Source: a virus. From it: a DNA stretch of 37,658 nt. The stretch lies in IMG/VR virus record IMGVR_UViG_3300042560_001435, positions 1 through 37,658 of that record. The stretch is one strand, 5' to 3'. The notes below the pieces were generated by a model. That model had not been told where the DNA came from. It searched no databases and was given only the letters and a program-made list of their open reading frames with translations. Every line of letters starts with the position of its first letter. The first letter of the stretch is position 1. Below, piece after piece: positions 1-37,658 of this stretch. A program made the position numbers and the translations under genes.

Positions 1-273
1 TAGTTGTTCAATTGGAATTGCTGGTTTGGTATATCTTGGTATTCCGATTGTAGTTCCGAGAACGTATACTCCAATTCGATTGAACATAACTGGGTCGGTG
101 AGTATAGTTGTCCCATCTATATTCAACAAAACTGTGGAGTGACCTATCCAAGTTGCAGTAAAAAATGGTTTGGAAGTATCGGTAGAATTGAGTATATTAC
201 CAAGTAAATTGTTGGCGAATATAACGGAACCACACGCCATGATAGATAGTCCCAAGAAGTTTCTTCTATTCAA
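1..273 (-). CDS. MBL-fold metallohydrolase with Tat-type signal (5' part)
   Basis: The reverse strand is open from position 273 to the window edge (91 codons), so the C-terminal part is missing. The proposed TTG start follows a GGGAG ribosome site 7 bases upstream; a CTG one codon earlier is possible. The N-terminus MNRRNFLGLSIMACGS carries the twin-arginine pattern RRxFL and then a possible lipobox cysteine (residue 14), suggesting export through Tat, perhaps as a lipoprotein. Residues around 38-60 read WIGHSTVLL and ILTDPV, and a later IGIPRYTKP segment follows. This order is typical of the RomA/NAPE-PLD/UlaG-like branch of metallo-beta-lactamase-fold hydrolases. The HxHxDH metal site should lie beyond the edge and cannot be checked. 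It is the only minus-strand gene found and is divergent from the phage genes. Confidence 0.72.
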   Translation of the reverse strand, partial: MNRRNFLGLSIMACGSVIFANNLLGNILNSTDTSKPFFTATWIGHSTVLLNIDGTTILTDPVMFNRIGVYVLGTTIGIPRYTKPAIPIEQL

Positions 274-355
274 CAGAGGTCTCCCAAGTGTTCAACAATA
301 ATTATGATTAGAGGTAGTCAGTTTTGAATTACCATTTCTTTACATGGAGGTTTAT

Positions 356-631
356 ATGAGTAGAAGTTATAAGAAAACACCAGTATCAGGAAACACGGGC
401 GCAGATTCGGATAAGCCAGGTAAAAAGATTTGGCACAAAAAGGTTCGTAACAAAACAAAACAAATTCTAAAATCCACACATAACGATGTCGATTTGTTAG
501 AAGACATGACTATTCCAAATGAAAAGGAAGTCGGTTATGGACCGTGGGTATGGCCGAAGGACGGTAAACGTTATCTCGGTCAATGGATAAAGAATAACAT
601 TGAAAGAATTAGACAAGTTATGGGTAAATAA
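356..631 (+). CDS. small basic phage protein (MSRSYKKTP family)
   Basis: A 91-residue, strongly basic protein. The ATG at 356 is chosen over the in-frame ATG at 344 because a strong GGAGG site lies five bases before it and overlaps the upstream ATG. The N-terminus MSRSYKKTPVSGNTG, followed by SDKPGKKIWHKKVRNKTKQ, matches a pattern I know from small conserved proteins of unknown function in phages and some bacteria. The charge suggests nucleic-acid contact, but that is only inference. No transmembrane segment or cysteine motif is seen. It begins the rightward gene series, followed 12 bases later by the next start. Confidence 0.7.
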   Translation: MSRSYKKTPVSGNTGADSDKPGKKIWHKKVRNKTKQILKSTHNDVDLLEDMTIPNEKEVGYGPWVWPKDGKRYLGQWIKNNIERIRQVMGK

Positions 632-643
632 AGGAGTGTGCCA

Positions 644-940
644 ATGGAACTTATACAAGTAGAACTAAAGAAAACAAAGTTCTTTGCTTATCTATTTGAT
701 GGTAGTGAACAATCCGCCAAAGAATTTTGTAGGAAGTTTGGTTTACATTATCAGACGGATTTTATGGACAAAGAAAAGTTTTCAATAACATTACCAAACA
801 ACAAACGAGTGTACGCGGGAAACTATGTCGTCATTGACGGAAGTAACTTCACGCCATACACTCAAACAAATTTCATTGAAACGTTCAATACTCTACCGAA
901 TTACCGTCAAAGTGGATATTCATTCATGGCTGAAGATTGA
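644..940 (+). CDS. hypothetical phage protein
   Basis: A 98-residue protein that I do not recognise. The ATG at 644 is preferred over the GTG at 638 because AAGGAG at 631-636 is seven bases from the ATG but abuts the GTG. It has a lysine-rich N-terminus, then a segment with YAGNYVVIDGSNFTPY near residues 58-75 that looks like beta-strand turns. There is no signal peptide, membrane segment or metal motif. It sits between the MSRSYKK-type protein and a DNA methyltransferase in the same orientation with tight spacing, so it is probably co-transcribed. Confidence 0.6.
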   Translation: MELIQVELKKTKFFAYLFDGSEQSAKEFCRKFGLHYQTDFMDKEKFSITLPNNKRVYAGNYVVIDGSNFTPYTQTNFIETFNTLPNYRQSGYSFMAED

Positions 941-943
941 TAT

Positions 944-1828
944 ATGTCTCTAAATAAGTTTTTTGATTTAACTGAAGAAGAGAAAGAAGAAATCTTTTTC
1001 AAGAAATATTTTGGTGGCATACCGACCTCCGTTATGCAATTTGATAAATCCCCCGAACTCATGGACTTTATCGACGATACCGACTCCGTAGGAATCGTAA
1101 ACGGCGGAACAGCAACCCCTCGTGGTGGTGGGTACGCAAAAAACATGAGATACTCAATCTACAACCCAACACAAGCAGAATTCATTTTGAAATACTACAC
1201 AGAAGAAGGTCAAGATATTCTAGACCCATTCGCGGGACGAGGCACCCGTTCACTTATGTCTCTTCGTTTAGGAAGGAATTATTATGGGATTGATGTTTGC
1301 ATCGGCACGGTACAGGACAATATCCGCAAGATTGAAGAAAAGAATTTCGGAAACCAAAAATGGGAAATCAAAGTTGGAGACGGAACTCGTCCCCACGAAG
1401 TCTTCCCCAATCAAACGTTTGATGCGATTTTTACGTGTCCTCCGTATTACAACATAGAAAAATATTCGGGGGGTGATGGCGACCTCTCACACCTCTCTGA
1501 CATTCAATTTGAAGACCGTATCGGAGAAATGTTTCAAAACCTAAAGGGTATGGTAAAGAAATCAAACTACAAGGAAAAAAGATTTCATCCCATTATCTTC
1601 ACGGTAGGAACAGTTAGACGTGGAGAGAGGGGTCTACTCGATATGGATTCTTTCTTTCAAGGTATGGCAGGGAATTGCGGTTTTACACTTCACGATAAAT
1701 TGATTACGGTCAATCGGGCACCTGGGGCGGGATTCACGTTCCGTCGCAATTGGGATTACAAGTTTCTTTGTAAGACACACGAAACAACATTAGTTTTTTT
1801 AGATTATGAGGATGAACATGAGGATTGA
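944..1828 (+). CDS. DNA methyltransferase (DPFAGRGT / TCPPYY type)
   Basis: A 294-residue SAM-dependent DNA amino-methyltransferase. Motif I, DPFAGRGT, lies at residues 94-101 (SAM binding). Motif IV, TCPPYY, at 164-169 is the catalytic loop that holds the flipped base. Motif I comes first, so the order is reversed relative to the two methyltransferases at 5032 and 6027. The PPYY form fits N6-adenine or N4-cytosine transfer; the target cannot be read from sequence. No restriction endonuclease is adjacent, as expected for an orphan phage enzyme that may protect against host restriction or mark phage DNA. The start follows the previous stop by three bases, with only a weak ribosome site. The 3' end overlaps the ClpP-like gene. 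Confidence 0.82.
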   Translation: MSLNKFFDLTEEEKEEIFFKKYFGGIPTSVMQFDKSPELMDFIDDTDSVGIVNGGTATPRGGGYAKNMRYSIYNPTQAEFILKYYTEEGQDILDPFAGRGTRSLMSLRLGRNYYGIDVCIGTVQDNIRKIEEKNFGNQKWEIKVGDGTRPHEVFPNQTFDAIFTCPPYYNIEKYSGGDGDLSHLSDIQFEDRIGEMFQNLKGMVKKSNYKEKRFHPIIFTVGTVRRGERGLLDMDSFFQGMAGNCGFTLHDKLITVNRAPGAGFTFRRNWDYKFLCKTHETTLVFLDYEDEHED

Positions 1829-2432
1829 AATAAACTCCCCACATATTAGACAAAAAGATTTAGAAAACAACATTACTCTTCCTGTAATTGTAAAGGTTAT
1901 TGGTGAGTTCAACGAAGAGTCCGCGAAGTCACTTTATGCCGACTGTGATAGGGCTTTGACAACAGGACAGAAAATACTTCCTATCTTCATTGACTCATAT
2001 GGTGGGTATGTTGACTCTCTTGTTGGAATGTTAGATTACTTTCAATCGTTTAGAGACAACGGGGTAGAGATTGTAACAATTGCTTGTGGTAAGGCAATGT
2101 CCTGTGGGGCTCTTCTTTTTGGAATGGGAGATAAGAGATTCGTTGGTAAGAGGTCTCGTATTATGTTTCATCGTGTTTCGGCTGGGTCATTTGGAAATCC
2201 CGATGATATGAAAACCGATGCAAAAGAATCTGAACGGTTAGAGAAGTTTATCTTTGAAGAAGTCTCAAAGAATATTGGAAAACCAAAGGGATGGTTGTTT
2301 GAACAGTTGAAGAAGAATAACTTTTCGGATTGGTATTTGAATGGAGATGAGGCGATTGAATCAAAGGTAGCGACGAAGATTGGTATTCCACAATTTACGT
2401 TTTCTATTGACACACATTTTGGATATAAGTAA
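1818..2432 (+). CDS. ClpP-like serine protease
   Basis: A 204-residue member of the ClpP/S14 fold. Using the ATG at 1818, the catalytic triad can be placed: Ser95 in GKAMSCGALL, His118 in IMFHRVSAG, and Asp171 in SDWYLNGDEA, which lines up with the RDRFLSAPEA region of bacterial ClpP. The IDSYGGYVDS segment at 58-67 matches the oxyanion-side glycine turn. The start at 1818 has GAGG six bases upstream; ATGs at 1806 and 1812 lack a site. It overlaps the methyltransferase gene by 11 bases. Phage ClpP-like proteins serve either as prohead maturation proteases or as partners of host Clp ATPases. Its position beside replication genes does not decide between these. Confidence 0.85.
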   Translation: MRIEINSPHIRQKDLENNITLPVIVKVIGEFNEESAKSLYADCDRALTTGQKILPIFIDSYGGYVDSLVGMLDYFQSFRDNGVEIVTIACGKAMSCGALLFGMGDKRFVGKRSRIMFHRVSAGSFGNPDDMKTDAKESERLEKFIFEEVSKNIGKPKGWLFEQLKKNNFSDWYLNGDEAIESKVATKIGIPQFTFSIDTHFGYK

Positions 2433-2447
2433 GATTCTTCTTATATT
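2419..2447 (+). promoter_or_regulatory. putative sigma70-like promoter upstream of DNA polymerase
   Basis: TTGGAT at 2419-2424 and TATATT at 2442-2447 are 17 bases apart, 24 bases before the polymerase ATG. The -10 hexamer is the same as in the promoters at 4997, 8997 and 13006. The -35 is a poor match and overlaps the end of the ClpP-like gene. Confidence 0.4.
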
Positions 2448-2470
2448 GAAAGGAACTATAAAAGGAAGTT

Positions 2471-4987
2471 ATGTATCAAAATATTTTCGTAAAGACAACG
2501 ACGAATGAAGCATGGGTGTGGGATGACAAGAAGGGTCTCACTCACTTCAACTATACACCTTATGCGTACAAGAAAGACCCGAACGGAAAGTATCAATCAC
2601 TTCACGGTGATAAACTTTCTCGTGTGACATCGTTTGTAAAGAATGACCCGAATCTATTTGAGTCGGATGTTCCTGAGACAACTCGTATTCTTGTTGATAT
2701 GTATGGTGACTCGGATATGCCATCTGAAGGAATTGTAACGATGGCGTTTGACATTGAGGTCGAGATGATTACGGGAACTCCTGACCCGCAGTTGGGAAAC
2801 AATGAAGTTACTTCTATTGCGTATCATGACTCTGCTACAAGTGAATATACGGTTCTCATCCTCGACAAAAGAAAGAGGGTAGAGAGCAAGACAATCGGTA
2901 ACCGTCATATTGTTTCTTGTCAGAATGAGAAAGACCTTCTTCTAAAGTTTATTGATGCAATTCAGACAATCCGTCCACACGTCATGACAGGTTGGAACGT
3001 TGACAACTTCGACGTTCCGTATCTTTACAATCGTATCAAGAGGGTGTTGGGTAAGAAAGTGGCAAACCAACTTTCAACTATTGGTGAGATGTATTACTCT
3101 CCATACAGAAACCGATACTCTATCGCTGGTACTTCTATGTTGGATTACATGGTTGTGTACAAAAAGTTCTTCTATGGTGAACTTCCATCGTATGCTTTGA
3201 ATGCAATCTCTATGAAAGAATTAGGACGTGGTAAGATTGAGTATGAAGGAAACCTTGATGCTTTGATGGAAAACGATATTGAAACCTTCATTGAATATAA
3301 CATTACCGACGTTGAACTTATCCTTGAATTGGATAAGAAGTTACAGTACATTGACCTACTTCGAGCTATTTGCCACGTTGGTCACGTTCCGTATGAGGAC
3401 TTCGTATATTCATCAAAGTATCTTGAAGGTGCTCTTCTAACGTATCTCAAACGAGCAGGAAACATTGTTGCTCCAAACAAACCAGCTGACCGACGTGAGA
3501 AGATGGAAGAGTTGAAGGAATCGGGTGAACAAGGTTTCATCGGAGCTTTCGTGAAAGACCCGATACCTGGTAAGTATGAATGGATGTACGACTTGGACTT
3601 GACATCTCTGTACCCGTCTATCATTATGACCTTGAACATCTCACCTGAAACAAAGGTGGCAAAGATTATGGATTGGGATGCTGATGAATTTATTCGTGGT
3701 CAAAAGGATGAGTACATTGTAAATGGTGAGACGGTAAGTAAAGAAAAGTTGGTAAAGTTCTTGGAAAAGTATAAGTACACCGTTGCATCTAATGGTGTGA
3801 TGTATAACACAGACATTGTTGGTCTTATCCCAGCTATCCTAAACGAATGGTTTGACAAACGTGTTGAATACAAAGACGCGATGAAGAAGTGGGGTAAAGA
3901 AGGAGACAATGAAAAGTATGAGTTCTATAAGAAGCGTCAGTTGGTTCAAAAGATTCTTCTGAACTCTCTGTACGGTGTGTTAGGTCTACCAGCGTTTCGT
4001 TTCTACGATATTGATAATGCCGAAGCCGTAACTCTTTCAGGTCAAACCGTTATCAAGAAGACCGAAGCTGCAATCAATATGAAGTACAACAAAGAATTGA
4101 AAACAGATGACCTTGACTATGTTCAATACGTTGATACTGACTCTGTGTTTGTTTCGTGTTTACCACTCGTGAAGAATCGTTTTCCTGATATTGATACCAA
4201 CGACGTTGAGTTGATGACGGGTAAGATTTACGAGATTGCCACCGAAGTTCAAAATTACGTTAACCACTTCTATGATGTGTTTGCTAAAAAGGTATTCAAC
4301 ACAGAGAAACACCGACTTGAAATCAAACAGGAAATGATTGGACGTACCGGCTTTTGGGTAAAGAAGAAGAGGTATGCTCTTTGGATTATCTCGGACAACG
4401 GTGTTCCGATGGACAAGTTGGAAGTGAAAGGACTGGACGTTGTTCGTTCTTCATTCCCGAAGTCATTCCAAAAGTTCATGAAGGAAGTTCTCGTTGACAT
4501 TCTAAAGTCAAAGAATAAAGATGAGATTGATGAGAACATTCTAACATTCAAACGTCAGTTGGGTGAAGTTCTGTTTGCAGAAGTTGCTAAGAACTCTTCT
4601 ATCAAAGACATCAAGAAGTATGAAGAACCAGTCAAGGATTCTGTTCTTGGTGCATTCGCAAAGGGAACACCATCACACGTCAAAGCCGCAATCAACTACA
4701 ACAAGTTGTTGAAGATGTTCAAGTGTCCTGCTAAATATCCACCAATCAAAAACGGTGATAAGGTGAAGGTTGCGTATCTAAAGAACAACAGATTTGGTTT
4801 GGAAGAGTTAGCATTTCGTGGAGACTCTGACCCTGATGAAATTATCCAATTCGTAAAGGAACACTTTGATGCACACGAGTTGTTCAACTCTGAACTCGAT
4901 GGTAAGCTTCGTGCTTTCTATGATGCACTCAAATGGGAATTTCCATCGGAACATAAAAAGAATGCACAAAAGTTTTTTTCTTTCTAA
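2471..4987 (+). CDS. 43: family B DNA polymerase, T4 gp43-like
   Basis: An 838-residue replicative polymerase with proofreading exonuclease. Exonuclease motifs: FDIEVE (93-98), GWNVDNFDVP (174-183) and YNITDVELI (275-283). Polymerase motifs: A, DLDLTSLYPS (373-382); B, KILLNSLYG (493-501); C, YVDTDSVFV (552-560); and KKKRY (630-634). All catalytic acidic residues are present. The final residues AQKFFSF resemble a clamp-binding PIP-type tail, which fits the gp45-like clamp encoded downstream. It is somewhat shorter than T4 gp43 (898 residues) and is a single uninterrupted gene with no intron or intein visible. An AAGGAAG site precedes the ATG. It acts with the clamp (7030) and clamp loader (9033, 10223) at the phage fork. 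Confidence 0.97.
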   Translation: MYQNIFVKTTTNEAWVWDDKKGLTHFNYTPYAYKKDPNGKYQSLHGDKLSRVTSFVKNDPNLFESDVPETTRILVDMYGDSDMPSEGIVTMAFDIEVEMITGTPDPQLGNNEVTSIAYHDSATSEYTVLILDKRKRVESKTIGNRHIVSCQNEKDLLLKFIDAIQTIRPHVMTGWNVDNFDVPYLYNRIKRVLGKKVANQLSTIGEMYYSPYRNRYSIAGTSMLDYMVVYKKFFYGELPSYALNAISMKELGRGKIEYEGNLDALMENDIETFIEYNITDVELILELDKKLQYIDLLRAICHVGHVPYEDFVYSSKYLEGALLTYLKRAGNIVAPNKPADRREKMEELKESGEQGFIGAFVKDPIPGKYEWMYDLDLTSLYPSIIMTLNISPETKVAKIMDWDADEFIRGQKDEYIVNGETVSKEKLVKFLEKYKYTVASNGVMYNTDIVGLIPAILNEWFDKRVEYKDAMKKWGKEGDNEKYEFYKKRQLVQKILLNSLYGVLGLPAFRFYDIDNAEAVTLSGQTVIKKTEAAINMKYNKELKTDDLDYVQYVDTDSVFVSCLPLVKNRFPDIDTNDVELMTGKIYEIATEVQNYVNHFYDVFAKKVFNTEKHRLEIKQEMIGRTGFWVKKKRYALWIISDNGVPMDKLEVKGLDVVRSSFPKSFQKFMKEVLVDILKSKNKDEIDENILTFKRQLGEVLFAEVAKNSSIKDIKKYEEPVKDSVLGAFAKGTPSHVKAAINYNKLLKMFKCPAKYPPIKNGDKVKVAYLKNNRFGLEELAFRGDSDPDEIIQFVKEHFDAHELFNSELDGKLRAFYDALKWEFPSEHKKNAQKFFSF

Positions 4988-5002
4988 AAGATTTCGTATA
5001 TT
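4974..5002 (+). promoter_or_regulatory. putative promoter with TTTCGTATATT motif (copy 1)
   Basis: The 11-base word TTTCGTATATT at 4992-5002 lies between the polymerase stop and the first tandem methyltransferase, 29 bases before its ATG. The same word occurs in two other intergenic gaps (8992, 13001). TATATT serves as -10. The -35 region at 4974-4979 is only a T run, so this copy is the weakest of the three. Confidence 0.5.
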
Positions 5003-5031
5003 AGAACATTAGTAAAACAAACAGAGATGTT

Positions 5032-6027
5032 ATGGAAACAAATATCATTTTAGAAGGCGACTGTATTGAATCAATGAAGAAGTTGCCGGATGCTTTTATC
5101 AACACCTGCGTTACTTCACCACCTTACTATGGTCTTCGTGATTACGGAGAAGATGGTCAGATTGGTCAAGAAGAAACACCACAACAATACATTGATAAGA
5201 TGGTTGAAGTGTTTGCAGAAGTTCGTCGTATTCTTCGTGATGACGGAACTCTTTGGTTGAATCTTGGTGATTCATATGCTGGAAGTGGCAAGGGTGCTTA
5301 CGGAGATGGTGTAGTTAGATTATCAGAGAAGTCAAAGATTCAAGCTGGTAGTAAAGGAACTACAACTGGAACATTCAAGAAGACAAGTGTCCAAACTTTG
5401 AAACCAAAGAATCTTATGGGTATTCCGTGGAGAACTGCAATGGCTCTCCAAGAAGATGGTTGGTATCTTCGTCAGGATATTATTTGGGCAAAGCCAAACC
5501 CAATGCCTGAGTCAGTCACGGATAGATGTACAAAGGGACACGAGTATATTTTCTTGATGACGAAAAACCCTGATTATTATTTTGACTACCAAGCTATCCG
5601 AGAACGTTCTGTTTCAAAGATGGACAGAGAACATCTTTCTCCGATTGGTGGAAAGAAGAACGCACTAAAACCTGGTTCGTATTCAGGTAATGCTCCAGAG
5701 AACGATGGGTTTAGAAACAAACGTTCTGTGTGGAATGTTCCTATCCGAGCAAAGTCATACGAAGGAGCACACTTCGCAGTTTACCCCGAAGACCTTATCA
5801 CACCTTGTGTTCTTGCTGGTGCTCCCGAAGGTGGTATTGTTTTTGACCCGTTCTTTGGTGCAGGAACAACTGGTGCAGTTGCAATCAAGAACGGAAGAAC
5901 TTACATTGGTTGTGAGTTGAATCCAGAGTATATTCAAGTTGCAAAGAATCGTCTTGACCCAATTCATCTCAAGGATGAGAATATGAAAAAGGCAGACGGT
6001 ATTATTCAAAGTTACTTCCAATTCTAA
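5032..6027 (+). CDS. DNA amino-methyltransferase, beta-class order (copy 1)
   Basis: A 331-residue N6-adenine/N4-cytosine methyltransferase. Catalytic motif IV, TSPPYY, is at residues 28-33, and SAM-binding motif I, DPFFGAGTT, is at 272-280, giving the beta-class order. The middle part (about 80-240, with GIPWRTAMALQEDGWYLRQDIIW) carries the variable target-recognition region. The SPPY form is frequent in N4-cytosine enzymes but does not settle the base. It is paralogous to the next gene along its whole length, with differences concentrated around residues 82-125 and 190-230. No cognate endonuclease is present. It follows a TTTCGTATATT promoter candidate and ends overlapping the next ATG by one base. 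Confidence 0.88.
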   Translation: METNIILEGDCIESMKKLPDAFINTCVTSPPYYGLRDYGEDGQIGQEETPQQYIDKMVEVFAEVRRILRDDGTLWLNLGDSYAGSGKGAYGDGVVRLSEKSKIQAGSKGTTTGTFKKTSVQTLKPKNLMGIPWRTAMALQEDGWYLRQDIIWAKPNPMPESVTDRCTKGHEYIFLMTKNPDYYFDYQAIRERSVSKMDREHLSPIGGKKNALKPGSYSGNAPENDGFRNKRSVWNVPIRAKSYEGAHFAVYPEDLITPCVLAGAPEGGIVFDPFFGAGTTGAVAIKNGRTYIGCELNPEYIQVAKNRLDPIHLKDENMKKADGIIQSYFQF

Positions 6028-7004
6028 TGATAGATACCAACGTTATATTGGAAGGTGATTGCATCCAATCTCTGAAATCATTACCGGAAGGTATTGTAAA
6101 TACGTGCATAACTTCGCCACCTTATTACGCTCTTCGTGATTATGGTGCGGATGGACAAATTGGATTGGAAAAAACACCTGAAGAATATGTCCAAAAGTTG
6201 GTAGAAGTATTCAGAGAAGTAAAACGTGTGCTCCGTGATGATGGAACTCTTTGGTTGAACTTGGGAGATAGTTATGTATCAAACCCAGGAGACCGAACAA
6301 AAGTTGGTGGGTTCCAAGCTAATCCAGATACTGACAGGGCGAAGGCAGAATCTGCAATGTCTCACAATAAGAAAACTGCTGGTCTAAAACAAAAAGACCT
6401 CATCGGTATTCCGTGGATGGTTGCATTTGCTCTTCGTAATGACGGGTGGTATCTTCGTCAGGATATTATTTGGCACAAACCAAATCCTATGCCTGAATCT
6501 GTATCGGATAGATGTACAAAATCTCACGAGTATATTTTCCTTCTTTCCAAGTCAAAGACATATTACTATGATGCGGAAAGTATAAAGGAACCGGTCAAAC
6601 AAGATTGGGGAACAAGAGATAGAACAAACGGAAAGTATCACAATACCGGAACTGGCTTGAATCCACATACTGGATTACAAAAGTCATATGAGAAGGCAAA
6701 CAAACGTTCTGTTTGGTCTATCACAACAAAACCATTTCACGGAGCACACTTTGCAACTTTCCCACCTGATTTGATTGAACCTTGTGTTATTGCAGGTTCA
6801 CCTGAAGGTGGAATTGTATTAGACCCATTCTTCGGGTCAGGAACAACTGGTTTGGTCGCAATGAGAAATAATAGAAAATATCTTGGATGTGAACTAAATT
6901 CTGAGTATATTAGTATTGCGAATGAAAGATTGAAGCCAGTAGAAACAGAAATCAAAAACAAAGAAATTACAGAATCTCTTATTCAGAATTATTTTCAATT
7001 CTAA
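6027..7004 (+). CDS. DNA amino-methyltransferase, beta-class order (copy 2)
   Basis: A 325-residue paralogue of the preceding gene. Motif IV, SPPYY, is at residues 30-34 and motif I, DPFFGSGTT, at 266-274. Long blocks are shared with copy 1, for example DGTLWLNLGDSY, DGWYLRQDIIW and KPNPMPESV. The inserts near 84-120 and 186-228 differ, as expected if the two enzymes recognise different sites after duplication. The ATG overlaps the previous TAA (TAATG), which suggests translational coupling. An alternative is that one copy now acts mainly as a partner or has lost activity, but all visible catalytic motifs are intact. Confidence 0.88.
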   Translation: MIDTNVILEGDCIQSLKSLPEGIVNTCITSPPYYALRDYGADGQIGLEKTPEEYVQKLVEVFREVKRVLRDDGTLWLNLGDSYVSNPGDRTKVGGFQANPDTDRAKAESAMSHNKKTAGLKQKDLIGIPWMVAFALRNDGWYLRQDIIWHKPNPMPESVSDRCTKSHEYIFLLSKSKTYYYDAESIKEPVKQDWGTRDRTNGKYHNTGTGLNPHTGLQKSYEKANKRSVWSITTKPFHGAHFATFPPDLIEPCVIAGSPEGGIVLDPFFGSGTTGLVAMRNNRKYLGCELNSEYISIANERLKPVETEIKNKEITESLIQNYFQF

Positions 7005-7029
7005 CAAATAAATTTAGACAGGAGTAAAT

Positions 7030-7749
7030 ATGGAAAAGTCAAGGTTGATGAACTTCATTAGTAAGTATCACCTAAACGGTTTGGTTCAATCGGTTGCTTG
7101 GAACTCTAATGGTTCTCTTTCAACTCGGTTTATCTCTGACGATAAGTCGGTGGTAGGAGAAGTTCAGATGAACACATTCAACGGAACAAAGTCAAAGCTC
7201 GGTGTTTACAATACCGACCTTCTTGTAAAGTTGCTCGGTGTTCTTGGTAATGACATCAATTTCAATGTCAATCTTGCACAAGACAAGGCATTCTCACTTA
7301 CACTTGACGATAACTCAACAACGGTAAACTATATGTTGGCTGACATGGCAGTTATTCCACCAACACCAGAGTTGAAGCAACTTCCTCCGTTCCAACTTAC
7401 AATCAAGTTGACAAAGGAATTCATTGATAAGTTTATTCGTGCTAAGGGAGCTCTTCCTGAAATTGAACACTTTACTCTTGTCAAGAATCAAAAGTTGAAT
7501 AAGTATCAAGTTGTTCTTGGTCATTCTAATCTAAACTCAAATCGTATCTCTCTTGATATTGATTGTGAAGTTAGTGAAGACATTGAACCGATTTCATTCT
7601 CAGCAAAGTATTTCCGTGAGATTCTTGCGGCAAACAAGGACTTGAATGGTGGAACACTCGCGGTATCATCAGAAGGTCTTGCTAAGGCAGAGTTTGAAAT
7701 TGATGGATTTGAATCCAGATATTTCTTGGTTCGTCTGGAGAACAACTAA
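7030..7749 (+). CDS. 45: DNA polymerase sliding clamp, T4 gp45-like
   Basis: A 239-residue protein, close to the 228 residues of T4 gp45. Composition and layout (alternating strands, segment LADMAVIPPTPELKQLPPF near residues 103-121, a repeated two-domain beta pattern and a C-terminal YFLVRLENN strand) fit the gp45/PCNA-type clamp. Identification rests mainly on these features and on its place between polymerase and clamp-loader genes, because clamps lack catalytic motifs. It should form a trimeric ring that tethers the polymerase and, in T4, also activates late transcription. GGAG lies five bases before the ATG. A terminator region follows. Confidence 0.82.
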   Translation: MEKSRLMNFISKYHLNGLVQSVAWNSNGSLSTRFISDDKSVVGEVQMNTFNGTKSKLGVYNTDLLVKLLGVLGNDINFNVNLAQDKAFSLTLDDNSTTVNYMLADMAVIPPTPELKQLPPFQLTIKLTKEFIDKFIRAKGALPEIEHFTLVKNQKLNKYQVVLGHSNLNSNRISLDIDCEVSEDIEPISFSAKYFREILAANKDLNGGTLAVSSEGLAKAEFEIDGFESRYFLVRLENN

Positions 7750-7756
7750 TATATTT

Positions 7757-7801
7757 ATGAGTATAGTTCGTGTCCTCCTCTCCCGTCCTTTGCGGCGGTG
7801 A
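7757..7801 (+). CDS. possible 14-residue leader peptide
   Basis: A short open frame, MSIVRVLLSRPLRR then TGA, starts seven bases after the clamp stop and ends with two CGG arginine codons directly before the competing hairpins at 7804-7848. The placement resembles an attenuator leader peptide. Against this, there is no ribosome site at proper distance (the nearest GGAG is about 17 bases away) and the frame could be chance. Listed as a candidate only. Confidence 0.2.
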   Translation: MSIVRVLLSRPLRR

Positions 7802-7803
7802 TG

Positions 7804-7837
7804 CGGCCGAACATTCTTTCAAAAGGGAGTTCGGCCG
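7804..7837 (+). promoter_or_regulatory. alternative hairpin overlapping the terminator
   Basis: CGGCCGAAC at 7804-7812 is perfectly complementary to GTTCGGCCG at 7829-7837, a 9-bp GC-rich stem with a 16-base loop. Its 3' arm shares bases 7829-7830 with the terminator stem and otherwise fills the terminator loop. Its loop contains the terminator's 5' arm. The two structures are therefore either mutually exclusive or form a pseudoknot. This could be an antiterminator or simply a bulky terminator. Confidence 0.5.
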
Positions 7838-7850
7838 GACTCCCTTTTAC
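7821..7850 (+). terminator. intrinsic terminator after the clamp gene
   Basis: AAAAGGGAGT (7821-7830) pairs over 10 bp with ACTCCCTTTT (7839-7848) around an 8-base loop, with the T run in the 3' arm. It closes the polymerase-methyltransferase-clamp unit. The A-stem/T-stem symmetry means it could also work in the reverse direction. Confidence 0.8.
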
Positions 7851-7873
7851 ATTTTCATCTATATTTATATGAT
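7846..7873 (+). promoter_or_regulatory. putative promoter for the 7902 gene
   Basis: TTTACA (7846-7851) and TATGAT (7868-7873) are separated by 16 bases, each one mismatch from the sigma70 consensus, 28 bases before the next ATG. The -35 overlaps the terminator tail. The same stretch contains TATTTATA (7862-7869), which is the T4 late-promoter word TATAAATA on the opposite strand. Confidence 0.45.
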
Positions 7874-7901
7874 ATGTGTTGATTTATTTTTGGAGTAATT
7901 G

Positions 7902-8507
7902 ATGATAAAACTAAAAGATCTTCTAAAAGAAGAAAGTTGGGAGAAAGAATTATACTCAGATTGGGAAAAAAGGTTCACAGTTGGTGTGGGCAATCGTAAT
8001 TTCACATTAGGTGTAAAAAAACTTCTAACACGATTCTTTTATACGAATCCAAAATTCACAACTCAACATTCTCCAGATTCACCTAAAAACTATAAAAGAA
8101 CTAAAAACAATAAATTCACGTTCAATGGTTATGAATATAGTAAAGACGAAGTGTTGACTTTACTAAAAAAATATCAAGAACAAGGTCTTACTGATGTTGA
8201 TAAGGACGATGAAGAATCTATCGTGTATTATTTTGATAAATGGCCCAAAAAAGGAAGTGAGATTGAATTGACAAAAAACGATAATACTGCTCACTTTGTC
8301 AATGTGGATAATACAGGTAAACAAAAAATACTTCAAAAATGGAAAAATGCGAAGCCTGTTGATTATCAAGGATTGCTCATTTGGGAATGGGAAGAGAATG
8401 GTAAAACTAGAGCAATCACACATAGTTTAGACGATACATGGTTTTTGATGACTAAAGTCAATGGCGAAGATAAATTCAAGATAGATGATGTTCTATATGA
8501 ACTTTAA
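7902..8507 (+). CDS. unknown protein with capsid-targeting-like N-terminus
   Basis: A 201-residue lysine-rich protein that I do not recognise. The ATG at 7902 has TGGAG six bases upstream; the TTG codon just before it is not needed. It begins MIKLKDLLKEES, the same pattern as proteins at 34679 and 35845. In T4-like phages, short amphipathic N-terminal peptides of this kind, ending at L/I-x-E, target proteins into the prohead and are removed by the gp21-type protease. By that analogy this could be an internal head protein. The remainder (for example YYFDKWPKKGSEIEL and LLIWEWEENGKTRAITH) shows no catalytic motif, membrane segment or cysteines. Its own promoter and an upstream terminator set it apart from the replication genes. 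Confidence 0.6.
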   Translation: MIKLKDLLKEESWEKELYSDWEKRFTVGVGNRNFTLGVKKLLTRFFYTNPKFTTQHSPDSPKNYKRTKNNKFTFNGYEYSKDEVLTLLKKYQEQGLTDVDKDDEESIVYYFDKWPKKGSEIELTKNDNTAHFVNVDNTGKQKILQKWKNAKPVDYQGLLIWEWEENGKTRAITHSLDDTWFLMTKVNGEDKFKIDDVLYEL

Positions 8508-8524
8508 TAGTAATGGAGTAAAAA

Positions 8525-8938
8525 ATGAAATTGTCAAGTAGAAAAGAACTTCTGAAAGAATCACAACTAACACTCAAATCAATCAAGGAGTCCTTGAATG
8601 AAGGACTAATCTCGGTAAAGGGTAAAATGATTGAAGAGCCAGAACAATATGTTGTCAGATGCCACACGGTAAATGATTCTCTAAAAAAACAAACGTATTA
8701 TGCCAATAATATGAAAGTTGGTTATTATATGGCTGGTGAAGGTACTAATACTTTTGGTACTGATGACATAAACAAAGCAACCGTTCATACAACTGAGGAC
8801 TCCCCTAATAAATATACGAGTGGAAAACCGCGCAGATTCTTATGGGGTCAATTGGCAAAAGATTTTTTACCTGGCGATTTCTTTGAACCAGTTCCTGTTG
8901 ATGTAAAAATCACAAGAACCATAACGATAAAAAAATAA
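8525..8938 (+). CDS. unknown protein, LLKE-type N-terminus
   Basis: A 137-residue protein of unknown function. GGAG lies six bases before the ATG. The N-terminus MKLSSRKELLKESQ, followed by IKESLNEG, contains two candidate L-x-E sites (LKE and LNE-G), similar to T4 prohead-protease cleavage sites. The body has CHTVNDSLKKQTYYANN and a GRFLWGQ-like segment (PRRFLWGQLAKDF), with no recognised catalytic motif. It follows the 7902 gene by 17 bases and is closed by a terminator nine bases after its stop, so the two genes form a short unit. Packaging into the head is an inference from the N-terminus only. Confidence 0.55.
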   Translation: MKLSSRKELLKESQLTLKSIKESLNEGLISVKGKMIEEPEQYVVRCHTVNDSLKKQTYYANNMKVGYYMAGEGTNTFGTDDINKATVHTTEDSPNKYTSGKPRRFLWGQLAKDFLPGDFFEPVPVDVKITRTITIKK

Positions 8939-8946
8939 TCTAAAAC

Positions 8947-8970
8947 AAAGGGAACTTCGGTTCCCTTTTT
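8947..8970 (+). terminator. intrinsic terminator with UUCG loop
   Basis: GGGAAC (8950-8955), loop TTCG (8956-8959) and GTTCCC (8960-8965) are followed by five T. The A run before and T run after extend the stem. A 6-bp stem with a stable UUCG tetraloop plus a U tract is a textbook rho-independent terminator. It separates the two unknown genes from the clamp-loader operon. Confidence 0.92.
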
Positions 8971-8973
8971 CAT

Positions 8974-9002
8974 TTGGAAATGTCCCAAAAATTTCGTATA
9001 TT
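8974..9002 (+). promoter_or_regulatory. putative promoter with TTTCGTATATT motif (copy 2)
   Basis: TTGGAA (8974-8979), a 17-base spacer, then TATATT (8997-9002) inside the word TTTCGTATATT (8992-9002). It lies directly after the UUCG terminator and 30 bases before the clamp-loader ATG, an ideal place for an operon promoter. Confidence 0.65.
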
Positions 9003-9032
9003 GTACTCATCTGATAACAATAAGGTTTCAAA

Positions 9033-9971
9033 ATGTTCAATCCCCAACACACCCTCTATGTGGAAAAGTATCGTCCACAATCACTTGACACGTATATTGG
9101 AAACGAAACAATCAAGGAAACGTTCAAGCGATACCTACAATCAGGTGATGTTCCACACCTTCTTCTTTATGGTGATGCCGGTAGTGGTAAGACAACACTT
9201 GCAAAGATTGTAGCCAACACAGTTTCAAAAGACAATTACATTTACATAAATGCTTCCGATGAGAACTCCATTGATACCGTCCGAGACAAAATCAAGCAGT
9301 TCGCATCGTCAATCGGTTTCGGTGGTTTGAAGATTATCATCCTCGATGAGTCCGATTACCTTACTCCTAATGCACAAGCGGCTCTCCGTAATATCATGGA
9401 GACGTTTAGCAAAACAACACGATTCATCCTAACGTGTAATTATGTGGACAAGATTATTGACCCGATTCAATCTCGGTGTCAAATCTTCAACATCGTTCCC
9501 CCATCCAAGAAAGATGTTGCAGTTCACACGATGGGAATCCTTGAATCGGAAGGTGTGGAGTTCTCAAAGGAAGATTTAGCACAAATTATCAACATGACTT
9601 ATCCTGATATTCGTCGTGTCCTGAATACAGTTCAACGTTGTATTCTTGATGGTAAGATGCAACTTGATAAGTCAACTCTTGTTCAAAATAACTTTTACTC
9701 AACCATTGTTGATATTCTAAAGTCAAGTAAGAACAAGAAAGAAAAGTACACAGAGATTCGTCAGATTCTTGCTGACAACTCAATCCGTGATTACAATCCA
9801 CTCTTCCGTTATCTTTATGATAATGTAGAACAATTTGCGAATGGGTTTGTATCAACTGCGATTCTTATTATCGCGGAATCACAATACAAAGATGCAATGG
9901 TAGTAGACCATGAAATTAATGCGATGGCAATGTTTATTCAACTTATTATGGAAATAGATCAAAGGAAATAA
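9033..9971 (+). CDS. 44: clamp loader ATPase subunit, T4 gp44/RFC-like
   Basis: A 312-residue AAA+ ATPase that opens the sliding clamp and places it on primed DNA. Walker A, GDAGSGKT, is at 47-54; Walker B, ILDESD, at 103-108; sensor 1 near TCNY (134-137); and the arginine-finger SRC motif at 147-149. The opening LYVEKYRPQSLDTYIG is the standard RFC-box start. Length equals that of T4 gp44 (319). In T4, four gp44 subunits join one gp62; the gp62-like gene is two genes downstream. A moderate AAGG site precedes the ATG. It is probably transcribed from the TTTCGTATATT promoter immediately upstream. Confidence 0.95.
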   Translation: MFNPQHTLYVEKYRPQSLDTYIGNETIKETFKRYLQSGDVPHLLLYGDAGSGKTTLAKIVANTVSKDNYIYINASDENSIDTVRDKIKQFASSIGFGGLKIIILDESDYLTPNAQAALRNIMETFSKTTRFILTCNYVDKIIDPIQSRCQIFNIVPPSKKDVAVHTMGILESEGVEFSKEDLAQIINMTYPDIRRVLNTVQRCILDGKMQLDKSTLVQNNFYSTIVDILKSSKNKKEKYTEIRQILADNSIRDYNPLFRYLYDNVEQFANGFVSTAILIIAESQYKDAMVVDHEINAMAMFIQLIMEIDQRK

Positions 9972-9972
9972 T

Positions 9973-10230
9973 ATGAGCAATGTATTTGATATTGGCGGTG
10001 GAGAACAACAACCACAACGTGTAAATGTAAATCTCAACGAAGCACAAGATATTACTTGTGATAAGTGTGACGGTCATTTCTTTCATTCAGTAACCTTCTT
10101 CAAGAAGATTTCAGCTCTCATGTCTCCAACTGGTAAGGAAGCAATCGTTCCACTTGAAACGTATGCTTGCCTTGAGTGTGGAAATATCAATCCTGAATTT
10201 TTACCAACAGGGTATGGTCAGAATGGCTAA
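9973..10230 (+). CDS. small zinc-ribbon phage protein
   Basis: An 85-residue protein with two CxxC pairs, Cys29/Cys32 (ITCDKCDG) and Cys66/Cys69 (YACLECGN), forming a probable zinc ribbon. It starts one base after the clamp-loader stop with AAAGGAAA upstream. The linker between the cysteine pairs includes FFKKISALMSPTGKEAIVPLE, a conserved-looking pattern. Its location between the two clamp-loader subunits implies a replication or late-transcription role, but no function can be assigned. The 3' end overlaps the next gene by eight bases. Confidence 0.75.
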   Translation: MSNVFDIGGGEQQPQRVNVNLNEAQDITCDKCDGHFFHSVTFFKKISALMSPTGKEAIVPLETYACLECGNINPEFLPTGYGQNG

Positions 10231-10675
10231 GACCTTGTTTGATTTGATAAAGGGTGTGACCAAAGATAAAATCAAATGGGAAGCCCTTGCCGAAGAAGAC
10301 CAAAAGGTGTGGAATAACTTTATCATCACCCGTTGGTTTTCTATGGAAATGGAACTAACGGATGCCGTGAACGACTTTCAAAAGTATAGTAACGGCATCC
10401 TTACTTCCAAAGATTACTACAAATTACTCCACGATATTCTACCAAAGACAACATTCTATCTGAAGTACACCAAGAAAAAGAAAAAGATAGATATAGATTC
10501 ACAATTTGTAGATTTATTCTGCCAACATTATCAACTTGGTAAGAAAGTAATTTTTGAGTATATTACAGACCTCGTAAGAATAAATCCAAACGAACTTGTT
10601 TCTGTTTTGGAATCTTATGGTACAAAAAAAGAAGATGTGGAAAAATTCAAGAAACAAATAAAGACATTACAATGA
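10223..10675 (+). CDS. 62: probable clamp loader small subunit, T4 gp62-like
   Basis: A 150-residue protein with start ATG at 10223 (MAKTLFDLIKGVTK), overlapping the zinc-ribbon gene's stop. Upstream in-frame ATGs would duplicate coding sequence of that gene. The assignment is mainly from context: in T4-like phages gp62 lies just after gp44 and is poorly conserved. Features that fit are the acidic/aromatic N-terminal half with WFSMEMELTDAVNDFQK, a middle segment with TSKDYYKLLHDILPK, and a basic KKKKK stretch. It should form the fifth clamp-loader subunit with the 9033 product. T4 gp62 is longer (187 residues). An unrelated phage protein remains possible. Confidence 0.6.
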   Translation: MAKTLFDLIKGVTKDKIKWEALAEEDQKVWNNFIITRWFSMEMELTDAVNDFQKYSNGILTSKDYYKLLHDILPKTTFYLKYTKKKKKIDIDSQFVDLFCQHYQLGKKVIFEYITDLVRINPNELVSVLESYGTKKEDVEKFKKQIKTLQ

Positions 10676-10683
10676 GGAATAAG

Positions 10684-11061
10684 ATGGCAATAAAAGAAAT
10701 TGACTTGGGTAAGAAGAAGGATGAGAATGACATCATTGCCCAAATGGAAGAGAAGTTTCCAATTATGACTACGGACTTCAAGAGAATTCAACGTGAACAG
10801 TATGAACTCTTTTGCCGTAAGCAATCTAACTACGGACCAGATAACATTTCATTGGGAACAACTCTTGAAAGAGAACAAGATAGAAAGTTGTCACTTCAAG
10901 GTTTGTTCTTTCGATTGAACGATAAAATAAATCGGTATAAGCAAATGATTATGTTTGGTTCTGCCGATGCCGTCGGTGAATCACTCGAAGATACATTCAA
11001 AGATATTTCAGTCTACGGTATCATTGCACAACTCGTTCAAAACGGTAAGTGGGGTAAGTAA
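10684..11061 (+). CDS. Nmad1/DUF1599-like protein
   Basis: A 125-residue alpha-helical protein. The ATG at 10684 is preferred because GAGGA at 10674-10678 lies five bases upstream; the ATG at 10672 overlaps the previous stop and has no site. The segment FCRKQSNYGPDNISLGT, followed by LQGLFFRLNDKINRYKQMI and LEDTFKDISVYGIIAQLVQNGKW, matches my recollection of DUF1599, also called nucleotide modification associated domain 1, found in phages. The exact reaction is unknown; the family name comes from association with modified-nucleotide systems. Its stop overlaps the next ATG by one base. Confidence 0.65.
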   Translation: MAIKEIDLGKKKDENDIIAQMEEKFPIMTTDFKRIQREQYELFCRKQSNYGPDNISLGTTLEREQDRKLSLQGLFFRLNDKINRYKQMIMFGSADAVGESLEDTFKDISVYGIIAQLVQNGKWGK

Positions 11062-11963
11062 TGCCTTCTTCGCGAATTTCCTTTTCACAATATCAAATGT
11101 GGAAGGGATGTCCTCATCGTTGGAAACTAAATTACATTGATAAGGTTTCTGTTCCTTCTCCATCAATCGCTCTCGTGTTTGGAACTGCCATGCACGAAGT
11201 TCTTCAGATGTATGTAGAGATGTTATATCGTTCTACTGTTGAAGAAGCAAACTCACTTCCACTTGAAGACCTTCTAAAAGAAAAGATGGGTGTGGAGTAT
11301 AAGAAGATGTTGACTGAAAACAATGATGAACACTTTTCGCATCGCGATGAAATGCAAGAACACCTAATGGATGGTATTGAAATTATCCGTTGGTTCAAGG
11401 CACACCGTGAAGAGTTCTTTATGAAGAAGGGTTGGGAACTTGTTGGTATTGAAAAGCCAATCAACATCATTCCTGTTGAGTCAAATCCAAATGTTCGTCT
11501 TGTTGGTTTCCTCGACTTGGTGATGCGAGATTTGAAAACCGGTAAGATTCATATCTACGATTTCAAAACATCAACAAGTGGTTGGAACAAATACACAAAG
11601 GCAGATAAGGTAAAGACATCACAACTTGTTCTTTACAAAACATTCTATGCCAAACAATATGATATTCATCCTGATGATATTGAGATTGAGTATCTTATTT
11701 TGAAACGTAAGATAGCCGAAGATGCCGAATATGCAGCGATGAAGAAACGTGTTCAACGATTTGCACCTTCTCACGGTAAGGTTTCACAAACTCAAATCCT
11801 GAAAGAGATTCAGATATTTGTTGAAACGGCATTTGATTCAGAAGGTAATAAGAGAACAGATATTTACTATCCACCAATTGAAGGCGAAAAGAAAAAGAAT
11901 TGCCGTTGGTGTGAGTTCAAAGATAGAGATGATTTATGTCCAATAAAGAACAGGGTTCAATAA
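11061..11963 (+). CDS. PD-(D/E)XK exonuclease, Cas4/RecB-like, Fe-S type
   Basis: A 300-residue nuclease of the Cas4/AddB-type PD-(D/E)XK group. Visible elements: GTAMHE (41-46, motif with His45), GFLDLV with Asp152, YDFKTS with Asp167 and Lys169, and QLVLY (188-192, QxxxY motif). Cys17 in KGCPHRW and Cys281, Cys284 and Cys293 in CRWCEFKDRDDLC have the spacing of a [4Fe-4S] cluster that staples the nuclease domain. A role in phage recombination or DNA-end processing is likely from family and neighbours. No helicase domain is fused and no CRISPR array is present. The start overlaps the preceding stop, as does its end with the next ATG. Confidence 0.88.
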   Translation: MPSSRISFSQYQMWKGCPHRWKLNYIDKVSVPSPSIALVFGTAMHEVLQMYVEMLYRSTVEEANSLPLEDLLKEKMGVEYKKMLTENNDEHFSHRDEMQEHLMDGIEIIRWFKAHREEFFMKKGWELVGIEKPINIIPVESNPNVRLVGFLDLVMRDLKTGKIHIYDFKTSTSGWNKYTKADKVKTSQLVLYKTFYAKQYDIHPDDIEIEYLILKRKIAEDAEYAAMKKRVQRFAPSHGKVSQTQILKEIQIFVETAFDSEGNKRTDIYYPPIEGEKKKNCRWCEFKDRDDLCPIKNRVQ

Positions 11964-12994
11964 TGAAGTACGCATATACATTTGATGATATTCAAATTAT
12001 TCCAAAGTATTCAGAGATAGAAAGTCGTAGTCAATGTGAACTAAGAACTAAATTCACAAAAAGATATGTTATCGGAACACCACTTGTCTCTTCACCGATG
12101 GACACAGTTTCAGATTCAAAGATGTGTCTTGCTATGGCATCACATGGTGGTGTTGGTGTAGTTCATAGATTCATGAGTATCGGTGAACAATCAAACCAAT
12201 CTCGTAAGATAAAAGAACAAGAGAAGTTAGTTGCTGCGGCTATTGGTGCAACAGGTGATTATCAAGAACGTGCACAAGAACTTATAAACGCAGGTGTTAT
12301 TGTTCTTCTTATTGATGTTGCTCACGGTAACACAAAACAAGTAAAAGATGCAATCAAGTGGTGTAAGGAAAATCTTCCTGAATATGTTGATGTGATTGCC
12401 GGTAATGTTTCCACTCGTGAAGGTGCAAGAAATCTGGCAGAGTGGGGTGCCGATGCAATTCGTGTTGGTATCGGTAACGGTTCTCTTTGTGAAACAAGAA
12501 TTAGAACTGGAGTTGGTATTCCACAAGTAACTGCACTAATTGAATCTATTGCAGGAGTGGAAGAAACAGGACTTGATATTCCTATCATTGCAGACGGTGG
12601 AATCAAGATGACAGGCGATGTTGCAAAGGCACTTTCACTTGGTGCAGATTCTGTGATGTTGGGTTCACTTCTTGCAGGGACTCGTGAATCCCCCGGTGAA
12701 ATTCATCGAATGGGAATGTGGCCTAATGAACAACTCTTCAAGAAGTACCGTGGTTCTGCCTCTGCTGAAGTAAAGCAAGTTCATGGTTTAGAAGAAAAGA
12801 ACGTGGAAGGTAATTCAAAGTTGATTCCTTACAAGGGTAAGGTTGAACGTATTATCAATGACATCAAGGATGGGGTTCGTTCTTCAATGTCTTATGTAAA
12901 TGCAAAGAACATAACAGAATTCCATGTAAATTCTGAACACGTTTTGATTACACAGAATGGTTTGATTGAAGCCAAACCACACTTGTTATTGTAA
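11963..12994 (+). CDS. IMP dehydrogenase/GMP reductase-like enzyme lacking CBS domains
   Basis: A 343-residue TIM-barrel enzyme. The ATG at 11963 (MKYAYTFDDIQIIPKYSEI) overlaps the previous TAA and has AGGG upstream; the ATG at 11936 lies inside the nuclease gene. Key parts: SSPMDTVS (43-50), active-site Cys176 in GIGNGSLCETR, DGGIKMTGD (211-219) and GSLLAGTRESPGE (234-246). The C-terminal KLIPYKG and VRSSMSYVNAKN parts follow IMPDH more than GMP reductase. The CBS (Bateman) pair that normally interrupts the barrel after about residue 75 is absent. The usual Thr after the catalytic Cys (CTTR) is Glu here, and the flap shows KYRGSAS rather than GMGS. It should steer guanine nucleotide supply during infection. 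Confidence 0.85.
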   Translation: MKYAYTFDDIQIIPKYSEIESRSQCELRTKFTKRYVIGTPLVSSPMDTVSDSKMCLAMASHGGVGVVHRFMSIGEQSNQSRKIKEQEKLVAAAIGATGDYQERAQELINAGVIVLLIDVAHGNTKQVKDAIKWCKENLPEYVDVIAGNVSTREGARNLAEWGADAIRVGIGNGSLCETRIRTGVGIPQVTALIESIAGVEETGLDIPIIADGGIKMTGDVAKALSLGADSVMLGSLLAGTRESPGEIHRMGMWPNEQLFKKYRGSASAEVKQVHGLEEKNVEGNSKLIPYKGKVERIINDIKDGVRSSMSYVNAKNITEFHVNSEHVLITQNGLIEAKPHLLL

Positions 12995-13011
12995 TCGTTT
13001 TTTCGTATATT
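12983..13011 (+). promoter_or_regulatory. putative promoter with TTTCGTATATT motif (copy 3)
   Basis: TTGTTA (12983-12988), a 17-base spacer, then TATATT (13006-13011) inside TTTCGTATATT (13001-13011). It lies between the IMPDH-like gene and the first glycosyltransferase, and it is the only good promoter candidate I see for the 21-kb sugar island. Confidence 0.6.
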
Positions 13012-13053
13012 GATATTTATTGAAAACAAAAGTTTCGTAATCAAAGGTTTCGT

Positions 13054-14454
13054 ATGGCAAAGAAAAAGATTCTACTCTTATCAGACGATTTACGTCTAAC
13101 AAGCGGTATTGCAACCGTTTCTCGTGATATGGTTATAGGCACAGTTCACAAGTATGATTGGGTTCAAGTTGGTGCCGCTATCAATCACCCCGATAAAGGA
13201 AAGGCACTTGACCTTTCAGAAGACGCAAAAAATGTAACAGGCGTTCAAGACGCATCAGTAAAGATTTTTTGTAACGATGGATATGGTGACCCATTTCTTA
13301 TTCGTAATCTAATTCAGGCTGAAAAGCCGGATGCTATTCTTCACTTCACTGACCCACGTTTTTGGGATTGGTTGTACGCTATGGAAAATGAAATCCGTAC
13401 ACAAATTCCACTTATGTACTTAAACATTTGGGATGATATTCCAGATCCATATTGGAACAAAGAAGCGTATTCCAGTTGTGATTTGCTCATGGCAATTTCA
13501 AAACAAACATACGGAATCAATCAAAGAGTTCTTACTAGATTTGAAGGTAATGTATCTCCTACAAGAATTACATATGTTCCTCACGGAATTGATACCAATA
13601 TGTTCCATCCAATAGAAATGGGTGATAAATATTGGAACGACTTGCTAAGTGAATCAAATAAAATTCGCGGAAACAATAAAGAAAGATTTGTTGTATTCTG
13701 GAATAACAGAAATATCCATCGCAAACATCCAGGTGATGTAGTTCTTGCGTATAAACATATGTGCGACCAAATAAAGAACAATGGAGGAGACCCACAAAAA
13801 GATGCAATACTTGTAATGCACGGTGCACCAGTTGATCCGAACGGAACAGACCTTACTGCAGTAGTTGCAGAACTTTGTCCTTATCCTGTAATGTTCTCTG
13901 ATAAGATTTTACCTGGAGAAGCACTAAACATTCTATACAACGTTGCCGACGTTGTTGTAAATATGGCATCCAACGAAGGGTTTGGTCTCGGAACAGCAGA
14001 AGCAGTTTCTGCTGGAACACCAATAGTTGTGAACGTCACAGGTGGTCTACAAGACCAGTGTGGTTTTATCAATCCAAAAACAGGTAAGTATTTTACTGCC
14101 GATGATTATATTGAAGTAAAAACTCTACACAGAAAAGATGAGTGGGGAACACTTGAACATGGCGAATGGGTAAAGCCAGTTTGGCCATCAAATATCTCCC
14201 TTCAAGGTTCAGTACCAACACCATATATTTTTGATGACCGTGCAGACTTCCGTGAAATTGGTAACGCACTATATGAATGGTATAAGACACCGAAGGAAGA
14301 AAGAAAGTCTGCTGGCCGTAAGGGTGTTGAGTTTATCAAAAACCCTGAAGTAGGTATGAGTCGTGACAATATGTGTCAACGTGTTGTTGACAGTATTGAA
14401 GGTTGTTTCCAAAACTGGCAACCTGCAAAAAGATTTGATTTACACATGATATAA
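13054..14454 (+). CDS. GT4-like glycosyltransferase
   Basis: A 466-residue GT-B fold glycosyltransferase. The N-terminal half has ILLLSDDLRLTSGIA, a glycine-containing donor/acceptor loop. The hinge carries YVPHGIDTNMFHP near residue 175. The nucleotide-sugar site carries NEGFGLGTAEAVSAGTPIV near residues 305-323, the E-x7-E region of GT4 enzymes. No signal or membrane segment, so it acts in the cytoplasm. It is the first gene of the island, 42 bases after a promoter candidate and with AAAGG before the ATG. Donor and acceptor are unknown. Confidence 0.85.
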   Translation: MAKKKILLLSDDLRLTSGIATVSRDMVIGTVHKYDWVQVGAAINHPDKGKALDLSEDAKNVTGVQDASVKIFCNDGYGDPFLIRNLIQAEKPDAILHFTDPRFWDWLYAMENEIRTQIPLMYLNIWDDIPDPYWNKEAYSSCDLLMAISKQTYGINQRVLTRFEGNVSPTRITYVPHGIDTNMFHPIEMGDKYWNDLLSESNKIRGNNKERFVVFWNNRNIHRKHPGDVVLAYKHMCDQIKNNGGDPQKDAILVMHGAPVDPNGTDLTAVVAELCPYPVMFSDKILPGEALNILYNVADVVVNMASNEGFGLGTAEAVSAGTPIVVNVTGGLQDQCGFINPKTGKYFTADDYIEVKTLHRKDEWGTLEHGEWVKPVWPSNISLQGSVPTPYIFDDRADFREIGNALYEWYKTPKEERKSAGRKGVEFIKNPEVGMSRDNMCQRVVDSIEGCFQNWQPAKRFDLHMI

Positions 14455-14463
14455 GGATAATGT

Positions 14464-15747
14464 ATGAATAATAAACCAAACTTAGTATTTTGTGGACCGG
14501 TTGCAACACGTAGTGGATATGGTGAACACGCCAGAGATTTATTGACATCTCTATTTGAAATGGATAGATTCAATATCAAAGTCATTTCGATAAATTGGGG
14601 AATGACTCCAATGAATGCACTTGATGAAAGTAATCCAGAACATAAAAGAATACTTGATGCAATAATTCCAGGTATGCAAGAACAGCCAGATATTTGGATG
14701 CAATGTACAATCCCAAATGAATTTCAACCAGTCGGAAAATACAACATTGGAATAACTGCTGGTGTTGAAACAGATTTATGTTCTGGTGAATGGATTGAAG
14801 GTTGCAACAGAATGAATCTTGTTATTGTACCGTCCAAACACGCAAAAGATGTATTCATAAATACAAAATATCAAAAGAGAGATAAAACAACAAATCAACC
14901 AATTGGTCAAGTGGAAATAAATGTTCCTATCGAAGTTTTACATGAAGGACTACGATTAGATGTGTATGATAGAAAGGCACCAATAGAAGAATCAATACAA
15001 ACTTCATTGTCCAATATCAAAGAAGATTTTTGTTACCTATTCGTCGGTCATTGGTTGAAGGGTGATTTTGGAGAAGATAGAAAAGATGTTTCAGGACTTA
15101 TTTATACATTTTTAGAAACATTTGGTGATACTGAAAATCCACCTGCACTTATTATGAAATCTTCCGGTGGATCATTTTCTATAACCGATAGAAGTAGAAC
15201 TATTGAAAAAATAAATCTTATAAAGAAGATGAGTAAGAAAACAAATTTACCAAACATTTATCTTCTGTATGGTGACTTGACTGACAAAGAAATGAACTCA
15301 CTTTATAATCACGAAAAAGTAAAAGCTTTCGTTTCATTCACAAAGGGTGAAGGTTATGGTAGACCTATAGCGGAATTTATTACAACAGGAAAACCGGTCT
15401 TGGTATCGGGTTGGAGTGGTCAAGTGGATTTTGTAAACCCTGCTTTTCATGTATATCTCGATGGAGAACTAAATCCGGTTCATCAGAGTGCAATTTGGGA
15501 AGGTGTAATCAATAGCGGTTCTTCATGGTTTAGAGTAAATTATCAAGCCGCAGGTGCAACAATGCGTGAAGTGTGTAAGAAGTATAAAAACTATCTATCT
15601 AATTCAAAGAAATCGGTAAATGAAATAGAAACAAAATGGTCGTTTGATGCTATGACTAAAAAATTTGATGACTATTTGTCACAATACCTACCGAAGTTCG
15701 CACAGAAAATTCAGTTGAATCTTCCCAAATTGAAGAAGGTGGAGTAA
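14464..15747 (+). CDS. GT4-like glycosyltransferase
   Basis: A 427-residue GT-B type glycosyltransferase. It opens with NLVFCGPVATRSGYGEHARDLL, the N-terminal glycine loop. The C-terminal half has FTKGEGYGRPIAEFITTGKPVLVSGWSG from about residue 292, matching the EGxGxPxxE donor-binding motif. An RLDVYDRK hinge lies near residue 165. It begins nine bases after the previous gene and its stop overlaps the next ATG by one base. It is only distantly similar to the preceding glycosyltransferase. Substrates cannot be read from sequence. Confidence 0.82.
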   Translation: MNNKPNLVFCGPVATRSGYGEHARDLLTSLFEMDRFNIKVISINWGMTPMNALDESNPEHKRILDAIIPGMQEQPDIWMQCTIPNEFQPVGKYNIGITAGVETDLCSGEWIEGCNRMNLVIVPSKHAKDVFINTKYQKRDKTTNQPIGQVEINVPIEVLHEGLRLDVYDRKAPIEESIQTSLSNIKEDFCYLFVGHWLKGDFGEDRKDVSGLIYTFLETFGDTENPPALIMKSSGGSFSITDRSRTIEKINLIKKMSKKTNLPNIYLLYGDLTDKEMNSLYNHEKVKAFVSFTKGEGYGRPIAEFITTGKPVLVSGWSGQVDFVNPAFHVYLDGELNPVHQSAIWEGVINSGSSWFRVNYQAAGATMREVCKKYKNYLSNSKKSVNEIETKWSFDAMTKKFDDYLSQYLPKFAQKIQLNLPKLKKVE

Positions 15748-16373
15748 TGATTTCTTATACAACATCTGCATTTGATGAAGACAAAGAACTTGATAAGTTA
15801 CTTTTTACTCTATCAAAGAGTATAACAGATGATGATGAGGTAATAGTTCAATTAGATGCCGATAGAGTAACAGATTCTGTTAGAAAAGTTTGTTCTCTTT
15901 ATCAAGAAAAGATTCCATTCTTCAAAGTTATTGAGTTTCCATTGAACAACGACTTTGCATCTTTCAAGAATAATCTACTTACTCATTGTTCAAAAAAGTG
16001 GATATTCAATATTGATGCCGATGAAATACCGGCGAGCAATTTGTTCTTGATTCTTCATGATGTTCTTACTCAAAACGATTCTGTTGAAATGTTTTGGGTT
16101 CCAAGATGGAATACCGTTGAGAACATAACGGAAGAACATATCGCGAGATGGAGATGGAAGTATGATGAATGGGGTAGAATAAATTGGCCAGATTGGCAAA
16201 CACGAATCTATAAGAACAAAGAAACAATCCGTTGGCAAAATAAAGTCCACGAAAGACTGAATGGCTACGAAACATATTCCTTCTTACCAGAAGATAAAGA
16301 TTGGTGCTTGTTTCATAACAAAACAATAGATAGACAAGAAAAACAAAACAATTACTACAATACGATAGGATAG
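15747..16373 (+). CDS. GT2-like glycosyltransferase
   Basis: A 208-residue, short GT-A enzyme. The DxD metal site appears as NIDADEIP at residues 88-95. INWPDWQTRIYKNK and WQNKVHERLNGYE in the C-terminal half match the family of small GT2 enzymes (WaaE/SunS-like) in which an HE-containing loop follows a tryptophan-rich segment. A GGTGGAG site precedes the ATG, which overlaps the previous stop. No membrane anchor is seen. Confidence 0.75.
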   Translation: MISYTTSAFDEDKELDKLLFTLSKSITDDDEVIVQLDADRVTDSVRKVCSLYQEKIPFFKVIEFPLNNDFASFKNNLLTHCSKKWIFNIDADEIPASNLFLILHDVLTQNDSVEMFWVPRWNTVENITEEHIARWRWKYDEWGRINWPDWQTRIYKNKETIRWQNKVHERLNGYETYSFLPEDKDWCLFHNKTIDRQEKQNNYYNTIG

Positions 16374-16377
16374 TGAT

Positions 16378-17526
16378 ATGAGAAAAAAAGTTTGGTATGC
16401 TCCGAATAAGTTTGAATCTTACGGAGAAGAAGAAATCAAAGCAGTCGAGGAATGTTTACGAGATGGATGGATTGCAGGATTTGGTCCGCGGTCTATAAAA
16501 TTTGAAGAGATGGTTGCAAAATACTTCGGTAAGAAGTATGGTGTATTTGTAAACTCCGGTTCATCCGCTTGTTTACTCGCACTCGCTTCCCTACAACTCC
16601 CAAAGGGTAGTGAAGTAATCACACCATCTTGTACCTTCTCAACAACAGTTGCACCAATGGTTCAACTTGGTTTGAAACCAATCTTCTGTGATGTTGGACT
16701 AAACACATACGTTCCATCAGTTCAAGATGTGATTGCTCTAATCAATGAGAATACCCGTGTCATTATGATTCCAAATCTCATTGGTAATAAGCCAGATTGG
16801 AAAGCAATCCGCCAACACCTTATCAGTATAAATCGTGAAGATATTATTCTTATCGAAGATTCTGCTGATACAATGACTTACACAGAAGAGACTGACATCT
16901 CAACAACATCGTTCTACGCTTCTCACGTAATCACCGCTGGTGGTTCTGGTGGTATGGTAATGTTCAATAGTGAAAAGTTCAGAGACGTTTCTCTTCAGTT
17001 CCGTGATTGGGGTCGTATTGGAAATAACGCAGAAGAAGTTGACCAACGTTTCAATCACCAAGTAGATGGAATCCCTTATGACTTCAAATTCCTTTATGGT
17101 GTTCTTGGATATAACTTCAAGTCATCTGAAATGAACGCGGCATTTGGTCTTGTTCAAATGGAAAAGTTGGATAAGTTTGTTGAAATTCGTCGGAACAACA
17201 TCAAGAGGTATTTGGAAAATCTACAAGACGTGAAAGAGATTCTTCTTCCAGATGATTCGATTGAACCGAACTGGTTGGCAATTCCACTTCAATATGAAGA
17301 TCGTCTTGGACTTCTTACTTATCTCGAAGAACAAGATATTCAAACTCGTGTTACATTTGCAGGAAACATTACACGTCATCCTGTTTACCGTGAATATCTA
17401 CAACCATTTCAAAACGCAGATACAATTATGAAAAATGGTTTTCTTCTTGGTGCCCATCATGGAATGTCAATTGATGATGTAGATTATGTGTGTGACCAAA
17501 TAAAGGAATATATCTCTAATAGATAA
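16378..17526 (+). CDS. PMP/PLP-dependent sugar 3-dehydratase, ColD/RfbH-like
   Basis: A 382-residue fold-type I enzyme of the DegT/DnrJ family. In SFYASHVITAGG (178-189), the position that is the PLP-binding lysine in aminotransferases is His183. This is the hallmark of NDP-4-keto-6-deoxyhexose 3-dehydratases RfbH (E1) and ColD. EDSAD (160-164) supplies the pyridine-binding Asp161 and VNSGSSAC (58-65) the phosphate loop; FRDWGR follows as in RfbH. RfbH's 2Fe-2S cysteine cluster after FRDWGR is missing, and the length equals ColD (about 388), so the ColD-like reaction on GDP-4-keto-6-deoxymannose is favoured. That substrate would be made by the Gmd gene at 19837. Nucleotide specificity is inference. 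Confidence 0.8.
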   Translation: MRKKVWYAPNKFESYGEEEIKAVEECLRDGWIAGFGPRSIKFEEMVAKYFGKKYGVFVNSGSSACLLALASLQLPKGSEVITPSCTFSTTVAPMVQLGLKPIFCDVGLNTYVPSVQDVIALINENTRVIMIPNLIGNKPDWKAIRQHLISINREDIILIEDSADTMTYTEETDISTTSFYASHVITAGGSGGMVMFNSEKFRDVSLQFRDWGRIGNNAEEVDQRFNHQVDGIPYDFKFLYGVLGYNFKSSEMNAAFGLVQMEKLDKFVEIRRNNIKRYLENLQDVKEILLPDDSIEPNWLAIPLQYEDRLGLLTYLEEQDIQTRVTFAGNITRHPVYREYLQPFQNADTIMKNGFLLGAHHGMSIDDVDYVCDQIKEYISNR

Positions 17527-17527
17527 T

Positions 17528-18304
17528 ATGGATAATAAGTTTCGCATTCTTATCAATTCTTATAACAATTCTGATTGGGTTGAATATAATATCACCAGTG
17601 TTTTGAATCAAACATATAAGAACTATGAAGTATATTTTGTTGATGATGAATCAACAGACAATACTTTTTCAAAGGTAACTCGTTTGACAGATGGTGATAC
17701 TAGATTTAAAATAATTCGTAACGCAAAAAACATGGGTGGAACATACAATCATCTCCACCATTCAACACTTGAATTGAAAGATGATAATACAATAATCTGT
17801 TTGTTGGATGGAGACGACTGGTTGTACGATATTACAGTCCTTGAAAAACTAAATGAATTCTACAATCGGTTTGACGTATGGATGACTTATGGCGGTATGA
17901 TTGTGTATACGGATAATGGGCTTGTAGAAGCTAATCCACAAAACTCACATTATCCTGATGAAGTACATATGAATAAATCGTATCGTCAAGACGTATGGAG
18001 GGCATCACATCTTAGAACATACCGTGCATACTTATGGAAATCCGTTGATACAAATGATATGCGTGAACTTGAAAACAAAAACTATTATAGTCATGCGGGA
18101 GATTTGGCATTACAATTTCCCTGTTTAGAAATGTGTCCAAAAGAAAAGATAGGAGTCGTTCCATTTCAAACATATGTTTATAATGCAACACAAAAAAATA
18201 CAATCAGGACTTCTCAAAGACAAATGGATTCAAGACATTGGGATATTGAGAATGAAATAAGAAATAGAAAACCGTATAATGAAAAGACACATTTTGGAAA
18301 ATAA
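17528..18304 (+). CDS. GT2 glycosyltransferase
   Basis: A 258-residue GT-A family 2 enzyme. It begins FRILINSYNNSDWVEYNITS, with nucleotide-binding VDDES at 38-42 and metal-binding DGDDW at 94-98, the two classical GT2 signatures. The rest (ASHLRTYRAYLW, then YYSHAGDLALQFPCLEM) gives the acceptor side. It starts one base after the dehydratase gene. No membrane helix, so it acts in the cytoplasm. Confidence 0.88.
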   Translation: MDNKFRILINSYNNSDWVEYNITSVLNQTYKNYEVYFVDDESTDNTFSKVTRLTDGDTRFKIIRNAKNMGGTYNHLHHSTLELKDDNTIICLLDGDDWLYDITVLEKLNEFYNRFDVWMTYGGMIVYTDNGLVEANPQNSHYPDEVHMNKSYRQDVWRASHLRTYRAYLWKSVDTNDMRELENKNYYSHAGDLALQFPCLEMCPKEKIGVVPFQTYVYNATQKNTIRTSQRQMDSRHWDIENEIRNRKPYNEKTHFGK

Positions 18305-18309
18305 ATAAC

Positions 18310-18741
18310 ATGAAAAAAATTTATTCAAAAGTCATCTCTGAAAAATTATTACACGTAATTGTTAATAAAGATGATTTCAAATCAGGAAGACAAGACGTAA
18401 TTGAAGACTCACAGTTTATTCAATGTTCCATGTTACAGATGGAAGCTGGAAAAACATTTCGTCCTCACAAACATATATGGAAGGAGAGAACACGAAATGT
18501 TATTGCACAAGAAAGTTGGGTAATTATTCGTGGTAGTGTTGAGGCGATTTTGTATGATCTCGATGACACTATTTTAGAACGAGTTGTTTTGAATGAGGGT
18601 GATGCCAGTTTCACACTCGAAGGTGGGCACAATTATAGAATACTCGAACAAGATACTCTCGTATACGAATACAAGACCGGTCCATATGAAGGACAACTCT
18701 TCGATAAAGAATTCATAGGCGATACCGATGGAATCTATTGA
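18310..18741 (+). CDS. cupin-fold protein of sugar cluster
   Basis: A 143-residue single-domain cupin. FRPHKHIWKERTRN (49-62) provides the first metal-binding histidine pair, followed by QESWVIIRGSVEAILYDLDD and LNEGDASFTLEGGHNYRIL, with His211-like position in GGHNY completing the barrel motif. Cupins of this size in polysaccharide loci include sugar isomerases (FdtA type) and epimerases, but this sequence does not match FdtA motifs clearly. The next two genes are a hexapeptide acyltransferase and a DegT-like protein, echoing the FdtA-FdtC-FdtB order for 3-acylamino sugars. It overlaps the next gene by 14 bases. The exact role is unproven. Confidence 0.7.
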   Translation: MKKIYSKVISEKLLHVIVNKDDFKSGRQDVIEDSQFIQCSMLQMEAGKTFRPHKHIWKERTRNVIAQESWVIIRGSVEAILYDLDDTILERVVLNEGDASFTLEGGHNYRILEQDTLVYEYKTGPYEGQLFDKEFIGDTDGIY

Positions 18742-19243
18742 CATCTATATTCATCCAGATGCCGAATTCAAAATAAGACCACATTTGGGAAACCACATTG
18801 CAATAGATAAAGGAGTTTACTGCACGGTAAACTCATCAATTGGAAGTTATACACATATCAGTCCTTACGTGACAATAATTGGAGGGAAGACAGGTCAGTT
18901 TATATGTGCGGGATTTAATAACATTATGGCTGGCGCTAGAATAATCTGTGGGTCAGATCGTTTTGACGATAGTGGTTTATTTGGATCAATGATTCCTAAA
19001 GAACTAAAAGGTCGTCAAATAATAGAACCGGTAATAATGGAAGAATTTTCAAACATAGGAACGAACGCAATCGTACTTCCAGGTTCAACTCTTCGTAAAG
19101 GTGTGTTACTTTCAGCCGGTAGTTTATTGATGGGTGATACAGAAGAATGGGGTGTGTATAAAGGAAATCCCGCAGTTCTTGTAAAAAAGATTGATGGTAG
19201 TAAAATAATTGAAAATGCACGTAAACTTGGTTATGGGGAATAA
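18728..19243 (+). CDS. hexapeptide-repeat acyltransferase
   Basis: A 171-residue left-handed beta-helix protein. Repeats of the [LIV]-G-x4 type run through IAIDKGVYCTVNSSIGSYTHISPYV and INEF-like turns up to IGTNAIVLPGSTLRKGVLLSAGS, then the usual VYKGNPAVLVKK capping segment. These enzymes transfer acetyl or similar groups from acyl-CoA to an amino or hydroxyl group of a sugar, usually as trimers. The start lies within the cupin gene, so translation is coupled. Partner genes on both sides suggest acylation of an amino sugar. Confidence 0.8.
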   Translation: MESIDIYIHPDAEFKIRPHLGNHIAIDKGVYCTVNSSIGSYTHISPYVTIIGGKTGQFICAGFNNIMAGARIICGSDRFDDSGLFGSMIPKELKGRQIIEPVIMEEFSNIGTNAIVLPGSTLRKGVLLSAGSLLMGDTEEWGVYKGNPAVLVKKIDGSKIIENARKLGYGE

Positions 19244-19244
19244 T

Positions 19245-19835
19245 ATGTTTGAAGTAGTACAACAGTTTGAAAAAGAAATTGCATCATTCTTTGGTTCACC
19301 GTTTGCAGTTGCTGTAGATAGTTGCACTCACGGTATAGAACTTGCACTTCGTCATCTGGACGTAAAGAAAATATCAGTTCCAAAGAGAACGTATCTGTCA
19401 GTTCCATTTCTTGCGAACAAAATGAATATTGAATTGGAATGGCGAGAAGAAAATTGGGTAAACTACTATCACGTATCTGACAGAGTTATAGATGCTGCAG
19501 TTCTTTGGAAAAAAGATTCTTACATACCAAACACGATGATGGGAATAAGTTTCCAATATCAGAAACATCTTTCACTTGGTCGTGGTGGTGTTCTTTTATT
19601 AGATGATGAATTTGATGCGATAGAAATAAAGAAGATGTCATATGATGGTCGATTACCAATGATACCTTGGCGAGAACAAAACGTATCAACTTACGGCTAT
19701 CATTATTACATGACACCCGAAACTGCAAAACTCGGATTAGAAAAATTACCAACGGCAATTGAAACAACTCCAAGACAATGGATAGTGACTGATTGGCCTG
19801 ACCTAACACAAATGGATATATTCAAGAAAGGATAA
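19245..19835 (+). CDS. half-length DegT/DnrJ-type aminotransferase
   Basis: A 196-residue protein with the N-terminal, PLP-binding half of a sugar aminotransferase. Start ATG 19245 has GGGGAA four bases upstream; earlier in-frame ATGs lie inside the acyltransferase gene. VAVDSCTHGIELAL (22-35) is the phosphate loop, VIDAA (81-85) supplies Asp83, and SFQYQKHLSLGRGG (102-115) holds Lys107 at the Schiff-base position. The small C-terminal domain of about 150 residues is absent, compared with about 370 in the family. The next gene begins one base later, so this is a compact natural gene or a stable truncation, not an assembly cut. Activity without the missing domain is uncertain. Confidence 0.7.
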   Translation: MFEVVQQFEKEIASFFGSPFAVAVDSCTHGIELALRHLDVKKISVPKRTYLSVPFLANKMNIELEWREENWVNYYHVSDRVIDAAVLWKKDSYIPNTMMGISFQYQKHLSLGRGGVLLLDDEFDAIEIKKMSYDGRLPMIPWREQNVSTYGYHYYMTPETAKLGLEKLPTAIETTPRQWIVTDWPDLTQMDIFKKG

Positions 19836-19836
19836 T

Positions 19837-20817
19837 ATGAAGAAGGCATTTATTACAGGAATCGGTGGTCAAGATGGAAGTTATCTTGCAGAACATTTGA
19901 TTACACTTGGATATGAAGTCCACGGTATAGTAAGAAGAAACTCTGTTTCAGAACAACAACAAACTCGTATTGACCATCTTACAAAAAACGTAAAGGTTTA
20001 TTACGGAGACCTACTTGACCAATCAGGATTAGAAAGATTACTTCGAGAAATACAACCTGATGAAATTTATAATCTTGCGGCACAAAGTCATGTTCGTGTA
20101 TCTTATGATATTCCACAGTTTACAGTTCAAACAAATGCAGTTGGTGTATTGAACATACTCGAAGCATATCGAAGTGCTTGTCCTAATGCAAAATTCTATC
20201 AGGCAAGTTCATCTGAAATGTTTGGAAGTGCCGTTGATGAAGATGGTTATCAACGAGAAACGACTCCAATGAGACCTGTGTCTCCATATGGTTGTTCAAA
20301 AGTATTTGGTTTTAACATTGTTCGTAACTATCGTCACGCCTACAAACTTCACGCAAGTAACGGAATACTTTTCAATCACGAATCACCGAGACGTGGTTCA
20401 AACTTTGTAACAAACAAAGTTGTAAAAACGGCAGTTCAAATCAAGTTAGGTCTTACGGATAAACTTGAACTTGGTAACTTGGATGCTTATCGTGATTGGG
20501 GTCACTCAAAAGATTATGTTAGAGCGATGCATCTTATTCTTCAACAAAGTGAACCTGATGACTGGGTAGTTGCAACGGGAGAGACTCGTTCGGTTCGTGA
20601 TATGTGTAAATATGTATTTGGTAAATTAGAACTAAACTATGAAGATTATGTAATTCAAAATCAAAAGTTTCTGCGCCCAGAAGAATTACCATACTTGAAA
20701 GGTGACTCAACAAAAATTAGAACAGAACTCGGATGGCAACCGGAATATACATTTGAAATGATGATGGACGAAATGATAGAATCTTGGATGGAATATTTCA
20801 ATAGGAATAGACAATGA
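19837..20817 (+). CDS. gmd: GDP-mannose 4,6-dehydratase
   Basis: A 326-residue extended SDR that converts GDP-D-mannose to GDP-4-keto-6-deoxymannose. The N-terminus KKAFITGIGGQDGSYLAE is the Gmd form of the NADP-binding glycine motif. RRNSVSEQQQTRIDHL, then YNLAAQSHVRVSYDIP, SSSEMFG, VSPYGCSK (YxxxK) and FNHESPRRG are all diagnostic of Gmd. Slightly shorter than bacterial Gmd (about 345-370). The product can feed GDP-fucose (with an epimerase-reductase such as the 28898 product) or GDP-colitose-type sugars (with the ColD-like 16378 product). The end overlaps the fucosyltransferase start by four bases. Confidence 0.96.
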   Translation: MKKAFITGIGGQDGSYLAEHLITLGYEVHGIVRRNSVSEQQQTRIDHLTKNVKVYYGDLLDQSGLERLLREIQPDEIYNLAAQSHVRVSYDIPQFTVQTNAVGVLNILEAYRSACPNAKFYQASSSEMFGSAVDEDGYQRETTPMRPVSPYGCSKVFGFNIVRNYRHAYKLHASNGILFNHESPRRGSNFVTNKVVKTAVQIKLGLTDKLELGNLDAYRDWGHSKDYVRAMHLILQQSEPDDWVVATGETRSVRDMCKYVFGKLELNYEDYVIQNQKFLRPEELPYLKGDSTKIRTELGWQPEYTFEMMMDEMIESWMEYFNRNRQ

Positions 20818-21683
20818 GCTTCATCACACAAAATATACCTGACATCGGAGGACTTGCGTCACAGATACAACAGTATGCAGCATTATACGCCGTTGCAAAA
20901 GATAATAATAAGGAAATTGTATTTTCAGAAAAAATGAAAACAAATGGAGTGGGTTTTCAATTTTCAAGAATTTTGGATATACCCATTAGATTTGAACCAG
21001 ACTCATTCTTCAAAGATTTTGAAAATGTAAATCTAAATGGTTATACAATGTTTGATGAAAATGTATTTCACCTGAACCCAAACGTGAACTATAACGTAGA
21101 TGGTAGATTTGATTTATTTCATTACTGGTATCCAAAATATAAAGATGTTGTTTTGAATTGGTCTTGGAATTCCGACTACTATCAGAGGGCAGAGAAACGA
21201 CTGAAACAAATTTGTCCTAATGATAAAGAACTTGTATCAATTCATGTAAGACGCGGAGATTACCTATTGCCGCAACACAATCATTTTTGTATATTGGGAT
21301 TAGATTATTATAACGAAGCGATTTCTAATTTCATGGAAGATATAGAAAAATATCATTTTGTTGTTTTCTCTAATGATATAGTGTGGTGTAGAGAAAATCT
21401 CATAGAAGGGGATATGGTAACATTTGTAGAACCAGGAGCAGAAGACTTTGGTTGGTCAGCTCCATCTGAAAGTGGTATTGAAGATTTGATTTTGATGAGT
21501 ATGTGTCATCACAATATAATAGGTAATAGTTCATACAGTTGGTGGGCAGCGTTCAAGAATACAAACAAAGATAAGAAGGTTGTTTGCCCAAAGAACTATC
21601 TTCGAGATTATAGTAGTTTCCGCCACATAAATGGAAATTACTATCCCGAAGAATGGATAGCAATTGATAACTATAATAGGTAA
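20814..21683 (+). CDS. GT11-type alpha-1,2-fucosyltransferase
   Basis: A 289-residue GT-B enzyme. IGGLASQIQQYAALYAVAK near residue 11 replaces the usual GGLGNQMFQYA opening of GT11. SIHVRRGDYL (142-151, HxRRxDY) is the GDP-fucose-binding motif. DLILMSMCHHNIIGNSSYSWWAAF near 225-248 is the conserved C-terminal motif. The gene directly follows gmd with a 4-base overlap, which fits use of a GDP-6-deoxyhexose donor. Transfer of a related GDP sugar such as colitose cannot be excluded, given the ColD-like enzyme in the same operon. Confidence 0.92.
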   Translation: MSFITQNIPDIGGLASQIQQYAALYAVAKDNNKEIVFSEKMKTNGVGFQFSRILDIPIRFEPDSFFKDFENVNLNGYTMFDENVFHLNPNVNYNVDGRFDLFHYWYPKYKDVVLNWSWNSDYYQRAEKRLKQICPNDKELVSIHVRRGDYLLPQHNHFCILGLDYYNEAISNFMEDIEKYHFVVFSNDIVWCRENLIEGDMVTFVEPGAEDFGWSAPSESGIEDLILMSMCHHNIIGNSSYSWWAAFKNTNKDKKVVCPKNYLRDYSSFRHINGNYYPEEWIAIDNYNR

Positions 21684-21686
21684 TTT

Positions 21687-22637
21687 ATGAAGAAAATAGT
21701 TTACGTTACTGGGTGTCTTGGATTTATAGGTTCATATGTAACCCGTGCTTGTTTAGAACGAGGTTGGTATGTAAAGGGTATTGATAAGATGACATATGCT
21801 GCAAATAAAGATTTGCTTGATGAGTTTAGTTCGTATGAAAACTTTTCATTCACTAATTGTGATATAAACGATTTAGAATTTTTGTATGACTGTGATTATG
21901 TTATCAATACCGCCGCTGAAACTCACGTTGGTAACTCTATTGTAAAGAGTGATGATTTTGTTTACTCAAACATAAATGGAGTTCATAAGTTGTTAGAACT
22001 TCTGAGGAATTATCGCCAAGAAAATAATAGAACACCGATACTTTTACATTTCAGTACAGACGAAGTTTACGGTGATATATCTGAAGGTTCTCATACAGAA
22101 ACAGATATGTTGAAGCCATCCAATCCATACTCTGCTACAAAAGCTGCGGCAGATATGTTGATACTTGCTTGGGCAAGAACATACAATACTCCTTATGTAA
22201 TTATAAGACCTACAAACAATTATGGAATTGGTCAGTATGTTGAAAAACTAATTCCAAAGGCAGTAAAGTATCTTAGTATTGGAAGACAGATTCCTCTTCA
22301 TAATAATGGTGAACCATTTAGAAATTGGTTACATGCAAAAGATTCTGCGAGTGCCGTTATGACTATAATTGATTCCGATGTCAAGAATGAAATCTTCAAC
22401 ATCTGTGGTGGACTTGAGAAGAAAAATATAGAAGTGGTGTCCGTCATAATAAAGGAAATGTTTGGAGATGTAAATATAAATGACTATATTGACTTCTCAA
22501 CAAAAAGACCTGGAATTGATGTTAGATACGCACTTGATGATTCAAAGTTGAGGAGTCTTGGTTGGAAGCCACAAATGGATTTTGAAAAAGAAATTGTGAA
22601 GATTGTAAATCACTACAAGGGAAAATTCATATGGTAA
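21687..22637 (+). CDS. RmlB-like NDP-sugar 4,6-dehydratase
   Basis: A 316-residue extended SDR. NAD-binding GCLGFIG is at 9-15 (GxxGxxG). AAETHVGNSI, then HFSTDEVYG (about 121-129, with the Asp-Glu acid/base pair) and PYSATKAAADML (Tyr148, Lys152) match dTDP-glucose 4,6-dehydratases. RPTNNYGIGQYVEKLIPKAV and NGEPFRNWLHAKD give the substrate side. A 4-keto-6-deoxy sugar nucleotide is the expected product. No RmlA, RmlC or RmlD is visible, so the host must supply dTDP-glucose if that is the substrate. Overlaps the following HAD gene by seven bases. Confidence 0.85.
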   Translation: MKKIVYVTGCLGFIGSYVTRACLERGWYVKGIDKMTYAANKDLLDEFSSYENFSFTNCDINDLEFLYDCDYVINTAAETHVGNSIVKSDDFVYSNINGVHKLLELLRNYRQENNRTPILLHFSTDEVYGDISEGSHTETDMLKPSNPYSATKAAADMLILAWARTYNTPYVIIRPTNNYGIGQYVEKLIPKAVKYLSIGRQIPLHNNGEPFRNWLHAKDSASAVMTIIDSDVKNEIFNICGGLEKKNIEVVSVIIKEMFGDVNINDYIDFSTKRPGIDVRYALDDSKLRSLGWKPQMDFEKEIVKIVNHYKGKFIW

Positions 22638-22966
22638 TTTACATAGATATAGATGAAACAATTTGTCACAGTCCAAATGTTCCTGATTATACAATTAGTC
22701 ATCCAATAGTTGAAAACATAGAAAAGGCAAATGCACTTTACGATGAAGGTCATACGATTGTGTATTGGACAGCTCGTGGTACAAAGACTGGAATTGATTG
22801 GAGAGAACAAACTGAAAAGCAATTCAAGGAGTGGGGAGTGAAGTATCACGACCTAAAGTTTGGTAAACCAAACTATGACATATTTATAGATGACAAGAAC
22901 ATGAATACAAATGATTGGAATAACAAAATTATAGAAGAAATGTTTTATGATAGTAGAACAAGTTGA
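22631..22966 (+). CDS. HAD-family small phosphatase
   Basis: A 111-residue HAD protein. IDIDETIC holds nucleophile Asp6 and acid/base Asp8; YWTARGT gives motif II; FGKPNYDIFIDDK gives motif III Lys and motif IV acidic residues. The short length and WTARGTKTGIDWREQTEKQ pattern match small sugar-phosphate or polysaccharide-cluster phosphatases without a cap domain. A sugar phosphate is the likely substrate, perhaps the product of the NeuB-like or cyclase branch. It overlaps the next gene by 20 bases. Confidence 0.8.
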   Translation: MVIYIDIDETICHSPNVPDYTISHPIVENIEKANALYDEGHTIVYWTARGTKTGIDWREQTEKQFKEWGVKYHDLKFGKPNYDIFIDDKNMNTNDWNNKIIEEMFYDSRTS

Positions 22967-23480
22967 TTCGGAACAGCCAAGTTTACATTGGAAATACATT
23001 GAGTGCAATGGTAAAGTTGCAGTAGATTTTGGTTGTGGTAGATGGGAACATATCGAATTTAGAGATCCATCTTGGCCAACAACACCAGAGTATTTAGCTC
23101 AGTTAGGTGCATCAAAAGTATATGCATTTGATATTGACCAGAATGAAATAAATTGGTATATTGAAAATGTAACGCCCACATATCCACAAATAACTCCAAT
23201 TTGTTCTGATATAAATAGTGTAGATGTTGTTAGGGGTATTTATAATCAATATAAACCAGATGTCATAAAATGTGATATAGAACACAATGAAAGATTTATT
23301 TTAGAATTATCCGATGAAGAATTTTCTATTCCAAGTTTTTATGCATTAGAAACTCACACCGATAATTTATATCAGGCTTTTTTTGATAGATTCAATGCTT
23401 TGAATTATGAAGTAATATCAACAATAGATTTGGTTCACGCTCCACCAATGAAAGTTATTTTCGCAAAAAAGAAAAACTAA
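22947..23480 (+). CDS. SAM-methyltransferase-like protein (FkbM-like)
   Basis: A 177-residue Rossmann-type protein. KVAVDFGCGRWEH near residue 23 resembles motif I of class I methyltransferases, YAFDIDQNEINWY near 57 the acidic ribose-binding residue, and DVIKCDIEHNERFIL the FkbM-like segment with an acidic pair. An O-methyltransferase acting on a sugar is a reasonable guess. The start lies inside the HAD gene, 20 bases before its stop. Certainty is limited because the sequence is short and divergent. Confidence 0.6.
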   Translation: MIVEQVDSEQPSLHWKYIECNGKVAVDFGCGRWEHIEFRDPSWPTTPEYLAQLGASKVYAFDIDQNEINWYIENVTPTYPQITPICSDINSVDVVRGIYNQYKPDVIKCDIEHNERFILELSDEEFSIPSFYALETHTDNLYQAFFDRFNALNYEVISTIDLVHAPPMKVIFAKKKN

Positions 23481-23483
23481 AAA

Positions 23484-24581
23484 ATGTTAAAGGTTATGGT
23501 ACAAAACAAAAACGAAATATTTGAGAATCTATTTGTTCTTGAAGCTGCAAACAATCACTGGGGTTCAATTGAACGTGGTAAAAAGATTGTTCGTGAGTTT
23601 GCAAAAGTAGTAAAGGCGAATGGAGTAAAGGCAGCAATCAAACTTCAATTCCGAGACGTAGATAACTTTATCCACAAAGATTTCAAGTCATCGGGTGAAG
23701 GTGAAGAACTAACGAAACTCCCAAAGAGACTTCGTTATATTCAGAAGACTGCAAAGACAAAACTTTCCTATGATGAGTTCAAGGAATTGATTGAGTACAT
23801 TCGTAAACACGATTGTATTCCAATGTCTACTCCGTTTGATGAAAAGTCTGTGGACTGGTGTGTTGATATGAACTTGCCGATAATCAAAGTCGCAAGTTCA
23901 GATATAAATGATTGGTTTCTTTTGAAGAAGATTGCTTCAACAAAAAAGCCAGTTATTATTTCAACCGGTGGTGCAAATGATAAACAAATTGATGACGTGA
24001 TTAGATTCTTCACTAACAGAGATATTCCAATTGCAGTGAATCACTGTGTATCAAAATATCCAAGTGAAGACAATGAATTAGAGTTGAATCAAATTGATTA
24101 TCTAAAAGAGAGATACCCAAATCTCGTCATAGGTTTATCAACACACGAGTACCACGACTGGCATTCATCAATGTATATTTCATATGCAAAAGGTGCAAGA
24201 ACGTGGGAACGTCATATTGATATTCCATATCCCAATGGTCACGAACAAAAAGAAGTTTCATCTTATTGCTCTCTCCCACATCAAGTTGATGAGTGGTTCA
24301 AAGCATTCAACAAATCCGCAATTATGTGCGGTGATACCCACGGAAAACGTCGGGTGATAGATGAAAAGGAATCAAATTACCTCCACTCACTTTACCGTGG
24401 CCTTTACTTGAAGAGAGATATAAAGGCAGGGGAAAAAATTTGTGCAGAAGATTTGTATTCTGCGATTCCATACTTGGAAGAAAAAGGTCAAGTATCATCA
24501 CGGGATTTTATTGAGGATGATGCCACGGCAAAAGTTGACATCAAAAAAGATTCACCATTGTTGAGAGAAAGCATACAATAA
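23484..24581 (+). CDS. NeuB-like nonulosonic acid synthase with SAF domain
   Basis: A 365-residue protein of the N-acetylneuraminate/pseudaminate/legionaminate synthase family, which joins phosphoenolpyruvate to a hexosamine. The barrel carries LEAANNHWGSIE (usual form EIGxNHxG), AIKLQF, IIKVASSDIND, VNHCVSKYPSEDNELEL and IGLSTHEYHDW, then ARTWERHID in place of the usual EKHF. A C-terminal SAF/antifreeze-like domain is present (LYRGLYLKRDIKAGEKICAEDL). Divergence at the EKHF and NHNG positions suggests an unusual substrate. No CMP-sugar synthetase (NeuA) or 2-epimerase is in the window. The end overlaps the TPP-enzyme start by one base. Confidence 0.85.
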   Translation: MLKVMVQNKNEIFENLFVLEAANNHWGSIERGKKIVREFAKVVKANGVKAAIKLQFRDVDNFIHKDFKSSGEGEELTKLPKRLRYIQKTAKTKLSYDEFKELIEYIRKHDCIPMSTPFDEKSVDWCVDMNLPIIKVASSDINDWFLLKKIASTKKPVIISTGGANDKQIDDVIRFFTNRDIPIAVNHCVSKYPSEDNELELNQIDYLKERYPNLVIGLSTHEYHDWHSSMYISYAKGARTWERHIDIPYPNGHEQKEVSSYCSLPHQVDEWFKAFNKSAIMCGDTHGKRRVIDEKESNYLHSLYRGLYLKRDIKAGEKICAEDLYSAIPYLEEKGQVSSRDFIEDDATAKVDIKKDSPLLRESIQ

Positions 24582-26317
24582 TGAAAGTTTCGGATATTGT
24601 AATTCAGTTCTTACAAGAAAAAGGAATAGACACAACATTTACAATTTCGGGTGGCGGGTGTATTCATCTAATAGATTCACTCAGAAAATCTAATATGAAT
24701 GTTGTTTGTCCTCACCACGAACAAGCTGCTTTGATTTCTGCAGAAGGTTATACTCGTATGAACGGAAAAGTTTGTGCGAGTGTTGTAACAACAGGGCCAG
24801 GTGGAACAAATGCAATCACGGGTCTACTCGGTTTATGGTTGGATAGTATTCCATCAATAATCATATCAGGTCAAGTTCCAACAAATCAATTGTCAGAAGG
24901 AACCGGTTGTAGACAAATCGGAGACCAAGAGTTTGATATTGTGAGTGTTGTAAAACCGATGACGAAATATGCGACGATGGTAAAGAATCCAATGGATATT
25001 TACAAAGTATTAGAACAAGCATATTCAACTGCAACATCAGGAAGACCAGGACCAGTATGGATTGACATTCCACTTGATGTTCAAGGTGCTAACATAAATG
25101 AAGAAGAGTGTTATCACTACGAAGTGTTTGATGAAGACCCACACTTTATGTCCACATATGTGACTGATTTTGAAAAGATGGTGACATCTGCAAAGAAACC
25201 ACTCGTTATTGTTGGTAATGGTATAAGACTTTCAGATACAACAAACGAACTTCAAGACTTCTTGGATAAGACAGGAATCCCAATCGTAACTGGTCCACAT
25301 TCTGGTGTTGATGTTGTTGATAACACGTATCAGTATTATGCTGGAAGAATTGGAATACTTGGTCAACTAACATCAAACCAAATTGTTCAAGATGCAGACT
25401 TACTTATTTGTCTTGGAACAAGATTGCCCGTGAAGATGACTGGTTATAATATTCCAGAATTCTCACCGAACTCAAAAAAGATTATGGTAGATATTGATAG
25501 GTCTGAAATTAGAAAACACAAATTCCAAATTCATCTTCCGATAATTGCAAACCTAAAAACATTCTTCCAAAAGATCTCTGATTTGAAATATGATGTTGAT
25601 ATTTCAGATTGGCAAAATAAAGTATTGGAACTTCGCAGTGGGCAAAAGTATTATCATCCAAAACACGAATCGCTAAAAGAGTATGCGAGTTTTTATTATT
25701 TGATGGATAAGGCACCGAAGATATTTGGTGATACTCCAATCGTAACAAGTAACGGAACTGCACACGTAGTAACACTTCAGAACTATCGTATCAATAAGAA
25801 CCAACGTGTATTTACAAACGTTGGTTGTGCAAGTATGGGATATGGACTACCGGCAGCAATCGGTGCCTGTGTTGCTAACAATAACCAACCTGTTATTTGT
25901 ATAGAAGGTGATGGTAGTATAATGATGAACCTACAAGAGTTACAAACTCTGAAGGGATATAATCTTCCTGTGAAGACAATCATTGTAAACAACGATGGTT
26001 ATCTTTCAATCAAACTAACACAAGAGTCATTCTTTGCCGGTCAAGAATTTGCAAGTGGTAGAGAAAACGGAGTTACAATTCCTGATTTCAAATCTGTGTC
26101 ATCCGCATTTGGATTACCATACAACTCAATCAAATACAACTCAGAAATTGAAGATGGTTTGAAATGGATGATGGAACAAACTGAACCTTGTATTCTTGAA
26201 GTCTTCACTCATCCAAAAGAAAGACACGAACCAAAAGTAACTCATAAGGGAATTGATGAGAACGGAAAGATTATTCCAGGAACTCTCACCGATATGTTTA
26301 TCTCGGAGACATTCTAA
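24581..26317 (+). CDS. acetolactate-synthase-like TPP enzyme
   Basis: A 578-residue thiamine diphosphate enzyme with the three-domain ALS/pyruvate-oxidase layout. Catalytic Glu47 lies in PHHEQAALISAEGYTR, TTGPGGTNAITG follows, and the C-terminal TPP/Mg motif is GDGSIMMN from residue 443 with NNDGYLSIKLTQ after it. Homologues in polysaccharide loci ligate a two-carbon unit to a keto sugar (YerE of yersiniose synthesis is ALS-like) or decarboxylate keto acids. The ColD/RfbH-like enzyme in the same operon makes a YerE-type role conceivable. True branched-chain amino-acid synthesis is less likely, as no regulatory subunit is present. Overlaps both neighbours by one base. Confidence 0.88.
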   Translation: MKVSDIVIQFLQEKGIDTTFTISGGGCIHLIDSLRKSNMNVVCPHHEQAALISAEGYTRMNGKVCASVVTTGPGGTNAITGLLGLWLDSIPSIIISGQVPTNQLSEGTGCRQIGDQEFDIVSVVKPMTKYATMVKNPMDIYKVLEQAYSTATSGRPGPVWIDIPLDVQGANINEEECYHYEVFDEDPHFMSTYVTDFEKMVTSAKKPLVIVGNGIRLSDTTNELQDFLDKTGIPIVTGPHSGVDVVDNTYQYYAGRIGILGQLTSNQIVQDADLLICLGTRLPVKMTGYNIPEFSPNSKKIMVDIDRSEIRKHKFQIHLPIIANLKTFFQKISDLKYDVDISDWQNKVLELRSGQKYYHPKHESLKEYASFYYLMDKAPKIFGDTPIVTSNGTAHVVTLQNYRINKNQRVFTNVGCASMGYGLPAAIGACVANNNQPVICIEGDGSIMMNLQELQTLKGYNLPVKTIIVNNDGYLSIKLTQESFFAGQEFASGRENGVTIPDFKSVSSAFGLPYNSIKYNSEIEDGLKWMMEQTEPCILEVFTHPKERHEPKVTHKGIDENGKIIPGTLTDMFISETF

Positions 26318-26946
26318 TGAAAGTAATTCTAACAGGAAGTACCGGCGGTATTGGTTCTGCAATTCTAAATGAGTTGAAACAAAAATCAATTGATGTTGTA
26401 GAAATAAATTCATCAGAAATTGATTTTTCAAAAGACTTTGATATTCGTAGTGTTCCTGTTGATGGTCTTATTTATTGTGCAGGAATCAATCACGTAAATG
26501 TTTATGACCAAATAAATGACCAACAAATGATTGACATTATGAATGTCAATACATTTGGATTCATACGTCTCTGTCAGAAACTACAATTCAATGAAGGTAG
26601 TAATGTAATCGCAATTGGTTCTCTTTACTCAACGGAAACAAAAGCTGGTAGACTATCTTACACAATGTCTAAACACGCAATGTATGGTGCAGTAAAAACT
26701 CTTGCCCTTGAAATGGCATACAACAAAGTAAAAGTGAATATGGTATCCCCAGGTTTTGTAGATACCCCACTTACTCGTAAGAATAATACCGATGAACGAA
26801 TACAACAACTAAATAATTCTATTCCGTTAGGACTAACTTCCGCTTCCGAAATTGGAAAAGTTTGTGTATATTTGATGACAATCAATAATGCAATTACAGG
26901 TCAGAACATCATCGTTGATGGTGGTTATAGTTTAGTTGGAGTATGA
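26317..26946 (+). CDS. short-chain dehydrogenase/reductase
   Basis: A 209-residue classical SDR. TGSTGGIGSA (6-15) is the cofactor glycine motif, YCAGINHVN the NAG-equivalent, IGSLYS the serine, and YTMSKHA gives Tyr115 and Lys119 of the catalytic triad. VNMVSPGFVDTPLT and ITGQNIIVDGGYS are standard later motifs. It is about 35 residues shorter than FabG. It probably reduces a keto group made by the TPP enzyme just upstream (overlap one base) or the cyclase product downstream. Confidence 0.85.
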   Translation: MKVILTGSTGGIGSAILNELKQKSIDVVEINSSEIDFSKDFDIRSVPVDGLIYCAGINHVNVYDQINDQQMIDIMNVNTFGFIRLCQKLQFNEGSNVIAIGSLYSTETKAGRLSYTMSKHAMYGAVKTLALEMAYNKVKVNMVSPGFVDTPLTRKNNTDERIQQLNNSIPLGLTSASEIGKVCVYLMTINNAITGQNIIVDGGYSLVGV

Positions 26947-26947
26947 T

Positions 26948-27970
26948 ATGCAAACGTTCAATATCAATGGTGTAGAACTCACGGCAGATGACGAGTTCAA
27001 ATCTACATTCACAATAAATTCACACCCCGAACCTTACACGGTTCACTTCAAACAGTTTCAGAATTCATTTGAAGAAACAGATGTTGTTCTTGTTGATTCA
27101 AATGTCCAACGTCTTTATTCGGTAAACCACGATAAGATGATTGTTGTTGAAGCAACTGAAGAAAACAAATCAATGGAAAGTGTGTTGTCTATTTGTCAAC
27201 AACTTCTCCAATTCAATTTCAATAAAGGAAACCGACTTGTTGTAATCGGTGGTGGAATAATTCAAGACTTGGGTGCGTTCACTGCAAAGGTTTTCAAACG
27301 TGGAGTTGATTGGGTATTCTATCCAACAACATTACTTTCACAATGTGATAGTTGTATTGGCGGAAAGACTGCATTGAACTTCAGTTCTTATAAGAACCAA
27401 CTCGCACTTTTCTCTGCACCATCCGAGGTTATCATTGACACAAATTTTCTGAAGACTCTTACTGAAGAAGATATGACTTCTGGCTACGGTGAAATTGTCA
27501 AACTATTTCTTACCGGTGGTCAACGTTATGTTGATATGATTGACTCGGATAACATTGATGAACTTATCTTTCATTCACTCTCAATAAAGAAAGCCGTCAT
27601 AGAGTATGATGAGTTTGAGAAATCAGAAAGACGTTCTCTCAATTATGGTCATTCATTTGGACACGTAATTGAACCTATGACTAACTACACAATTCCTCAC
27701 GGTGAAGCCGTTATGTTGGGTATAGAAATAATCAATCAACTCTTTGATAAGAATCCAACAATAACAAACTTGGTTTCAAAGTTTACATCGTTGGAAAAGA
27801 TTAGAGAACTTGATTTGAAGAAATTAGTTGATGGAGTAAAGACAGATAAGAAGGCAGTCAAAAACTTCATAACATTTGTAAGAGTTTCAGAACCAGGAAC
27901 AACAATCTTTACTGATACAAAATTTGATGAAACTTTGGTGGAGAAAGTAAATGAAGTATTTGCTAATTGA
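26948..27970 (+). CDS. sugar-phosphate cyclase, 3-dehydroquinate-synthase-like
   Basis: A 340-residue protein. The ATG at 26948 has TTGGAG six bases upstream; a TTG at 26936 overlaps the SDR gene. VIGGGIIQDLG (about 99-109) binds NAD; FYPTTLLSQCDSCIGGKTALN is the DHQS-family signature. Expected metal ligands are Glu182 (GYGEIVK), His235 (NYGHSFGH) and His251 (PHGEAV). Family members cyclise DAHP (DHQ synthase), sedoheptulose 7-phosphate (EVS/EEVS/DDGS) or glucose 6-phosphate (2-deoxy-scyllo-inosose synthase). With a kinase gene overlapping its 3' end and an SDR before it, cyclitol formation is a better guess than the shikimate pathway. It overlaps the kinase by 20 bases. Confidence 0.85.
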   Translation: MQTFNINGVELTADDEFKSTFTINSHPEPYTVHFKQFQNSFEETDVVLVDSNVQRLYSVNHDKMIVVEATEENKSMESVLSICQQLLQFNFNKGNRLVVIGGGIIQDLGAFTAKVFKRGVDWVFYPTTLLSQCDSCIGGKTALNFSSYKNQLALFSAPSEVIIDTNFLKTLTEEDMTSGYGEIVKLFLTGGQRYVDMIDSDNIDELIFHSLSIKKAVIEYDEFEKSERRSLNYGHSFGHVIEPMTNYTIPHGEAVMLGIEIINQLFDKNPTITNLVSKFTSLEKIRELDLKKLVDGVKTDKKAVKNFITFVRVSEPGTTIFTDTKFDETLVEKVNEVFAN

Positions 27971-28901
27971 TTTCGGTGCTTCATTTCTAAAAGTTGTAGA
28001 GTATGATTCAGACACAGAGTTATACTCTAACAATTATTCAGTACCGTCGCCATTCAAACATTCAAATACAATAACAAAAGATGAACTGAGAAATCTTCTT
28101 CAATCAGTCGTTTCCAAACACACTCACATAGAACGAATTGTTATCTGTTCAATTCTCGGCGGTTTCTACAATGGTGATACATATAATTCTTGGAAATCAA
28201 AAGAATCTGGGGTTGCAACTTCTTGTATGATTAGTGGTCTCTTTCACGGAGAAGAAACATTCCACGTTCACGAACATCAATCAAAATCACTGAACATCAA
28301 AGACTATGAAACAGGATTGAAACTTCTCGGTCATTTTGATGGGAAAGAAATTTATAGTATATTGGGTGATACAGATTGCGTAATAAATTCTGTAAGACTT
28401 ACCGAAAATGATGTTTTGATAAATATGGGAACAGGTTCACAAGTGGCAACAAAGAACTCTCGTAAATCATTCATACCAAGTGGACGGACACTAAACGTGT
28501 TCTACAATTTCTTTTCTGAACTTGGTATTGATATGTTTGAAGTTATGAGTGAATTATCTCTTGATGATTTGAACTCTGCAACATTGACCGTTGACCTGAA
28601 TGTGTTTCCGCAATCATACAAATATAATAACGGTGGTTCTATCAATGGAATAAACGAAAATGGATTCACACCAAAGAATCTTATTTCATCTATTCTGAAA
28701 AGTTATGTTGACCAATACCACGAGTTTGTTTCAGATTCAAAATACTCTCGTATTATTTTGACGGGTGGTATTCCTAAAAAGATACCAGCCATTCACGAAT
28801 ATCTTTCTCTGAAGTATGAAAATAAGAAAGTAATAGTTGATAAAAATGAAATTGAAAATACTCATCGTGGCATTGTGAATTTTATTGAGGAATATCTATG
28901 A
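27951..28901 (+). CDS. ASKHA-fold sugar kinase-like protein
   Basis: A 316-residue actin/hexokinase-fold ATPase. YLLIDFGASFLKVVEY at the N-terminus is the phosphate-1 loop with Asp7, VLINMGTGSQVAT in the middle is phosphate-2, and IILTGGIPKKIPAI near the C-terminus is the adenosine motif. The layout resembles carbohydrate kinases of the FGGY/ROK groups, although it is shorter than FGGY enzymes (about 450-500). Next to a sugar-phosphate cyclase, it may phosphorylate the heptulose precursor or the cyclitol product. The substrate is not determined. Confidence 0.75.
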   Translation: MKYLLIDFGASFLKVVEYDSDTELYSNNYSVPSPFKHSNTITKDELRNLLQSVVSKHTHIERIVICSILGGFYNGDTYNSWKSKESGVATSCMISGLFHGEETFHVHEHQSKSLNIKDYETGLKLLGHFDGKEIYSILGDTDCVINSVRLTENDVLINMGTGSQVATKNSRKSFIPSGRTLNVFYNFFSELGIDMFEVMSELSLDDLNSATLTVDLNVFPQSYKYNNGGSINGINENGFTPKNLISSILKSYVDQYHEFVSDSKYSRIILTGGIPKKIPAIHEYLSLKYENKKVIVDKNEIENTHRGIVNFIEEYL

Positions 28902-29740
28902 GAATCTTGATTACGGGTGCAAACGGATTCATTGGTAGAAACTTGGCAAAACTTCTTGATGCCAATAATATAATTGAGACGGTATCAAGAAAAGAGTTAG
29001 ACTTACTAGACTCCGAGAAGGTAAAAGAGTTTTTCAATGGTAAACATTATAACCTTGTAATTCATACCGCGGTTGAAGGTGGAAGAAGAACAGTTCCAGA
29101 TGGTGAGGAAATGGTCTACCGAAATGTTCTTATGATTTACAATCTATTGGAGAACCAAGATAGTTTTGACCGAATGATAACATTTGGTTCTGGTGCAGAG
29201 TTAGACCGTCGGTACAACATCAATTTAGAAACTGATACGAACAGAAGATACCCAATAGATTTCTACGGTATGTCAAAGAGTATAATCAACAAACTCTGCC
29301 AAGTAGAACCAAAGTTATACAACTTCAGAATCTTCAATTGTTTCTCATCAGATGAATCACCTGATAGAATGATTCGTGGTAATGTAGAAAAATATCTCCG
29401 TAAAGAACCAATGACTTTATTCTCAAATCGTCTAATGGATTTCTTTTACATAGAAGATTTGACTTTGATGATTGAATACTTTTTGAGAACACCACAGTTT
29501 CCATACAAGGTAGTGAACTGTTCATACCAAGATCAAGTTCGGCTCAAAGATATTCTTGAGTTTATAAACTCATTGGATGATTATAGTGTCCCAATCATTG
29601 AGCAAAAAGATGATTCTGTAAATACGATAAATGCATCACCAACTGATTATGTTGGAAATAGCCCAAGTCTTCCATTGGATTTTCTTGGTTTGAAAAAAGG
29701 AATACAAAGAACATATGAAAAAATACGGAGTAGTTTATGA
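28898..29740 (+). CDS. NAD-dependent epimerase/dehydratase, GDP-fucose-synthase-like
   Basis: A 280-residue extended SDR. TGANGFIGRNLAKLL gives GxxGxxG; IHTAVEGGRRT, FGSGAELDRR and DFYGMSKSIINKL (YxxxK) follow. The GSGAE-DR pattern and the A-x-GG-R loop recall GDP-L-fucose synthase (Fcl), which converts the Gmd product to GDP-fucose by epimerisation and reduction. ColC-type epimerase-reductases are close relatives and equally plausible. It is slightly short (Fcl about 320). Start and stop each overlap neighbours by four bases. Confidence 0.75.
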   Translation: MRILITGANGFIGRNLAKLLDANNIIETVSRKELDLLDSEKVKEFFNGKHYNLVIHTAVEGGRRTVPDGEEMVYRNVLMIYNLLENQDSFDRMITFGSGAELDRRYNINLETDTNRRYPIDFYGMSKSIINKLCQVEPKLYNFRIFNCFSSDESPDRMIRGNVEKYLRKEPMTLFSNRLMDFFYIEDLTLMIEYFLRTPQFPYKVVNCSYQDQVRLKDILEFINSLDDYSVPIIEQKDDSVNTINASPTDYVGNSPSLPLDFLGLKKGIQRTYEKIRSSL

Positions 29741-30723
29741 AAGAAAATAAGATAGTAATAGCAAATGCATACCGATATAAAGGAAAACAATCTTTCTTTG
29801 CTATGCACCAAATTCAATCAAAGATAAAAGAATATCGTCCAGATGTAGAAGTAGAATTTCATATAATGTGGGACAATAATTTTGAAAACGCCGAACACGA
29901 TAGGATGTATTGGGAAAACTTAATAAACACAAGTGGTTTCAATATAGTATCATATGATAAACAATTTTTTTCAGATTATGTAGTTAGTGCATATGATTTA
30001 GAAAGAGACGAGATAAACAAAAGACTAAAGAAATTCTTTCCGTTATATCATGTTCTGATGGGACATTATCTCAGAAGAGTCATGTTATTTGATTACTATC
30101 TCATCTACGACGATGACATCCTAATAAATTACGATTTCAAAGATGTAATAGATGCCATGTTAGAAAAAAAGCCCGTAATGATTACTGAGCCATATCACAT
30201 GAACTGTGATAAAAGTATGGTTGATGTATTCAAGAAAGAATTTGGAATCCAATTCGTACAGAAGTATTTGGAAAAAAACCCAAATCAATACGGATTCAAT
30301 GCTGGATTTCAAGGAATAGATTTGAGAATGTATGATGAATTTATATCGGCATCTGGATTCATTTCGTTGTTGAATATGTTTAATTATTCACAAGTGTTTG
30401 ATGAAAATGGTAATCAGTTGTTACATGGTTATGATAGAACAATTATAGAGACACAGCAACAATCCTTTTTTGGTCTTATGAATACAGTTATGTCAAAAAA
30501 TGAATTACATATACTTGACCCAAAAACAAACTATGTGGCTCCAACATTTGGTTACTGTGATTTACATGGTGAGATAACAAAAGATGACGGCTACAATGGA
30601 TGGGGTGTTTGTTTGAAATCAAAAATATCGCATTTCATTGGGCATACAGAAGGTAGAGGAAAGCCAAAGGAATTTTTGGAAAGAGTCGATTTGTATTTGA
30701 CAGAGAACGGATTTATAAAGTAA
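29737..30723 (+). CDS. GT-A-type glycosyltransferase
   Basis: A 328-residue protein with YLIYDDDILINYDF at 121-134, an acidic metal-binding motif (Asp125-127) as in GT8-like and related GT-A enzymes. GFNAGFQGIDLRMYDEF and a histidine near the end (ISHFIGHTEGRGKP) match the later donor and metal-binding segments of such proteins. No family number can be given with certainty. It overlaps the epimerase gene by four bases and has no membrane segment. Confidence 0.65.
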   Translation: MKENKIVIANAYRYKGKQSFFAMHQIQSKIKEYRPDVEVEFHIMWDNNFENAEHDRMYWENLINTSGFNIVSYDKQFFSDYVVSAYDLERDEINKRLKKFFPLYHVLMGHYLRRVMLFDYYLIYDDDILINYDFKDVIDAMLEKKPVMITEPYHMNCDKSMVDVFKKEFGIQFVQKYLEKNPNQYGFNAGFQGIDLRMYDEFISASGFISLLNMFNYSQVFDENGNQLLHGYDRTIIETQQQSFFGLMNTVMSKNELHILDPKTNYVAPTFGYCDLHGEITKDDGYNGWGVCLKSKISHFIGHTEGRGKPKEFLERVDLYLTENGFIK

Positions 30724-30734
30724 GGGAAGTCTAT

Positions 30735-31493
30735 ATGAAATTTTTCGAAAAAAATGAAACCAATATAAGTCTATATGATTCAAAAAAATCATTGACGGAA
30801 ATAGCAAATAAATTAGAAACAGACAAAGGAACTGCCGATAAAGAATCTCTTTCATGGGGACTAAAATGGCCAGATCATTTTTCTATGGGTTATACTCTTA
30901 CTTATGAAAAGTATATGAGTGAATACAGAGATAAAAAAACAAAACTCTTTGAGATAGGAATATGTGACCAAAGATTTCCATATGCATCCTCAAAAATGTG
31001 GAAAACATATTTTCAAGATTTAGATTTATACTGTGTGGATAATTTTTGGGGAAAATCTCTTGATGAGAAGTTAGATGATGTGGAAATGTTGAATATCATT
31101 GGTATAAATTTCATCCATGCAGATCAAGGAAACTTTCTCGACTGGGGTGAAATAAAAAGAGTTTGCCCAAATGACTTTGATTTCTTTGTTGAAGATGGTA
31201 GTCATTGGCCAAATCATATGGTAATTAGTTTATGGCAATCAATAGATATGGTACGTTCAGGTGGATATTATTTCATGGAAGATTTACAAAATCCTCTAAC
31301 AAGTAGAGGCAAATATAGATATGACAATTCATTGTTATCTGAAGAATTGCTTGTCAGTTTGACTACTAAAGAATTCAATAGTGTATTTTTGAATGAAAAA
31401 CAAAATCAAGAAGTCAATGATTCATATGAATTGGTTGAACTTGTTTTAGATAAAATGAGGTATTCATATCTCGCTGTATTTCGTAAAAAATAA
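30735..31493 (+). CDS. class I methyltransferase, MycE/cephalosporin-hydroxylase-like
   Basis: A 252-residue protein. LTEIANKLETDKGTAD then YTLTYEKYMSEYR and LFEIGICDQRFPYASSKMW form the start of a methyltransferase group known from sugar O-methyltransferases such as MycE: the TDKG segment, the YxxxY lead-in and the EIGI SAM loop. DFFVEDGSHWPNHMV provides the metal-binding aspartate/histidine region. O-methylation of a sugar hydroxyl is the likely role. It is spaced by 11 bases from the previous gene. Confidence 0.75.
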   Translation: MKFFEKNETNISLYDSKKSLTEIANKLETDKGTADKESLSWGLKWPDHFSMGYTLTYEKYMSEYRDKKTKLFEIGICDQRFPYASSKMWKTYFQDLDLYCVDNFWGKSLDEKLDDVEMLNIIGINFIHADQGNFLDWGEIKRVCPNDFDFFVEDGSHWPNHMVISLWQSIDMVRSGGYYFMEDLQNPLTSRGKYRYDNSLLSEELLVSLTTKEFNSVFLNEKQNQEVNDSYELVELVLDKMRYSYLAVFRKK

Positions 31494-31508
31494 TTGAAAG
31501 TGTAATAT

Positions 31509-32801
31509 ATGAAACCGATAACATTTTGTATTCCTACTGCAAAAAATGAAAAAGATTACGTTCATTTGCTAATTCGTTCTCTACAAGAGAATACAGAAAT
31601 ATCAACACATGAAATACTTGTCTTCATTGATTCCGATAATCAAAATACATACGAATCATTAGTTGAAAAACAAAAAGAACTTCCTAATATGAAAATACAT
31701 AGGAATACTACTGGTTCTCCGATAGGAGGCCAACGGAATATTTCAATCATGTTTGATTCAGCAAAAAATGATATTGTTTGTTATCTACAATCTGACATGG
31801 TTGTTGGCCCAGAATTTGACAAGCATATAAATGAAGGACTTACTTCAGAATCAGTATTCTTATGCGGTACGAGAATAGAACCACCAGTTCATCCACCATC
31901 ACCCGATAAATTTGTGGAGAACTTTGGTCTTGGTGTTGATGATTTTGATTACGATAAATTTATCGCTTTCTCCAAAAATATTCAATTAGAAAAGAGACCA
32001 AATACAATAAATTACTCTGTTCCTTTTGCGTTATACAAGAAAATTTGGTTTGATGTTCTTGGCGGATATGATACACAATTTAGATGTTCACACGAAGATA
32101 TAGATTCGGTCGTCAGACTTCGGTCGAATGGAATATCAATAATTCAAAGTTGGAGTTTGATTATCTATCACTTTACCTGTGTTTCTAGCCGTGGTATTGA
32201 TTGGTTCAAATCAAATGAAGAATCTAAATACAAAAATGAAATACAACAATTGGCAAGTAATGAAGAATCAAAACGGTTCTTGAGAAAATGGGGTACTCTG
32301 GATAGAAACGTTGATTTTGTTTATGATATTGGATTGGAGATAAGTCTCGATAGATTTGTAGACATAAACTTCCTAAAACAAATAGAGCCATTTTGCAGTA
32401 AAATATCAATCAATCATAAAGGAGTTGTCAATCAACTAATTTCTCAAATAGAATATGATTCCGTATATTACTCAAACTTGAGATGGAATTATTCATTTGA
32501 ACATTGGAACTCTGTGAAACATTTATTCAATCTTACTGATTTTACAAAACGGATTGTGTCTGATACTTTAGATACAGACATAATAATATCTTGTAACTAT
32601 AGTGACATATACAAAAATGTTCGAGAAACATTCGCGGTATTAGAAAATATACAATCAATTGTACACGAGAACGATGAAGGAAAATATGAGTATGGAAATT
32701 TCTTCATTGAGATAAGAAGAAAAGATAATAAAATTCAAACTTTATTGAAGCCATCAAATACAAAGGAATTGATAAATTCCAAATTATTTGAATTTGCATA
32801 A
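31509..32801 (+). CDS. GT2 glycosyltransferase with extra C-terminal domain (paralogue A)
   Basis: A 430-residue protein. The N-terminal GT-A domain (about 1-250) begins TFCIPTAKNEKDYV, with LQSDM (93-97) as the DxD-type site and a GGYDTQF segment followed by SHEDIDSVVRL near residue 200. TRIEPPVHPP at 121-130 is shared with the next gene. The C-terminal 180 residues match no domain I know and end in a YEYGNFFIEIRR strand, with a similar YEFGNFVLHL in the paralogue. Unlike paralogue B, the early VDDxS-type motif is changed to FIDSDN. Confidence 0.82.
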   Translation: MKPITFCIPTAKNEKDYVHLLIRSLQENTEISTHEILVFIDSDNQNTYESLVEKQKELPNMKIHRNTTGSPIGGQRNISIMFDSAKNDIVCYLQSDMVVGPEFDKHINEGLTSESVFLCGTRIEPPVHPPSPDKFVENFGLGVDDFDYDKFIAFSKNIQLEKRPNTINYSVPFALYKKIWFDVLGGYDTQFRCSHEDIDSVVRLRSNGISIIQSWSLIIYHFTCVSSRGIDWFKSNEESKYKNEIQQLASNEESKRFLRKWGTLDRNVDFVYDIGLEISLDRFVDINFLKQIEPFCSKISINHKGVVNQLISQIEYDSVYYSNLRWNYSFEHWNSVKHLFNLTDFTKRIVSDTLDTDIIISCNYSDIYKNVRETFAVLENIQSIVHENDEGKYEYGNFFIEIRRKDNKIQTLLKPSNTKELINSKLFEFA

Positions 32802-32813
32802 CAAGGAATTATC

Positions 32814-34049
32814 ATGAAAATAACATTTATTATACCATCGAGAAACAATTTGAAATATCTACAACAGGCTGTAAATTCTATTACAGAATGTTACGGTGAC
32901 TATCATGATATTGTTTTGTTAGATGATGCATCGACGGACGGAACATGGGAATGGATAACATCATTGAAATCCACTAACATAATAAAGTATAGAAATGAAG
33001 GAAATGAACGGGTCGGTCATACTGTATTATATGACAAGGGGGTTGAACTGTGCAGAACAGAAGTATTTTCAATTCTCCACGCTGATATGATTACTACACC
33101 AAACCATGTTTCCAATTCTTTGAAACATCTTGAACGTGGTGTTGTTGTTTGTTCAACCAGAATAGAACCACCACTGCATCCACCAGGACCAGAGAAGTAT
33201 GTGCGTTCATATGGATTTGAACCTGAAGAATTCAAATTAGATGAGTTCCGAAAAGAAATTGAGATATTGGAATCTGAAAATAGAAATAAAATTACAAATG
33301 GAATCTTTGCACCGTGGATGATGTACAAAGAAGACTTTATTTCTATAGGAGGACATGACCGATTATTTGCACCTATGGAACTTGAAGACTCTGATATATT
33401 CAATCGTATGCATTTGGCCGGATATAAACTTATCCAGTCAAGAGATTCATTCGTATATCACATGACTTGTAGAGGAAGTAGATTCAAAGACGGTATTGAG
33501 ATAGAGGCAGAAATACCACTTCCCGATGGAACTATTTGGTACAAACCGAAAGATTCTGAAGAATACAAGGCACTTCGTTCTTTGAAATTCCGTGAATGGT
33601 GGAGAAAGTGGCACACGAACGTACTCCACGATAAAATGATGATGCCAATTGTTCCAAATGTTTACAATATAACTTACGTTGTCCGTAATTGCAATGAACA
33701 ATTACTAGAAACACTTGAACCTTTTTGCGATAGGATTTTTGTTGATTGTGATATAAAAACATATATCAATCGAGAACAAGAAAAAACTATGTTTGATTTG
33801 AATCATAGAATATTCAAATTAGATTCCAATTTTGATTATAAATCATTTGATGTCATACTTGAAATAGATGGGAATAAATTTGGTAAACGAGATGATATTC
33901 AAACTGTACAAACACTTCCTGTAATAATCGAAGAAGGTATATCAGAGACTGGTGTTTACGAGTTTGGAAACTTTGTCTTACATTTGAATTCCATAAAACC
34001 AATTGAATTGGAAATAATCAAAAAACCGTACTTTCAAAACGTATTTTGA
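32814..34049 (+). CDS. GT2 glycosyltransferase with extra C-terminal domain (paralogue B)
   Basis: A 411-residue protein. KITFIIPSRNNLKYLQQAV opens the GT2 domain; LDDAS (36-40) and LHADM (88-92) are the nucleotide and metal motifs; TRIEPPLHPP (115-124) and GGHDRLFAPMELEDSDIFNRM follow. The C-terminal half (about 250-411) parallels paralogue A, including the ETLEPFCDRI stretch that matches KQIEPFCSKI. The pair therefore arose by duplication of the complete two-domain protein. It is the last island gene before a promoter-like gap. Confidence 0.85.
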   Translation: MKITFIIPSRNNLKYLQQAVNSITECYGDYHDIVLLDDASTDGTWEWITSLKSTNIIKYRNEGNERVGHTVLYDKGVELCRTEVFSILHADMITTPNHVSNSLKHLERGVVVCSTRIEPPLHPPGPEKYVRSYGFEPEEFKLDEFRKEIEILESENRNKITNGIFAPWMMYKEDFISIGGHDRLFAPMELEDSDIFNRMHLAGYKLIQSRDSFVYHMTCRGSRFKDGIEIEAEIPLPDGTIWYKPKDSEEYKALRSLKFREWWRKWHTNVLHDKMMMPIVPNVYNITYVVRNCNEQLLETLEPFCDRIFVDCDIKTYINREQEKTMFDLNHRIFKLDSNFDYKSFDVILEIDGNKFGKRDDIQTVQTLPVIIEEGISETGVYEFGNFVLHLNSIKPIELEIIKKPYFQNVF

Positions 34050-34076
34050 ATATAATTCGATATTTATATCTATAAC
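34046..34076 (+). promoter_or_regulatory. weak promoter candidate before 34100
   Basis: TTGAAT (34046-34051) and TATAAC (34071-34076) are 19 bases apart, which is long for sigma70. A perfect TATAAT (34051-34056) lacks a good -35. The gap also contains TATTTATA (34061-34068), as seen at 7862-7869. Some promoter here is likely, because gene function changes across the gap, but the element is unclear. Confidence 0.3.
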
Positions 34077-34099
34077 AAACACTATTATTGGAGATTAGA

Positions 34100-34456
34100 A
34101 TGCATGAAGTAGCAAGTAAACTTATAGAAGTTCACAATCAATTGAAGTTCTTTCATTGGCAAACAACTTCATATGCAAGACACAAGGCTTATGGTAAAAC
34201 ATATGATGCACTAACTGACCTTATTGACAACTTTGTAGAAGTAATGATGGGCAAGTATGGTCGTGTACCAGCACTCCCCATGAAGGTTTATAATCGTAAT
34301 GAAAAAGATTGTATGACATTCATTGATGAGACAATTGCATATCTTCTACTTCTTTCAAATGCGCTCAATCCAACAACTGACTCAGATCTACTCAACATCC
34401 GTGATGAGATGGTCGCTGAATTCAACAAACTGAAGTACCTACTTACATTGAAGTAA
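34100..34456 (+). CDS. small phage protein, DUF5856/ferritin-like
   Basis: A 118-residue helical protein. The ATG at 34100 has TTGGAG six bases upstream. LIEVHNQLKFFHWQTTSYARHKAYG (11-35), then YDALTDLIDNFVEVMMGKYGR resembles the Dps-like helix pair with its FHW motif, and matches a family of small phage proteins I recall as DUF5856. Ferroxidase residues are not clearly complete, so iron storage should not be assumed. It begins the segment of presumably virion-related genes after the sugar island. Confidence 0.65.
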   Translation: MHEVASKLIEVHNQLKFFHWQTTSYARHKAYGKTYDALTDLIDNFVEVMMGKYGRVPALPMKVYNRNEKDCMTFIDETIAYLLLLSNALNPTTDSDLLNIRDEMVAEFNKLKYLLTLK

Positions 34457-34475
34457 AATAATCAAAAGGTGATAT

Positions 34476-34676
34476 ATGTCTACTGAAAATCAGACAGAAG
34501 AAACAACACAAGAACAACAAACAGAAGGTCTCGGTGATACTATCGCAAAGATTACAAACACACTTGGACTTGATAAGCTCGCAGAACAAGTTGCTAATGC
34601 AATGGGCAAGGAAGATTGTGGTTGTAATAAGAGACGTAGAAAGTTGAATGACCTCTTTCCGTACAAACGGGGATAA
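34476..34676 (+). CDS. small phage protein with CGC...LFPY tail
   Basis: A 66-residue protein. The N-terminal third is Gln/Glu/Thr rich (TENQTEETTQEQQTE), followed by GLGDTIAKITNTLGLDKLAEQV, and a conserved tail EDCGCNKRRRKLNDLFPYKRG. This GLGDTI...CGC...LFPY layout recurs in small phage proteins of unknown function. The last codons (FPYKRG-stop) are repeated at 35822-35842, as part of a duplication scar. An AAAGG site precedes the ATG. The two cysteines may bind metal or form a disulfide. Confidence 0.65.
   Translation: MSTENQTEETTQEQQTEGLGDTIAKITNTLGLDKLAEQVANAMGKEDCGCNKRRRKLNDLFPYKRG
34656..34676 (+). repeat. direct repeat, FPYKRG-stop segment (copy 1)
   Basis: This 21-base segment encodes FPYKRG-stop at the end of the 34476 gene. 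It recurs at 35822-35842 with one mismatch, each time two to three bases before the GTG start of a GNAT-like paralogue. Confidence 0.85.
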
Positions 34677-34678
34677 GA

Positions 34679-35800
34679 GTGATACGATTACGTGATCTTA
34701 TAAAAGAATTCTCCGTAAGCAAGGGAGATTTTACCAGATTCAGAGGTTCTTGGATTCTTTCTCTTGGGATGAAAGACGGCAACACAAATAAGATGGTAAA
34801 GTCACATGAAGATATTGTATCTAAACTGTGGGCAGAAGACCGTAAAAATGGTGGTTACAAGAAACGAGAAATAGATGATTCGTCCGTAAAGAAACTGATT
34901 GATGGGTATGTAAAATCGGTTCTGTCAGGTGGAACAAACCACAGTACCGTTGGAGGCGATATTCATATGACATTCTATTTCAGAGATAATGATGTAACAA
35001 TTGGATTGTTTGACTTTGGTGTATTATATGATAACCCATACAAATACTTCTCACCGAAAGATTTTAGATTCAGAAGCGATGATAGTTTTATATCATCCCA
35101 CTACGAAAGTGAAAGAAACATAATGGATGAAGTAGTAGTTGGATGGATACGTGGTCGTGGTGGAAAAGGACAATTCGGAATAAACCCAAAGATAGTTTTT
35201 AGTTTAGACAATGTTCTAAAAATTGATGGAATCTTTGTCAATCAAAAAAGACGTGGCGAAGGATATGGTAAATTACTATATGATACCATAATGAAGTATT
35301 CGGATGCATTGGTTAGTGATAGTCAATTATATGAAGGTTCGTTTGGACTTTGGACAAAATACATACATGATAAATCAAAGTTTTTTGGTGTCATGTATAG
35401 AACGGAGAGATACAGTTTTGTTTTTCCAATTCCACCGGGGGCTAAACTTACACCATCCTTTTTTGGAAATAGTGGCGATTTAGAAACTCCAGCTGGATTT
35501 GTATCTATTAGTAAGAAGGTACCGTCATCAGTCACTTCATTCTCTAAAAAGATAATGTCACTTGGTGTTGGGGATTTAGATGTATTTGATGCATCAAATT
35601 CAAAGTTTACTAAAGCCGTGGAATCTGTATTAGACGATTCCATATCAATAGATGAAGTAATGGAAGAATTTGGGTCATCAGAATTAGGTTTGAAATTCGT
35701 TTATAAGAATGTAAAAACTCCAAAAGTATTATTCTGTTTTGCAGATGCACTTGTATTAGTAAAAGAAGTCGGTGATGGTTTGGATTGGGAATTACTTTAG
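34679..35800 (+). CDS. GNAT-like acetyltransferase with capsid-targeting-like N-terminus (copy 1)
   Basis: A 373-residue protein starting at GTG 34679, with GGGGA upstream. It begins MIRLRDLIKEFS, the shared targeting-like peptide. The central part has IDGIFVNQKRRGEGYGKLLYDTIM; RGEGYG at 192-197 fits the acetyl-CoA motif R-x-x-G-x-G/A of GNAT enzymes. DALVSDSQLYEGSFGLWTKYI follows, as in phage GNATs where a conserved Ser-Leu-Trp lies near the acceptor site. The C-terminal 110 residues are unassigned. The whole gene is paralogous to the next. An ejected protein that acetylates a host target is an attractive inference, by analogy with T4 internal proteins, but is unproven. Confidence 0.65.
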   Translation: MIRLRDLIKEFSVSKGDFTRFRGSWILSLGMKDGNTNKMVKSHEDIVSKLWAEDRKNGGYKKREIDDSSVKKLIDGYVKSVLSGGTNHSTVGGDIHMTFYFRDNDVTIGLFDFGVLYDNPYKYFSPKDFRFRSDDSFISSHYESERNIMDEVVVGWIRGRGGKGQFGINPKIVFSLDNVLKIDGIFVNQKRRGEGYGKLLYDTIMKYSDALVSDSQLYEGSFGLWTKYIHDKSKFFGVMYRTERYSFVFPIPPGAKLTPSFFGNSGDLETPAGFVSISKKVPSSVTSFSKKIMSLGVGDLDVFDASNSKFTKAVESVLDDSISIDEVMEEFGSSELGLKFVYKNVKTPKVLFCFADALVLVKEVGDGLDWELL

Positions 35801-35819
35801 GAGAAAATCTTGATAAAAA
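35744..35819 (+). repeat. direct repeat at gene 3' end (copy 1)
   Basis: These 76 bases match 36814-36889 with four mismatches. The repeat covers the last codons of the GNAT-like gene, its stop, the AGGAG ribosome site and the following TTGATAAAA start. The similarity is higher than in the rest of the paralogues, suggesting a recent duplication or gene conversion at this end. Confidence 0.9.
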
Positions 35820-35842
35820 TATTTCCATACAAACGGGGATAA
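35810..35842 (+). other. 11-codon chimeric mini-frame, duplication scar
   Basis: TTG ATA AAA ATA then codons for FPYKRG and stop. It has the start region of the Ntn-hydrolase-like gene (36880: TTG ATA AAA) joined to the end of the 34476 gene. AGGAG lies six bases before the TTG. It is best read as the junction left by tandem duplication of the GNAT-like gene, possibly still translated to keep ribosomes coupled to the next GTG start. Confidence 0.7.
35822..35842 (+). repeat. direct repeat, FPYKRG-stop segment (copy 2)
   Basis: Second copy of the 34656-34676 segment, with one base changed (G to A in the third position of the proline codon). It ends two bases before the GTG of the second GNAT-like gene. 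Confidence 0.85.
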
Positions 35843-35844
35843 CT

Positions 35845-36870
35845 GTGATAAAATTGAGTGAGATTATAAAAGAGATTGAGGTAAATCAAGGTTCCTACAA
35901 TTTTGATTGGGATAGTTGCTTTGATTTTATTCCGAATAGTGTATTTAATTTTTACTTGGATAATATAAATGATATTCAAAATAAAATAGCCGACGGTTAT
36001 TTTAAAACACCAGAACAACTAAAATCTCGTGTTGATAAATTTGTAAAGTCTATGGCTTCTAATTCAAACGGATCTAAAAAAATCAGTGATAATCAGTTTT
36101 TATTAAAATATGAATATGGTCAAAAGATAGTATTCATCATTTATGATTTTGGAAAGTTTTATGATAAAAAATTTTCAAGAGTTTCTGAACCAGAAAAGGA
36201 TATATTGGTTGGTTGGATTTATGGAACAGGTGGAACATCTGAGTTCGGTATTCATCCGAAAAAAATCTTTCAACTAAATAGGGTTTTTCGTATTCACGGT
36301 AGTTATGTTGATAAAAAACAACGGGGTAAAGGATACGGTAAAATACTTTATAATGCAATCATAAATGATGTAGACGCACTTGTTAGTGATAAAATTTTAT
36401 ATACAGGTTCATTTGGATTGTGGACAAACTACATATTCAATAAATCAAAATTCTTTGGTATAGTTTATGAATTAGAAAACACAAGTATAGTATTACCTGT
36501 AAAAAAAGGGGAAAAGATAGACAAGAAATCTGTTTCTACTTTCGGTCAAGATGGTTTTGTAGCTATAACACGCAACATACCTCCGTTTCTACAGAAAATG
36601 TCCAATGCATTGAAGGAAATAAATTTCAATTCACTGGATGTAATAGATTCATCTAATACAAAGTTTTCAACTAAAATACAGGATTTATTTGATGAATCAA
36701 CTTCTATGGATGATTTATTTTCAGAAGATGGTTCATATACCAATCCACTTACAGATTACTTACCGTATAAATGGAATGACCCTATATCTCCAAAGGCATT
36801 GATGTATTTCAAGGATGCACTTGTATTGGTAAAAGAAGTCGGTGATAGTTTGGATTGGCAACTACTTTAG
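35845..36870 (+). CDS. GNAT-like acetyltransferase with capsid-targeting-like N-terminus (copy 2)
   Basis: A 341-residue paralogue of the preceding gene. The GTG at 35845 is chosen because GGGGA lies five bases upstream and because the resulting N-terminus MIKLSEIIKEIEV aligns with copy 1; an in-frame start at 35785 would overlap the previous gene and spoil this. RIHGSYVDKKQRGKGYGKIL has RGKGYG at 160-165 as acetyl-CoA motif. DALVSDKILYTGSFGLWTNYI and the C-terminal DALVLVKEVGDSLDWQLL are nearly identical to copy 1. The N-terminal 110 residues diverge most, which may reflect a different target. Confidence 0.65.
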   Translation: MIKLSEIIKEIEVNQGSYNFDWDSCFDFIPNSVFNFYLDNINDIQNKIADGYFKTPEQLKSRVDKFVKSMASNSNGSKKISDNQFLLKYEYGQKIVFIIYDFGKFYDKKFSRVSEPEKDILVGWIYGTGGTSEFGIHPKKIFQLNRVFRIHGSYVDKKQRGKGYGKILYNAIINDVDALVSDKILYTGSFGLWTNYIFNKSKFFGIVYELENTSIVLPVKKGEKIDKKSVSTFGQDGFVAITRNIPPFLQKMSNALKEINFNSLDVIDSSNTKFSTKIQDLFDESTSMDDLFSEDGSYTNPLTDYLPYKWNDPISPKALMYFKDALVLVKEVGDSLDWQLL

Positions 36871-36889
36871 GAGAAAATCTTGATAAAAC
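36814..36889 (+). repeat. direct repeat at gene 3' end (copy 2)
   Basis: Second copy of 35744-35819, four mismatches in 76 bases. Here the TTGATAAAA continues into a long open gene and not into the FPYKRG scar. Confidence 0.9.
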
Positions 36890-37658
36890 TATCTTCACTA
36901 ATAGAGAAACCAAACAAATTGGACGAATGTACAATTGTTGGTGCTAAGATAGAAGATGATATTATTCTGGCAAAGAACAGAGACAGGAATTACTATCCTA
37001 AAATAAAAGTAATCCATGAAATCATCAACGATGTTGAAGTGGCATATATGTTAGATTTAGATACTGATTACTCTGAAGGTATGAATGAGTTTGGTATCGG
37101 TATAATAAATGCAACACTTCAGGCAGAAGCAGATGAGAAGGCAAAGTCCAAAAAGAAATCCAATGTTCAATCAAAAGACGGATTCAAAGTCCGTCATGCA
37201 CTTGGACTTGATAATGTTGGAGATATAATTCGTTCAGTAGTTACTTTCAATGGTTATTCAACCGGCGATAATTCTTTGAGTGGAGAACCTACTGCACTCA
37301 ATGGACATACTATCGTTGGAACACCGAGAAACATTTTCTTTATTGAGAATATTTCCAATAGACCACCAATTGTAAAGAAAATGAAAAAGAACAAATTGAT
37401 TGTTAGAACCAATCATGGTATGGTCTATACAAAAGCCGGTTATCAACAAGGTATTGATAGAAAATCATCTGTGATGAGACAGTTGATTGCTAAAAAACTT
37501 ATGACTAAAGTTCATAGTCCTGAAGATGTACTACCGACTCTAAATAAAAAGTATGAAGTTCCTGGTTGGGCAAATCCACGTAGGCACAATTACAAGTTAT
37601 GGACATCTACTCAGATAATGATGAATCTTTCTAAAAAAGAATTGAATCTTGTCATAGA
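36880..37658 (+). CDS. Ntn-hydrolase-like protein, acyltransferase/C45-like (5' part)
   Basis: Open from TTG 36880 to the window edge (259 codons). AGGAG lies six bases before the TTG; the first in-frame ATG is far inside. After a short leader LIKLSSLIEKPNKLDE, Cys17 begins CTIVGAKIEDDIILAKNRDR, the order of nucleophile Cys and KNRD motif seen in C45/C59 N-terminal-nucleophile hydrolases. NEFGIGIINA (69-78) and RTNHG (176-180) are the further conserved motifs. Such enzymes cleave or transfer acyl groups from amides after removal of residues before the cysteine. The leader resembles the targeting-like peptides of upstream genes, and LDE precedes the cysteine exactly. The C-terminus is missing. 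Confidence 0.6.
   Translation, partial: MIKLSSLIEKPNKLDECTIVGAKIEDDIILAKNRDRNYYPKIKVIHEIINDVEVAYMLDLDTDYSEGMNEFGIGIINATLQAEADEKAKSKKKSNVQSKDGFKVRHALGLDNVGDIIRSVVTFNGYSTGDNSLSGEPTALNGHTIVGTPRNIFFIENISNRPPIVKKMKKNKLIVRTNHGMVYTKAGYQQGIDRKSSVMRQLIAKKLMTKVHSPEDVLPTLNKKYEVPGWANPRRHNYKLWTSTQIMMNLSKKELNLVI

Follow-up and report, generated by a model that had tools for sequence, protein, structure and literature searches.

The window, that is, the whole stretch of DNA analyzed here, is a linear IMG/VR virus fragment of 37.7 kb, in which genes for a T4-type DNA polymerase, clamp, and clamp loader precede glycosyltransferase genes and sugar genes. It contains four consecutive ORFs on the + strand, which encode a ThDP carboligase (24581–26317; three Pfam TPP domains, E down to 2e-35), an SDR (26317–26946; adh_short_C2, E 3e-30), a DHQ-synthase-like sugar-phosphate cyclase (26948–27970; DHQ_synthase, E 5e-34), and a compact FGGY-type sugar kinase (27951–28901; no Pfam match, recognized from a structure model). 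These genes form a tight operon, with TAATGA junctions at which stops overlap starts. The cyclase most likely begins at the ATG at 26948 rather than at the listed TTG at 26936, and the start of the kinase overlaps the end of the cyclase by 20 bases. The conserved unit is larger than these four genes, as it also includes a NeuB-like synthase of the 3g8r/SpsE-like subfamily with a SAF domain (23484–24581, + strand; NeuB Pfam, E 1e-41) and an RmlD-like NAD-dependent epimerase/reductase (28898–29740, + strand; Epimerase Pfam, E 3e-22). In related loci the string runs in the order NeuB-like synthase, ThDP enzyme, SDR, cyclase, FGGY kinase, and, at its end, RmlD-like epimerase.

Two further sugar genes are located elsewhere in the window, outside the six-gene string, both on the + strand: an RmlB-like NDP-hexose 4,6-dehydratase (21687–22637; TIGR01181, 302 bits against a cut-off of 365) and a ColD/RfbH-type PLP-dependent C3-dehydratase (16378–17526; DegT, E 1.5e-72), which is predicted to make a 3,6-dideoxy-4-keto acceptor. 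A simple hydropathy scan predicted no membrane segments in any ORF of the window, and the fragment therefore shows no flippase or polymerase. In the bacterial counterparts described below, GtrA and GT2 genes are found near the module.

Distribution of the gene set

We scanned IMG/VR with four query proteins (cyclase, kinase, NeuB, and ThDP enzyme), and found the full six-gene set on about 20 distinct phage contigs. A chance arrangement is excluded because independent contigs show an identical gene order, which, together with the overlapping ORFs, bears out the original prediction that the four genes form one module. Among the full-module contigs longer than 100 kb, four were checked and two of them (G414 and G418) carry the gene for the major capsid protein Gp23; at least these two are therefore T4-type phages. 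The accompanying statement that no phage pathway with this set was known thus fails in metagenomes. In the GenBank phage and plasmid collections we found no homolog of the kinase, and the cyclase and ThDP enzyme matched only relatives of AroB and acetolactate synthase, respectively. Our literature search, in a limited open-access collection, did not turn up any description of phage-borne YerE-like genes.

The set also co-occurs in bacterial loci, as had been anticipated. In the kinase scan, genes for the ThDP enzyme, SDR, cyclase, kinase, and NeuB were co-located in one SAR11 genome and in marine MAGs; a second SAR11 genome has the same five genes split over two short contigs, and Winogradskyella has the module without NeuB, with an HMGL-type aldolase in its place. 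Since the bacterial gene orders are rearranged relative to the phage string, recent common descent alone does not account for the linkage of the set. Within SAR11 the kinase is rare, with 2 of 397 genomes carrying it. The kinase scan returned 80 genome loci, most of which had a kinase-like match only, with no other gene of the module; we set these aside as apparently ordinary carbohydrate kinases.

The ThDP carboligase and its partner enzymes

In a PDB sequence search, the nearest solved structure to the ThDP enzyme is by far JanthE (8rph; E 1e-105, 357 bits), compared with E 4e-76 and 260 bits for the best AHAS match. The AHAS clade splits off in the ThDP tree with support of 100/100, and the window protein falls outside it. 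The AHAS acceptor residues M250, R276, and W464 (IlvG numbering) are I, K, and T in the window protein, while a NNxGYxxIKxTQ stretch is common to it and JanthE. By sequence, then, this is a YerE/JanthE-like enzyme and not an acetolactate synthase, in agreement with the original prediction. The database names of the nearest families would instead suggest auxiliary genes of amino acid metabolism, with an acetolactate synthase and an AroB boosting branched-chain and aromatic synthesis in the host. We give this reading almost no credence, as both trees, the key residues, the failure to reach any equivalog cut-off, and the glycan-gene context speak against it; plain ALS/AroB auxiliary metabolism was rejected on phylogeny. 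What we found is the reverse of the pattern that the original prediction had named against itself: the cyclase lies outside the AroB clade, the TPP enzyme lies outside the AHAS clade, and the genes clearly co-occur elsewhere.

JanthE, which belongs to the YerE-like group, joins 2-oxo acids to ketones (PMC12188165). Ketones are the acceptors to which YerE-like enzymes transfer acyl groups, and the preferred donors of ErwE are 4-hydroxy-2-oxo acids (PMC12247030). The phage locus shares with the YerE/ErwE/JanthE systems and the yersiniose and erwiniose pathways the ThDP subfamily, the C3-dehydratase, the 4,6-dehydratase, and a terminal reductase-like gene. It differs from them in its presence in phages, in its donor-forming enzyme (NeuB or an HpcH/HpaI aldolase), and in its extra SDR-cyclase-kinase cassette; moreover, the window ThDP enzyme has the canonical GDG motif, whereas JanthE has CDG.

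The nearest PDB entry to the NeuB-like enzyme is 3g8r (E 5e-57), with N-acetylneuraminate synthases at about 1e-18, and its scores are below the equivalog cut-offs of both pseudaminate synthase (139 vs. 340 bits) and N-acetylneuraminate synthase (130 vs. 400 bits). It is predicted to make a 3-deoxy-2-ulosonic acid. All 28 distinct phage ThDP genes in the TPP scan lie within about 3 kb of a gene for NeuB (19), an HpcH/HpaI aldolase (8), or both (1); this is the fair count, as the NeuB scan selects for NeuB. The two families are unrelated, yet each could yield a 4-hydroxy-2-oxo acid, and the constant presence of one or the other suggests a longer hydroxylated donor, by analogy with ErwE. A two-carbon branch derived from pyruvate, as originally envisaged, is unlikely given that every related phage TPP gene adjoins one of these two.

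For the acceptor side, the nearest PDB match of the C3-dehydratase is CDP-4-keto-6-deoxyglucose-3-dehydrase (3bcx, E 4e-59), followed by ColD at about 1e-38. In its SHVIT motif, His183 replaces the PLP lysine, and the same His is present in the counterparts from the module-bearing phages and bacteria that we examined. A C3-dehydratase is present in 40 of the 47 phage ThDP loci with both flanks, consistent with the ColD-like partner foreseen in the original prediction, and an epimerase in 46 of them. An RmlB-like 4,6-dehydratase is found near NeuB in most related loci. C3-dehydratases also occur without the module, in 15 of 99 SAR11 genomes, and no CDP-glucose machinery was identified. We considered and rejected the possibility that the ThDP enzyme of the bacterial module simply serves ColD, because in some marine MAGs a second YerE-like enzyme, encoded away from the module, is the neighbor of ColD.

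The SDR-cyclase-kinase cassette

The cyclase scores below the cut-offs of both TIGR04425 (302.9 vs. 400 bits) and aroB (233.8 vs. 305 bits). TIGR04425 (AroB-related putative sugar phosphate phospholyase, cyclizing) is its best family, and the phage TIGR04425-type proteins themselves score 354–377 bits, slightly below the cut-off of 400. We built a tree with AroB, aminoDHQS, DOIS, EEVS, DDGS, and EboD as references, which were drawn from annotated plasmid genes with one or two per neutral-substrate type. In this tree the module cyclases and the TIGR04425-type phage proteins form a joint clade (100/99), and AroB falls outside it, including the AroB of the same bacterial genomes; five of the six module-bearing bacterial genomes have such a separate AroB. 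The phylogeny thus places the cyclase beside TIGR04425 as its sister group and separates it from the AroB of the host itself. It differs from the TIGR04425-type proteins in its gene partners. Of 65 distinct related cyclase genes, 55 are immediately preceded by an SDR gene, and the SDR-cyclase pair is also found in phages without any ThDP gene, where it adjoins an SIS isomerase and a CMP-sugar synthetase. The K197 position is K or R in module cyclases but mostly His (28 of 34) in phage relatives from this SIS/CMP context.

The window cyclase retains all 15 of the DHQS active-site residues that we compared; it shares these with AroB and differs from it in forming a separate clade. Among these residues, K250, R264, and N268 are kept in all 67 distinct phage relatives as well, but are changed in the DOIS, EEVS, DDGS, and EboD references. 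Residue numbers follow the Aspergillus DHQS structure, under a mapping that we take to be correct, and these three residues presumably hold the substrate carboxylate. Their retention favors an acid substrate for the cyclase but falls short of proof, because EVS-clade enzymes are phylogenetically near DHQS (PMC5133447).

A complete DHQS active site would also suit a second DHQ synthase, acting either on host DAHP or on the product of NeuB and the kinase, since NeuB, kinase, and cyclase would together rebuild a DAHP-like substrate. The product would be a quinate- or shikimate-like acid that decorates a glycan separately, and the ThDP branched sugar would be independent of it. This seems improbable to us in view of the clade apart from AroB at 100/99, that of the same genomes included, and of the linkage of the cassette to the ThDP gene.

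C7-cyclitol clusters, as in the acarbose pathway, combine a cyclase, an SDR, and a kinase, and the cassette resembles them in this respect. The original prediction was of this type: a cyclitol would be formed from a heptulose or hexose phosphate, here taken as sedoheptulose 7-phosphate or glucose 6-phosphate, and tailored by the kinase and SDR, while the ThDP enzyme would separately acetylate the ColD product. With EVS-clade enzymes so near DHQS, the residues alone are indecisive. Nevertheless, we see little chance of a neutral heptulose or hexose phosphate as the source, as the cyclase retains every DHQS residue, including the K250/R264/N268 of carboxylate-substrate enzymes that the DOIS, EEVS, DDGS, and EboD references change, and a neighbor making a 2-oxo acid is always present. 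The YerE idea has therefore largely held, while the cyclitol source and the two-carbon branch have not.

By sequence, the kinase had no meaningful match in the PDB, and a Foldseek search against viral models returned only weak ASKHA matches (e.g., Hsp70). Its structure model (pLDDT 87) matches L-rhamnulose kinase 2cgk with a VIA Z of 21.0 and an rmsd of 4.3 over 302 residues, and all top-ranking matches are FGGY; the overall fold of the model is thus FGGY. A bacterial kinase homolog also matches FGGY_N, below the Pfam cut-off, and Asp140 is invariant in eight orthologs. Although it shares the fold and the Asp/GTG motifs with FGGY carbohydrate kinases, the phage form has 316 residues compared with about 480 and has no Pfam match.

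The kinase was found only where NeuB and the cyclase are both present, and none of the six aldolase-only cyclase loci has it. This pattern fits a NeuB that uses unphosphorylated sugars and hence needs a kinase, noting that those six loci are mutually related. Five NeuB loci have a cyclase without a recognized kinase. In the main ThDP group, the locus types form separate clades (12 NeuB loci without the cassette, 15 full sets, 8 aldolase loci, and 5 and 6 loci with a cyclase but no kinase); deeper full-set loci (L202, L208, L210, and L280) fall outside the main clade. In the NeuB and epimerase trees, by contrast, the locus types are thoroughly mixed, so the ThDP gene and cassette move as a block between constant flanks. 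Reshuffling affects NeuB and the epimerase, whereas the optional SDR-cyclase(-kinase) cassette stays with a ThDP clade of its own. Because the ThDP clade changes with the cassette, the cassette would alter what the ThDP enzyme handles, and thus probably acts before the coupling step, although the segregation of clades could be simple linkage.

The cassette might instead act after coupling, in which case the ThDP enzyme would join the NeuB-derived chain to the 4-keto sugar before the kinase phosphorylates the tip of the branch and the cyclase forms a ring, yielding a bicyclic inositol-fused sugar like bradyrhizose. In line with this, the cassette accompanies the whole branched-sugar set, a free terminal hydroxyl would suit an FGGY kinase, and a ten-carbon bicyclic O-antigen sugar does exist (PMC9912281). 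We regard this order as unlikely, however, as the cyclase would keep its carboxylate-binding residues with no need for them, a downstream step would not require the ThDP clade to change with the cassette, and the epimerase is retained even though its ketone would be consumed.

A predicted phage pathway to branched sugars

Taking these gene assignments together, we lean toward a pathway of the type that supplies bacterial surface glycans, here in a phage form, whose product would be a C-branched 3,6-dideoxyhexose similar to yersiniose, erwiniose, and caryophyllose. In this pathway, the RmlB-like and ColD/RfbH-like enzymes would form an NDP-3,6-dideoxy-4-ketohexose as the acceptor, and the NeuB-like enzyme would make a 3-deoxy-2-ulosonic (4-hydroxy-2-oxo) acid by condensing PEP and an aldose. 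The FGGY kinase may phosphorylate the end hydroxyl of this acid, the DHQS-like cyclase may then carry out oxidation, phosphate elimination, and rearrangement of the kinase product, and the SDR may set a carbonyl or hydroxyl on the remodeled chain. The YerE-like ThDP enzyme would decarboxylate a 2-oxo acid and add the acyl anion to the sugar ketone, giving a tertiary alcohol, and the RmlD-like enzyme would reduce the new ketone. As the cassette would remodel the NeuB-derived chain, the choice of cassette would decide the version of the sugar.

The weak point of this scheme is the cyclase. A DHQS-type reaction on an ulosonate phosphate normally gives a carbocycle, in which C2 is no longer a ketone. 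If the ring is closed on C2, the product is no 2-oxo acid and is excluded as ThDP donor; the order with the cassette before coupling therefore needs a non-cyclizing phospholyase or a different donor. The cyclase may stop after phosphate elimination, its ring product may serve as an acceptor or form a unit of its own, or ring formation may follow coupling. Also counting against the proposal are the five kinase-less NeuB-cyclase loci, the SDR-cyclase pairs without a ThDP gene, the C3-dehydratases without the module, and the absence of any identified CDP-glucose machinery.

More tentatively, the cassette may be a swappable phage device whose DHQS-type enzyme takes an ulosonate made by NeuB and activated by the kinase and turns it into a new block, carbocyclic or end-deoxygenated, which the YerE-like enzyme joins to a 4-keto sugar. 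The result would be an undescribed class of monosaccharide, and swaps of the cassette would change the glycan. Bradyrhizose and caryophyllose, C10 bicyclic or branched glycan sugars, similarly pair a C-branch with either a ring or a long chain, a likeness drawn by chemistry only.

If the proposal is true, a complete higher-sugar pathway, which is normally a feature of O-antigens, is present inside phage genomes. The NeuB and DHQS folds would take on new roles, and ketone-accepting ThDP catalysts would have natural partners. Further, swaps of the ThDP gene and its cassette between a constant NeuB and epimerase would make phage glycan diversification directly testable.

Aldolases and HAD-like proteins near the ThDP gene

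In several phages, the NeuB-like synthase is replaced by an HpcH/HpaI aldolase encoded close to the gene for the YerE/JanthE-like ThDP enzyme (related loci L244:6810-7616, L246:6817-7614, and L314:6483-7280), and in L244, L245, L246, and L247 this aldolase is followed by a small HAD-like protein. A small HAD-like protein, possibly a phosphatase, is also encoded upstream of NeuB in the window (22631-22966), and is highly conserved (74-78%) 5' of NeuB in several phages. In Winogradskyella (L019:7204-9941), the ThDP enzyme is partnered by an HMGL-type aldolase, a candidate third type of donor maker (i.e., supplier of the 2-oxo acid) unrelated to the other two.

Other genes in the window

Two paralogous DNA methyltransferases lie in tandem at 5032-7004 (phrog_67). 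An IMP dehydrogenase/GMP reductase-like gene (11936-12994, phrog_9582) possibly functions in GDP-sugar or purine supply. Two neighbouring paralogous proteins are encoded at 34679-36870, one of them with a weak acetyltransferase match.

Further possible sugar systems in related loci

Separate from the ThDP module, a second phage system lacking a ThDP enzyme consists of a SIS isomerase, an SDR, a TIGR04425-type cyclase, and a CMP-sugar synthetase-cupin fusion, and is present in L005, L006, L007, and about 30 further loci. The K197 position (Aspergillus DHQS numbering) is His in 28 of the 34 TIGR04425-type cyclases of these loci.

A two-subunit (split) transketolase adjoins a ColD-like dehydratase in L152:4631-10448, L158, and L007:13036-14205; in marine MAGs, these genes are accompanied by a second YerE-like enzyme. 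This arrangement may constitute a further branched-sugar route.

Follow-up and report, generated by a model that had tools for sequence, protein, structure and literature searches.

In phage T4 the prohead protease gp21 is described as cleaving after L/I-X-E (PMC9026906) and as taking 65 residues off gp23 (PMC9026906, PMC9958956). The internal proteins IPI-III and Alt carry a short N-terminal tag, the capsid-targeting sequence (CTS), which ends in L/I-x-E and is found on otherwise unrelated cargo; it is given as 10 residues, of which mainly residues 4 and 7 serve targeting and residues 8 and 10 serve processing (PMC9026906). Alt is a packaged enzyme, but in T4 the cut frees the cargo from the core and is not known to create a catalytic residue. 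In phages SPN3US and phiKZ, an S77-like protease likewise removes N-terminal propeptides from many packaged ejection proteins, with SPN3US gp245 and phiKZ gp175 cutting S/A-x-E, a different P3 preference; activation of an enzyme by exposure of its nucleophile is not reported in the parts of these sources drawn on here (PMC10052503, PMC9026906).

The second group of relevant systems comprises the Ntn hydrolases. NAAA, acid ceramidase and IAT (C45-C89-type) have the Ntn fold with a Cys at the start of the domain and motifs of the NxD, RTNHG and SxxxR type; they process themselves, the pro-segment remaining as a second chain. Bile-salt hydrolase and penicillin V acylase (C59), as well as TANGO2, are single chains with the nucleophile at residue 1 or 2, and they are activated when the methionine or a few residues are lost, with no tie to capsid assembly. 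While gp21-cut tagged cargo (the T4 internal proteins and Alt, the giant-phage ejection proteins) and self-activating Ntn amidases are thus already known, no paper was found in the open-licence literature on a prohead-protease cut creating the catalytic N-terminus of an enzyme or activating a phage Ntn hydrolase.

The window, a stretch of viral DNA of 37,658 nucleotides, ends in an Ntn-hydrolase gene (36880-37656, + strand; Table 1) which has a TTG start and reads MIKLSSLIEKPNKLDE followed by CTIVGAKIEDDIILAKNRDRNY... up to the window end. The ORF runs past this end, with approximately 30 C-terminal residues missing relative to the homolog at locus L002. As the stop codon of the upstream gene (TAG, 36868-36870) lies in the same frame, the leader can be at most 16 residues; an inner TTG at 36919, if used as an alternative start, would leave a leader of three. 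The codon positions read from the sequence agree with the sequence-only reading in that the leader ends K-L-D-E with Cys17 as the next residue. The leader has a second LxE upstream (L7-I8-E9), which is followed by Lys, and KLDE/C is the sole [LI]xE plus small-residue site in the entire window protein.

Table 1. Features of the Ntn-hydrolase gene and of tagged genes in the window.
Feature	Position	Strand	Basis or remark
Protein with tag MIKLKDLLKE/E	7902..8507	+	
GNAT-like protein, GTG start, tag MIRLRDLIKE/F	34679..35800	+	
Tandem GNAT-like paralogue, likely GTG start at 35845, VIKLSEIIKE/I	35845..36870	+	listed ORF starts at TTG 35785
Shine-Dalgarno-like GGAG	36870..36873	+	sequence; 6 bases before TTG; overlaps G of in-frame upstream TAG
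16-residue leader, MIKL tag type	36880..36927	+	contains earlier candidate site L7-I8-E9
Predicted prohead-protease site L14-D15-E16 / C17	36919..36930	+	comparative motif and T4 gp21 motif L/I-X-E; codons L14 36919-36921, D15 36922-36924, E16 36925-36927
Mature Ntn-hydrolase domain, NAAA/IAT/choloylglycine-hydrolase-like	36928..37656	+	profile matches and model; cut by window end
Cys17, nucleophile	36928..36930	+	invariant in 44 aligned relatives; structural superposition
K32-N33-R34-D35-R36, invariant	36973..36987	+	alignment of relatives
R176-T-N-H-G180; R, N, H and G invariant	37405..37419	+	alignment of relatives
S196 to R200, both invariant	37465..37479	+	alignment of relatives

That the protein has an Ntn fold with residue 17 as nucleophile had been presumed from the sequence, with structure prediction proposed as a check. 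An AlphaFold2 model built on 43 aligned relatives (pLDDT 80.6, pTM 0.82) bears this out, with the first strand starting at residue 18 and leader residues 1-15 disordered (pLDDT < 50). The alpha-beta-beta-alpha Ntn fold was recovered by the model, by Foldseek and by VIA-align. The top Foldseek match in the PDB is the IAT precursor (E-value 1.5e-8), followed by bile-salt hydrolases, penicillin V acylase and acid ceramidase. With VIA-align the best scores are those of CV2077 (Z 20.7; 2.8 A over 207 residues) and NAAA (Z 20.4; 3.6 A over 198 residues), while acid ceramidase (ASAH1) has a Z of 19.3, and residue 17 superposes on IAT C103, NAAA C126, ASAH1 C143, BSH Cys2, PVA Cys1 and TANGO2 Cys2. 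Residues invariant in the 44 aligned relatives include E16, C17, the block K32 to R36, N77, R176, N178, H179, G180, S196 and R200. The K32-R36 block sits where the post-nucleophile [GA]xNxD signature of the superfamily falls.

Sequence profiles are less decisive for the window protein. It scores 20.2 bits (E-value 5e-4) against Pfam AAT (PF03417), below the gathering cut-off of 23.2, although 25 of the 44 relatives match this family at E < 0.1 (best 2e-7). NCBIfam NF040521 (C45 autoproteolytic acyltransferase/hydrolase) matches 41 of the 44; however, the window scores 31.5 bits against a curated cut-off of 85, no record lies above that cut-off, and the window match starts at profile position 85, leaving the pro-segment (positions 1-84) unmatched. 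Assignment to the NF040521 subfamily was discarded on both counts. A PDB sequence-profile search with the window protein gave nothing relevant, the fold search being the informative one, and PHROGs gave no significant match to it. The Ntn assignment holds because of the model, the fold-search matches and the invariant residues.

A lone LxE at a given place has a chance of approximately 0.9% with phage composition and so carries little weight; what matters is its conservation. This was examined in 120 distinct proteins, whose residues preceding the Cys were read from the retrieved loci. L/I-x-E stands immediately before the predicted cut in the window (L-D-E/C) and in 112 of the 120 relatives, with MxE (FMNE, L039) and VxE (PVTE, L179) found once each, and in the remaining six the Cys directly follows Met. 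Thus, [LIMV]xE abuts the Cys in 114 relatives, Met in six, and no other form occurs. P1 is Glu in all leader-bearing forms, P3 is Leu or Ile except in L039 and L179, and P2 is free with a preference for Asn. At any other leader offset, [LI]xE is found in just 0 to 11 of approximately 110 relatives. A chance LxE was accordingly ruled out, given how consistently the motif keeps to a single offset among the 120 relatives, and on this comparison the junction before the Cys is under selection.

The leaders themselves are unrelated in sequence, ranging from about 5 to 479 residues. They include MIKL tags, MKNLIR..ILxE types, short leaders of 7-8 residues (MAKLLNE, MKKIINE), a domain of 63 residues (L002) and, in L028 and L197, fused segments 334 and 479 residues long with matches to DUF5872 and DUF5661; each of these leaders ends LxE/C. 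In the long ORFs the Ntn domain is C-terminal (L197:1115-3664 with DUF5661; L028:5071-6897 with DUF5872). Between the Chryseobacterium phages MA9V-1 and MA9V-2 the leaders MTSANNNEFLNE and MTSADNNAFINE have several differences, including P3 Leu to Ile, with the motif kept in both; their junctions read EFLNE/C and AFINE/C.

The six leaderless Met-Cys forms (L148, L168, L182, L183, L191 and L192), some of which have a stop a few codons upstream, have the Cys directly after Met. In the tree they are nested within the LxE forms, requiring three changes of which at least two are forced. As far as alignment and tree go, the domain evidently has no need of a leader, and what stays constant, as the constraint, is an exposed N-terminal Cys. 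Such forms, which resemble the C59 enzymes and TANGO2 in their layout, would represent a switch away from protease-dependent activation that arose at least twice in the leader-bearing clade. Met-Cys as a sign of a lost prohead protease was ruled out, for the record of L191 has an S77 protease together with a leaderless Ntn gene; for the same reason packaging does not appear to be essential to the Ntn family.

As regards the protease, 27 records with the Ntn gene were inspected, and the 16 with gp23 (PF07068) are the same 16 that have an S77 prohead protease (PF03420). Neither is seen in the remaining 11, which may be fragments. In a further record set S77 was found in 11 of 18. Head genes are absent from the window fragment. 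Both gp23 and S77 are, however, present in G001, which is closely related to the window, with a DNA polymerase 80% and an Ntn protein 76% identical. In one record (L113, the record of L026) the gp23 match has two in-frame TAA codons inside it, although the ORF list also gives one of 538 residues that is uninterrupted.

The ends of the capsid propeptides, read before the ...VQPMN or VQAMN core and aligned to the T4 site by eye, resemble the Ntn junction. These are QLIDE/S (G001), QLLKE/G, QLLDE/A, QLISE/A, FLINE/A, YLINE/A, HLINE/A, LLNE/S, RLNE/A, EFINE/A (MA9V) and, once, QLVTE/V. In MA9V-1 the S77 protease heads a scaffold-like ORF of 1347 residues (L231:26501-30544; MA9V-1 126501-130544), apparently a protease-scaffold fusion, and this ORF has 16 [LI]NE sites against approximately 0.9 expected from composition, the next residue being S, A, G or C at most of them. 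MA9V-2 has a comparably long open frame. The stricter pattern F[IL]NE[ACGS] occurs seven times in the 113 ORFs of MA9V-1 (30,346 residues; approximately 0.2 expected); four head-module proteins account for six of these sites, and the remaining one is the junction before the Ntn Cys. For this phage the published paper presents SDS-PAGE only and no proteomics (PMC10537231).

Unrelated ORFs near the Ntn gene often have a start of the same type as its leader, which in length matches the 10-residue T4 CTS. These read MIKLxx[LI][LI]xE, or MKxLIRxILKEE and MNLQESIRRILREE variants, and unrelated ORFs with MI[KRST]L-like starts form 30 groups, with Glu at position 10 in 17 representatives. The tagged proteins include a gamma-glutamylcyclotransferase, a 5′-nucleotidase/HAD-like enzyme and HAD-like proteins. 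In L089 and L097 the 10-residue tag MIKL[LI]DLLKE, of the generic T4-CTS-like form MIKLxxLLKE that recurs on many unrelated genes, is joined straight to the Ntn Cys; neighbouring starts in L097 are MIKLTELILE, MIKLIDLLKE/C (Ntn), MIKLKQVLTE, MIKLLDILKE/S (GGCT family) and MIKLVELFNE/E. The features of the CTS, namely a length of about 10 residues, hydrophobic residues at 4, 7 and 8, Glu at 10 and unrelated cargo, are thus present in L089, L097 and many tagged ORFs. In the window, the Ntn tag has Lys at residue 10, Lys also comes after its first LxE (LIE9), and the predicted cut is at 16, so that the T4-CTS geometry is exact in relatives only.

Within the window the tag is found on the ORF at 7902-8507, on both GNAT-like paralogues and on the Ntn protein, while the genes for DNA replication and sugar biosynthesis are without it. 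Across the loci, [LI]xE falls in the first 20 residues of 37% of 956 other ORFs against approximately 20% (approximately 1.8-fold enriched), and in MA9V-1 enrichment near N-termini is weak and not clear; being modest in the one and weak in the other, this is supporting evidence only. Runs of adjoining unrelated genes sharing an [LI]xE-ending tag were seen at L097:5097-8408, L041/L066:8885-12762 and L045:9289-12624. Such runs may represent, across the genomes of uncultured phages, the set of proteins that are packaged into heads. It should also be mentioned that the two GNAT-like paralogues directly upstream of the Ntn gene both have a copy of GGAGAAAATCTTGATAAAA at the stop (35800 and 36870).

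The suggestion made from the window alone, that a gp21-type protease cuts after L-x-E in front of the Cys, gains support from these comparisons. The junction motif survives complete replacement of the leader, S77 is present wherever there is a head module, and the same motif ends the capsid propeptides. The MA9V-1 protease-scaffold is full of it, and in L089 and L097 a T4-CTS-like tag is fused at the Cys. Because the leader nearly always ends in the signal of the phage's own capsid protease, particle assembly probably switches the enzyme on. We consider it likely that the gene encodes an Ntn amidase precursor, packaged by its tag and armed by an S77 cut that exposes the Cys.

The following sequence of events is proposed. 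The amidase (NAAA/acid-ceramidase/IAT-like) would be made as an inactive precursor, brought into the prohead core by its short N-terminal tag, which is probably a capsid-targeting sequence like that of the T4 internal proteins. During maturation the S77 (gp21-type) prohead protease would cut after L-x-E and strip the tag, making the Cys the N-terminal residue and the enzyme competent, so that it would stay silent in the producing cell until the particle matures. The enzyme would remain in the head and probably be ejected with the DNA into the next host, where it would hydrolyse an N-acyl compound belonging to that host. By its fold the substrate is most likely an N-acyl amide, such as a fatty-acid amide, a ceramide-like lipid or an N-acyl amino acid. 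With regard to a partner gene that might hint at the substrate, none is indicated, as no gene recurs in more than 12 of the approximately 53 groups of the neighbourhood survey.

Compared with T4, the arrangement shares a short tag ending in L/I-x-E, an S77 protease and one tag on unrelated cargo, but the cut would in this case yield the N-terminal nucleophile. Compared with NAAA, acid ceramidase and IAT, the phage leader differs from a pro-segment in being disposable and of any origin, and in ending in a predicted prohead-protease site. A wider statement concerns a clade of T4-related phages that is widespread and, for the most part, uncultured. In it the capsid-maturation protease would activate a packaged Ntn zymogen, one of a large set of tagged injected enzymes, whose activity would be confined to completed particles and, afterwards, the next host; the balance tips slightly in favour of this statement.

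If the prohead protease does cut this site, the enzyme could still act in the prohead or virion, for instance on a head protein or in maturation, and not as an injected effector. Some relatives lie close to lysis or tail genes, which would fit such a role. However, the tagged and cut cargo of T4 (the internal proteins and Alt) is described as ejected (PMC9026906), and, to judge from the leaderless Met-Cys forms, the enzyme may also be able to function from the cytoplasm. Action within the head is thus regarded as unlikely, though it retains some weight.

The main rival to activation by the prohead protease is autoproteolysis, whereby the precursor would cut itself before the Cys, with L-x-E serving its own active site and no phage protease taking part. 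The nearest solved enzymes, NAAA, acid ceramidase and IAT, do activate themselves (the structure titles include precursor and 'self-activated' forms), so the Glu-Cys bond could be an autocatalytic junction, and the profile matched by nearly all members is named for autoproteolysis. Nevertheless, the window falls well short of the cut-off of that profile, and its match starts only at position 85, so that a pro-segment kept as the other chain is absent; the leader is also disordered in the model. The residue before the Cys in the autoprocessing relatives is Gly in IAT, Ile in acid ceramidase and Phe in NAAA, unlike the Glu found here. Conservation of P3 and P1 with P2 free is instead the pattern described for gp21 (PMC9026906), and equals that of the capsid sites in the same phages. 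Autoproteolysis also leaves unexplained why the Cys in L089 and L097 should directly follow a generic tag, and we judge it distinctly improbable. That L-x-E is a fixed, uncut N-terminal flank, with the leader staying on a protein that is not an active Ntn enzyme, is very hard to credit given the invariance of the catalytic-type residues C17, N33, D35, N178 and R200, the unrelated leaders of widely differing length that would not hold the motif at one offset without reason, and the leaderless forms, which expose the Cys by ordinary methionine removal.

If activation by the prohead protease is correct, prohead proteolysis would serve as a timed enzyme switch besides being a structural step, with an amidase silent in the producer and armed in the particle. 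Since the nucleophile must be N-terminal, one N-terminal peptide would suffice as a direct test. The shared tag would further allow candidate injected cargo genes of uncultured phages to be read from sequence alone.

Relatives of the Ntn gene are frequent in viral contigs, with 455 stretches found in one scan and 158 in another. A back-translated pattern scan of bacterial and archaeal genome contigs gave none, and no close relatives were found in plasmids. In the phage collection searched, MA9V-1 and MA9V-2 are the only isolates with the gene, which is annotated as MA9V1_182 (WIC41446.1) in the former and MA9V2_239 in the latter. The viral structure library holds a 944-residue protein containing the Ntn domain (A0A1B1IVH7, 39% identity).

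Elsewhere in the window, genes for sugar biosynthesis, nucleotide sugars and glycosyltransferases form a large cluster at 12000-34050, including GDP-mannose dehydratase-like, NeuB-like, thiamine-enzyme-like and dehydroquinate-synthase-like proteins, these names coming from reading the translations only. Near the Ntn gene, at 34088-34456, there is a DUF5856 protein (PHROG starvation-inducible regulator), whose family recurs beside Ntn in eight groups of loci; the proteins at L089:1660-2019 and L097:3300-3659 resemble it by eye.
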